A stretch of DNA of 39,629 nucleotides from contig JADFIT010000011.1 in the NCBI GenBank assembly GCA_022566515.1, positions 1 to 39,629 of the forward strand, given 5' to 3'. This DNA comes from Gemmatimonadota bacterium. GTDB taxonomy: Bacteria > Gemmatimonadota > Gemmatimonadetes > Gemmatimonadales > GWC2-71-9. Under the pieces are notes generated by a model. It made no database searches, was not told the DNA's origin, and saw only the letters and a program-made list of their open reading frames with translations. A program made the translations under genes and the position numbers. This document shows positions 1-39,629 of this stretch, in pieces (the first letter of the stretch is position 1; the number at the start of each line of letters is the position of its first letter).

Positions 1-2
1 GC

Positions 3-128
3 CAGCATTCCGGTGAGGGCAGCCCCGTCGGCACCGTCGTCGTGATCAACACCGCTACCCGTGCGATCGAGAAAGTAATAGAGGTGGGACATTATCCGGC
101 TGGCGTTGCCATCCTCACTGCCAATTGA
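3..128 (+). CDS. C-terminal end of a YVTN-type beta-propeller protein (partial)
   Basis: The window opens inside a reading frame that runs 41 codons to a TGA. The residues read GTVVVINTATRAIEKVIEVG and then HYPAGVAI, the typical blade pattern of YVTN/lactonase-type beta-propeller repeats (a 'VIDTATN.VV.TI.VG..P.GVA' motif). Only the last blade is present, so substrate and location cannot be judged. The stop codon overlaps a TTG (TTGA) that could start the next gene, which suggests the two exported beta-propeller proteins are co-transcribed. Recognition rests on one repeat only. Confidence 0.5.
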   Translation, partial: QHSGEGSPVGTVVVINTATRAIEKVIEVGHYPAGVAILTAN

Positions 129-163
129 GAACCCTGCGCTTCCCTCCGCTGCAACGCAATCGG

Positions 164-2005
164 ATGAGATGGTTGCCGGGCGCTACGGCACTCTTCCTGG
201 TGGGATGCGGTTCCTTCACCGGGGGGGCCGGAGGTAGCCCGCCGCGGGCTGCCGCCTCTACGGGCTTTTCCCCCCTGTTCGTGCGCAATGTCGACGCGTT
301 CGAGGTGGTCGACGACACCGGTACGCCGTACGACCACCCGTTCCTCGGCGGCTTGAACGTTCCCCGGCCCCAATGGATCGACATCGACAACGACGGCGAT
401 CTGGATCTGTTCGTCCAGGAGGCATCCGGCCGCATCATGTTCTTCGAGCAGGCAGGCACGCCCCAGCAGCCCGATCTGATATGGCGCACCGATGCCTACG
501 AAGGGCTCCACGTGGGAGAGTGGTACCGTTTCGTCGACATGGACGCCGACGGGGACTTCGACCTTCTCGCCGAGCAACCCTTCAATTACCTCCAGTACTA
601 CCGCAACGACGGATCGCCGGAGCATGCCTCCTTCACGCTGGTGGTGGACACGCTCAAGGACGTCAACGGCACCCCCATTTTTTCTGACCGGCAGAACATT
701 CCACAGATAACCGACATCGACTGCGACGGGCGATTGGACCTGTTCATCGGCCTTCTAATCGGTACCGTGATGCGGTACGAGGAGATAGCGAGAGATTCCA
801 GCGGCGTCCCACTGTTCCAGAAGATCACCGATCGCTTCGAGGACATCGAAATTGTCGCACAGCTAGGGAGCCTGCACGGAGCCAACACCATGGCGTTCGT
901 GGACATCGATGACGACGGTGATCAGGACTTCTTCTGGGGCGACTTCTTTGAGCCCGGTTTGCTATTCATTGAAAACGTCGGATCCTGCAGCTCCCCGGTG
1001 CTCAGTGGCGAGCCCGTCTCGTTTCCCGTCGATAACCCACTAGAGACCAGCGGCTACAACGCCCCGGCTTTCGGAGACGTGGACGGCGACGGCTACATGG
1101 ACCTGTTCGTCGGTGTGTTGGGCGGCGCGTTCAATCCCAATCGCACCACGATAGACAACCTGTTGTTCTACAAGAGAGAGAGCGGCGGTGGATTCACGCT
1201 TCGCACACGGCGGTTTCTCTCCAATATCGATGTGGGAAGCGAGAGCATTCCGGCGTTCGCCGACTTGGACGGTGACGGGGATCTAGACCTCCTGCTGGCC
1301 AACAAGATCGACCCCGAACAGTTGCAGGTGTCCCGCGTATACCGCTTCGAGAACACGGGCACACCGCGCCGCCCGGTGTTTCGGCTGGCAGGGCCCATGG
1401 CTCTCGACGACAGCTATCACCAGGCTCCTGCCCTGGCTGATCTGGACGCGGACGGCGACCTCGACATGCTACTCGGCTCGTGGAGGGCGAACATCGCGTT
1501 TCATCGTAACGATGGAACGGCTCTCGAGCCGCGTTTTGTTCGCGTCGACTCAGCCTATGTTACGATCACGCGCGGGAGCAACACCACGCCGGCGCTGGTG
1601 GACATCGATGCGGACGGCGACTTCGACTTGTTCATCGGCGAGGCTTCGGGAACCATCAACTTCTATCGCAACACCGGCACACCAACAGATCCGCATTTTG
1701 AGTTCGTCACCGACAAATTCAGTGACATCGACATCGGGCGGCGCAGCTTCCCAACGTTCGCCGATCTCGACGGGGATGGCGACCAGGATCTGATCATAGG
1801 ATCCGAAGCGAATGGCCTAAGCTTCTATCGCAACATCGGCACGCCGCAGGTGGCAGTGTTCGTAGCGGATACCACATTCGCCATCGACGTTCCGGTCATG
1901 GCCGCGCCGGTGTTTGTGGACATCGATGGCGACGGGGACCTGGACCTTTTCTCGGGTGGAATTGGGGGCGGGTTGGTTTTTTACGAGAACCGGCCGGCTA
2001 ACTAG
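164..2005 (+). CDS. FG-GAP/VCBS repeat lipoprotein (beta-propeller)
   Basis: A 613-residue exported protein. The start chosen is ATG 164, which gives a short signal peptide ending in the lipobox LVGC (Cys about residue 16), so the mature protein should be lipid-anchored. A TTG at 125 overlapping the previous stop would add 13 arginine-rich residues and cannot be excluded. Ten copies of a calcium-binding loop of the form D-x-D-x-D-G-x-x-D are visible, for example DIDNDGDLDLF, DMDADGDFDLL and DIDGDGDLDLF. They are spaced 50-70 residues apart and often followed by a 'FYRNTGTP' blade strand. This is the FG-GAP/VCBS repeat of integrin-alpha-like propellers, which bind Ca2+ and usually mediate surface binding. 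No catalytic domain is seen, and the ligand is unknown. Confidence 0.85.
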   Translation: MRWLPGATALFLVGCGSFTGGAGGSPPRAAASTGFSPLFVRNVDAFEVVDDTGTPYDHPFLGGLNVPRPQWIDIDNDGDLDLFVQEASGRIMFFEQAGTPQQPDLIWRTDAYEGLHVGEWYRFVDMDADGDFDLLAEQPFNYLQYYRNDGSPEHASFTLVVDTLKDVNGTPIFSDRQNIPQITDIDCDGRLDLFIGLLIGTVMRYEEIARDSSGVPLFQKITDRFEDIEIVAQLGSLHGANTMAFVDIDDDGDQDFFWGDFFEPGLLFIENVGSCSSPVLSGEPVSFPVDNPLETSGYNAPAFGDVDGDGYMDLFVGVLGGAFNPNRTTIDNLLFYKRESGGGFTLRTRRFLSNIDVGSESIPAFADLDGDGDLDLLLANKIDPEQLQVSRVYRFENTGTPRRPVFRLAGPMALDDSYHQAPALADLDADGDLDMLLGSWRANIAFHRNDGTALEPRFVRVDSAYVTITRGSNTTPALVDIDADGDFDLFIGEASGTINFYRNTGTPTDPHFEFVTDKFSDIDIGRRSFPTFADLDGDGDQDLIIGSEANGLSFYRNIGTPQVAVFVADTTFAIDVPVMAAPVFVDIDGDGDLDLFSGGIGGGLVFYENRPAN

Positions 2006-2016
2006 TAACCGGCCGG
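1990..2016. terminator. possible bidirectional hairpin between convergent genes
   Basis: Two CCGGCCGG blocks (1990-1997 and 2009-2016) can pair as an 8-bp GC-only stem with an 11-nt loop that contains the stop codon of the + strand gene. The position between two convergent stops (2005 and 2024) suits a shared terminator. There is no good T-run on either side, so a Rho-independent function is uncertain. Confidence 0.35.
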
Positions 2017-2023
2017 CCACAGT

Positions 2024-3667
2024 CTATTTGCTTCCGTCGTCCGAGATGCCCCGCTCCGCCTTGGCCTTTCGCACCATCTCCCGAACGTCTGCCAGAAGCT
2101 GCTGGGCATCGTACACGATGCCGTCCTTGATCGTGTACTTGATGCCGCCGACGCGCTCGGGCTCGTTCGTCTCCATGTTCAGCTTCACCGTACCCGTGCC
2201 ATAGAGAACCTTGAGGTTCTCGAGCGGGTTCTGGTCCAGCATCACGAGGTCGGCCTTGAGCCCGGGCCTGATGATGCCGAAGTCGATCGGTACGCCCTTC
2301 GGCTTGTGGAGTTGCATCGCACCGTACAACGTAGCCGAGCGGATCACTTCCACCGGATGGAAACCGGCTTCCCGCAGCAGCTCGAACTCGCGGATGTATG
2401 CAAAGCCAAAGAGCTTGTAGATGAATCCCGAATCAGAGCCCGTGGTCACGATACCGCCGCGGTTCTTGTAGTCGTTGAGGAACCGCATCCACCGAATGTA
2501 GAAGTTCCTCCAGGCAACTTCCTCCTCCGTGCCCCAGTAATACCAATACGAGCCATGCGCATCCCGGCTGGGCTCGTAGAAGTCCATCATGCTGGGCAGC
2601 GTGTACTCGTTGTGCCATTCGGCCTCGCGAGCCCGCATCACGTCACGGCTCGCCTCGTAGATCGTCATGGTGGGATCGAGGCCGAAACCAAGTTCAAGGA
2701 ACTCGTCCAGCAGTGCATTCCACTCATCGCTGCCGGGCTCGTAGATCTGGTTCCACAGATGCGCGACGTTACTGAAGCGATCCTGCTCGTTGTTGTAGTT
2801 GTAGTCGAGAGGCCAGTCCTGGATGCTGTATTTGTTCAGCATCGATTCGAAGAGCCCGTAGTAGTGGGTCATCATGTCGAGACCTAGGCGGGCGGCGTCG
2901 ATGGCACGCATGCGGCCGACGCCCATCTGGCCCAGGTGGGCCACAGTGCCCAGACCGTGCTTGTGAGCCTCATCGATCAGGGCTTCCATGATCTCCGGGT
3001 CGTACGAACCGAGCTTCAGGCCATCGATCTTCTGGCCGTCGATCTCCTGCTTCGCCGCCCAGCGAACCCATTCACGCGCCGTTTCCCCATTCGTTATGGC
3101 CCCCCCCTCCCAGCCCTCACCACTCCCCGGCCGAACGTAGCTGAACATCCGAGGCGCCACGATCTCGTTCCGCGCGCTCAACGCCTTCTCCCGAAGGGAC
3201 CACTCGAACCCGCCGTGGGACACGCCGCGGGAGGTCGTCACTCCGTGGGCCATCCAGAGTTTGTACACATACTCCGCCTGCGGGGCCTTGCCGGCGCCAC
3301 CGGTGTGGGCGTGCATGTCGACGAACCCGGGCATCACGTACATGCCGGTCCCGTCGATCTCCCGTGTGTTGCCTTGCGTCTCGGCTAGCTGATCGGGCCG
3401 TCCGAATCCACCACCGACCCGGACGATTCGGTCTCCCTCTATGACGATATTCACCGGACCTCGAGGGGGCGCCCCTGTGCCGTCGATGATGGTCACTCCG
3501 CGAATGACCAACCGATCGTACGGTCCCCCACCTTCGTCCGAGCGGCGGCGGGTCGTCTCTTCCATGCCCCCGCCCCCACCACTCTGCTGGGCGTAAAGGC
3601 CGGCTGGCAGCCCGAGCGCGACAGCCAATATGGCCTTCAAGACTCCGCGGCGAACTATCGCTCTCAT
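2024..3667 (-). CDS. exported amidohydrolase family protein (imidazolonepropionase-like)
   Basis: A 547-residue metal-dependent hydrolase. ATG 3667 is chosen because AGGAGGT (3673-3679) lies 5 nt upstream and a signal peptide follows (MRAIVRRG, a hydrophobic stretch, then LYAQQ). Amidohydrolase landmarks appear in order: the VDMHAHTGG strand-1 metal motif (H119, H121), later metal-ligand regions around TVAHLGQ and MMTHYYG, and the strand-8 aspartate in TTGSDSGF (D412). The last 80 residues hold the composite beta-sandwich segment LIRPGLKADLVMLDQNPL. A Gly-rich linker precedes the N-terminal sandwich strand. The family hydrolyses amide or ester bonds in cyclic or peptide substrates. The exact substrate is unknown, but the neighbouring exported peptidase suggests periplasmic breakdown of amides or dipeptides. 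Confidence 0.9.
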   Translation of the reverse strand: MRAIVRRGVLKAILAVALGLPAGLYAQQSGGGGGMEETTRRRSDEGGGPYDRLVIRGVTIIDGTGAPPRGPVNIVIEGDRIVRVGGGFGRPDQLAETQGNTREIDGTGMYVMPGFVDMHAHTGGAGKAPQAEYVYKLWMAHGVTTSRGVSHGGFEWSLREKALSARNEIVAPRMFSYVRPGSGEGWEGGAITNGETAREWVRWAAKQEIDGQKIDGLKLGSYDPEIMEALIDEAHKHGLGTVAHLGQMGVGRMRAIDAARLGLDMMTHYYGLFESMLNKYSIQDWPLDYNYNNEQDRFSNVAHLWNQIYEPGSDEWNALLDEFLELGFGLDPTMTIYEASRDVMRAREAEWHNEYTLPSMMDFYEPSRDAHGSYWYYWGTEEEVAWRNFYIRWMRFLNDYKNRGGIVTTGSDSGFIYKLFGFAYIREFELLREAGFHPVEVIRSATLYGAMQLHKPKGVPIDFGIIRPGLKADLVMLDQNPLENLKVLYGTGTVKLNMETNEPERVGGIKYTIKDGIVYDAQQLLADVREMVRKAKAERGISDDGSK

Positions 3668-3794
3668 TCCATACCTCCTCATCGATGAATAGCTCCGGCG
3701 ACAGAATATACGCCCCCGCCCCGGCTGTGGCACCCCAATAGAGGCAGCGTCATTACCATCAATACGTCACCCCTGCTGCCTCGGTTGAGTGTGG

Positions 3795-6700
3795 TCAGTT
3801 CTTCTCTTTCTCTTCCTCTTCCCTCTTGGCCGGCCTCGGCCGATGGATCTTGAAGCTCACTCCGCCGGCAAACTCTTTCTCCGTGCGTTCGATCTGGTGA
3901 TTCCCTTCCAGCAGGTACTCAAGCAACGCCTTGTCCCACTGCAATCCAGCCGTAGCAACCAGCTTCAGCCAATCGCCGTATGCCGTTTCATCAGGAGCCT
4001 CCGTAGTGCCCGACCATATCGTCACCCGTGGATTGCTCATCGTCCCGCCACCTCGACCGCTCGAGCCCTTGATGGACGTGTAGATCAACACGTCGTCGGT
4101 GAAGTCCATCTTGAAGTTCTCGGTGTCCCATGCGAAGGCATACCGTCGGTATCGATCGTACGCCCGCTCGTTGAGGGCGCGGATTTCCGGCACTGCGTTG
4201 ATCTTCTCGGTGATACGATCGCGAATCTCGAACGCCGCCGCCTTGTGATCGGGGAAATCCGGACTGTCCACGTAGCCGAAGCTGGGCATGAACCAGCCGC
4301 GCATTCCCCACCAACCACGGGACTGGGTCGCCCGATTGCGCACCCAGCCGGCGTACTCGGAAAAAATCTGCACCCACTCGTGGGACGGATATCCGTGAGG
4401 ATTGAGGAAGATGTCCGGTAGCCAGCTGTTCCAAAGCTTCGGCCGCACCTTGGCCTCGGGGTAGATCGGATCGTCGTCCCCCTGCCCCGAAGACACGTCG
4501 ACACCGAGCGAGCCGAGATACCCCGCGTGGAGCATGTGGTCGGGCGTGATCTGATAGAGATCGTACGCCAACTGTGCCCCGTCCGGATTGGTGACAGGAT
4601 GAATCACGACATTGACCTTGTCGAGGGCGTCTTCGTACTCGGGGTCGGTCAGCAACTGCTCGGCGAGCTTGAGCACGTGGCTGGTGGATGAGACCTCGTT
4701 GGCGTGCTGCCGCGCCGAATAGATGACGGTGGGTTTCAATGTGGACGCCTTGGCCTGCGACCAATAGGAAGCCTCCAACGGCGCCATCAAGTCCATCGCC
4801 CAGATCTTCTTGCCGAGGTAGCTCTCACCCACCTGATACGCCGTTGCCTCGGCGAACGTCACCGACATCTTGGCGAGAATCTCCGCTGCCTCCGGCGGCG
4901 GAATGGGAGTGTCCCATTGAACGATATCTCCACCGGTCCATTGGTAATCGTCGGGCAAGAGATCGGCGATATCAGCAAAGGACTCTGGTGAACCGTTTCC
5001 CGGAATGCTCGTCATGACCTGTGAGTCGGGATCAAACTCGTGTCCCCAATACGCGGATAGCTCGATTCCGCCGAAGTCCGCATATGCCAGGTGATCCCGA
5101 TACAGTCCGGCTTCACGCAGCGCGCTCACGTTGTCGAGAATGGAGGTGACCTGCTCCGCCGACGTGATCCGGGCATCGATGTTCCGGGCGCTGGTCCGGA
5201 GGATGAACTCGTCGCGGTGATCCCGCTCGAAGTCCACCTTCACGCGGAAGTCCAGCTCTTGGATTCCATCGTGACCGTCCTGGACCAAAGCTCCCAGCGG
5301 AACCGGCTTGTCGAGGGTCACCGGTGGGATATTGCGGCGTTCCTCGACTTCGAGTTTCCCCCTTTCCTTATAGGTAAGCGTCACCATCGGTCCGGCCGCC
5401 CCGAACCCGGTAAACGTTATCTTCGCGAGTCCGGGCTTGCCGTCGCTCTTGGGCCGGACGATCGGAATGACCCGCCCAGGGTAGTTCAGCGCCTGCCCCC
5501 GGGCCATCCTGCCGAGTACGTCGAAGAAATGCAGCGTAGAAAAGTAGATCTCCTCGTGTAGCGCCTCCATCGATGCCACCTGCTCCTGGTCCACGCCGAT
5601 CCTGTAATTCGGTTCGCTGAGTGACACGTCGACCCGCAGCTCACCGAAATGCGGCGCGTCGGAAGCCCTCGGCTTTCCTTCACCGATGCGCATGACGTAG
5701 TCGTAGATCTCCATCAGCGTGTGCGACTGGAAATGATCCCAGAAGCGCTCCAGATCCGTGACGATACGTTCATCCAGAATCCGCTCACCGCCAACGTGAA
5801 CAGTGAGCCATCCAGTCGTCACGCGCGCCATCTCATAATCGGGAAAGCGATCGAAGTACGGTCGTAGCACCCACTTCGGCTCGAAGGTCGCGTGATAGAT
5901 CTCCCTGCCGCCACCCGTAGCGATCACTTCGTATGCCGGAGCACCGATAGGCATCTTCCGGAACCGGATCTGCCCGACATCGATTCCCAGCTCCGGCGCC
6001 AGCACCTCATCGATTGGGAAGATCTCCAGCAACCAACGAGTGGGCGTGTACATCGCCTGTTGCGGCCAGTCTTCGGGCGGCCCGATCTCGGCGAAACGGA
6101 TCTCGATGCTGTCAACGCGCTCACCCTCGAGCGCGGGACGTACCACATCGTATAGCCAGCTGTACCCCTGCTTGTATGCAGACAGCACCGTTACCTTGGT
6201 TGCGTTCAGATCGGCACCCGCGGCAACAAGCTCCTCCTTCGCTTCCTCCTCGATCCGCGAGCGTAAGTCAGGCGGCTCGCTCAGCAGTGCCTGCACCACA
6301 ACACCTTCTCCGCGGCGAACTCGGGGCAAGACTTCCGCACGCAACAACTGCCAGAACTCATCCACCTCGGACGCCACCTCGAACTCTTCATCGATGAGCA
6401 ACTCGGCGTCTTGTACGTCGAGGTTGCCCACGGTCACTGCGAGACGGTCTGAGTTGATTCGGCTTGCGACATGCCGGCGGACATAGTCGGCCATACCAGA
6501 GTCCGCCTTCTCCAAGTAGATGCTGACCTTCACACTTTCGAGGTCTTTTCCGTCCAGCTTCTCGACAATCTGGTCGAGCTTGTAGAGGGCAGTGGCCGCC
6601 TGCCCTACTGGAGAACGGCTCGACAAGGTCATCCACACGTCGTGCTTCACATCTGCGATGGTCGTACGGTACTTGCCACGCTCCCACACATTGGGAAATC

Positions 6701-8060
6701 GCTCCGCGACCTGACGCACGGCTCGCTCCAACCCGGCGTCATCCGCTCCGACGATGACGACGGCCCCCTTTTCACCGAACGCCTCATCGACGACGCGAAT
6801 CATTCCTTGGCCCGGCGCCATCTCGGGGATGGATAGTTTCCCCTCCTCCACGAGCCGCTCAACCAGCGGATGGCTGGCGCCAATCAGCACCAGAGTGGGT
6901 TGCTGTTCCGGATCGCCGACCGCGTCCGGAGGCAAGGCTATGGGGATCGCCACACCCGTGGCCTCCAGGGCGATGCGCGCCGCCAAGTCAGCGGTGGCAC
7001 CGGTGACGTCCCCAGCCGCACTCAACACCACATCCACCCGATCGGGAATGAGGTTGTCGTCCGAATCGCCAAAGAAACCGGCGTTGGAGTACAGGTTCGA
7101 GAGATCGAGGTCAGACTTGTTGCCCCCACCTCCCGGCCGGCGTCCCGACCCTTCCTTGGGGATCGCCCCTGAACCCGTCACATGGATAATGATGGTATCC
7201 ACGCCCGGCGCGGAAAGGTAAATCCTGAGCAACCGCAAGCCGTCGAACCGTAACGTTGGCGGAGTTGCCCCCTCTTCTTCGATGGCGGTCGTGTCTTCTG
7301 GCACCGGCTCAGCATCTGGTTGCTGCACCGCCTGCCGCAACGCAGCCGCAGCTTGTCGCAACGAACCCGGCGCTACCCGAACTTCGAGATCCAGGCGCCG
7401 TAACCCGGGTTGAGCATCGCTCACGATGAACCGTAGCAAGCGTGCACCTACGTCGTTGATCTCCTCAGCCGCGAGGATGCCCCGGGCGCTCTCTATCACG
7501 TCGCCGTACGTGGGTCCTTCGGGGTCCCAAATGTGGGGTGCACGGGCCCCAAGTGTTGTAGCCGCAGCAAGAGTGCCCGCGTCGTCGCCCCCCACGACCG
7601 CAAGTGTCGGGTTGGGATCGGTGTCCAGCCACACAACGACGCCGATGCCCGGCTCCAGGTCCACCCCGATGCGTCCTCGGGGGATTTGCATCCTCCGGAG
7701 TCCTGCGAGCCCCATCACGATCGGTACGCCGTCGCCGGCTTTCGTGAGGGGAAGGTTCATGGCCGACGTCTCGAACCCCAAGCGGGCGGCCACGTTGGCC
7801 GCGGCCGCTACGTCGGCGTCGCTCGGCGGCTCGCCGAGTATCAGGTGGGCGTCGACGAAGTCTATGTGCCCGTCGCCGTTGCGATCCTGGAGAATAGGAC
7901 CGTCCTCGAAGATAGCCTCCAGACCCGGCACCTCCCGATCCTGCTCCTGAAGGGGGAACGCCGTCCACCCCACAATCAAGCACACGAGCACTACTGCCAG
8001 CGGCACCTTGCCTGTGCCGGCGAGGCCCGCGCCCCCGGTCCTGCTGAAATCCCTGCTCAT
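3795..8060 (-). CDS. very large exported M14-type zinc carboxypeptidase
   Basis: A 1421-residue protein with a catalytic M14 domain near the C-terminus. The zinc motif HANE (H1119, E1122) lies in SARQHANEVSS, and the third ligand candidate H1222 is in NPHGYPSHEW, with NPDG between them, which is M14 order and spacing. The N-terminus has an uncleaved anchor or signal segment (residues about 19-36) followed by a Ca-loop, DRNGDGHIDF, of EF-hand/dockerin type (about residues 58-70). The roughly 1000 residues between match no domain I can name. They contain repeated 'RVDVVL' and Rossmann-like 'VIVGADDAGLERA' segments, which suggests divergent repeats. Ordinary M14 enzymes are 300-500 residues. The start is ATG 8060 with a purine-rich GGGAGG upstream. 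It is divergent from the DUF5686 gene. Peptide hydrolysis outside the cytoplasm is inferred. Confidence 0.88.
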   Translation of the reverse strand: MSRDFSRTGGAGLAGTGKVPLAVVLVCLIVGWTAFPLQEQDREVPGLEAIFEDGPILQDRNGDGHIDFVDAHLILGEPPSDADVAAAANVAARLGFETSAMNLPLTKAGDGVPIVMGLAGLRRMQIPRGRIGVDLEPGIGVVVWLDTDPNPTLAVVGGDDAGTLAAATTLGARAPHIWDPEGPTYGDVIESARGILAAEEINDVGARLLRFIVSDAQPGLRRLDLEVRVAPGSLRQAAAALRQAVQQPDAEPVPEDTTAIEEEGATPPTLRFDGLRLLRIYLSAPGVDTIIIHVTGSGAIPKEGSGRRPGGGGNKSDLDLSNLYSNAGFFGDSDDNLIPDRVDVVLSAAGDVTGATADLAARIALEATGVAIPIALPPDAVGDPEQQPTLVLIGASHPLVERLVEEGKLSIPEMAPGQGMIRVVDEAFGEKGAVVIVGADDAGLERAVRQVAERFPNVWERGKYRTTIADVKHDVWMTLSSRSPVGQAATALYKLDQIVEKLDGKDLESVKVSIYLEKADSGMADYVRRHVASRINSDRLAVTVGNLDVQDAELLIDEEFEVASEVDEFWQLLRAEVLPRVRRGEGVVVQALLSEPPDLRSRIEEEAKEELVAAGADLNATKVTVLSAYKQGYSWLYDVVRPALEGERVDSIEIRFAEIGPPEDWPQQAMYTPTRWLLEIFPIDEVLAPELGIDVGQIRFRKMPIGAPAYEVIATGGGREIYHATFEPKWVLRPYFDRFPDYEMARVTTGWLTVHVGGERILDERIVTDLERFWDHFQSHTLMEIYDYVMRIGEGKPRASDAPHFGELRVDVSLSEPNYRIGVDQEQVASMEALHEEIYFSTLHFFDVLGRMARGQALNYPGRVIPIVRPKSDGKPGLAKITFTGFGAAGPMVTLTYKERGKLEVEERRNIPPVTLDKPVPLGALVQDGHDGIQELDFRVKVDFERDHRDEFILRTSARNIDARITSAEQVTSILDNVSALREAGLYRDHLAYADFGGIELSAYWGHEFDPDSQVMTSIPGNGSPESFADIADLLPDDYQWTGGDIVQWDTPIPPPEAAEILAKMSVTFAEATAYQVGESYLGKKIWAMDLMAPLEASYWSQAKASTLKPTVIYSARQHANEVSSTSHVLKLAEQLLTDPEYEDALDKVNVVIHPVTNPDGAQLAYDLYQITPDHMLHAGYLGSLGVDVSSGQGDDDPIYPEAKVRPKLWNSWLPDIFLNPHGYPSHEWVQIFSEYAGWVRNRATQSRGWWGMRGWFMPSFGYVDSPDFPDHKAAAFEIRDRITEKINAVPEIRALNERAYDRYRRYAFAWDTENFKMDFTDDVLIYTSIKGSSGRGGGTMSNPRVTIWSGTTEAPDETAYGDWLKLVATAGLQWDKALLEYLLEGNHQIERTEKEFAGGVSFKIHRPRPAKREEEEKEKN

Positions 8061-8066
8061 CGGTGC

Positions 8067-8133
8067 CTCCCTTCCCCTCCCCCCTCTCCCTCTTCCCCCT
8101 CCCCCCGGGGAGAGGGGAGAGGGGAGAGGGAGG
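8067..8133. repeat. C/T-rich arm facing G/A-rich arm: imperfect inverted repeat in a divergent promoter region
   Basis: On the + strand, about 38 nt of almost pure C and T (8068-8106) is followed directly by 27 nt of almost pure G and A built from GGGGAGA units (8107-8133). The arms can pair imperfectly around CCCC/GGGG. The element fills the gap between the divergent M14 and DUF5686 genes and includes the ribosome-binding region of the M14 gene. It could act as a hairpin masking that site, or form an unusual purine/pyrimidine DNA structure. Whether it is a dispersed repeat cannot be told from one copy. Confidence 0.6.
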
Positions 8134-8217
8134 AAACTTTTGCTCCTCCAGGCATATTACACTCATGCATTACCTTGCACAGTATCGATCGGCCAAGGAC
8201 ATGCGACAGAGCCCGCT

Positions 8218-10620
8218 GTGAGTGCCATCCGTTCGTCGAGCATCGCATTGCTCGCCGCTCTGATGGCCGCCCCAGCAGTAGCAGCCCAACAGCGCGCCAC
8301 CGGCCCGGCGGTGGAGGGCACGGTGTACGATACGGTTTCTGGGAAACCGATCCCTTTCGCCGTCATCAGCGTTGCCGGCACCGGCATCTCAACCCTCACC
8401 AACCGGGCAGGACGTTTTCGGGTGGTGGTGAACGTCGGGGAAGTTGAGCTGGAGTTTCGCAAGATCGGCTTCCGGCGGCAGTCGGTGATCATGACCGTGG
8501 CCGACGACACGATCGTGCCGGACGTCTTCCTCACCCCACTGCCTGTCGAGCTGGCGACGATTAGGGTAACGGCAAGAGGGGACGACCCGGCGACCCGGAT
8601 CATTCGGCAGGCGATCGCACGGAAGAACGACTTGCTCTCCCGCATTCATGACTACCGCTACGACGCCTACGTCAAGTTCATCCTTCGCGATCTGAACAAG
8701 GACGAAGATTCAACGGAGTCCATCGTGCTGATCACCGAGTCGCAGACGATGGCATATTGGGAGCAACCTGACAAGTACCAGGAGACCATCACGGCTCGCC
8801 GCCAGTCGAGCAATCTCGATGCCGAGAGAAACTTGGTGTCTGTAGGCCAGATCGTAAACTTCAACAAAAATCGGATCGACTTGGAGAAGTACTCGGTTGT
8901 ATCGCCAACCGCCGATGACGCGCTACAGCACTATCGATATCACATTCTGGATACGCTGGAGGTTCGCGGCCGTAGAGTGTTCCGGCTGGCCATCGAGCCA
9001 AAGTCCGATGTTGCACCGTTGTTCGTTGGCATGGTCGACATCGCCGATTCAACGTTCGACGTTCTCGCCATCGAGGTCGGCGCCAATGACGTCATTCGTT
9101 TCCCTTTCATCGAGAACTTGCGTTATCGCCAGCTGATGCACGACGTGGGTGATGACCACTGGATGCCCAGCGAGATCCGTTTCTCCGCCGAAGTGCACTT
9201 CGGCATACCGATCCCCGGATTTCCCGAACATCTATCGTTTGTGCACTCGGCGTCGCTCCGCAATTTTCGCTTCGACGAAGGCAGCCCGCCAGTCGGCTTC
9301 GGGGAATACCTGGTCGTGGTAGACAAGCGCGCCGACGACGTGGACAGCACCGAGTGGGCCGAGCGGAGAGCGACGCCGCTCAGCGCGACGGAGAGTGGTG
9401 CCTACACACGCATCGACTCGCTGGAAAGCCTTCCGCCGTCGTTGGGAGCCATCCTTCTCACTGGCACGGCGACCACTTTGCTCCTATCGAACAATGCCGA
9501 TTTCTTCCATTTCAACCGTGTCGAGGGCGCATACCTCGGTGCTGGGTGGACTTGGCGCGACCTGTCGCCAGATTTCATACTCCGCGCCAAGGCAGGGTAT
9601 GCCTTTGGGAGCGAAGAGTGGCAGGTCCGTCTGGGCGCACAATATCGTCTATCGGAGCGCCGCCGTTTGTGGATCGGAGCGACCTACTCCGACCAGGTTG
9701 TTGCGCGGCCGACGATTGTGTCGAGCGGTTACAACCCGACCTACCTTGCGCTATTCACGAAGCTGGATCCCCTGAATTATTATCATGAGCGAGGATTCAC
9801 CCTCTCGCTGAGCACGAAAGTCGTGGACTTCACACAATTCCGCCTGCAGTACAACGACTCTTACCACAGGTCGGTCCCCGTGGTAACCGACTACTCGGTG
9901 TTCAACAGCGGCAGATTGGTGCGGGGGAATCAGCCGTTCGACGACGGCCGGCTCCGCTCCCTGTCGGCAAGTTTACAGTATGACTCACGCCCTCTACTCA
10001 AACGAAAGGGACGCGATTTTTACCTCAACACGCTCACGTACACCAGGATCACGCTTGGTGCTGAGGTAACCAAGCCGTCGCTCATCAACAGCGACTTTGA
10101 CTTCCGGCGGTATTTCGTGCGACTGCGTCGTCGTCAGCGCACTTTCAATATCGGGCTTACGACGATCGACGCGGTGGCCGCCATTTCAACTGGGACCCTC
10201 CCGGCGCACCGGTACTTCACCGTCGATTTTGGCAACGGCGTCTTCCTACAGGACGGCGGCTTCAACACAATGAACGAGCGCAATTTCTCAGGAAATCGTG
10301 CAGCCATGTTCTTTGTCCATCACGACTTCGACCGGCAGCTCTTCCGCCTGAGCCGTATCCCCCTGATTCGCAATCTGCCGGTCACACTGAGCGTCCACGG
10401 CGGAGCGTTCTGGACCGATTTCGTCAACCACACAAGGAAATTGAGCGACGACTTCGTGCTCACAGCCCCGACCGCGTATACGGAACTGGGGTTTACCATC
10501 GGCAACCTCACCCCCATGTGGGCACCGCTCAACTTCGCGGCGGGATTCGCGTGGCAGCTGTCGTCCTATGACACGAGTAAATTCAGGTTTGCGATCGGGA
10601 TTCCTAGCCCCTTACAGTAG
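8218..10620 (+). CDS. DUF5686-type outer-membrane protein with carboxypeptidase-regulatory-like domain
   Basis: An 800-residue exported protein. GTG 8218 is chosen because it places a normal signal peptide (SAIRSSSIALLAALMAAPAVAA) at the N-terminus. The frame extends upstream but only through a low-complexity C/T/G repeat. Residues about 28-115 form a CarboxypepD_reg-like beta-sandwich (VEGTVYDTVSGKPIPFAVIS ... NRAGRFRV). A DUF5686 region follows (IIRQAIARKNDLLSRIHDY; YDAYVKF; VFRLAIEPK), and the C-terminal half alternates strands like an outer-membrane barrel, ending in a long aromatic-rich section. The family is found in Bacteroidota and relatives as a TonB-like outer-membrane protein of unknown cargo. 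A 27-nt gap to the M1 aminopeptidase suggests an operon and a shared role in peptide use. Confidence 0.85.
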   Translation: MSAIRSSSIALLAALMAAPAVAAQQRATGPAVEGTVYDTVSGKPIPFAVISVAGTGISTLTNRAGRFRVVVNVGEVELEFRKIGFRRQSVIMTVADDTIVPDVFLTPLPVELATIRVTARGDDPATRIIRQAIARKNDLLSRIHDYRYDAYVKFILRDLNKDEDSTESIVLITESQTMAYWEQPDKYQETITARRQSSNLDAERNLVSVGQIVNFNKNRIDLEKYSVVSPTADDALQHYRYHILDTLEVRGRRVFRLAIEPKSDVAPLFVGMVDIADSTFDVLAIEVGANDVIRFPFIENLRYRQLMHDVGDDHWMPSEIRFSAEVHFGIPIPGFPEHLSFVHSASLRNFRFDEGSPPVGFGEYLVVVDKRADDVDSTEWAERRATPLSATESGAYTRIDSLESLPPSLGAILLTGTATTLLLSNNADFFHFNRVEGAYLGAGWTWRDLSPDFILRAKAGYAFGSEEWQVRLGAQYRLSERRRLWIGATYSDQVVARPTIVSSGYNPTYLALFTKLDPLNYYHERGFTLSLSTKVVDFTQFRLQYNDSYHRSVPVVTDYSVFNSGRLVRGNQPFDDGRLRSLSASLQYDSRPLLKRKGRDFYLNTLTYTRITLGAEVTKPSLINSDFDFRRYFVRLRRRQRTFNIGLTTIDAVAAISTGTLPAHRYFTVDFGNGVFLQDGGFNTMNERNFSGNRAAMFFVHHDFDRQLFRLSRIPLIRNLPVTLSVHGGAFWTDFVNHTRKLSDDFVLTAPTAYTELGFTIGNLTPMWAPLNFAAGFAWQLSSYDTSKFRFAIGIPSPLQ

Positions 10621-10647
10621 ACGGTGAACAGCGAGAAGGAGTGACGA

Positions 10648-12282
10648 ATGAAGCATTTGGCACTAGTGCTGGCTCTGACCACGAGCATCCCCGGCTTGTC
10701 GCCGCCCCGCGACAACTATCCCAAGAACCCCAACATCGACGCCCTGAATTACACCTTCAGGATCACCTTGAGCGACGACACAGACGAGATAATGGGCGAG
10801 GCCTCTGTTGAACTGCGGTTTCTCGTCGAGGGCATCACCGAGTTGCGCCTCGACCTCATAAGTGCCACGGCAGACGGCAAAGGCATGACGGTGACCGGAG
10901 TGTCCTCAGCCGATAAACCACTGCAATACCAGCACGAGAACGACGAGCTGCGGATTTCTCTGCTCTCGCCGTCCCAGGCCAACCAGCGCACCCGGGTCAC
11001 GATCGCTTATCGTGGCGTGCCGGCCACCGGACTGATCATCGGGCCCAACAAACACGGCGATCGCACCTTCTTCAGCGACAACTGGCCCAACAAGGCCCGT
11101 CACTGGCTCCCGACAATCGACCACCCCTACGACAAGGCTATGTGCGAGTTTGTCGTTAGCGCGCCGGACAACTACCAGGTCATCTCCAACGGTCTGCTGG
11201 TCGAGGAGACCGACTTGTCCGGCGGTATGCGGCTCACCCATTGGAGACAATCCGTACCCATCGCGTCCTGGCTCTTTGTATTGGGAGTGGCCGAGTTCGC
11301 CGTGCAGTACCTGGACGAATACGACGGAAGATCCATTCAGACATGGGTGTACCGGCAGGACCGTGATGCCGGATTCTACGACTTCGCCGTGCCGACCAGG
11401 CAGGTACTGGAGTTCTACGGCGACAAGGTGGGCCCGTACTCCTATGAGAAGCTGGCTAATGTGCAGGCGGCGAGCGTGGGCGGAGGGATGGAGTCGGCAA
11501 CGGCAATTTTCTACGGCGAGAACTCAGTCACCGGACAGCGCAGCGTTCGGTGGCGCAACGTGATCATTCACGAGATTGCCCACCAGTGGTTTGGCAACGC
11601 GGTGACGGAGTACGACTGGGACGACGTCTGGTTGAGTGAGGGGTTTGCCACCTATTTCACCCTGCTGTTCATCGAACACGCCTATGGCCGGGACGAGTTC
11701 GTAGCAGGGCTCGAGAGGAGCCGTGACCGGGTGATGGCCTTCTACGAGAGAAACCCGGATTACCGGATCGTCCACGACAACCTCACCGACATGCGCCAGG
11801 TCACGACATCCAATACCTATCAAAAAGGAAGCTGGACGTTGCATATGTTGCGGGGTATCATTGGTGACGATGCCTTTTGGAAGGGCGTCCAGGCATACTA
11901 CCGGAATCACCGAGACCGCAATGCGACGACGGATGACTTTCGCCGAGCTATGGAGGAGGCATCCGGAAGGGATCTCTCACAGTTCTTCCGGCAATGGCTG
12001 TATCGTGGCGGCAAGCTGGAGTACCAAGGAGGTTGGAGTTACGGAGACGGCGTGCTGCACGTCGAGCTAGACCAAGTGCAGAACGACACCAACTTCTTCC
12101 AGATGCCAGTGCAGATCGGGATCTATTTTGACGGCGAGCCTCAGCCGCAGATCGAGCTACTCCAGGTAAACGACCAGCAAAACACGTTCACCATAGCCCT
12201 GGATCGCGAGCCTGGTGACGTGGTGCTCGATCCAAATACCTGGGTGTTGATGGAGGCGGAGTTTGTGAAACGGAGCAATTAG
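10648..12282 (+). CDS. M1 family metallo-aminopeptidase
   Basis: A 544-residue zinc aminopeptidase with a short signal peptide (MKHLALVLALTTSIPGLS). The M1 motifs are complete: GGGMESATA (the GxMEN exopeptidase motif with Ser for Asn), HEIAH at residues 308-312, and E331 giving HExxH-x18-E. A downstream tyrosine in NTYQKGSWTLHML is in the position of the transition-state Tyr. The N-terminal saddle domain (residues about 25-215) precedes the catalytic domain. The long C-terminal alpha-solenoid of larger M1 enzymes is replaced by a short beta domain, so it is a compact form. The start ATG has AAGGAG 8 nt upstream. It removes N-terminal residues from peptides, probably outside the cytoplasm. Confidence 0.93.
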   Translation: MKHLALVLALTTSIPGLSPPRDNYPKNPNIDALNYTFRITLSDDTDEIMGEASVELRFLVEGITELRLDLISATADGKGMTVTGVSSADKPLQYQHENDELRISLLSPSQANQRTRVTIAYRGVPATGLIIGPNKHGDRTFFSDNWPNKARHWLPTIDHPYDKAMCEFVVSAPDNYQVISNGLLVEETDLSGGMRLTHWRQSVPIASWLFVLGVAEFAVQYLDEYDGRSIQTWVYRQDRDAGFYDFAVPTRQVLEFYGDKVGPYSYEKLANVQAASVGGGMESATAIFYGENSVTGQRSVRWRNVIIHEIAHQWFGNAVTEYDWDDVWLSEGFATYFTLLFIEHAYGRDEFVAGLERSRDRVMAFYERNPDYRIVHDNLTDMRQVTTSNTYQKGSWTLHMLRGIIGDDAFWKGVQAYYRNHRDRNATTDDFRRAMEEASGRDLSQFFRQWLYRGGKLEYQGGWSYGDGVLHVELDQVQNDTNFFQMPVQIGIYFDGEPQPQIELLQVNDQQNTFTIALDREPGDVVLDPNTWVLMEAEFVKRSN

Positions 12283-12320
12283 ACTGACATGGATACTGAA
12301 GACTCAGCAAACAGGCCGTC

Positions 12321-13742
12321 ATGAAAATTCTGATGAGCCACATCTTCTATCCCAGGGGCGGGAGCGCGCAGGTGGCCCGATATCTGTCGCGCGCCCTGAT
12401 CGAGCTAGGCCACGAAGTGCGTCTGATCACGGGCACCCTGCATGATGGCGATCCGCAACACGACGCTAACGTGTTTTTCGAGGACATTCCCCTGACCGTG
12501 GTCGACTATACCGACGCATGGCGCGGATTCGAACAGGGTGAAGATCCGCTATCCGACAAGTGGCAAGTCCCCTTTCACCCGAGCTATGAAGACAAACCCG
12601 GCGTACCCGACCGTGTTTTCTACAAGCTCACGGACGCCGAGTATGCAGCATTGTTGCGGTGCTGGACCGGAGTATTCGAGGACGTGAAGGAGCACTTCCA
12701 CCCCGACCTTATCCACCTCCACCATCTCACTCACGCGCATGTCGCCGCGGCGCAACTCTTCCCCTCGGTGCCCAAACTGACGCAGCTGCATGGAACGGAG
12801 ATCAAGATGCTGGAGCATCTCGACGAGTCGAGTAAGGACTCTGGCAGCCCCAACGAGCTGAGCCATTTGGGGCGCGGCATCCTCAGCGACGCAGTCGACG
12901 CAACGAACCACTTTGCCGCTATCAGCCCGGACGTTTGTGAGCGGGCAATCGCCCGCCTCGCGATCGACGGGAAACACATCACAACGATACCGAACGGCGT
13001 GGACACGTCGCTGTTCCAACCGCTGGATTGGTCCCCCTATGAAAAATGGAGTTTTCTGCGCAAGATCCTGGTAGAGGAGCCGCAGGGCTGGGACGAAAGC
13101 GGTGTGCCGGGGAGCGTGCAGTACGACCAGTCCGACATCGAGAAGCTCAGAGACAAATCAGGCGATTTAAGGCCGCTGGTTATATTCGTTGGTCGCTTTC
13201 TCGATTTCAAACGAGTTCCCTTGCTGCTCAGAGCCGTCTCGCAAGTCAATCAATTGTTCGACAGCAGCAATCATCCCCCGTTCAACCTGCTCGTTTGGGG
13301 AGGGATGCCCGGTGAATGGGAAGGCGAACATCCTCACACGGTTGCCCGCTCCCTCGACTTGTCGAACGTGTTCTTCTGCGGGTGGCTGCCGCACGATGCT
13401 CTTTCCGAAGGACTTAACGTCGCCGATGTTCTGGTTGCACCGTCCTACAATGAACCGTTTGGCCAGGTATACATCGAGGCTATGGCAACCGGGGTTCCAG
13501 TGATCGCAACCCGGAGCGGCGGGCCCCTCGATTTCGTTGTCGACACCGGACCGCGTGCGAACGGCTGGTTTTGCGAAGTCGACGACGTGGATTCCCTGGC
13601 CACGACACTGCACCAGGTACTAATGAATGAGACAGAACGAAAACGCCGCGGCACAAACGCACTGGCGCTCATCCGTGGCGAGTACGACTGGAAGGAGATC
13701 GCCCGCCGGTACGACGAGGTCTACAAGCACGTGATCCGGTGA
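12321..13742 (+). CDS. GT4-type glycosyltransferase
   Basis: A 473-residue GT-B fold enzyme without a signal peptide. The N-terminal domain opens with MKILMSHIFYPRGGSAQVA, the usual acceptor-side Rossmann start with a glycine-rich loop. The hinge region holds IPNGVDTSLF. The C-terminal donor domain contains LVIFVGRFLDFKR and the E-x7-E element in PSYNEPFGQVYIEAMATG, followed by GVPVIATRSGGP. These features place it in family GT4 (retaining, nucleotide-sugar dependent). The segment of about 60 residues after strand 3 (DPQHDANVFFEDIPL...) is longer than average. The acceptor cannot be inferred. It is 38 nt after the M1 gene, and no clear Shine-Dalgarno sequence is seen. Confidence 0.9.
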   Translation: MKILMSHIFYPRGGSAQVARYLSRALIELGHEVRLITGTLHDGDPQHDANVFFEDIPLTVVDYTDAWRGFEQGEDPLSDKWQVPFHPSYEDKPGVPDRVFYKLTDAEYAALLRCWTGVFEDVKEHFHPDLIHLHHLTHAHVAAAQLFPSVPKLTQLHGTEIKMLEHLDESSKDSGSPNELSHLGRGILSDAVDATNHFAAISPDVCERAIARLAIDGKHITTIPNGVDTSLFQPLDWSPYEKWSFLRKILVEEPQGWDESGVPGSVQYDQSDIEKLRDKSGDLRPLVIFVGRFLDFKRVPLLLRAVSQVNQLFDSSNHPPFNLLVWGGMPGEWEGEHPHTVARSLDLSNVFFCGWLPHDALSEGLNVADVLVAPSYNEPFGQVYIEAMATGVPVIATRSGGPLDFVVDTGPRANGWFCEVDDVDSLATTLHQVLMNETERKRRGTNALALIRGEYDWKEIARRYDEVYKHVIR

Positions 13743-13800
13743 ACGGCCGGGATGCGGCTTCTCACTAGTAAATCCTAGGCATTCCCTCACAAGAGATGCA

Positions 13801-14994
13801 ATGCTGAGAGGCACACCGTTCCACTCCAGAACCGGCGCCCTCTGCCAGTCCCAAAACTGGCGGCGCTGGGCTGGATATGTGGTGGCCGGTTCCTACGAGC
13901 TGACACACGATCGGGAGTACTACGCCATCCGGAGCAGCGCGGCGCTGATTGACGTCTCACCGCTCCATAAGTACATGATTCGGGGCCCCGACGCGGTCCG
14001 CTTCCTCGACCGCGTCGTGACGAGAGATGTGTCACGGTGCGCCCTGGGCCAGGTTCTCTACACGCCCTGGTGCGACGAAACAGGCAAGGTCATAGACGAC
14101 GGCACCCTGGCGCGCCTCGGTGAGGAGACGTTCCGGCTCACGGCGGCGGAGCCCAACCTCCGCTGGCTCCACGACAACGCGGCTGGTCTCCGGATGACCA
14201 TCGAGGATGTCAGCGATTCCACAGCCGCCTTGGCTATCCAGGGGCCGGCCTCTCGAGAAATCCTGAGCGGCGTCAGCGACGCCGGCGTGGACGGCCTGCG
14301 GTTTTTCCGCGTCACTTCGACCAACGTGAGGGGAATCCCTGTAACCATCTCCCGCACGGGTTACACGGGTGATCTCGGCTACGAGATCTGGGTGGACTCC
14401 GAACGCGCCGAGGCTCTCTGGGACGCATTGATGGAAGCAGGAGGGCCGTATGGGATAACCCCGGCCGGGATTCTGGCACTGGATGTTGCGAGGATCGAAG
14501 CAGGGCTGATCCTGATAGACGTAGACTACGTCCCCGCCCACCGGGCGCTCATCGAATCACGGAAGTCGTCGCCCTTCGAGCTGGGGCTCGGATGGACGGT
14601 AAAATTGAACAAGGGAGCCGGCAACTTCGTGGGCTCCAAAGCCTTGGAGCAGGAGAAGCGCCGCGGCTCCGAGTGGCAATTTCGGGGCCTGGAAATCGAT
14701 TGGCAATCGTTGGAGAAACTCTACGGTGAAGTCGGCTTGCCCCCACAACTACCCACAGTTGCGTGGCGAACCAGCGTGCCTGTGTACGCAAACGGGAAAC
14801 AAGTGGGGTACGCCACTAGCGGTTGCTGGTCGCCGATCCTCAAGAAATACATCGCCCTCGCGCATTTGCAATCCGGCCACGCGGAGCCGGGAACGAAGCT
14901 GCAGATAGAAGTCACCGTGGAGCACCATCGGAAGCGCGCCGCTGCAACCGTGACGGAGACGCCTTTCTTCGACCCGGAAAGGAAGCGGGCTTGA
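13801..14994 (+). CDS. GcvT-like aminomethyltransferase family protein
   Basis: A 397-residue protein of the GcvT/YgfZ folate-binding fold. Visible signatures are ALIDVSPLHKYMIRGPDA at the start of the fold, RVVTRDVSRCALGQ, LAIQGPASREIL, the GYTGDLGYEIWV motif that lines the tetrahydrofolate pocket, and LDVARIEAGL. The C-terminal beta-barrel carries VGYATSGCWSPILKKYIALA. The family moves one-carbon units from amines or sulfonium compounds (glycine, sarcosine, dimethylglycine, DMSP) to tetrahydrofolate. No gcvH, gcvP or glycine riboswitch is nearby, so a role in the glycine cleavage complex is unlikely. The stop lies 1 nt before the next ATG, so the gene is coupled to two FAD oxidoreductases. 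Demethylation of an N- or S-methyl substrate is the working inference. Confidence 0.88.
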   Translation: MLRGTPFHSRTGALCQSQNWRRWAGYVVAGSYELTHDREYYAIRSSAALIDVSPLHKYMIRGPDAVRFLDRVVTRDVSRCALGQVLYTPWCDETGKVIDDGTLARLGEETFRLTAAEPNLRWLHDNAAGLRMTIEDVSDSTAALAIQGPASREILSGVSDAGVDGLRFFRVTSTNVRGIPVTISRTGYTGDLGYEIWVDSERAEALWDALMEAGGPYGITPAGILALDVARIEAGLILIDVDYVPAHRALIESRKSSPFELGLGWTVKLNKGAGNFVGSKALEQEKRRGSEWQFRGLEIDWQSLEKLYGEVGLPPQLPTVAWRTSVPVYANGKQVGYATSGCWSPILKKYIALAHLQSGHAEPGTKLQIEVTVEHHRKRAAATVTETPFFDPERKRA

Positions 14995-14995
14995 G

Positions 14996-16591
14996 ATGAG
15001 CAAGGAGGGGGGAGCGGACTACGACGCGATTGTCATAGGCGGAGGTCACAACGGTCTGGTCAACGCCGCCTACCTCGCCCGCGCGGGGAAACGTGTGCTG
15101 GTATTGGAGAGGCGTCACTTGGTTGGCGGTGCCACGGTTACCGAGGAAATCTATCCGGGTTTCAAGTACTCGGTTTGCTCTTATGTCGTGAGCCTGTTGC
15201 GTCCGGAGATCATCCGAGAGCTGGATTTGCCGAGCCACGGCCTCGAGATCCTCCCGCTAAACAGCACGGTAACGCCGTTGCCCAACGGCGATTATCTAGC
15301 CCGATGGGCGGACCACGATCATACGCGGCGCGAGTTGTACCGCCACTCCGCCAGGGACGCTGAGGCGTACGATGACTACGGCAAGCTGATGTACCACTTG
15401 GCGTTCGCGGTCAAGCCGATCATGGCGATGGTACCGCCCGATCCCACATCCTTGAGTCCGAAAGATCTCCGCGGACTCCTCAAGCTCGGCAGACATTTCC
15501 GCAGCCTTGGGGAGGAGCGGTTCCACGCGCTCTTCAAGCTCATGACGATGAGCGCGTCGGATTTTCTCGACGAGTGGTTCGAAACAGAGCCGTTGAAGGC
15601 CACCATGTCGGCCAGCGGGATCATCGGCACGTTTCTCGGACCCCGCTCCCCCGGCACAGCCTACGTCCTGTTGCACCACTACATGGGTGAGATCGACGGC
15701 GCCTTCCGGGCGTGGGGCTTTGCACGAGGCGGCACCGGCGCGATCGCCGAAGCGATTGCCGGAGCCGCCCGCCGCTTTGGAGCGGAAATCCGGACCGAAG
15801 CCGGCGTGGCCCGAGTGACCGTGAAGAACGGGCGTGCGACGGGAGTCGTTCTGGAAAGCGGAGACGAGATCTCCGCCCGCGTCGTAGTGTCGGGGCTGGA
15901 TCCAAAACGTACATTCCTCAAGCTGATCGAAGCCGACCAGCTTCCCACCGACTTCGTCGACTCGATCCGACGCTTCAAGATCCGGGGATCCTCCGGTAAG
16001 GTGAACCTCTCACTCAGCGAGCTGCCCAACTTCACGTGCCTGCCGGGAGAAGGACCCCACCTCCGCGGCGCGATCTCGATCAGCCCCAGCGTGGATTACC
16101 TGGAGCGGGCGTATGACGACGCCAAGTACGGAGACTTCTCCCGTCGTCCGTATATGGACATCATCATTCCCTCCATGATCGACCCGGGCATGGCGCCTCC
16201 CGGCAAACACGTCATGTCCATTTTCGTTCAATACGCGCCGTCCGATCTGAAGGGTGGGTGGGACGAGACTCGGCGGGAGGCGTTCGGCGACGCCGTGATC
16301 GACACGCTGGCGCAATACGCACCAAACCTTCCGGGAGCCATTTTGCACCGCCAAGTACTGACCCCGTGGGACATGGAGCGGGACATCGGCCTCACCCAGG
16401 GGAACATCTTCCACGGCGAGCTGTCGCTGCACCAACTGTTCTTCCTGCGTCCGGCGCCTTCCTGGGCGGACTACCGCACACCGCTAGAGAACTTCTACCA
16501 GTGCGGGTCCGGAACTCACCCCGGCGGAGGCATATCCGGCGCGTCCGGCCGTCTGGCCGCCCTCACCGTCTTGCAGGACTGGAAGCGATGA
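14996..16591 (+). CDS. PYROXD2/CrtI-like FAD-dependent oxidoreductase, copy 1
   Basis: A 531-residue flavoprotein with an N-terminal dinucleotide-binding fold: DAIVIGGGHNGLVNAAYLAR, the acidic strand end VLVLERR, then VGGATVTEEIYPGF. The middle holds substrate-domain helices. The FAD C-terminal motif is FYQCGSGTHPGGGISGASG, as in phytoene-desaturase-like and PYROXD2 proteins. It is similar throughout to the next gene, showing tandem duplication. Although related to CrtI, there is no carotenoid gene nearby, and the PYROXD2-type C-terminus argues against a carotenoid role. Its start follows the GcvT-like stop by 1 nt and its stop overlaps the next start (ATGA), so the three are probably translated together. 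Confidence 0.9.
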   Translation: MSKEGGADYDAIVIGGGHNGLVNAAYLARAGKRVLVLERRHLVGGATVTEEIYPGFKYSVCSYVVSLLRPEIIRELDLPSHGLEILPLNSTVTPLPNGDYLARWADHDHTRRELYRHSARDAEAYDDYGKLMYHLAFAVKPIMAMVPPDPTSLSPKDLRGLLKLGRHFRSLGEERFHALFKLMTMSASDFLDEWFETEPLKATMSASGIIGTFLGPRSPGTAYVLLHHYMGEIDGAFRAWGFARGGTGAIAEAIAGAARRFGAEIRTEAGVARVTVKNGRATGVVLESGDEISARVVVSGLDPKRTFLKLIEADQLPTDFVDSIRRFKIRGSSGKVNLSLSELPNFTCLPGEGPHLRGAISISPSVDYLERAYDDAKYGDFSRRPYMDIIIPSMIDPGMAPPGKHVMSIFVQYAPSDLKGGWDETRREAFGDAVIDTLAQYAPNLPGAILHRQVLTPWDMERDIGLTQGNIFHGELSLHQLFFLRPAPSWADYRTPLENFYQCGSGTHPGGGISGASGRLAALTVLQDWKR

Positions 16592-18198
16592 CAAACTCAT
16601 ACGACGCAATCGTCATCGGCGCCGGTCACAACGGGTTGGTCACCGCGGCGTACCTGGCGAAGGCGGGACTCCAGGTCCTCGTTCTCGAGCGGCGGAACGT
16701 GGTCGGCGGTGCCGCAGTCACCGAAGAGATTTTCTCAGGATTCAAGTTCGACACGGGAGCTCACCGGATCGGCGCGCTGCACCCCGCCGTGGTTAGAGAA
16801 TTGGATTTGGCCCGTCACGGGTTGGAGGTCATCGAGACAGATCCGACCGTGTTCACTCCACTCCTCGACGGGCGTCATCTCCTGCTGTGGCGCGACCCCC
16901 AACGCTGCGTCGAGTCGATCCGCCAGTTCTCGAAGGCAGACGCCAACCAGTGGGTTCCCTTCACGCAGCTCGTGGCGAAGGCTACCAGCCTGCTGGGAGC
17001 TGCGTACGCGTCCCCGCCGCCCAATGTCGTCGCCGGTGGCGTGAGAGATCTCTGGACGATGCTTCGCCTGGGCGGCAGGCTGCGACGCCTGGGCAAGAGG
17101 GACATGACTGAAGTGATGCGCATCCTGCCCATGTCGGTGAAGGAGTTGCTGGACGACTGGTTCGAGAGCGACGTGCTGAAGGGTACACTCGGCGCTGCCG
17201 CCATTACCGGCATGTTTCAAGGACCGATGGCCGCCGGCACCGCGTACACCTTCTTGCACCACCACGTGGGGGTGAACGGCGGCATTCTCAGGCCGACCAT
17301 GCGCGTGCGCGGGGGGATCGGGAGCCTGACGGCTGCGCTGGCCGCGGCTGCGACTGAGCGCGGCACGACAATCAAGACGAACGCCCCGGTTGAGCGGATC
17401 ATCGTCGAGAGCGGCCGGGCAACGGGTGTGGTGCTCGAGTGCGGCGAAGAGATACGAGCCAAGTGGATCGTTTCCAACATCGACCCCAAGCGAACCTTTT
17501 CCCGGCTCGTTCACCCAACGGAACTCGATCCGGAATTCTGCAGGAAGATCCGCAACATCAAGTTCAAGGGTGCGTGCGCCAAGGTGCATCTAGCGCTGAG
17601 CGAGCTACCCGACTTCACCTGTCTCCCAGGCAACGGCCCTCACTCGAACGGCGTGATTTCGATCAGTCCCAGCTTGATCTACCTGGAGCGCGCCTACGAC
17701 GACGCCAAGTACGGCGGTGTCTCGCGAAAGCCGTATCTGGAAGCCGTCATTCCGACCGTCACCGATTCGAGCCTGGCGCCACCTGGCAAGCACGTCATGT
17801 CGATACTGGTGCAGTACGCACCGTACCACTTGAAGGAAGGAACGTGGGACGACGGGAGGCGGCAGGCGTTGGGCGAGGCGGTCGTCGACACATTCGCCGA
17901 GTACGCGCCGAATATCAAGTCGGCCGTATTACACCGTCACGTATTGACGCCCCTCGATTTGGAGGATACCTACGGCCTGACCGAAGGAAATATCTACCAT
18001 GGCGAGTTGACCATGGATCAGCTCTTCTTCATGCGGCCGGTGCCGGAGTGTGCTCGTTACCGCACGCCCATCGAGAACTTGTACTTGTGTGGCGCGGGCA
18101 CGCACCCCGGCGGTGGCGTCAACGGCGTTTCGGGTTACAATGCGGCGCGGCAGATCTTGAGAGACGCCAAGCGCTTAGGTCGATCATCAGTCAGCTAG
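16588..18198 (+). CDS. PYROXD2/CrtI-like FAD-dependent oxidoreductase, copy 2
   Basis: A 536-residue paralogue of the preceding gene, starting at the ATG that overlaps its stop by 4 nt (ATGA). The FAD fold is YDAIVIGAGHNGLVTAAYLA with VLVLERRNVVGGAAVTEE. Conserved blocks shared with copy 1 include WIVSNIDPKRTF (copy 1 GLDPKRTFL), LALSELPDFTCLPG, SISPS...YLERAYDDAKYG, APPGKHVMSI, and the C-terminal LYLCGAGTHPGGGVNGVSG. The copies differ mainly in the region facing the substrate (residues about 50-140), so they may handle different substrates or form a heteromer. The longer upstream in-frame extension lies wholly inside copy 1 and is not a start. The stop codon overlaps the stop of the convergent small membrane gene. 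Confidence 0.92.
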   Translation: MTNSYDAIVIGAGHNGLVTAAYLAKAGLQVLVLERRNVVGGAAVTEEIFSGFKFDTGAHRIGALHPAVVRELDLARHGLEVIETDPTVFTPLLDGRHLLLWRDPQRCVESIRQFSKADANQWVPFTQLVAKATSLLGAAYASPPPNVVAGGVRDLWTMLRLGGRLRRLGKRDMTEVMRILPMSVKELLDDWFESDVLKGTLGAAAITGMFQGPMAAGTAYTFLHHHVGVNGGILRPTMRVRGGIGSLTAALAAAATERGTTIKTNAPVERIIVESGRATGVVLECGEEIRAKWIVSNIDPKRTFSRLVHPTELDPEFCRKIRNIKFKGACAKVHLALSELPDFTCLPGNGPHSNGVISISPSLIYLERAYDDAKYGGVSRKPYLEAVIPTVTDSSLAPPGKHVMSILVQYAPYHLKEGTWDDGRRQALGEAVVDTFAEYAPNIKSAVLHRHVLTPLDLEDTYGLTEGNIYHGELTMDQLFFMRPVPECARYRTPIENLYLCGAGTHPGGGVNGVSGYNAARQILRDAKRLGRSSVS

Positions 18199-18542
18199 GA
18201 CTTGAGATCTGTTCTCGCCGCCTCGATTATACCGTCAGTTTGACCCCGCATACCCTCGGCCAGTGTATCGAAATTGGCGCGCTGGTTGTCGTTGGCCAGC
18301 CTATACAGTTCCCTGATCGATGCGAGAAATTGATCTACCTCATCGCGAAGCCGCTGGTTGGTTCTCGTACTCGGAAGTACGCGACTCGCGATTCTCCAAA
18401 TTCCTAATTGAACCAGGAGAAGGCCCAGCAGCACCAGCACCACCTGGGCCCGCGTGGTGTCCTGCACCACGATCGCGCTCAGGACGACGACCACTCCGCC
18501 GTACACTACGAAGCGATCAATGATCTGCCGTAGTTTTCGCAT
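18195..18542 (-). CDS. small two-helix membrane protein with coiled-coil tail
   Basis: A 115-residue protein (117 if a GTG two codons upstream is used). Two hydrophobic helices (FVVYGGVVVVLSAIVV and VVLVLLGLLLVQLGIW) are joined by a short loop. A charged helical tail of about 65 residues follows (RLRDEVDQFLASIRELYRLANDN...), which looks like a coiled coil on the cytoplasmic side. No family is recognised. Codon-position bias fits a real gene, and its stop overlaps the convergent flavoprotein stop by four bases (CTAG). The 198-bp region upstream holds no gene. Confidence 0.6.
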   Translation of the reverse strand: MRKLRQIIDRFVVYGGVVVVLSAIVVQDTTRAQVVLVLLGLLLVQLGIWRIASRVLPSTRTNQRLRDEVDQFLASIRELYRLANDNQRANFDTLAEGMRGQTDGIIEAARTDLKS

Positions 18543-18740
18543 GTTCACTCACTTGATTTCGACGATGGGACTTGGGAGAAACCACCACCCCTGAACCGCT
18601 CTATCATAAGGATTCTCGCGACTGCGGCAACGCCGAATCCATGGAGCCGCGCCGGTCTCGGCTTCCGGGACTGGATCTCGGCCTCGTGACAACCCGGCGA
18701 CTCATAGCTAACACAAAGTGAAATAAGAACTTATGGGACT

Positions 18741-19280
18741 CTATCGCTGCAACTTCTCCCAGAACTCCTTTCGCGCTTTGGCTACCTTTGGCGCGATGAC
18801 GATCTGGCAGTACGGTTGGCTCTGGTTGTTGGCGTAGTAGTCCTGGTGACTGTGCTCGGCCGGATAGAAGGTGTCGAACGCGCTCACCTCAGTGACGATG
18901 GGATCGCTCCAGATCCGCTGAACCTGCGCCAGCACCTCTTCTGCCGTTGCTCTCTGCTCCGGCGAGTGATAAAAGATAGCCGAGCGGTATTGCGTACCGA
19001 CGTCGCCACCTTGGCGGTTGAGGGTCGTCGGGTCGTGGATAGTGAAGAAGACCTCGAGCAACTCGCTGAAGGAGATTACGTCAGGCTCGAATGTAACCTG
19101 GACCACCTCGGCATGGCCCGTCGTCCCCGTGCACACGAGTGCGTAGGACGGATCGGCCACCTGACCGCCCGTGTAGCCCGAAACCACTTGTTGCACACCG
19201 CGGAGATCACGCAGCACGGCGTCGAGACACCAAAAGCAGCCGCCACCCAGCGTGGCGATCTCCTGTCGTTCTCCGGTCAT
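18741..19280 (-). CDS. msrA: peptide-methionine (S)-S-oxide reductase MsrA
   Basis: A 179-residue MsrA. The catalytic motif GGCFWC sits near the N-terminus (LGGGCFWCLDAV, Cys about residue 15 when ATG 19280 is used). Also present are VVSGYTGG, the family motif HAEVVQV, DVGTQYRSAIFY and the C-terminal FYPAEHSHQDY. It reduces methionine-S-sulfoxide in damaged proteins. No signal peptide is seen with this start, so it should be cytoplasmic. An in-frame GTG at 19337 would overlap the upstream gene and adds sequence not seen in the family. It lies 10 nt after a small ORF on the same strand and is probably co-transcribed with it. No msrB is seen in the window. Confidence 0.95.
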   Translation of the reverse strand: MTGERQEIATLGGGCFWCLDAVLRDLRGVQQVVSGYTGGQVADPSYALVCTGTTGHAEVVQVTFEPDVISFSELLEVFFTIHDPTTLNRQGGDVGTQYRSAIFYHSPEQRATAEEVLAQVQRIWSDPIVTEVSAFDTFYPAEHSHQDYYANNQSQPYCQIVIAPKVAKARKEFWEKLQR

Positions 19281-19290
19281 GAGGTTGCAA

Positions 19291-19527
19291 TCAATCGAGA
19301 AACGGGGATTTCTTTGGGCGCCGCCGGGTAGGTCCACCGGTTGCGTCCAACAGCCTCTGCAACTCTTCGTCGCTCAGCTCGAATGGATCGTTGTCATAAC
19401 CCGGTGGGGAAACCGCGGTTCGTCCTTCCGGATTGCCCGGCAGCGGCGCGAACATCCATTCGGAGCGGGAGTTGTCCCGTATCTCCCAGGAACGCCCATC
19501 ACGATCCGTGAACTTGCGGTACCCCAT
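19291..19527 (-). CDS. small hypothetical protein upstream of msrA
   Basis: A 78-residue soluble, charged protein opening MGYRKFTDRDGRSWEIRDNS. The pattern 'F.D..GR.WEIRD.S..EW.F.P..GN' recurs in short uncharacterised proteins. The C-terminal part has ELSDEELQRLLDATG, a likely helix. It has no cysteine motif and no signal peptide. The start ATG 19527 has GAGGGAGA about 7 nt upstream. It precedes msrA by 10 nt. Its function is unknown. Confidence 0.6.
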   Translation of the reverse strand: MGYRKFTDRDGRSWEIRDNSRSEWMFAPLPGNPEGRTAVSPPGYDNDPFELSDEELQRLLDATGGPTRRRPKKSPFLD

Positions 19528-19636
19528 CGCCTTGTCTCCCTCTCGAAGTGTCGCCGGTTCGATCTATGCAGATTACTCGGGTGGCGCGGCAGAGTGAAGA
19601 AGCGCTCGAGGGTGTGCCCGGGGGCGGGGGCGGGGT

Positions 19637-19703
19637 TACCGCCCTACCGCCCTACCGCCCGACGCCCGCCCGACGCCCGCCCGACGCCCGCCCGTCGCCC
19701 GCC
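19637..19703. repeat. tandem GC-rich repeats at the 3' end of the DPP-IV gene
   Basis: Three tandem copies of the 8-mer TACCGCCC (19637-19660) are followed by four tandem copies of an 11-mer, CGACGCCCGCC (19660-19703, the last with one change). Neither unit is a multiple of three. The 11-mers encode the glycine/arginine-rich tail of the DPP-IV protein in shifting register, and its TAG stop lies inside the 8-mer block. A GGGCGG/CCGCCC hairpin (19628-19633 with 19639-19644) sits just past the stop and could help end transcription. Slippage here would change the C-terminus. Confidence 0.75.
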
Positions 19704-22342
19704 TGCTCCCGCTCCAAGTCCAGCTCGACGATGTTCACGTTTTTGCGCTCGTCGCCGAGAAGGTGTTTCACAAAATATTCCGCCCGCTTCCAGAACCAGT
19801 AGTTGCGCATGTTGCCGTACCCGTGACGCTGGCCGGGGAAGATGAACATGTCAAACCGCTTGTTGGCACGGATAAGCGCTTCGGCCATCCGGAATGTGCC
19901 CGCGTGGTGGACGTTGTTGTCCACGTCCCCGGTGGTGAGCAACAGGTGGCCCTTCAGGTTGGCCGCCAGGTCCGAGTTCTTCTGAATGTCGTACTCGAAG
20001 GAGACCTCGCCCTCATCATCCACAACCTCCTTCACTCCGTCGTGCTTCTCCGACCAGTTCAGGTTGTACACATCGTTGTTGTGGTTCCCTGACGACGATA
20101 CGGCGACCTTGAAGAAGTCGGGGTACACGAGCATCGCCGCGGTCGACATGAACCCGCCACCCGAATGGCCGTAGATGCCCACACGGTCGATATCGATGAA
20201 GTCATGCCGGTCGGCGAGCTGCTCGATGGCCGCCTTCTTGTCGGCCAGGCCGTAATCCCGCAGGTTCCCGTACCCGTAGTTATGGTACCACTTGGACCGG
20301 TCGGGGTGACCGCCCCGGTTACCCACCGTAATGACGATCATGCCGAACTGGGCCAGCGCCTGCTCACTCGCGTTCGTCGAGAAGAACTTCGACACGGACT
20401 CTGTCTGGGGACCCGGATAGACGTACGCGACAATCGGATAGCTCTTGGCGGGATCGAAATTGTACGGCTTGTACATCACCCCATAGATGTCGGTGACGCC
20501 GTCCGCCGACTTCACCTGGTACGGCTCCGGGAACTGGTAGCCGGCCGCGGTGAGCTGGGAGAAATCGGCGACCTCGAGATCCATGATCTTGCGGCCGCTG
20601 GCGTCGAACATGGCGGATGCCGGCACTGTGTTGACCTTGGAGTAGTTGTCCACGAAGTACCGGCTTGACTCGTCCATGACCGCCCGGTGATCGAAGTTGC
20701 CCGGGTTCAGAAGCGTGAGGCCGGTACCGTTCAGGTTCACCCGGTAGAGGTGCTGGTAATAGGGATCTTCTCCCTCTTCCCGGCCGTTGGCCCTGAAGAA
20801 CACGTGGCCCCGGTCCTCATCCACACCCATTATCGCATCAACGTGCCACGGCCCTACCGTCAGCCGCACCTTCATGGAACCGTCGGGGCCGTATCGGTAG
20901 AGGTGGGCCCACCCGTCCCGCTCCGACCACCAGAGCAGGTCGCCGTTGTCCAGGCGCCGCGGTGCTTGGTGTTCCACGTAGGTATTGAGCCGCTCCTCGA
21001 TCACGACGCGCACCTCCCCAGTGGCGGGGTTCGCGACGAGGATGTCCACCCGGTGCTGATCGCGGCTCCGCCGCCAGAAGTACAGCTCGTTCGCGTTGGG
21101 AGACAGCCACTTGGTGATGCGGGGCTCGTCCGAGCCTCCGCCACCTCCACGACCGAAAAACCTACCCCCTCCAAAGCCGCCGCTTGGGTCGCTGTAGATC
21201 CCCATGCGCTGATCCTTCCATGGCTGGTCGTCGATGCCGGTCATTTCCCGGCTCTCCCAGTCGAACACAAGGAGTTCGGTCTGGGTGACGTCCTTCTCAC
21301 CCGGCAGGTCGTACCTGTAGGTCTCGAGCTTGGGCCTCTTGTTGCCCACTGCATGCACCACCCACAGCTCCCCCACCTTGCGCCGGTCCTGGCGGGTGAG
21401 GGCGAAATATCGGGAGTCCTGCGACCAGGTGACCCCTGATCGCTGCCGCTTCTTGTGTTCCTTCCGGGTCTCGTCGTCGTCGTCGCCGCGCCCGGCAGAT
21501 CCGTAGCTGTAGTGTTCCTCGCCATCGGTGGTGAGTTGGACTTCTTCGACATCGACCTCTTCCTCGGCCTTCTCAGCGTCATCGCCGGACTTGCCTCGGC
21601 GGGCATCCAGGATCTTGCCGTACTCCTCGTAGCTCATTGCCCAGAGGTTGAACTCACGGCTGAAAACCACCCAGAGGGTGTCGGGTGACACAGTGGCCCA
21701 TCCAGGGTGACTGTCCGGCGCTTCGTAGTCTTCCAGCTCACGGAGGGTCTGTGTGCGCACGTCGTACTCGAAGTGGAAGACCTTCTTCTTGGCACGCTCC
21801 CTGTCTCGGCCCCGCTCCTGCTCCTCTTCCTGCTCCTCCTCTTCCTGCTGCTCCTCCTCCTCCTCGACTTCTTCCTTTTCCTCGTCCTGGGAGGATTCCA
21901 CCTCGAACTGCAGCGTGTTGTCGTCGATGAAACGGATCTGCCGGATGGGCAGATGCTGGGCGTCCCAGGGGTCCAGCGTGATGCGGGTCAACTCGGCGGC
22001 GATCCGGTCGTTGTCGAAGATCGGTCGCTTCGTGCCCGCCGCCGGGTCGACGATGTTGAAGACCTTGCCGTCGGAGGTTTCCCACTCGTACCAGTACCTC
22101 TCGCTGTCCTCGATCCACCGCGGCGACACCGAGGTGGAGTGGATGAGCCGCCGTATCTTGTACGGGGCGAAGCGGCCGGCGAGCCGGTAGTTGACCCTGG
22201 TGACCCCGCTCTCTTCCTGCATGCGGCTCTGAGCCGCCGCAGGCGCCGCGTTGAAGCCGACGACCGTCGCCAAGAACAGCCACGAACTGCACCGGAGCAC
22301 CGCTCGGGTAGACGGGTTCAGACGGGGTAAGCGTGGTGCCAT
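19652..22342 (-). CDS. exported S9 family dipeptidyl-peptidase IV-like serine peptidase
   Basis: An 896-residue peptidase with a signal peptide (hydrophobic stretch then FNAAPAAAQS). An N-terminal beta-propeller (residues about 45-640) is followed by an alpha/beta-hydrolase domain. The catalytic triad is visible: S727 in GHSGGGF, D808 in TGDVDNNVHH and H840 in PGQRHGYGN. The Asp-His spacing of 32 equals that of human DPP-IV. The propeller contains an unusual very acidic stretch of about 40 residues (DEEKEEVEEEEEQQ then RGRDRER, about residues 153-192) and a Gly-rich FGGGRFFGRGGGGG loop. The Gly/Arg tail comes from tandem DNA repeats. The start has AGGAGA 5-6 nt upstream. It removes N-terminal dipeptides, probably in the periplasm. 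Confidence 0.92.
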   Translation of the reverse strand: MAPRLPRLNPSTRAVLRCSSWLFLATVVGFNAAPAAAQSRMQEESGVTRVNYRLAGRFAPYKIRRLIHSTSVSPRWIEDSERYWYEWETSDGKVFNIVDPAAGTKRPIFDNDRIAAELTRITLDPWDAQHLPIRQIRFIDDNTLQFEVESSQDEEKEEVEEEEEQQEEEEQEEEQERGRDRERAKKKVFHFEYDVRTQTLRELEDYEAPDSHPGWATVSPDTLWVVFSREFNLWAMSYEEYGKILDARRGKSGDDAEKAEEEVDVEEVQLTTDGEEHYSYGSAGRGDDDDETRKEHKKRQRSGVTWSQDSRYFALTRQDRRKVGELWVVHAVGNKRPKLETYRYDLPGEKDVTQTELLVFDWESREMTGIDDQPWKDQRMGIYSDPSGGFGGGRFFGRGGGGGSDEPRITKWLSPNANELYFWRRSRDQHRVDILVANPATGEVRVVIEERLNTYVEHQAPRRLDNGDLLWWSERDGWAHLYRYGPDGSMKVRLTVGPWHVDAIMGVDEDRGHVFFRANGREEGEDPYYQHLYRVNLNGTGLTLLNPGNFDHRAVMDESSRYFVDNYSKVNTVPASAMFDASGRKIMDLEVADFSQLTAAGYQFPEPYQVKSADGVTDIYGVMYKPYNFDPAKSYPIVAYVYPGPQTESVSKFFSTNASEQALAQFGMIVITVGNRGGHPDRSKWYHNYGYGNLRDYGLADKKAAIEQLADRHDFIDIDRVGIYGHSGGGFMSTAAMLVYPDFFKVAVSSSGNHNNDVYNLNWSEKHDGVKEVVDDEGEVSFEYDIQKNSDLAANLKGHLLLTTGDVDNNVHHAGTFRMAEALIRANKRFDMFIFPGQRHGYGNMRNYWFWKRAEYFVKHLLGDERKNVNIVELDLEREQAGDGRASGGRRAGVGR

Positions 22343-22601
22343 AGGGATCTCCTCTTAGGATGTCGTAACAGCCGTTCTGGGAACTTTGCAGACGCCTCAA
22401 CCCCACTAACGCGCGGTGCTCCAGGCATGTTGAGTCGATACCACCCTTCCAAACCGGCCGGCAGCTGGCATCCATACTAGCGGAGCGGCTACCCAAGCGT
22501 AATCATTAGAATGGGGACCGGCCTCGGCCTGGCGCAAACTGCCGGCCCTGGGCGAGGCAATGAACGCATTACCGGCAGGGCCCACGGGAAGGAGGTCCGA
22601 C

Positions 22602-23069
22602 ATGCGAGTCTCAGACATCCTCCGGCACAAGGGAAGCGACGTCGTAACGATCGAGGCGCACAAGACCGTCTATGACGCGATCTGCAAGCTGAATCAGCAC
22701 GGGATTGGCGCTCTAATCGTCACCGGGGCGGGCGGGGAGATCAGTGGGATCATCACAGAGAGAGATGTCCTGAGAGAATGCGGCCAGAAGTGTGCTCACC
22801 CTGCGGGATCTCCGGAATCGGAAGGGGATCTTTGCGCGTCTCTGGTCGAAGACGCCATGACAAAGCAACTCATCATCGGTGTGCCCGACGATGAGCTTAA
22901 TTACGTCATGGGCATCATGACCAAGAACAGGATTCGGCACTTGCCCATTATCGAAGAAGAGCAACTGGTGGGCATCGTCTCGATTGGCGACGTGGTGAAC
23001 GCCCACGTCGAGGAGACGGAGTTCGAGAATCGCATGCTAAGGGACTACATCCACGGGGTCACCTACTAA
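22602..23069 (+). CDS. tandem CBS-domain protein
   Basis: A 155-residue cytoplasmic protein made of one Bateman module. CBS1 spans residues about 1-60 (MRVSDILRHKG...GALIVT...ISGIITERDVLR) and CBS2 about 80-140 (VEDAMTKQLIIGV...RIRHLPII..EQLVGIVSIGDVV). The start ATG 22602 has a strong AAGGAGGT (22589-22596) 5 nt upstream, so upstream in-frame ATGs are excluded. Stand-alone CBS pairs bind adenine nucleotides and act as energy sensors. The partner protein is not indicated. The 3' end overlaps the convergent nitronate monooxygenase gene by 11 bp. The 259-bp gap upstream has a CTGCCGG/CCGGCAG inverted repeat near the start but no recognised element. Confidence 0.92.
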   Translation: MRVSDILRHKGSDVVTIEAHKTVYDAICKLNQHGIGALIVTGAGGEISGIITERDVLRECGQKCAHPAGSPESEGDLCASLVEDAMTKQLIIGVPDDELNYVMGIMTKNRIRHLPIIEEEQLVGIVSIGDVVNAHVEETEFENRMLRDYIHGVTY

Positions 23070-24039
23070 CTCTTTGAGCCGCCGCCGCAAACCTCCGCAC
23101 GATGTCCGTGGCCGGCTCCACCGCGTGGATACCGGCCACGCTCTTGCCGGCCTGCCAGAAATCCCGCCTGCCGCTCTCGTCGAGGGAGGCTCGCTTGATC
23201 TGCCAGCCCGACTTGAGGGCGTAGATGATTCGCATGAGGCGTTTGGTTCTGTGGCCGCGGAGCATCCACCGGGCCATGGGGCCGGCCTCCAGCCCCATTC
23301 GGTCGATGTAGGGTGTGCGGATCACCGCTAAGGGAATACCCGTGATCCGCTCACTCAGGACGATGTCGTCTTCCGCGGCTCGGACGATTGCGGCCTTGTA
23401 CGCCTCGCTCGAGCGGCATTCGGGGGTCGCGATGAAGCGGGTCCCCAGCTGTACCCCCTGGTAGCCGAGTTTCAGGGCGCGTACGAAATCCTCCGGGGTT
23501 CCGATGCCCCCCGCGCAGATCAACGGCACGCCCAGGTCGCCCAGTTCCTCCATCAACACTTCCGCCGACTTGGGTCCGGCATGGCCGCCGGCCCGCCGGT
23601 TCACCGCGATCAGCCCGTGCACGCCTGATTCCAGACCCTTGAGCGCCCACTTTCGCTCGGTGACGTCGTGGTACACGACGCCTCCCACCCGGCTCACCCG
23701 TTCTACCACCCAGCGCGGCTTGCCCAGTGACGTGACGAAGAACCTGACACCCTCTTCCAGAGCGATGTCGACCCATTTGATCATCCGGTTGTGGTATGTC
23801 TTGGACGACGTCTCGATCAAGGCGTTCATGCCGATGGGTTTCCCGTCGGCGAGTCGCCTGATGAGCCGCAAGCCCTCCCGAAAATCGTGGCGGTGAACGA
23901 ACGTGAGGGATACCGGCTGGACGATCCCGATCCCGCCTGCCTCGGAAACCGCCGCAACCAGTTCCGGATTGCTGCACGGGTACATGGCGCCGCAGATGAG
24001 CGGGATGTCGATACCTGCTGTCCGCGTAAACTCGCTCAC
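23059..24039 (-). CDS. nitronate monooxygenase / NPD-like flavoprotein
   Basis: A 326-residue FMN-binding TIM barrel. The start is GTG 24039, overlapping the upstream stop as GTGA. Motifs are PLICGAMYPCSNPELVAAVSEAGGIG at the N-terminus (first FMN strand), HAGPKSAEVLMEEL, the phosphate-binding loop VPLICAGGIGTPEDFVRAL, and GVQLGTRFIATPE. The histidine in RRAGGHAG is at the catalytic position of class I/II nitronate monooxygenases. The family oxidises nitronates or acts as a quinone/enoyl reductase, so the substrate remains open. It is the last gene of a floA-led operon of four genes and overlaps the CBS gene tail-to-tail. Confidence 0.9.
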   Translation of the reverse strand: MSEFTRTAGIDIPLICGAMYPCSNPELVAAVSEAGGIGIVQPVSLTFVHRHDFREGLRLIRRLADGKPIGMNALIETSSKTYHNRMIKWVDIALEEGVRFFVTSLGKPRWVVERVSRVGGVVYHDVTERKWALKGLESGVHGLIAVNRRAGGHAGPKSAEVLMEELGDLGVPLICAGGIGTPEDFVRALKLGYQGVQLGTRFIATPECRSSEAYKAAIVRAAEDDIVLSERITGIPLAVIRTPYIDRMGLEAGPMARWMLRGHRTKRLMRIIYALKSGWQIKRASLDESGRRDFWQAGKSVAGIHAVEPATDIVRRFAAAAQRVSR

Positions 24040-24533
24040 CGCTGTTCCCTGTTAGGGTAGGGGCGGAGATGCCAGGTGACCGCTATCTTAGCGACAATAT
24101 CCCCCACGGCGTCCAAAATCTCGGCGCGCACCACATGATCCATCTCCCCCTGCACCACGGGAATATCCGCCCCGCACTCGGCTACCAGCTTTCCCCGGGC
24201 CTTCTTGGCGTACTCCACCTGTAGCCCGGTAACGATACCTTGCACCGTGGGCGGCAATCCCGTGAGCACGGCCAGGCCGCTCGTAAACTCACCGAGGTTC
24301 ACGAGTGCGACTGCGTGGATTGAATTCAGGTGGTTTCGAATACCGCGTCGGTCCTTGAGTTCGACCCTGGCATATCCCGGACGCAACTCTCTCACATTGG
24401 AGCCGAGCGCGCCGGTGTAGGGCACCATGCGGCCCACCAACCGGGAAAAGATCCAGGACCCTGCCGGGACCGATTGGAGTCGCTGCCAGTTGCGAAGGAT
24501 GAGAGCGCCGGGCGACTCGTAGGTTCGTGGCAT
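24036..24533 (-). CDS. hotdog-fold protein, DUF4442-like
   Basis: A 165-residue soluble protein. The region from MVPYTGALGSNVRELRPGYARVELKDR through NHLNSIHAVALVNLGEFTSGLA is the hotdog core of the DUF4442/PaaI-like group, with the acidic and asparagine positions (NHLNSIHA) typical of acyl-CoA thioesterase relatives. The final strand is DIVAKIAVTWHLRP. It likely acts on a CoA or ACP thioester, but no reaction is proven for DUF4442. ATG 24533 gives the family's usual N-terminus. The upstream extension reads through the preceding gene. It is followed by nitronate monooxygenase with a 4-nt overlap and preceded by the zinc-ribbon gene by 11 nt. Confidence 0.8.
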   Translation of the reverse strand: MPRTYESPGALILRNWQRLQSVPAGSWIFSRLVGRMVPYTGALGSNVRELRPGYARVELKDRRGIRNHLNSIHAVALVNLGEFTSGLAVLTGLPPTVQGIVTGLQVEYAKKARGKLVAECGADIPVVQGEMDHVVRAEILDAVGDIVAKIAVTWHLRPYPNREQR

Positions 24534-24544
24534 CGTCGAGGCGA

Positions 24545-24793
24545 CTAACTTGCCGATACGCCTGGCGGCTTCTCCTCCTCCGCCACCGGCCGGAACCGGT
24601 GTACGGGCTTGCTCGTGCCGCAATCCCCGCACACCTCAACGGTTTGCCCGGTCATGGGCACAGTGTTGAGCTGTAACGGACCTCCACACCGCGCGCACTT
24701 CAGGGTTCGGTTGACGTTTCGTGTGACAAGATTTTCCCCGGCTCTCAACTCGTGGCCCAGAAGCTCCCTGCGGCGATCACGCTTCTTGGTCAT
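24545..24793 (-). CDS. small zinc-ribbon protein
   Basis: An 82-residue basic protein with one predicted zinc ribbon: CARCGG (residues about 33-38) and CGDCG (about 55-59), a CxxC-x18-CxxC arrangement. The N-terminus is very basic ([19 protein letters not shown]), which would suit nucleic-acid or ribosome contact. The start overlaps the floA stop (ATGA) and the stop is 11 nt before the DUF4442 start, so it is translated as part of this operon. No named family is recognised. Confidence 0.75.
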
Positions 24794-25719
24794 TCGTCCG
24801 ACGTACCCCGTGGCAAGGACCCCAGGTTGCCCGCGCGGAACGCAATCGCCATGGCCTCGGGAATCTTCGCCTCGGCTTCAACCACCTTCGCCCTCATTTC
24901 CTGAACCCGGGCCTTCATCTCCTGCTCGTGTGCCACCGCCATGGCCCGGCGCTGCTCGGCCTTCGCCTGGGCGATGCGCTTGTCGGCCTCGGCTTGGTCG
25001 GTTTGCAGCTCGGCGCCGATGTTCTTCCCAACATCCACATCGGCGATGTCGATGGAGAGAATCTCATAGGCCGTACCCGAGTCCAGTCCCTTCGCCAGCA
25101 CGGTCTTGGAAATCGCCTCGGGACTCTCCAGCACGGCCTTGTGGCTCTCGGCCGAACCAATGGTCGAAACAATCCCCTCGCCTACCCGAGCCAGAATCGT
25201 CTCCTCTCCGGCCCCACCCACGAGTCGCTGGATGTTGGCCCGCACCGTCACCCGTGCCGTCGCGATGAGCTGGATGCCGTCCTTCGCCATGGCGGCAACC
25301 TTGGGCGTTTGGATCACCTTGGGATTGACCGAGACCTGCACCGCCTCACGAACGTCGCGACCGGCAAGATCGATGGCCGCTGCCTGCTGAAACGCCAACT
25401 CGATTCCGGCCTTGTCGGCAGAGATCAGCGCCTGGACCACGCGATTCACGTTACCACCGGCCAGGTAATGAGCCTCGAGCTGATCGAGATCGAGGTGCAG
25501 GCCCGCCTTCGTCGCGTTGATCTGAGGATCGACGATCACCCTTGGCGGGACCTTTCGGAGCCGCATGCCCACCAGAGATCCCAAGCTGATTCGCACCCCT
25601 GACGCCCACGCCGCAATCCACAACCGAACCGGGATGTAGCTCAACAACAGCCACACGAGAACCAGTCCGACGAAAAAGAGACCGAGCATGACCGGCCCGC
25701 CTACGCTGATCAAATCCAT
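24790..25719 (-). CDS. floA: flotillin-like protein FloA (SPFH domain)
   Basis: A 309-residue membrane scaffold protein. An N-terminal hairpin or transmembrane stretch ([23 protein letters not shown]) is followed by an SPFH domain whose sequence is close to bacterial YqfA/Flo[67 protein letters not shown]. The C-terminal part is a long EA-rich coiled coil ([23 protein letters not shown]) ending in [12 protein letters not shown]. FloA organises functional membrane microdomains. In many bacteria an NfeD-type gene precedes it. None is seen here, and a short 23-codon ORF occupies that place. It heads an operon with zinc ribbon, DUF4442 and nitronate monooxygenase genes. Confidence 0.93.
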
Positions 25720-25722
25720 GGG

Positions 25723-25794
25723 TCACCCACTCACGATAGCGAGCAGCTTGGATTCCTCGACGATGAGGAATTCCTCCTTGCCCAGGTTGCACAT
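25723..25794 (-). CDS. possible short leader peptide before floA
   Basis: A 23-codon frame, MCNLGKEEFLIVEESKLLAI plus VSG, ends with TGA 3 nt before the floA ATG. The spacing would allow translational coupling. There is no convincing ribosome-binding site in front of it. It could equally be the decayed 3' end of an NfeD-like gene, which often precedes floA. This is weak evidence from position and length only. Confidence 0.2.
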   Translation of the reverse strand: MCNLGKEEFLIVEESKLLAIVSG

Positions 25795-25859
25795 TTTCCG
25801 CGACGGCTGTTTGTATCTCCACAAAACTGATGATCGTGAACGACAGATTGCCGCGTTGG

Positions 25860-26228
25860 TCAGGAACTTTCAGGTTCCGTGGACACGTCACGGACAATCA
25901 GATTGCGCTTACAGGTTTCACAAAAAACCCACAGAGCCTTCGTTCCGGGCACATCCGTTGCCGAATAAGCATCGATCTTCAACAGCGTACCGCACCGGGG
26001 ACAGTCCACCATGGTACCCGGCTTCAAAATAGCCGTTTTGATTAGCGTTATCTCTTCCTTGGAGAACGGCGCACTGGTGGTGCGCGGATCTGGTCTGGTC
26101 ACGACGGCCTCGGCGGTGCAAATCCCGCGCTCCACGCCCTCGACGTCATGGGCATGAACGAGCCGTTCGCCGCGTCTCGATTTGCAATAGTACACAACCT
26201 CCCTGAAGTTCCACCCGTGCCCGGCCAT
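25860..26228 (-). CDS. small CxxC zinc-ribbon protein
   Basis: A 122-residue soluble protein. The N-terminal half (GWNFREVVYYCKSRRGERLVHAHDVE) has no recognised family. The C-terminal half holds a predicted zinc ribbon, CPRCGTLLKIDAYSATD and then FCETCKRNLIV, i.e. CxxC-x22-CxxC. The start at ATG 26228 is uncertain. An in-frame TTG at 26261 would add 11 residues that include two more cysteines. It lies 80 nt after the next upstream CxxC gene on the same strand and may share its riboswitch-controlled transcript. Confidence 0.6.
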   Translation of the reverse strand: MAGHGWNFREVVYYCKSRRGERLVHAHDVEGVERGICTAEAVVTRPDPRTTSAPFSKEEITLIKTAILKPGTMVDCPRCGTLLKIDAYSATDVPGTKALWVFCETCKRNLIVRDVSTEPESS

Positions 26229-26308
26229 CTCTCCCAAGCAACATAACCACTCCTTACACAAGTGGGGGGCGATTCTTTAAGGAGGGGGGCTGCTCGACAG
26301 CTTTGACG

Positions 26309-26560
26309 TCACCGATCCTCTTTGACACGAAGCGTCACGCAAATCGGGCACACGCAGTCCACAGGGTGATTGTCCTTCACCATGAGCTTCCAAATTTCCT
26401 CGGCGAACCAATCGTAACGGTTCTTCGCCAGGACCAGTTTCTCCTGTCGAAATTCGTTCCAGTCCTCTCGGACGACATAGCGAAGATGATCGAGAAAATC
26501 ATCGATCGTCTTGCGGAGCTTCAGTCTCGTCCGCGGACGATTATTCCCGTGCTCGGACAT
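26309..26560 (-). CDS. small CxxC protein downstream of a c-di-GMP riboswitch
   Basis: An 83-residue charged, mostly helical protein: MSEHGNNRPRTRLKLRKTID, then DHLRYVVREDWNEFRQEKLV and WFAEEIWKLM, ending in a single CPIC knuckle close to another Cys (VDCVCPICVTLRV). One CxxC plus the adjacent Cys could bind metal within a dimer. No family is recognised. ATG 26560 is chosen because the frame upstream runs into the riboswitch leader. A cyclic-di-GMP-I riboswitch on the same strand ends about 200 nt upstream, so expression should respond to c-di-GMP. Its length and composition suggest a regulator or adaptor, but that is inference. Confidence 0.65.
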   Translation of the reverse strand: MSEHGNNRPRTRLKLRKTIDDFLDHLRYVVREDWNEFRQEKLVLAKNRYDWFAEEIWKLMVKDNHPVDCVCPICVTLRVKEDR

Positions 26561-26696
26561 GATACTCTCGAGGTTGAAGACGTGTGGCACCACGTTTCGT
26601 GGCCACAAGCCAACAGGGGGAGAGGAGCTACCGGCCGGACCCACGAGACGGCACGTCCTAGGCGTGCGTGTCTGCAACCACATGAGCTGTGGGTGA

Positions 26697-26723
26697 GACG
26701 GGAACGCCGCTTGGCATCCCGTC
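26697..26723 (-). promoter_or_regulatory. hairpin in the riboswitch leader (candidate expression platform)
   Basis: In the leader between the GEMM-I aptamer and the CxxC gene, GACGGGA (minus strand, 26723-26717) can pair with TCCCGTC (26703-26697). A partly paired GCC/GGC region lies inside. It is the strongest hairpin I see in this 200-nt leader. It lacks a T-run, so it is not an obvious intrinsic terminator. Its switching role is speculative. Confidence 0.3.
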
Positions 26724-26762
26724 CTCCATCTCGGAACGAGAGGGTGGGAATGTTCGTTTTTC

Positions 26763-26860
26763 GTGCCTCCGGCAGCCTGGCGATCTCCGAAGCCCTGTGG
26801 GCTGGGACCCATGGCTTTGCGTCCCACGGTTACCCGTGGTTTGCCTTTGTCAGCGGCACC
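26763..26860 (-). promoter_or_regulatory. cyclic-di-GMP-I (GEMM-I) riboswitch aptamer
   Basis: Read on the minus strand, the conserved core is GGCAAACC (26845-26838), then a 6-bp P2 helix CCACGG/CCGTGG capped by the GNRA tetraloop GTAA (26839-26824), then GACGCAAAGCC (26823-26813), then a P3 region ending near GGCTGCCGG. A closing P1 forms from GTGCC (26859-26855) with GGCAC (26767-26763). GGCAAACC, the tetraloop hairpin and GACGCAAAGCC in this order match the Vibrio Vc2 and other GEMM-I aptamers, which bind c-di-GMP. The next gene in this direction is the 83-residue CxxC protein. Confidence 0.9.
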
Positions 26861-27071
26861 CGACGCTTTGTCGGTTACCGAAGGACTAGTGTAATCTCCT
26901 TAGACGCCCGGCGTCGGTGATCGTGAGCACACTTTTGGGGCCGAGTGCGATACCGGCGTGAGCTCGGCAAACGGTGCCGGATCGAGATCGCGGAGCCCGA
27001 AGAGTAGGTGATTGTATCATATTGACCTCGCTCGAAACACATCCCCGTGATCGAAGGAGCAACCAATCGTT

Positions 27072-27596
27072 ATGCGGTTTGTGGGAGCGGCTGGAGCGGT
27101 GTGGGGCATCGCCGGTGTGTCCCTTCTCATCGGCGGCGCCGTCTACCGGCTGGGCTCGGTGGCCATCGACGCGTTCGCCTACCCTTTGGATTGGCGCCAT
27201 TGGGTGTTTCTCGTGGTGTTCTTGGTGTTCATGACAGTGATCGAGGGTTATCAAGGGTTCCAGCGGGGCTTCTCGCCCCGGGTGGCGGCCCGGGCGAGGT
27301 ACCTGGCGCGGCACCCGCGTGTTGTGCACGCCCTCTTCGCGCCACTCTTTTGCATGGGCTTTTTCCATGCGACACGGCGGCGGCAAGTCACCTCAATTCT
27401 GGTGACGACGGGTATCGTAGTGATGGTAGTGCTTGTGAGACAGTTGGCCCAACCGTGGCGCGGCATTGTTGATCTGGGCGTCGTGGCCGGGTTGGTATGG
27501 GGTCTCGTCGCCCTCGGCATATTCAGCTACTTGGCGTTCACCACCGAGGCGTTCAGCCAACCGACCGACGTTCCAGAGACTTCTGGCGATTCCTGA
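27072..27596 (+). CDS. multi-pass inner-membrane protein of unknown function
   Basis: A 174-residue protein with about four hydrophobic helices: VWGIAGVSLLIGGAVYRL, WVFLVVFLVFMTVIEGY, ILVTTGIVVMVVLVRQL and LGVVAGLVWGLVALGIFSYL. Between helices 2 and 3 lies a basic cytoplasmic stretch, QRGFSPRVAARARYLARHPR, followed by HALFAPLFCMGFFHATRRRQ. AAGGAG (27054-27059) lies 12 nt before the ATG. The upstream 210 bp is shared with the divergent riboswitch transcript, so the two promoters sit back to back. No family name can be given. Confidence 0.8.
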   Translation: MRFVGAAGAVWGIAGVSLLIGGAVYRLGSVAIDAFAYPLDWRHWVFLVVFLVFMTVIEGYQGFQRGFSPRVAARARYLARHPRVVHALFAPLFCMGFFHATRRRQVTSILVTTGIVVMVVLVRQLAQPWRGIVDLGVVAGLVWGLVALGIFSYLAFTTEAFSQPTDVPETSGDS

Positions 27597-27759
27597 CTCG
27601 GCGTCGGTTTCTCCAGCCCAGCATCACTCCTAGGGAATCCACAGCGCAAAGCGCACGGGCGCTTTCATGGGGCACTTCCTCGGCTTGTCAGGCAGCTTCA
27701 TGAATGTTATCGTACAACAGATACACGATCGATCGACACAGCGTCATACGGAGGAAGCC

Positions 27760-27966
27760 ATGACGGTCGTAACCGTCTCCCCAAAGTTCCAAGTCGTGAT
27801 TCCGCAAGCCATTCGTGAAGCCCTCGGCCTCGAGCCTGGGCAAAAGGTTAAGGCCATCCAGTACGACAACCGGATCGAGTTCATTCCGCTGAAGTCGCCC
27901 CGCTCTATGCGCGGCTTCTTGAAAGGCATTGACACCCGAGTAAGGCGAGATCCGGACCGCGTATGA
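27760..27966 (+). CDS. vapB: VapB-type AbrB/SpoVT antitoxin
   Basis: A 68-residue antitoxin. The N-terminal swapped-hairpin AbrB DNA-binding fold is clear: VVTVSPKFQVVIPQAIREAL followed by GLEPGQKVKAIQYDNRIEFIP. The C-terminal tail MRGFLKGIDTRVRRDPDRV should bind the toxin. The start ATG 27760 has GGAGG (27750-27754) 5 nt upstream. The stop overlaps the vapC start (ATGA). ATCGT/ACGAT arms in the upstream 60 bp may be an operator site, but the match is imperfect. Confidence 0.88.
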   Translation: MTVVTVSPKFQVVIPQAIREALGLEPGQKVKAIQYDNRIEFIPLKSPRSMRGFLKGIDTRVRRDPDRV

Positions 27967-28337
27967 ACGTCGTCGACAGCTCCGCGTGGCTCGAATACTT
28001 CGCGGATGGACCCAACGCCCCCTTCTTTGCCAAGGCGATTGAGGGCACACATCAACTCGTGGTTCCCTCCATCACCTTGCTCGAAGTGTTCAAACGAGTA
28101 TACCAACAGCGCGACGAGGGCGACGCGCTCCAGGCAATCGCCGTCATGGGACAAGGGCGGGTTGTCGATCTCGACGCGCCCCTGGCCCTCAGCGCCGCGA
28201 GACTCGGAGCGCAGCTGAAGCTGCCGCTCGCCGACAGCGTGATCCTTGCCACGGCACGGATGTTCAACGCCATGCTTTGGACACAGGACAAGGACTTTGA
28301 CGGATTGCCGAAGGTCAAGTTCAAGCCCAAGACTTGA
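27963..28337 (+). CDS. vapC: VapC-type PIN-domain ribonuclease toxin
   Basis: A 124-residue PIN-domain protein. The four acidic metal ligands are visible: D5 (MNVVDSSAWLEY), E41 (SITLLEVFKR), D91 (LPLADSVILATA) and D109/D111 (LWTQDKDFDGL). The length is normal for VapC. The start overlaps the vapB stop by 4 nt. VapC toxins cut tRNA or rRNA in a metal-dependent way, and the target of this one is unknown. The cassette lies at the left edge of the accessory part of the window. Confidence 0.92.
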   Translation: MNVVDSSAWLEYFADGPNAPFFAKAIEGTHQLVVPSITLLEVFKRVYQQRDEGDALQAIAVMGQGRVVDLDAPLALSAARLGAQLKLPLADSVILATARMFNAMLWTQDKDFDGLPKVKFKPKT

Positions 28338-28462
28338 AGCTGGCCTGGTTCTTGCATTAGACCGGATCGGTGCCGCGCCGACGGGAGCGTCACGGTGCAG
28401 CCCAGCCTTGGAGGAACCTCTAACGACGCCCCTGGAAACGGGCAATTCGTGAGCGGATCAAA

Positions 28463-29113
28463 GTGAAGCGTTCATTCAAAGAGCCCAGCGAACTCTATCT
28501 TCGCGTCCTGGCGATCCAGGACGAAATCGACCAAATCCTCGACACCAAGCCTCGAAGCGCTTGGTCGTCCAGGGTACAGGAGCTGTGCGGCGGAATGCAG
28601 CGGTGGCTCGGCGGTTTGCCGTCGAGGATTACCCCCCGCCTCGTCCTGCCATTGGCGTTTGCGGCGTTCTTCACTGGTGGCAGTATCCGGCCCATAGCGT
28701 TCGCCTCACCCATAGTGGTGACCGATACGCTGAGCAGTGATGCCCGTCGAGACATCGCGGTTCGTGAGGCCGCCATCAGGTGGGGCATCGACGTCGACAC
28801 CGCTCTCGCCATCTCCCACACTGAGAATTGGACTGGAAAACCAGGTGCGTGGAGCAGAACCGGGTGCTGCGTAGGCATCATGCAAGTCAACGTTCGCCAA
28901 TGGTACGGAAAGTTCCACACAGAGTGTGGTGGCTCGGATCTATTCGATCCCCGCACAAATGCTTGCTATGGTGTGCTCATCTGGCGGCATCACCTCAGAG
29001 AGTGCGGTGGCGATGGTGACTGCGCGCTGCGGGCGTACGTCGGTCAGCACAACAACCGGATGGCCGGCGACTTCTACTTGCAGGAGATCCAACGATACCT
29101 TGTGGCGCCGTGA
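28463..29113 (+). CDS. lysozyme-fold (SLT-like) exported protein with N-terminal membrane anchor
   Basis: A 216-residue protein starting with GTG. Residues 1-58 are charged and cytoplasmic-like. Residues about 59-82 (PRLVLPLAFAAFFTGGSIRP) form one membrane segment, and the rest should be outside. The C-terminal domain has the lytic-transglycosylase pattern: ALAISHTENW with catalytic Glu candidate E121, GIMQVN and NACYGVLIWRHHL. Six or more cysteines (GCCVG, TECGG, NACYG, RECGGDGDC) suggest disulfides, which supports an extracytoplasmic site. It probably cuts peptidoglycan. It lies 125 bp after vapC and may have its own promoter. Phage-like or conjugation-type transglycosylases are alternatives. 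Confidence 0.75.
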   Translation: MKRSFKEPSELYLRVLAIQDEIDQILDTKPRSAWSSRVQELCGGMQRWLGGLPSRITPRLVLPLAFAAFFTGGSIRPIAFASPIVVTDTLSSDARRDIAVREAAIRWGIDVDTALAISHTENWTGKPGAWSRTGCCVGIMQVNVRQWYGKFHTECGGSDLFDPRTNACYGVLIWRHHLRECGGDGDCALRAYVGQHNNRMAGDFYLQEIQRYLVAP

Positions 29114-29458
29114 AGGCGGGTGTCCACGCTGACGCGTGAATGGAAGTGACGGCGCAGAATTACGCACCTGCGGCATCCCCGCTGCGGGTTCGACCTAGAA
29201 AACCTCCCCGATTCCGAGGTGGAACCCAGATGAGTTGGGAAACCGCATGAACGACGCCGAGCCGAGCAACCTGGCGTTACCTCCCCTGAGATATGCCCCT
29301 CTCGCGATCGTGCGAGCGAAATCCAGAGTAGTCATCCGCCGCATCCCGGAGTAAGATTCACCCCACGGAGGGGATTGCCCCCACCGTCTCGACGGCGGCA
29401 CGTTCAGCTCCCATCGCCGTGGCGTCGGGTTTGGTATTCATCAGCCTACGAGAGTGCC
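29114..29458. other. intergenic stretch with no confident gene
   Basis: 345 bp between the lysozyme-fold gene and the NMO-like gene. A minus-strand frame ending at 29195 has the tail GFHLGIGEVF, which resembles the aromatic C-terminus of an outer-membrane barrel, but no start or upstream domain can be found. A GGAGGGG at 29366-29372 precedes a TTG (29375) that is an alternative start for the next gene. No promoter or RNA element is clear. Confidence 0.5.
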
Positions 29459-30952
29459 TTGGTAAATCACGTAACACCAGTAGAGGACCTGCCCCGGATC
29501 ATTCAGGGCGGAATGGGGGTCGCAGTATCCGATTGGCGTCTGGCCAACATGGTAGCACGGAACGGACAGCTCGGCGTGGTATCCGGAACCGCACTGGACT
29601 CGGTGTTGGTGCGCCGCCTGCAACTGGGCGATCCCTGCGGCGCAATCCGCAGGGCGCTGTCCGAGTTCCCCTGGCCCGACATGGCTCAACGGAGCCTCGA
29701 CACCTTTTTTGTTCCGGGCGGAAAATCGGCGGACGAGTCCTTCAAGCTGGCTCCGCTTGCCAGGATGAGATTGCGGACCTCGCTGCTGGAACTCCTGGTT
29801 GTGGCGAACTTCGTAGAGGTGTTCCTGGCCAAAGAGGGACACTCCGGTCCGGTGGGGATCAACTACCTCGAGAAAATCCAACTCCCTAACGTGCCCTCGA
29901 TTCTGGGCGCGATGCTGGCCGGCGTGGAGGTCGTTCTGGTCGGCGCCGGGATTCCGATGGCCATCCCCGGCGTGCTGGATTCGCTCTCCCACTGGGAAAC
30001 CGTGGAGTTTAACCTCGGCGTCGAGCAAAACCCCGATCGGCACAGCTACGTCCAGCGGTTCGACCCGCGGGAGTATTTCACCGGTGAGCTGCCCGAGTTG
30101 GCGCGCCCCAACTTCCTGGCGATCATCGCGTCCGACACGCTGGCAAAGACGATGGTGAAGCGCGCGTCGGGCTATGTGAACGGGTTCGTGGTAGAACATC
30201 ACTCCGCCGGGGGTCACAACGCGCCTCCTCGCCGCGTGAGAGGGGCCGATCCGGACGCTCCGCCCCGATACGGGGAGCGTGATCTTCCCGATCTCGAGGT
30301 CATCGCCGACATCGGGCGACCGTTCTGGCTGGCGGGGAGCAATGCCTCTCCCGAAAAGCTCGCCGAAGCCCGCGCGGCCGGTGCGCATGGAATCCAGGTG
30401 GGCACGGCTTTCGCGTTCTCTCGTGAATCGGGGATTCTTGCCGAAATCAAACACCGAGTGCTGCGTGAACAGAAGGACGGCACCCTTAAGGTCCGAACGG
30501 ACTTCAACTCGTCACCCACGGGGTTCCCGTTCAAGGTGATCGAATTGGATGGCACCGTCTCCGACGAAGAAACCTACGCCGCGAGAGAGCGGATGTGCGA
30601 CCTGGGGTACCTGCGGCGGCTCTACGCCAAAGGCGAGTCCAACGTGGGGTATCGCTGCCCCAGTGAACCCGAGAGGAATTTCCTGGCAAAAGGCGGCACG
30701 ATGGAGGATACCATTGGCAAACGGTGCCTCTGTAACGGACTGCTCGCAACAGTTGGGCTCGGCCAGACCCGCGACGGTGTCTCGGAACCCCCGGTCGTCA
30801 CCTCCGGAGACGATTGGGCGTTCCTGCCGCACGTGACGCGGGGGGACGATGTCGACTACGGTGCCGTGGATGTGATCGAATACCTTACGCGGCCGGTGGG
30901 GGCGGCGGCAGAGTCGGATTCACTGCGGAATTTAGCGCCGCGATCAGTGTAA
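29459..30952 (+). CDS. nitronate monooxygenase-like flavoprotein, long form
   Basis: A 497-residue protein of the NMO/PfaD-like TIM-barrel group. Opening motifs are PRIIQGGMGVAVSDWRLANM and GQLGVVSGTALDS. Later come GPVGINYLEKIQLP, VNGFVVEHHSAGGHNAPPR (catalytic His region), PFWLAGSNASPEKLAEARAAG and GIQVGTAFAFSRESG. About 120 extra residues at the C-terminus (CDLGYLRR...IGKRCLCNGLLATVG) contain a conserved-looking cysteine cluster. Ordinary NMOs are 320-350 residues, so this is a distinct long subfamily. The start is TTG 29459, chosen because family similarity begins there. A TTG at 29375 would add 28 basic, low-quality residues. It is unlike the other NMO gene in this window, so they are not recent duplicates. 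Confidence 0.85.
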   Translation: MVNHVTPVEDLPRIIQGGMGVAVSDWRLANMVARNGQLGVVSGTALDSVLVRRLQLGDPCGAIRRALSEFPWPDMAQRSLDTFFVPGGKSADESFKLAPLARMRLRTSLLELLVVANFVEVFLAKEGHSGPVGINYLEKIQLPNVPSILGAMLAGVEVVLVGAGIPMAIPGVLDSLSHWETVEFNLGVEQNPDRHSYVQRFDPREYFTGELPELARPNFLAIIASDTLAKTMVKRASGYVNGFVVEHHSAGGHNAPPRRVRGADPDAPPRYGERDLPDLEVIADIGRPFWLAGSNASPEKLAEARAAGAHGIQVGTAFAFSRESGILAEIKHRVLREQKDGTLKVRTDFNSSPTGFPFKVIELDGTVSDEETYAARERMCDLGYLRRLYAKGESNVGYRCPSEPERNFLAKGGTMEDTIGKRCLCNGLLATVGLGQTRDGVSEPPVVTSGDDWAFLPHVTRGDDVDYGAVDVIEYLTRPVGAAAESDSLRNLAPRSV

Positions 30953-31004
30953 CTCGGCCGCTCGTCGGTTGATTACTTGTGGGATATTCGATCGGCTCGC
31001 GCCG

Positions 31005-31370
31005 TCAGTCGTCCCGGCGGCGCGGCTGGCAGCGGGATCCACCTGCGTTGCGCAGCAACTCTTTGCCGACGACGAGGACGAGAATGATATCCGGCTCTAC
31101 CTCGTTCCGTGCGGTGAGATGGCATGGTACGTTGCCAAACACGTCTGCGGCAAAAGTCTTGCGCCCATCCACGTCCGGTGCGAGGTCGGTGATCTCGTCG
31201 TTGCCGAGTAGCTCGATCACGAACCTCACTTCCTTTCGCCCCCACGCAAACGGCAACAACCGCGTGCCGTCGGCCTCGACCAAACCGATACGGGTCCAGT
31301 TTCCGCTCCAATACGCGTAGATCATGGCATCGAACTCGCTCTGGTTCTCTACGCTCACGAATACCGCCAT
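31005..31370 (-). CDS. small hypothetical beta-rich protein downstream of ychF
   Basis: A 121-residue protein without a signal peptide at its N-terminus, opening MAVFVSVENQSEFDAMIYAY, followed by RIGLVEADGTRLLPFAW and VRFVIELLG. The alternating strand pattern with NQS, WxG and ADG turns looks like a small beta-sandwich. Similar 'V.V.N.S..D..IY......RLG.V' openings occur in short proteins I associate with Gemmatimonadota, but I cannot name a family. It follows ychF by 45 nt on the same strand. The C-terminal tail RCQPRRRDD is basic. Confidence 0.65.
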   Translation of the reverse strand: MAVFVSVENQSEFDAMIYAYWSGNWTRIGLVEADGTRLLPFAWGRKEVRFVIELLGNDEITDLAPDVDGRKTFAADVFGNVPCHLTARNEVEPDIILVLVVGKELLRNAGGSRCQPRRRDD

Positions 31371-31415
31371 CGGCGCGCCACATTCTCATCAAGGCATCCC
31401 GAGATATCGCGAGCG

Positions 31416-32456
31416 CTACACGTTGAAGCGGACGTGCATGATTTCTCCGTCGGACACGACGTGGTCCTTCCCCTCTACCTGAAGACGACCGGCGTCTTTC
31501 ACGGCCTGCTCTGAGCCGTACTCCATGAACACATCGTAGGGAATGACTTCGGCGCGAATGAAGCCACGCTCGAGGTCGGAGTGTATACGGCCGGCGGCAG
31601 GGCGCGCCGTGGTGCCCCGCCTGATGGTCCACGCCCGCACCTCGTCGGCTCCGACCGTGAAGAACGAGATGAGGTCGAGCAGCCCGTACGCCGTCCGTAT
31701 GAACCGCGCCAACGCCGACTCGGTGAGGCCGAGATCCTCGAGAAACGCCGCTCGATCTTCGGCATCCAAGCCGCCGATTTCCGCCTCGACGCTTGCCGAC
31801 AACACGAGGCCCGCGGCATGGAGCTGCTCGATTCGCGCGCCGAGTTCGTCGGGCAACGGTTCCGCCGCCCGGTCTTCGCTGCGGTTCAATGCCACGAGCA
31901 GTTGGCGGTCGGTGAGTAGATTGTATCCTTTGAGAAAATCCCGATTCAGCTCCTCGGCCGCGAGGCTTCGCAGCGGACGCTCGGCCTCGAGCGTCGTGTT
32001 CATCAACTCGAAAGCGGCCACCTCCTGCGGGTTGGCTTTTTCCTTGCGAGCGCGGTCGAGCCGCCGCTCGACGATCTCGAGATCGGCCAAAACGCACTCA
32101 ATATGGAATGATTCGAGATCGCCGAGTGGGTCGGGGTCCCCCTCGAGGGCTGGGTTCGCAAAGTCGCGAAGAACGAGACAGAGGGCTTCTTGATCGCGAA
32201 TCTGCTGCAACGCCTTCTTCGACAGTCCCTTCTTCTCGGCGCCGTACTCGCCGGGAATGTCGCAAAAATTGATCTCGGCGTATGTGGTCTTTTTCGGGGA
32301 GAAGATTTTTGACAGGGTGTCGATGCGTTCGTCCGGCACCTTTACGGACCCGTAGCGAATCCCCCCACCGAACCCCACTGGTACATCGAGCCCGGTCATC
32401 ACGTTGAAGACCGTCGTTTTCCCCGAGCCCGCGAAGCCCACCAATCCGATTTTCAT
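31416..32456 (-). CDS. ychF: YchF-type (Obg family) GTPase/ATPase
   Basis: A 346-residue P-loop protein. The G1 loop is GFAGSGKTT (residues 6-14), the G3 is DIPGEYG, and the G4-position motif is ALNRSED, with N-x-x-E in place of NKxD, as in YchF proteins that prefer ATP. A coiled-coil insertion follows (LADLEIVERRLDRARKEK) and then a C-terminal TGS-like domain: ISFFTVGADEVRAWTI, RPAAGRIHSDLERGFIRAEV, GKDHVVSDGEIMHVRFNV. It is slightly shorter than the usual 363 residues. ATG 32456 puts MKIGLVG at the N-terminus. No strong ribosome site is seen. The 298 bp upstream holds no gene but has a TATGATATC-like promoter element. The role is translation-associated stress control, as known for the family. 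Confidence 0.93.
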   Translation of the reverse strand: MKIGLVGFAGSGKTTVFNVMTGLDVPVGFGGGIRYGSVKVPDERIDTLSKIFSPKKTTYAEINFCDIPGEYGAEKKGLSKKALQQIRDQEALCLVLRDFANPALEGDPDPLGDLESFHIECVLADLEIVERRLDRARKEKANPQEVAAFELMNTTLEAERPLRSLAAEELNRDFLKGYNLLTDRQLLVALNRSEDRAAEPLPDELGARIEQLHAAGLVLSASVEAEIGGLDAEDRAAFLEDLGLTESALARFIRTAYGLLDLISFFTVGADEVRAWTIRRGTTARPAAGRIHSDLERGFIRAEVIPYDVFMEYGSEQAVKDAGRLQVEGKDHVVSDGEIMHVRFNV

Positions 32457-32754
32457 ATATTGCGCGACGTCACCCGATTGCCGTTGGCTGATATCATAGA
32501 CATAAAAGGAATTTACTTTTCCCTGTCCCAAGTATCACCCTTGGCGCTGGATGCGTCCAGCCATTGGGATGAGGGTACCCGGGCAGTATCCGGTAGCTCA
32601 CATGCGGGGTACGGGACGATCAACTCCGCCGATCCGAGCGTCCACAGTTCCACCAAGCCGGGCCCGCATGTTGGCCCTGATAGACCACCGGTGCAGGCTG
32701 CAGCTGGTTTCTGCCCGCTGCACCCTTTCGGCGACGGCACAAAACGCGCAACTC

Positions 32755-34140
32755 CTATCGCACCATGGCCAGCGCGATCTCCTCGGCCGTGTACGGTAGA
32801 CCCTCACTCAAGACACGATGGCCGTCCGCGGTGATGAGGATCATGTCTTCCAGATAGTACGCGTCCGGCCCGATCGAAAACCCCGGCTCGTAGGCGACGA
32901 CCATTCCGGCGCGCAGCTCCGGTGGGATATCTTCGCCGCTCTCGATCCCGACTCCGTGAATGTGCCACACGCTTTCCCCTCCGGAGAGGATCGCGTCGGC
33001 CGCGGCGCGGCCGTCCGCCGTCACCATGTCGTCCTGCAGCTCGCGTACCGCCTCGATGCTTGCGGCTCGCACCGCCGAGATCGTGACGCCGTCGCTCATC
33101 GTATCGAGCCCCGCTTTGTAGCCGGCGATCAGGAGATTCCACGCCTCGGCCTGACCCTCCGAGAAACTCCCGGACACGGGAAGCGTGCGTCCGACGTCCG
33201 CCCCATAGGCCCCCCCCGCGCAACCGACGTCGACTCGGACGAGCTCTCCGGGTCGAGCGATCCGATCGCCCTGGTCGTAGCGGAAAAAGGCCCCGACCAG
33301 TCGCCCCATGTGCGCATTCGGGCCGGACATCGTCCACGGCCAGAACGAGGGGCCCTGTCCGCCGACATCCAGACACGTCGTGACCATCGCGGCCTCCGTT
33401 TCGCGCTGGCGAACACCCGGTCGGAGTCGTTCCGCGACCGCGAGCAGGCTCACGACCGTCATGCGCGCGTTCCGTTCGAGGACGGCCACCTCCGCGTTGG
33501 ACTTCACGGATTTCATCTTCATGATCTCCGTCTTGGCGCTTTCGATCCGGGCCGACGGAAAGGATGTCGCGATCGCCGATCGCCAGAGTGTCCGATCGCC
33601 GGCGAGGGGCGGGAGGTCGTTCGGTGAGCCGGTCGCCTCGGGCCTCCTCGCGCCGTCGAGATAGATGATCGCCCCGGCTTGGACGCGGCCTTCGAGCCAA
33701 TCGACGAAGTCCGTCCACGGACGCGCGGAATCGAACTCGTATCGCGATGCCGTCATCGGGCCGGGCTCCGGAACGAGTCCCTCGACGGCCATCCCGAACG
33801 ACTCGGGTGCGGGAGGAAGGAAGAGATGTGACGCACCCTCCGGACCGTCGAGCGCGAGGATCGCGCCGGGGACTTCGGTCAGCCCGCTGAAATACTGGAA
33901 CGTTGGATCCTGGACGAACCCCCACTGCTCCATCGTCTTTGCCGCCGGACGGGCGTGCAGGACGAGAATCCCATCGGAGAACGCTTCCAGAGCCGCTGCA
34001 CGACGCGCGCCGTACTCGCGCATGGGGATGTCGGGCACGTCGGCCACGTAGTCTGCGGCTGCCGGCCGGGATGCGTCGGCGCTCGAGTTGCAGCCCCAAG
34101 CGGTCATGATGAAAAGGGGAATTGCACGCCACAATCGCAT
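32755..34140 (-). CDS. M24 family Xaa-Pro peptidase, lipoprotein
   Basis: A 461-residue pita-bread peptidase. ATG 34140 is chosen: GGAGGGAGG lies about 6 nt upstream, and the N-terminus (MRLWRAIPLFIMTAWGC) is a lipoprotein signal with Cys about residue 17. The N-terminal creatinase-like domain is followed by the catalytic domain with all five metal ligands: D304 (RVDVGCAGG), D315 (GADVGRT), H395 (HIHGVGIES), E418 (VVAYEPGF) and E431 (YYLEDMIL). It removes N-terminal residues in front of proline, here in the cell envelope rather than the cytoplasm. It lies 48 bp downstream of hicB on the same strand but is not obviously part of that operon. Confidence 0.92.
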   Translation of the reverse strand: MRLWRAIPLFIMTAWGCNSSADASRPAAADYVADVPDIPMREYGARRAAALEAFSDGILVLHARPAAKTMEQWGFVQDPTFQYFSGLTEVPGAILALDGPEGASHLFLPPAPESFGMAVEGLVPEPGPMTASRYEFDSARPWTDFVDWLEGRVQAGAIIYLDGARRPEATGSPNDLPPLAGDRTLWRSAIATSFPSARIESAKTEIMKMKSVKSNAEVAVLERNARMTVVSLLAVAERLRPGVRQRETEAAMVTTCLDVGGQGPSFWPWTMSGPNAHMGRLVGAFFRYDQGDRIARPGELVRVDVGCAGGAYGADVGRTLPVSGSFSEGQAEAWNLLIAGYKAGLDTMSDGVTISAVRAASIEAVRELQDDMVTADGRAAADAILSGGESVWHIHGVGIESGEDIPPELRAGMVVAYEPGFSIGPDAYYLEDMILITADGHRVLSEGLPYTAEEIALAMVR

Positions 34141-34187
34141 CGCACCCTCCCTCCGGTTACATGGATACGCCGTCCGACATCCAAACG

Positions 34188-34556
34188 TCAGCGACGGGTG
34201 GTTCGCTGCGCTTCGCAATGCGCTATTCCCTGAGCCAGCAGGGTCACGGCCAGAGTGTTGAGGGACACACCCTCAACTTCCGCCCGATTGACGAGTTGCA
34301 CGTGGAGACTCCGCGGCACCCTCAATCGGAATTGCCCGCTGGCCGCGGGTTGAATGGCCGCAGCCGGCAACGGCTCATTGTCTTCGGCGAGCGTTTCCAC
34401 CACCATCTCGAGCACCGTCGACAGTTCGCTCACCGCTTCCTCACGCGAACGCCCCAATCCGGAGAGCCCGTCTATTTCAGGACACGAGGCGACGTAACAA
34501 CCGTCCTCAGCGCTCCAGAAGACCTTCGCGCTGTAAGGTGGAACCTCACAGGTCAT
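34188..34556 (-). CDS. hicB: HicB-type antitoxin
   Basis: A 122-residue antitoxin. The degraded RNase-H-like HicB fold is clear at the N-terminus: YSAKVFWSAEDGCYVASCPEIDGLSGLGRSREEAVSEL. The C-terminal part RLRVPRSLHVQLVNRAEVEG followed by VSLNTLAVTLLAQGIA is a ribbon-helix-helix DNA-binding domain of the 'R(L/I)P..LH..L...A...G.SLN' type. ATG 34556 starts inside the 3' end of hicA (11-bp overlap). A GTG at 34577 would add seven residues. HicB neutralises HicA and represses the operon through the palindrome upstream of hicA. Confidence 0.85.
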   Translation of the reverse strand: MTCEVPPYSAKVFWSAEDGCYVASCPEIDGLSGLGRSREEAVSELSTVLEMVVETLAEDNEPLPAAAIQPAASGQFRLRVPRSLHVQLVNRAEVEGVSLNTLAVTLLAQGIAHCEAQRTTRR

Positions 34557-34791
34557 CTTCGAGATCCCCAATGGCACGAACGAGCTGGCGGACCTGGTAC
34601 GCCTTGGCGCGCCCCCCTACATCCTGAAAGTTCATCAAGGCCACCTGTCCCACCCTTCCGTATAAACTGTGACTGCCCCTACGCCGCTTGAGCTTCCATC
34701 CGAAGCACCCCGCCAACCGACACAACTCGCTGAACCTGAGGCCGGCAGGGTTGGCGGTGGCGCGGTCGAGCAGCGCCTTACACCGTGACAT
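34546..34791 (-). CDS. hicA: HicA-type mRNA interferase toxin
   Basis: An 81-residue protein with the HicA double-stranded-RNA-binding-like fold: ALLDRATANPAGLRFSELCR, LAGCFGWKLKRRRGSHSLYG, then KAYQVRQLVRAIGDL. The histidine in RRRGSHSLY is the catalytic His of the family. The sequence is of the longer 'PxGLRFSELCRLA' subtype. ATG 34791 is used. In-frame ATGs further upstream fall inside the operator palindrome. The gene comes before hicB, which is the usual toxin-first order. Confidence 0.85.
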   Translation of the reverse strand: MSRCKALLDRATANPAGLRFSELCRLAGCFGWKLKRRRGSHSLYGRVGQVALMNFQDVGGRAKAYQVRQLVRAIGDLEDDL

Positions 34792-34804
34792 CAGCCGCCA
34801 AAGT

Positions 34805-34828
34805 AATGGTACCATATGCGGTACCATT
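34805..34828 (-). promoter_or_regulatory. 24-bp palindrome upstream of hicA (candidate HicB operator)
   Basis: AATGGTACC (34805-34813) and its exact reverse complement GGTACCATT (34820-34828) are separated by 6 bp, centred about 26 bp before the hicA start. A perfect 9-bp inverted repeat in this position is what an autoregulated ribbon-helix-helix antitoxin would bind. ATGGTACCAT in the left half is itself palindromic. Confidence 0.6.
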
Positions 34829-35245
34829 CCACAACTGGCCTCGCTCGCCCCGACATCGCCCCGATCCACTGTGTTGCTCGTGCATGTCGGATAATGCCGA
34901 CGGGGAAAAACTTTACTGCATCAATCCTTCGCCTGGAGGATTAAACGAATGCGGAGGCGGGTCGAGCGAAAACCTTGATCGATCAGTTGCAATCGATCAT
35001 CCGTGGGCCGGCAGCACCTTGCTGTTGCGCAGCACCGCCGCGAGCCGCGCAGCGGGGAGCGGGTGAGTTCAACCCCATTCAGGTGCCAGTCGCACCGATA
35101 ATCGCACCGGCGATAGCGCAACGGCGGGACCAGAGATCGCGGGCCGGGCAGGAACGGGGCGGCAGCGACGAGGGCTCGGCTACAGAGGAGCGCGGTTCAT
35201 CCTATCGGGGCGGGTGGCCCTCTTGCGGGAGGGGTATCGACAGGC
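34829..35245. other. intergenic stretch between HicAB and the AbiE-like cassette, no gene seen
   Basis: About 417 bp with no frame showing family features. A GATCGATCAG...CGATCATC region (34976-35000) and a GC-rich stretch with TTGCGCAGCACC and CCGCGCAGCGG occur around 35030-35060. Possible promoter material for both neighbours lies at the edges. It may be decayed island DNA. Confidence 0.4.
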
Positions 35246-35298
35246 TACCATGGTCATGGTAATTAACATGGCCACGATAAATATCATGGCCGTGATAA
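35246..35298 (+). promoter_or_regulatory. inverted and direct repeats before the AbiE-like operon (candidate operators)
   Basis: TACCATG (35246-35252) and its reverse complement CATGGTA (35255-35261) form a palindrome with a 2-bp centre. Then two near-identical 14-mers, CATGGCCACGATAA (35267-35280) and CATGGCCGTGATAA (35285-35298), follow at an 18-bp period. The second sits in a near-palindrome, ATCATGGCCGTGAT. The cluster is AT-rich compared with its surroundings and ends 24 bp before the start codon, which suits autorepression by a winged-helix regulator such as AbiEi. Confidence 0.5.
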
Positions 35299-35322
35299 GA
35301 TTGAGTATAGGCAGTCATCTTT

Positions 35323-36489
35323 ATGCAGAACAAAGACTTAGCGCCACGATCGTACAGCTCGGACAGCGGCCGAGGAGCGCAGCAGATCCTAGCGGAGATC
35401 TTTTCCCACGCTGGCTGGGACGTGGTGCCCGACCCCAGACAGCACAAGGCCCGGCGACCAGATCTGGTAGTCCGTCGCCGCGGTGCATCGTATGCAATCG
35501 AGGTCAAGGCGGCCTCGGAAGGGAGGAGCGATCGTCTTATTGCTCTGTGGTCGCAAGCGCACCTCCAGGCCGCTCGGTTGGCCCTCGATAAGCATCCCCC
35601 GCTGGCCGTCGTCGCGGCACCACGGATTAGCCCAAAGGTCGCGGAAAACGTACTCAAGTTCGCCGCTGAGAACGCGCCCGATGCTGCGGCGGGTGTTATC
35701 GACTTCGTGGGCCTTCGCCGATTTCGGGGCCCACAACTCGAGGAACTGAACTCCGCTGGCGATCACGCACCTTCCCAGTTCCACTCCCTACACAGTGAGC
35801 AGTCGGATCTTTTCTCCGATCTCAACCAGTGGATGCTCAAGGTCCTGCTTGCACCCGAACTTCCCGAACACTTGCTGTCCGCCCCCCGCGACCAGTGCCG
35901 CAACGCCTCGCATCTTGCTCGCATGGCAAACGTGTCTCCGATGAGTGCATCACGGCTGGTACGGCTACTCGCGCGCAGAGGGTACCTAGACGAGTCTGAC
36001 CGCTATCCGAGACTAGTGCGCCGGGAGGATCTGTTCCGGCGATGGCAGGCATCCAGTTCGCGCCGCATCCGTGAGATGCCGATGCGGTTCCTCCTTCGCG
36101 GTGATCCAAATAAAGAACTCCATCGAGTCCTACTGAGCGATGGGGTCTGCCTAGCGCTCTTCGCGGCAGCAGAGGCTCTGAATTTGGGATTCGTTCACGG
36201 GGTACCACCATACATCTACGTGAATCGGTTACATCCGGCCAGTTTGCCAAAATGGAAGAACGTCGCTCCCGCCGATCCGGGTGAAGTACCAGATTTCATC
36301 CTCCGACAGGCGCCAGCACGTCAATCGGTGTTTCGGGCTGCTGTAAAGGTAGACGGGAAGCTCGTGAGCGATGTGCTTCAGGTGTGGCTGGATGTGTCTG
36401 CGAATCCATCGCGAGGCGAGGAACAGGCCGAGCTGATTCGGCACAAAGTCCTCGACAAAATCATACGAGGGGCACCCGCCGATGAATGA
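35323..36489 (+). CDS. PD-(D/E)xK nuclease - winged helix - AbiEi-like regulator
   Basis: A 388-residue three-part protein. Residues about 15-150 carry a restriction-nuclease fold: E25 in the first helix, P46-D47, then E60-V-K62 after 12 residues (RRPDLVV...YAIEVKAAS), followed by a helix with Q78. This is the full E-PD-ExK set of Mrr-like nucleases. Residues about 185-245 form a winged helix (ASHLARMANVSPMSASRLVR, LLARRGYLDES). The C-terminal 140 residues (LHRVLLSDGVCLALFAAAEA; PPYIYVNRLHP; VLQVWLDVSANPSRGEEQAE) resemble the C-terminal domain of AbiEi antitoxins. Known AbiEi proteins have the wHTH and C-terminal part but usually no nuclease. It overlaps the nucleotidyltransferase gene by 8 bp. 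It is probably both regulator/antitoxin and DNA-cutting effector, which is inference. Confidence 0.75.
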   Translation: MQNKDLAPRSYSSDSGRGAQQILAEIFSHAGWDVVPDPRQHKARRPDLVVRRRGASYAIEVKAASEGRSDRLIALWSQAHLQAARLALDKHPPLAVVAAPRISPKVAENVLKFAAENAPDAAAGVIDFVGLRRFRGPQLEELNSAGDHAPSQFHSLHSEQSDLFSDLNQWMLKVLLAPELPEHLLSAPRDQCRNASHLARMANVSPMSASRLVRLLARRGYLDESDRYPRLVRREDLFRRWQASSSRRIREMPMRFLLRGDPNKELHRVLLSDGVCLALFAAAEALNLGFVHGVPPYIYVNRLHPASLPKWKNVAPADPGEVPDFILRQAPARQSVFRAAVKVDGKLVSDVLQVWLDVSANPSRGEEQAELIRHKVLDKIIRGAPADE

Positions 36490-37300
36490 TCTCGAGGCGA
36501 TGGCACGACTGATCAACGCGCTCCGCCCCTGGCTCGCCCACCTCGTCGTCATCGGAGGTTGGGCCCACCACCTGCTCCGATACCACCCTGACGCAAGGGC
36601 ACCAGCACATGAGCCGCTGCACACGAGGGACGCAGATGTCGCGTTCTCGTCGTCTGCGCCGCTCAAGGGAGACATCTCCGAAGCGCTGCAGTCAGCTGAC
36701 TTTCAGGAAGAGCTACGAGGGGAGCATACGCCGCCGGTGACTCGCTACTGGCTTGGCGATGCCGATCAGGGTTTCTACGTGGAGTTCCTCGCACCACTCA
36801 CTGGAGATGGCCTCAGGCGAGATGGACAGGCAGACGCCACCATTGCCAAGGCTGGAGTGACAGCACAGAAGCTCAGGCACGTGGACCTTCTCCTGATAGA
36901 TCCGTGGTGCCTTCTGCTCGACAAAGCAATTGGTTTTCCGATTGCGGAACCGGCGAACGTGCTGGTAGCAAACCCCGTGAGCTTTATCGGTCAAAGGCTG
37001 CTGATCCATCATCAGCGTGATCCAATGAAGAGGGCCCAAGACGTACTGTACATCCACGATACGCTCGAGTTGTTCGGGCATCGGCTGGATGCCCTCCGAA
37101 CAGAATGGCGAGATCGCATGCAACCAAGGCTTGCAGCAAAGACAGCCACGGACATTGACCGCAGTCGTGAAGTGCAGTTCGGCGCGGTCACGGATGTGAT
37201 CCGGGAGGCGGCCCGAATTCCACAAGACCGGACGCTCCGCTCTGAACGCATGCGGGCAACGTGCGAGTATGGCTTGGAGAGAATCTTCGACAACGACTAG
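36482..37300 (+). CDS. AbiEii-like nucleotidyltransferase
   Basis: A 272-residue protein with a polymerase-beta-type nucleotidyltransferase core: LVVIGGWAHHLLRYH (G25-G26) and TRDADVAF (D50, D52) are the GG...DxD pair, and E98 or so in GFYVEFLAPL is a candidate third acid. Later segments LLIDPWCLLLDKAIGFP and HHQRDPMKRAQDVLYIHDTL match the lysine and 'R..KD..D' helices of AbiEii toxins. AbiEii-type enzymes transfer nucleotides to RNA (tRNA acceptor ends in characterised cases) and cause abortive growth arrest. The start overlaps the upstream stop, so the two are translated together. The target of this one is unknown. Confidence 0.8.
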   Translation: MNDLEAMARLINALRPWLAHLVVIGGWAHHLLRYHPDARAPAHEPLHTRDADVAFSSSAPLKGDISEALQSADFQEELRGEHTPPVTRYWLGDADQGFYVEFLAPLTGDGLRRDGQADATIAKAGVTAQKLRHVDLLLIDPWCLLLDKAIGFPIAEPANVLVANPVSFIGQRLLIHHQRDPMKRAQDVLYIHDTLELFGHRLDALRTEWRDRMQPRLAAKTATDIDRSREVQFGAVTDVIREAARIPQDRTLRSERMRATCEYGLERIFDND

Positions 37301-37506
37301 TCGAGCGGAGTGATGCCGTCGCGCGGGGGAGGCAAGAGTGTAGACGGCGTCAGAATTGTCTCATCGGTGCGCCAGGCATCTGGCGTAACCACTGCGCGCC
37401 CACTCGATACTCGGAGGTCTGTGACTCCCGTTCGTTGTGACGGCTGGATCCGACCGAGCACGTGAAGGACGATCAACCCGGCGATGTTAGCACGCTGCGC
37501 CAGCAA
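37297..37506 (-). CDS. doubtful small ORF convergent to the nucleotidyltransferase gene
   Basis: A 69-codon frame (MLAQRANIAGLIVLHVLGRI ... VVTPDAWRTDETILTPSTLL) with protein-like composition. Its stop overlaps the nucleotidyltransferase stop by four bases (CTAG). It has no recognised motif and no clear ribosome site. It overlaps the possible integrase tail on the other strand, and at most one of the two is real. Confidence 0.25.
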   Translation of the reverse strand: MLAQRANIAGLIVLHVLGRIQPSQRTGVTDLRVSSGRAVVTPDAWRTDETILTPSTLLPPPRDGITPLD

Positions 37507-37569
37507 GACCGACCTGTGAGACAGTCACCAGAATTTGGCACACTATTGGCACACAAGCGCGAAAAATGA
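37441..37569 (+). pseudogene. possible C-terminal remnant of a tyrosine-type integrase
   Basis: A frame opening right after a stop ends RQSPEFGTLLAHKREK and TGA at 37567-37569. The 'FGT.LAH' tail, followed at once by a terminator and then a convergent tRNA 3' half, is the arrangement seen at the ends of tRNA-targeting tyrosine integrase genes. No catalytic R-H-R-Y residues remain, so this would be a fragment of about 42 codons. It is supported by context more than by sequence. Confidence 0.3.
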
Positions 37570-37594
37570 GCGAGCCGGCACGACTCGCTCATTT
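37564..37594. terminator. strong bidirectional intrinsic terminator
   Basis: An 11-bp perfect stem, AAATGAGCGAG (37564-37574) with CTCGCTCATTT (37584-37594), and a 9-nt loop. The stem ends in A- and T-runs, so it can work in both directions: after the + strand integrase-like tail and after the minus-strand tRNA fragment. Confidence 0.75.
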
Positions 37595-37625
37595 CTAAGT
37601 TGTTGCTGTATTGTCGGTTACGAAG

Positions 37626-37667
37626 TCGGGACGGCCGGATTCGAACCGGCGACCCCCTGAACCCCAT
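37626..37667 (-). pseudogene. 3' half of a tRNA-Pro(GGG), likely attachment-site copy
   Basis: Read on the minus strand, the anticodon loop is ATGGGGT (T33, anticodon GGG, G37). It is followed by the 3' anticodon stem TCAGG, variable loop GGGTC, T arm GCCGG-TTCGAAT-CCGGC, acceptor strand CGTCCCG and discriminator A. All parts have exact tRNA lengths. The 5' anticodon strand should be CCTGA but reads ACAGA, so tRNA identity stops at the anticodon loop, a known crossover point for integrases. A strand GGGCCC-like to the right, CGGGATC (minus, 37767-37761), could pair 6 of 7 with the acceptor but is about 90 nt too far upstream for a normal tRNA. No CCA is encoded. Confidence 0.6.
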
Positions 37668-38054
37668 TCTGTCAAACCCGGGAATCCAGATCCACGGCAG
37701 GCGGCGTAAGTGCGTACCCATTAACGTGATCCGCGCTCTACCCGCCAGGCTATCCCTGGCGATCCCGGGAGTGTAACGCTCGTTTCCCGCCGCAATCTAT
37801 TGGCACCAATACTCAGACAGGATAGGACGGCCGGGCTGACGGGGGGTGCCGTTTGAAGCATATTGAGTGGCGTGGCCTTGCTTGATATGCCGCCAGGCGT
37901 TCTCCGGCCGGGCCATCTCAGCAGCTTGGCGGTGCAGAGGCTTGAGACTCGGTTGCCGAGGCGAGGCCGCAGCTGACTGGGGAGACAGGTGGCGCTTGAA
38001 GATGGGAACTAGAATGGTCCATCCATTTCGTAGTTAGCGGGCACGGGCAGGATT
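37668..38054. other. stretch between the tRNA fragment and the insertion sequence, no gene seen
   Basis: 387 bp. On the minus strand it contains a hairpin CGCCAGG/CCTGGCG near 37744-37762, next to TAGCCTGGCGGGTAGAGC, which resembles a tRNA D arm but does not fold with its surroundings. A minus-strand frame with ARPENAWRHIKQGHATQYAS (around 37850-37925) looks protein-like but has no recognised family and may be an eroded element gene. Confidence 0.4.
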
Positions 38055-39467
38055 GAGATATTGTCAAATGTTGTGGATCGAGGTTTGATCAAGCGGCAAC
38101 CTTTCGATCCGTTTTCTCGCGGTCAGTTTCCTGAATTCCATCGTTGAAACGTTCTCCCACCAACACCAGGGGTAGCAGTTGTGGAGCGTTGAGTTTCCGC
38201 CAGCGTTGCTGTGCCATCTCCAAAAGCTTGAACACCATCGTCAGCCCTTTGGTCCGAGAGCCCGCTCCCTTGGTCACGCGTTGACGTAACCGTACTGTCG
38301 CGAAGGCAGACTCGATCACGTTCGTCGAACGGATATGTTTCCAATGCTCGGCCGGAAAATCAAAATGGGTGTACAGGTATTCCTGGTCCCGCGTGAGCGA
38401 GGCGACTGCCTTGGGATACTTGGCCACATATGCGGAGTCGAAACGCTCCACCAGAGCCTCGGCCTCCGCACGCGACTCCGCATACATCATCTCTCGCAAC
38501 GCCCGCTTTGCCGCCGGCTGCATACGCTTCGGAAGCTTGTCCAACACGTTGGCCATCCGGTGCACCCAGTCGCGCTGCTGCTGCGTCGCCGGCCACACCT
38601 CCCGCACCGCCGCCCAGAACCCCAACGCCCCATCCCCAATCGCCAGCACCGGGGCCCGCATCCCCCGACGCTTCAAATCGCGCAACACCGCCAACCAGCT
38701 CTCCGTACTCTCCCGATAGCCGTCCTCCACCGCGATCAGCTCCTTCGTCCCGTCCGCCCGCGCGCCCAGCATCACCAGCGTGCACAGCCGGTCTTCCTCG
38801 AGCCGAATGTTGAAGTGGATCCCATCTACCCAGATGTACACATACTCCCTGTCGCTCAGATCTCGCCGGCGAAACTCCCGGTACTCATCCTCCCACACAG
38901 CCGTCAATCGCGTGATCGTCGTCGGAGACAATCCCGAGGCGTCATCACCCAGCAAAATCGGCAACGCCTCGCGAAAATCTCCCGTCGAAAGACCCCGCAA
39001 ATACAACACCGGCAATACCTCCGCCACCTTCGGCGACCGCCGCATATAGGGAGGCAAAATCCTGCTCGTGAACTGCTCCCGCACACGACGGTCATTCACC
39101 CGAGGCGCTGCGATCGCTACCGTCCCACAACCCAGCGTCACCTTGCGGGGACGGGCCTTCCCGTTACGCACCACCTGGGCCCGGCCCTCCTCGTCTCGAT
39201 CGCGCCGGTGGCGCTCCACATACTCCGCAACCTCCGCGTCCAACGCACTCACCAGCATCCGCCGAGCTCCCTCCCTGGCCAGCTCGTCCAGGTCCGTTAA
39301 CAGTCCGTTCCCTTTGCTTCCGGAACCATCCTCTATTATTCTCAACATCGGGTGGCGTGTCCTTTCTCCGGTCGTCACAACCGGATCTCGTGTGAATTTC
39401 AAGTGACTACACGAAAGGATACGCCGCCTTTCTCATTCCTCCAATCCACAACTTTCGATAATAACTC
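38055..39467 (-). mobile_element. IS256-family insertion sequence, apparently complete
   Basis: The element is about 1413 bp and carries one transposase gene. The terminal inverted repeats can be read: left end GAGATATTGTCAAATGTTGT (38055-38074) continuing GGAT. The right end read inward on the minus strand is GAGTTATTATCGAAAGTTGT (39467-39448) continuing GGAT. 20 of 24 positions match, with weaker similarity continuing inward. I see no 8-9 bp direct repeat immediately outside (left GCAGGATT, right CACCCCGA), so the exact ends may be off or the flanks rearranged. Confidence 0.85.
38089..39348 (-). CDS. IS256-family DDE transposase
   Basis: A 419-residue mutator-type transposase with all three catalytic acids: D175 (YIWVDGIHFN), D239 (AIGDGALGFW) and E346 (STNVIESAFATVR). 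The spacing is close to that of IS256 itself. The helix with HRMANVLDKLPKRMQ between D239 and E346 is the family's helical insertion. The N-terminal DNA-binding part contains LAREGARRMLVSALDAEV. ATG 39348 with GAGAAAGGA upstream is preferred. A TTG at 39402 would add 18 residues. The gene is full length without frameshift, so it may be active. Confidence 0.93.
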   Translation of the reverse strand: MLRIIEDGSGSKGNGLLTDLDELAREGARRMLVSALDAEVAEYVERHRRDRDEEGRAQVVRNGKARPRKVTLGCGTVAIAAPRVNDRRVREQFTSRILPPYMRRSPKVAEVLPVLYLRGLSTGDFREALPILLGDDASGLSPTTITRLTAVWEDEYREFRRRDLSDREYVYIWVDGIHFNIRLEEDRLCTLVMLGARADGTKELIAVEDGYRESTESWLAVLRDLKRRGMRAPVLAIGDGALGFWAAVREVWPATQQQRDWVHRMANVLDKLPKRMQPAAKRALREMMYAESRAEAEALVERFDSAYVAKYPKAVASLTRDQEYLYTHFDFPAEHWKHIRSTNVIESAFATVRLRQRVTKGAGSRTKGLTMVFKLLEMAQQRWRKLNAPQLLPLVLVGERFNDGIQETDREKTDRKVAA

Positions 39468-39629
39468 CACCCCGATCGCGCGATTAGACTAAAAACGCAC
39501 GCGGCCGGCAGGTGCTATTGGCTAGTTAGCAGACTGTCGAAATACCTATAGGTCAACGACGAGGCGTGATGTAAATTAGCGCGGTGATTCGAGTAGTCGT
39601 GATCCCCCACTTCACGGAAGGTGACACGG
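39468..39629. other. window end beyond the IS, no confident gene
   Basis: A GTG at 39584 opens a frame reading VIRVVVIPHFTEGDT to the window edge, which looks protein-like, but 15 codons are too few to call. Confidence 0.3.

Follow-up and report, generated by a model that had tools for sequence, protein, structure and literature searches.

The window, i.e. the whole analysed stretch of 39,629 nucleotides, comes from an uncultured bacterium whose assembly comprises 241 contigs totalling 3.59 Mb. Its minus strand carries a riboswitch aptamer of the c-di-GMP-I (GEMM-I) class, followed by a short gene, and the gene upstream of the aptamer is divergent. The features of the locus, in order along the aptamer strand, are as follows.

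27072..27596, plus strand: divergent gene for a hydrophobic protein of 174 aa, bounding the promoter region of the aptamer (coding score 31; 93% DNA identity to the congener G002).
26767..26854, minus strand: c-di-GMP-I (GEMM-I) aptamer, scoring best with the c-di-GMP-I-GGC model RF03167 (87 of 88 bases kept in G002).
26561..26766, minus strand: structured linker of 206 nt, a putative expression platform (fold z-score −2.43; alternative helix of 9 bp).
26309..26560, minus strand: gene for an 83-aa protein built of two long helices plus a Cys-containing tail (all 12 invariant columns of its family present; G002 ortholog 91% identical).
25860..26228, minus strand: 122-codon ORF with CxxC pairs (coding score 0.06 per codon; best Pfam E-value 0.00086, below the family cut-off).
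25720..25790, minus strand: groES remnant recognized in translation, comprising the last ~21 codons, NLGKEEFLIVEESKLLAIVSG-stop, and abutting floA.
24790..25719, minus strand: floA, encoding a flotillin-like protein, a possible distal target (PF12127 FloA, E-value 1e-148).

The gap between the aptamer and the divergent gene is 217 nt long (26855–27071). Since the upstream gene is divergent, the aptamer RNA either starts within this gap or represents antisense read-through. Downstream, the first ORF of coding character encodes the 83-aa protein and lies 206 nt beyond the aptamer. Read from the sequence alone, this layout fits a 5’-leader position. The first-pass annotation had described the aptamer as the leader of the 83-residue gene, and both the divergent orientation of the upstream gene and the place of the 83-aa ORF as the first one downstream are in line with that position. 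Two further observations concern the surroundings. Near the rearranged block described below, at 27667–28337 of the plus strand, an AbrB-like gene is paired with a PIN-domain-like gene, by eye resembling a VapBC-like toxin-antitoxin module. An ORF resembling, also by eye, an IS256-type transposase occupies 38089–39402 of the minus strand.

The whole window was searched with cmscan. The only match above the cut-off on both strands was c-di-GMP-I-GGC (RF03167) at 26854–26767 of the minus strand, with a score of 67.4 bits (cut-off 59, E-value 5.4e-14), covering model positions 1–80 of 80 without truncation. The same minus-strand site scored 66.5 bits with RF01051 (cut-off 35). Membership in the c-di-GMP-I class was judged by a full-length score above the curated cut-off, which was obtained for both models, and none of 14 well-known genomes used as a control gave a match with either. 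The aptamer carries the GGCAAACC core, a GUAA loop (of the GNRA type) on P2, and GACGCAAAGCC. In c-di-GMP-I riboswitches such a P2 tetraloop docks into a receptor in P3. Thus the near-textbook c-di-GMP-I core proposed from the letters is borne out by the two scores and the motifs. The covariance-model check on the minus strand, suggested at the same time, has been run with the Rfam models and yielded a match above the cut-off; the place given for the aptamer (26763–26860) was right, and its exact extent is 26767–26854. By eye, in the RF03167 alignment, the equivalents of the Vc2 residues G20, A47 and C92 are all present. Contact of c-di-GMP by these Vc2 residues is described in PMC4744006, and A20 is given as the mark of the cGAMP-type GEMM-Ib in PMC6456294. 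The equivalent of position 20 in the window is G. Hence the cGAMP type was rejected, and, as judged from the aptamer sequence, c-di-GMP is the predicted ligand. With 14 GGDEF matches, the window genome is probably able to make c-di-GMP.

The linker is folded more strongly than shuffled sequences (three of 200 shuffles were equally good). In the predicted folds of the free RNA of both species, linker positions 26634–26626 (window numbering) tend to form the 9-bp alternative helix with 26777–26769, the 3’ closing strand of the aptamer; the pair probability is ~0.55 in the window and 0.91–0.99 in G002. This helix would compete with P1 and is a candidate switch in the folding model. When the linker is folded without the aptamer, the mean accessibility of the start site goes from 0.36 to 0.50 in the window and from 0.40 to 0.33 in G002. 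As the predicted effect disagrees between the two species, we claim no direction of switching. Between the aptamer and the ATG the minus strand contains no site resembling an intrinsic terminator, and a terminator was accordingly rejected as the expression platform; control would therefore most likely be translational or exerted through Rho. At the start of the 83-aa ORF, GAGAG is found by eye at a spacing like that of other genes in the order. A consensus scan gave no σ70-like promoter for the aptamer transcript, and no σ54-like GG-N10-GC site was found at the aptamer.

Two other contents of the linker were considered and rejected. A permissive Rfam scan of 25800–27200 revealed nothing beyond the aptamer, with no further RNA family in the linker at E-values up to 5. 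A longer protein beginning inside the linker was rejected, given that the frames before the ATG are not conserved from one species to the other and that the linker has a non-coding profile: the codon-usage score is −7.3 for the linker in the same frame, against +17.3 (0.21 per codon) for the 83-aa ORF. With 206 nt to the first gene, the linker is long compared with c-di-GMP-I riboswitches generally and with many linkers to protein targets in the order (often ~20 nt).

The 83-aa ORF starts with the ATG at 26560 and its stop lies at 26309. The protein contains the cysteines C69, C71 and C74 (C-V-C-P-I-C), nine residues from the C-terminus. The gene had been correctly recognized as such, but the label CxxC understates a motif of three cysteines, and describing the protein as ending in CVCPIC overstates how close to the terminus this motif lies. 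Neither Pfam nor, above the cut-off, NCBIfam provided a family for the protein. Its AlphaFold2 model has helices at residues 8–31, 39–62 and 72–82 at moderate confidence (mean pLDDT 76, pTM 0.58). Structural relatives were sought with Foldseek, and no PDB fold matched at E-value ≤0.001 (110 did at E-values up to 10).

Relatives of the protein at ~30% identity, mostly one per genome, were found in 35 of 101 related genomes and in 45 of 102 genomes of the family, the latter set overlapping the former. GTDB contigs provided 42 loci with members, 41 of them titled Gemmatimonad- and one titled "bacterium". The alignment of 19 members (A1) has 12 invariant columns. All of them are present in the window copy, where the invariant residues of the two-helix core are R10, L15, R16, D20, H25, R27, A45, R48, W51, A53, E55 and W57. 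The window copy differs from the aligned family in its 26–34% identity, one extra residue in the inter-helix turn, the Cys-containing tail, the other locus and the riboswitch leader. In all ten relatives read with a gene finder the small gene adjoins a DUF2268-like gene, and in six of them an mnmE-like gene lies on its other side; both neighbours are also found at contig C168 of the window genome. The Pfam names of this neighbourhood come from one example (L043), the other loci being assigned by sequence resemblance. The window copy lies away from the DUF2268 place, and the second copy in the same genome, at C168, occupies it. Because the family sits beside DUF2268 elsewhere and a copy of the original type is kept at C168, the window protein is, by neighbourhood and alignment, a diverged duplicate (paralog) of a Gemmatimonadota family of small helical proteins, with a Cys tail.

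The survey for repeated occurrence of this family behind GEMM aptamers, proposed earlier, has been carried out and spoke against it. Among 73 member loci, which were drawn from two collections with partly the same genomes, the aptamer-core pattern was found beside a member in the window and in G002 only; the pattern recovers 46 of 60 known aptamer loci, and a diverged aptamer could be missed. No aptamer was added by the 101 relatives, the 102 family genomes or the GTDB contigs, and the 83-aa family was rejected as a recurrent GEMM target. A new recurrent family of c-di-GMP output proteins is not supported.

Among the other three genomes of the genus that were searched, the locus was found in G002 only. 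Between the window and G002 identity amounts to 87 of 88 positions in the aptamer, 192 of 207 columns in the linker, 238 of 252 in the 83-aa ORF, 172 of 186 in the upstream gap and 319 of 371 in the zinc-ribbon ORF (25860–26228). The aptamer therefore has one changed base of 88 compared with ~7% in the flanks (P ~0.011 for zero or one change at the flank rate). The 83-aa ORF shows seven non-synonymous and four synonymous codon changes and one codon indel, with all three cysteines kept; the divergent 174-aa gene shows eight and 23, respectively. Given the 87 conserved aptamer bases and the seven versus four codon changes, the aptamer is clearly held and the 83-aa ORF weakly held, the window copy being under weak purifying selection.

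The 25860–26228 ORF resembles zinc-ribbon families only weakly, no match reaching the cut-off of its family. In G002 its DNA is 86% identical, with frame-breaking gaps (the frameshift was identified by eye on the alignment), and its coding score is near zero. It is probably decaying or not a gene. Consequently, the second small zinc-ribbon gene of the first-pass annotation is probably not a conserved gene. The proposal that both small proteins are new c-di-GMP output factors is weak, since one belongs to a family that is not recurrent behind aptamers and the other is probably unconserved.

Farther along the aptamer strand lie two features missing from the earlier account, the groES remnant and floA. 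NLGKEEFLIVEESKLLAIVSG-stop resembles the C-terminal residues of GroES from the congeners G001 and G003, in both of which an intact groES directly precedes floA (the G003 copy is Cpn10 by Pfam). The counterpart of the remnant in G002 is frameshifted. As the remnant precedes floA and the groES-floA pair is intact in congeners, the block comprising the aptamer, the 83-aa gene and the zinc-ribbon ORF sits where most of groES was. This arrangement raises the question of which gene would be the target. The aptamer may be real and floA the gene that matters, c-di-GMP setting the level of the flotillin-like scaffold, with the 83-aa and zinc-ribbon ORFs as passengers. Indeed, no gene before floA on this strand is both well conserved and high-scoring, and of groES, its usual partner, there is just a remnant, precisely at the block; constraint on the 83-aa ORF is weak, and the zinc-ribbon ORF is broken in G002. 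However, ~1 kb separates the aptamer from floA, conservation of the linker extends to the start of the 83-aa ORF, whose cysteines are retained, and an aptamer was seen with no floA elsewhere, groES preceding floA in G001 and G003. On balance we regard floA as an unlikely sole target. The window genome has one more floA-like gene, at G000:C185:12370-13208, with ~77% DNA identity to that at 24790–25719 (minus strand) over the matched part.

RF03167 matched 42 of 61 relatives at E-values up to 0.001 (20 above the cut-off), and RF01051 matched 80 of 102 family genomes at E-values up to 0.001 (79 above the cut-off). The targets among the loci that were read include large Ig-like lipoproteins (Big_2), pilins, subtilase-like proteins, STAS proteins and a non-coding RNA. 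In some genomes the aptamers form arrays of two or three, for example at 1984, 2141 and 2298 of G030:C36. Tandem c-di-GMP-I aptamers were observed at G030:C36:1984-2386 (L071), G030:C3:4760-5162 (L072), G022:C246 (L074), G022:C176 (L075) and G028:C77; L071, L072 and L075 precede long lipoprotein-like genes with Ig-like repeats (by eye). STAS-domain genes follow c-di-GMP-I aptamers at L010 (where Pfam identifies the STAS domain), L029, L030 and L081, loci that represent two families of the order, and in L030 and L081 the STAS gene is followed by that of an ABC transporter ATPase.

The non-coding target was found through the 14-base motif GGTTCTAGGGCGCA, which is present in a single copy in each of 33 among 288 genomes of the order (10 of 288 for the reversed control). 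In 30 loci from these 33 genomes the motif is the loop of a hairpin that covaries and has a terminator behind it. In the hairpin 98.8% of cells are paired and 12 of 25 pairs are changed on both sides, with no equally good alignment among 500 shuffles; these counts lean to the favourable side because the structure was derived from the same alignment. The derived model matches 27 of 395 genomes of the phylum, all of them in the family to which the window belongs, the window genome itself not being among them. No Rfam family matched the hairpin above its cut-off. The c-di-GMP aptamer core precedes the hairpin in 24 of the 30 loci, and 23 of these 24 have a σ54-like site 27–32 nt upstream of the core (background: 77 of 20000 random positions). 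An extra terminator-like hairpin lies between the aptamer and the hairpin in 12 loci, and the final terminator, a strong one, is present in 30 of 30. Four aptamer-free loci (L203, L204, L209 and L211) keep both the σ54-like site and the hairpin; L207 is truncated at the end of its contig, and L215 lacks both the aptamer and a nearby site. In our interpretation, a c-di-GMP switch was either added to or lost from this small RNA gene, which is a candidate for a c-di-GMP-controlled non-coding output. The loci are L186–L215, with the motif at ~1501–1514 in most, and also L016, L023, L073 and L142; L204:1477-1566, without an aptamer, and L205:1477-1566, with one, make an example pair. Neighbours of the small RNA gene are those for glycerate kinase, purA and a pyridine-nucleotide oxidoreductase. 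According to PMC3627812, the merRNA of Bdellovibrio bacteriovorus is 445 nt long, and the authors did not detect it outside Bdellovibrio. Like the small RNA, it joins a c-di-GMP aptamer to an RNA that lacks an ORF; the small RNA differs in its shorter length, in a conserved hairpin of its own and in existing both with and without an aptamer.

Could the window aptamer likewise act as RNA alone, as a sponge or small regulator of the merRNA kind or like the aptamer-headed small RNA of the sister genera? Its linker is structured and conserved (z −2.43), and aptamer-headed non-coding RNAs do exist in the same bacterial family. Yet the window genome lacks that small RNA as well as its σ54-like site, and no intrinsic terminator precedes the ATG, after which a genuine member of a protein family follows. 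A merRNA-like RNA has its own terminator and no protein gene downstream, and the window locus shows neither trait. We consider such a function very improbable here. The occurrence of the small RNA with and without the aptamer is in turn a sign that these aptamers change targets.

The origin of the window aptamer was approached by comparing 65 distinct aptamers. After the G002 ortholog, the closest ones are L002, L022, L011, L138, L105 and L084, of which L002 belongs to the window genome itself, L022 to G003 from the same genus, and L011 to G008. Pilin- or prepilin-like genes follow five of these six (L002, L022, L011, L105 and L084), the gene behind L138 being unassigned; the pilin of the L002/L065 locus was identified by Pfam (N_methyl), those of the other four by eye. 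The one further aptamer in the window genome (C136:6364-6445) precedes a gene for a prepilin-like protein of 599 aa and a pilin gene (N_methyl). Hence, after the ortholog, the aptamers closest to that of the window are mostly pilin and prepilin ones (L065/L002, L068/L022, L083/L011, L134/L105) of the same genus and family. Long linkers also occur at the pilin-type loci L065 and L134 (~136 and ~304 nt, respectively). In contrast to those loci, neither a pilin nor another pilus gene follows the aptamer of the window.

The most likely explanation is that a pilus-type switch was recruited by relocation to the small gene, perhaps to floA as well. In a form to which we assign a probability of about 0.6, a pilus-type riboswitch was relocated to the place of groES upstream of floA and now heads the transcript of the 83-aa gene. 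An aptamer of the type IV pilus type would have moved into the groES place and come to lie beside a duplicated copy of the small helical gene before two sister species of Gemmatimonadota separated, in their common ancestor. The transcript would start in the 217-nt divergent gap and contain the aptamer, the linker, the 83-aa ORF and possibly floA. Binding of c-di-GMP, as predicted, would stabilize P1; in the ligand-free state the 3’ strand of P1 would pair with the linker ~130 nt further on, rearranging the linker together with the ribosome site of the 83-aa ORF. Counted against relocation and control are the 206-nt linker, the lack of a consistent direction in start-site accessibility, the absence of a promoter by the scan, the weak constraint on the ORF and the restriction to two genomes.

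The same pilus-operon affinity of the nearest aptamers would also suit a relic, that is, an aptamer carried along in a rearrangement, still folded and controlling nothing useful. The groES and zinc-ribbon ORFs are broken within the block, indels between the window and G002 are found at both edges of the segment with the aptamer, the 83-aa gene and the zinc-ribbon ORF, and the region upstream of the aptamer bears a 59-nt insertion in G002. A relic is nevertheless hard to reconcile with 87 of 88 aptamer positions kept despite ~7% divergence of the linked sequence (P ~0.011), and we deem it improbable, about as much so as the case for floA alone.

Relocation to the small gene thus remains the preferred reading. 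Like the RF01051 and RF03167 riboswitches, that of the window matches both models at full length and has the GNRA-capped P2, the core motifs and a layout that fits a leader position; unlike the known ones, it precedes no gene known to act in motility, pili, matrix formation or turnover of c-di-GMP. The riboswitch is ordinary, and what is unusual is its target, in a recent pairing confined to two related genomes. In the open-licence literature we found no report of a c-di-GMP riboswitch linked to flotillin and none of a c-di-GMP riboswitch for Gemmatimonad-, the mentions of riboswitches with Gemmatimonad- apparently concerning other subjects. It is rather doubtful that in both species a pilus-type riboswitch moved into the groES-floA locus places two proteins, a helical adaptor with a Cys tail and a flotillin-like scaffold, under joint control of c-di-GMP. 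If true, this would link the second messenger to membrane organization and provide an example of riboswitches moving between unrelated targets. On the preferred reading, the locus presents a change of aptamer target with its pieces still visible: a pilus operon as the likely type of source, a broken groES ahead of floA as the landing site, and the duplicated gene. A working switch would give the first handle on a Gemmatimonadota protein family without known function. The aptamer-headed small RNA of the sister genera is a more novel lead than the window switch and, if expressed, would be a real advance.

Follow-up and report, generated by a model that had tools for sequence, protein, structure and literature searches.

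What should a nuclease-like domain be doing at the head of an antitoxin-like regulator? The question is raised by two overlapping genes, A and B, in the window analysed here, a stretch of 39,629 nucleotides (contig JADFIT010000011.1, assembly GCA_022566515.1) from a Gemmatimonadota bacterium. A sequence-only reading had proposed that A fuses a PD-(D/E)xK nuclease to a winged helix and an AbiEi-like C-terminal domain, that B is an AbiEii-like nucleotidyltransferase, and that this possibly novel fusion could form a two-effector defence system. Both open reading frames lie where that reading had placed them, on the + strand and overlapping by 8 bp (Table 1). The cassette itself belongs to a known kind, and we put the probability at roughly 70% that it is an autoregulated two-gene toxin–antitoxin (TA) module resembling AbiE and MenAT, with B as the toxin and A as the repressor and antitoxin. 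The folds, the pairing, the homology, the operator array and the residue conservation can be seen in the sequence itself. We infer that B would be a toxin that most likely transfers nucleotides to an RNA such as tRNA; that the winged helix of A would bind the promoter at an array in which two to four palindromes of 16 bp are placed 18 bp apart; and that the C-domain of A would neutralise B. The N-domain would most likely bind or sense nucleic acid and have a part in assembly, and its catalysis may have been kept in some lineages and be dispensable in others.

Table 1. Features of the cassette and its flanks, in positions of the window
Feature	Position	Strand	Description and basis
HicB	34188-34869	-	Pfam 2.8e-7; a 107-aa ORF precedes it
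Predicted operator array	35246..35299	+	three tandem imperfect 16-bp palindromes, consensus TAACATGGCCATGTTA; repeat finding
Gene A	35323..36489	+	388 aa; three-domain regulator and predicted antitoxin, AbiEi_2 (COG4861) class
N-domain of A (residues ~11-145)	35353..35757	+	PD-(D/E)xK (restriction-endonuclease-like) fold
Putative catalytic D47 ... E60-x-K62	35461..35508	+	conservation among 84 orthologues
EGRxDR motif (E66-R71)	35518..35535	+	conservation among 84 orthologues
Winged-helix domain of A (residues ~161-247)	35803..36063	+	Pfam in orthologues; hhalign to AbiEi class
AbiEi_2-like C-domain of A (residues ~250-382)	36070..36468	+	hhalign; Pfam in few orthologues
Gene B	36482..37300	+	272 aa nucleotidyltransferase; PF12281; 'GSU2403 family' in NCBI; predicted toxin
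GG motif of B (G25-G26)	36554..36559	+	65/65 homologues
T48-R-D50-x-D52 of B, catalytic Asp pair after Thr	36623..36637	+	T48 65/65, D50 64/65, D52 65/65
Residues 172-187 of B (R/K172 ... D187)	36995..37042	+	spacing shared with MenT1 K137 ... D152
tRNA-Pro fragment	37623-37669		matches tRNA-Pro(TGG) in its 3' part over 37 bp (92%)

That B is a nucleotidyltransferase holds, but its Pfam family is PF12281 (NTP_transf_8, 4.9e-29), with no match to Pfam AbiEii (PF08843), and its fold is nearest to that of the MenT toxins. With the structural model of B (pLDDT 95) as query, the best Foldseek matches are MenT1, MenT3/TglT and MenT4, all at probability 1.00 (best E 1.1e-4); a sequence-only profile search with B found no MenT chain. 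The GG and DxD motifs pointed out earlier are present and near-invariant, and GG, T48, D50, D52, E101 and D193 are each kept in 64-65 of 65 homologues. Judged from such comparisons, the active site of B tolerates much less variation than the D/ExK site of A. In MenT1, the residues of T39-x-D41 (T39-R40-D41 in sequence) and of K137-D152 have been studied by mutation, and the Ser/Thr at the phosphosite is strictly conserved in related families (PMC11375011). In B, T48-x-D50 has the spacing of T39-x-D41 and residues 172 and 187 that of K137 and D152 (15 residues), both matched by spacing, and by this measure T48 matches the MenT phosphosite. MenT1, MenT3 and MenT4 of M. tuberculosis (PMC10435456, PMC11541572, PMC11375011) are like B in fold and in catalytic and phosphosite spacing, whereas their antitoxin partners differ from gene A. 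The activity of the window's copy of B is uncertain, because Arg172 replaces a Lys found at this position in 97% of the homologues.

The pairing of the two genes exceeds chance. The source genome (3.6 Mb, a draft assembly with 241 contigs) has a single PF12281 locus, which is the A-B pair, and a search of genome contigs yielded 80 loci from Acidobacteria, Gemmatimonadota, Proteobacteria and others; across 63 orthologous loci the A-B intergenic distance stays between -17 and +13 bp. Within a phylum sample of 298 genomes, a regulator lies directly upstream of the PF12281 transferase in 12 of 13 cases, and the sole gene without one has an internal stop. Gene A occurs without an intact B at 17 of the 80 scored loci, with D/ExK intact in 10 of them, where a B counted as broken can be frameshifted, truncated or missing, and some of these cases may be errors of assembly. 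A transferase that is rarely without its regulator, together with a regulator that survives alone, is the asymmetry typical of TA modules, in which a toxin requires its antitoxin and the antitoxin is viable alone. Seven plasmid records match the cassette and phage records gave no match; neither protein matches the defence models of PADLOC 2.0 at E<=1. A homologous pair on a Burkholderia contaminans plasmid is named 'RpiR family transcriptional regulator' and 'GSU2403 family nucleotidyltransferase fold protein' at NCBI, names that recognise neither a TA pair nor a nuclease fold. The reading offered here would correct annotations in many genomes, where such genes stand as an RpiR-type regulator or a hypothetical protein.

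The regulator is tied to annotated antitoxins through all three of its domains. The winged helix that had been proposed is borne out by Pfam on the orthologues and by an AlphaFold2 (AF2) model; it is the best-conserved domain of A, bears FSDLNQWM(L)K and is matched by Pfam HTH_Crp_2, MarR and IclR in 26-44 members. Pfam AbiEi_2 is found in 4 of 73 orthologues (best 0.0028) and, for window protein A alone, gives no match at E<=1. Aligning profiles of the window family and the annotated AbiEi_2 class with hhalign supports the C-domain assignment of the sequence-only reading (P 4.4e-17) and extends the homology to the winged helix (P 1.3e-13) and the N-domain (P 1.9e-8; probability 95.4%, with D47, E60 and K62 in register), against P > 0.01 and probabilities of 0.2-3% for mismatched domain pairs as control. 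A Sphingomonas AbiEi protein as query retrieves gene A in the source genome at E 7.4e-5, and distant relatives of A match proteins that NCBI calls 'type IV toxin-antitoxin system AbiEi family antitoxin'. These NCBI proteins, from Sphingomonas, Sphingobium, Bosea and a Klebsiella ICE, score above the Pfam AbiEi_2 cut-off, adjoin 'AbiEii/AbiGii toxin family' genes and carry D...(E/D)xK within their N-terminal ~140 residues. One AbiEi_2 subgroup has wholly lost D/ExK from its N-domain, which aligns with that of the ExK-bearing group (96.8%); its direct profile alignment with the window N-domain gave no signal (probability 0.5%), and it is tied to the window family only via ExK-bearing intermediates.

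A unique fusion of a nuclease to a regulator is ruled out by these homologous N-domains: all three domains occur in annotated AbiEi_2-class antitoxins, and the claim of novelty fails, since annotated type IV AbiEi antitoxins carry a homologous D...ExK N-domain. The nuclease-fold N-domain is an inherited, ancestral feature of the class and was not bolted on. The pair WP_069207651 and WP_069207650 of Sphingomonas panacis (AbiEi_2 and AbiEii-type) illustrates this, with the same three co-linear domains, D...ExK included, and an overlapping nucleotidyltransferase gene downstream, as in the window cassette. Compared with such AbiEi_2-class pairs, the window family has an extra EGRxDR motif, the Arg of which has a GxPR counterpart in part of the wider class, another operator sequence, and a transferase of PF12281 instead of PF08843. 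Gene A shares with the class the order of winged helix and C-domain, the upstream coupling to a transferase and, by sequence, the inverted repeats in the promoter; it is unlike the two-domain antitoxin of AbiE sensu stricto (COG5340-COG2253). The AbiE of Streptococcus agalactiae, which is of that latter type, is likewise a bicistronic pair of winged-helix regulator and nucleotidyltransferase (PMC3985639) with a tandem inverted-repeat operator (PMC7319586), but its AbiEi consists of two domains and lacks the N-terminal nuclease-fold domain, whereas gene A has three.

A published table equates PF09952 with COG4861 (PMC7251935), and Dy et al. 2014 (PMC3985639) described COG4861-COG4849 as a highly associated regulator-transferase pair in a text that nowhere mentions a nuclease. 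Judged by titles and term counts, no paper in the open-access journal literature searched links AbiEi with a nuclease-fold domain in a relevant way. The three-domain AbiEi_2/COG4861 architecture with a nuclease-fold head thus seems to be previously undescribed, and the same seems to be so for the cross-phylum operator of the window subfamily.

This predicted operator of gene A, through which A would repress its own promoter, consists of palindromes that begin at 35246, 35264 and 35282 upstream of the gene. Allowing up to 4 mismatches in the 200 bp upstream of 83 orthologues, we counted 173 sites of TAACATGGCCATGTTA in 71 of the 83 regions, across phyla, where the remaining sequence of these loci would lead one to expect 0.2, and the spacing between sites is exactly 18 bp in 94 of 102 cases. 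The motif had been chosen beforehand from a few of the counted loci, so that the count is not independent of the choice; the roughly 900-fold excess and the exact cross-phylum pitch cannot stem from it. The promoters of AbiEi and Rv2827c contain inverted repeats of 23 bp to which these regulators bind (PMC7319586), and the window array is shorter and tighter than those tandem repeats, yet similar. In the source genome, up to 3 mismatches return the three cassette sites and two others at chance level. A regulon beyond the cassette was rejected, as a reversed control pattern matched as often or more in that genome. Upstream of gene A no sigma-70 promoter was found, with 1.0 expected by chance. 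Distant AbiEi_2-class genes (such as L129, L092, L096 and L104) seem, by eye, to have other repeats upstream, of the type TTTCA...TGAAA, and each subgroup of the class may have its own operator. Assays of binding and of reporter activity could start directly from the conserved array.

The N-domain is the part of A on which the proposed attack on invading DNA depends. Pfam Mrr_cat matches it in 24 of 73 orthologues (best E 2.9e-9), and the AF2 model of A, built on the 73-orthologue alignment with a mean pLDDT of 89, places helices at residues 11-29 and 69-86 and strands at 33-36, 48-52, 55-63 and 93-99, giving the alpha-beta-beta-beta-alpha-beta topology of the PD-(D/E)xK superfamily to which Pfam, AF2 and Foldseek all point. 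The best PDB matches of the model by Foldseek are Hjc Holliday-junction resolvases, at probability 1.00 and an E value of only 1.5e-3 with the whole multidomain A as query. A PDB sequence-profile search with A and B gave nothing significant; Hjc 1gef appears there at E 0.23, in an alignment spanning the D...ExK region. Archaeal Hjc and Mrr_cat share fold and D...ExK with the N-domain, but Hjc are small single-domain enzymes, whereas gene A is multidomain and its catalytic acids have often decayed.

The extent of this decay is best seen among the 84 orthologues. The sequence-only reading was right that D47 and E60-x-K62 are present in the window protein; D47 is kept in 70 orthologues, E60 in 69 and K62 in 82, and all three, with either E or D accepted at position 60, are intact in 63, the window copy included. 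On a tree made from the winged helix and C-domain only, the triad changes between intact and lost at least 17 times. E25, which had been counted into the nuclease signature, is there in the window protein but was rejected as a catalytic residue, since position 25 varies across the orthologues (D 24, E 18, N 10, A 7). The fold stands and the triad is mostly intact, yet with repeated loss and a variable E25, conservation, the measure that the sequence-only reading had itself set, neither refutes nor secures the nuclease activity that had been claimed. In the EGRxDR motif, by comparison, R68 is kept in 83, R71 in 81, E66 in 80 and D70 in 79, so that this surface and the fold are held more strictly than the catalytic acids. 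Triad losses occur also in loci with intact B, and the integrity of the site is not associated with that of B (Fisher p 0.10; independent-pairs sign test median p 1). Because the cutting site decays so often, the N-domain probably serves control and not attack.

How do the alternatives fare on this evidence? In the two-effector scheme of the sequence-only reading, A is a nuclease guided by its winged helix that cuts invading DNA, and a loss of A lets B arrest the host. A fold nearest to Hjc and Mrr and a triad intact in most orthologues are what this idea would lead one to expect, but it is weakened by loss of the triad in a quarter of the family while EGRxDR and the near-invariant transferase site stay, by such losses beside an intact B, and by the small share of defence genes among the neighbours; we consider it unlikely. 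Less probable by far, and in our view hardly tenable, is a reversal of roles in which the toxin would be A, as a nuclease, and B would act as its antitoxin by modifying A. HEPN/MNT systems provide a precedent (PMC7641770), and several orphan copies of A are without E60 (L022, L040, L044, L051; Val in L168). However, A persists with D/ExK intact in the 10 loci noted above that have no intact B, the only regulator-less transferase in the transferase-side sample is a pseudogene, and B folds like known toxins; A as the toxin was rejected, nuclease integrity being unassociated with an intact B.

The remaining alternative refines the TA reading instead of opposing it. Here the N-domain would sense a nucleic-acid structure produced by phage or damage and free B, with no cutting needed. 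The likeness to Holliday-junction resolvases and the near-invariant EGRxDR, with its counterpart in part of the wider class, are in line with such a sensor, but homologues sit mainly in ordinary chromosomal contexts and the trigger is hypothetical, and we hold the model as a tentative one, better placed than either of the two above. Since it is a refinement of the TA reading, the probability given for the latter overlaps with those of its rivals. Within the module, a sensing or binding N-domain is more likely than an independent effector. It is somewhat more speculative still that, throughout AbiEi_2/COG4861, the N-domain is a functional nuclease or a structure-specific sensor, through which the recognition of nucleic acid that is foreign or damaged would lead to toxin release; if this were true, the class would be a TA family that carries its own trigger, one that escaped notice since the N-domain was never annotated. 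AbiE-type modules are widespread, and a nuclease-fold domain across the AbiEi class would be a concrete candidate for the trigger by which phage infection or stress frees their toxin. Against the TA reading itself we count that the window proteins are missed by Pfam AbiEi_2 and AbiEii, that PADLOC gives no match, that B carries Arg172, and that three quarters of the family retain D/ExK, a larger share than a mere relic would call for.

The surroundings of the cassette had also been taken to indicate a defence island, through a HicAB pair, a tRNA attachment remnant and an insertion sequence. On the upstream side Pfam confirms HicB; the small ORF next to it, of 107 aa, may be its HicA partner and has no Pfam match at 1e-3. 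Downstream, at the contig end, the insertion sequence is present as a Mutator/IS256-type transposase (Pfam 1.1e-60), and a stretch of 37-44 bp matches tRNA-Pro genes at other places in the source genome over their 3' part, as had been noticed, and may be a remnant of an attachment site. The same stretch also matches a site outside tRNA genes, on contig C61, over 44 bp (100%). Rfam gave no match over 30000-39629. The argument is weak once the orthologues are considered, as the Pfam families of 112 ORFs around them are mostly ordinary chromosomal ones, and a minority match PADLOC (Dsr1, type III RM, Wadjet JetA/B, RmrA and candidate families). A defence island thus appears possible, though not typical, for these loci.

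A few loci depart from the common arrangement. At L022 (5995-11070) an orphan A that has lost D47 and E60 keeps two operator sites and has no B; a SIR2-like ORF of 1274 aa, probably the source of the Dsr1 match (PADLOC E=0), begins 97 bp after it, and a defence gene may there have come under the control of the regulator. The IMG/VR contig L168 (4890-6223) has an A with E60 replaced by Val, three operator-like sites and a B of ~41 residues, among neighbours that by eye are DarT-like, PIN and TIR-like nucleotide-binding ORFs, apparently defence or TA genes. Three Acidovorax loci (L040, L044, L051) have an A with Val at position 60 and no B at all, and at L040 an ORF of 1308 aa lies downstream of A. 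Finally, a 511-aa ORF at L093 (1135-2667) appears to be a regulator of the class fused at its C-terminus to a small NTP_transf_2 domain.
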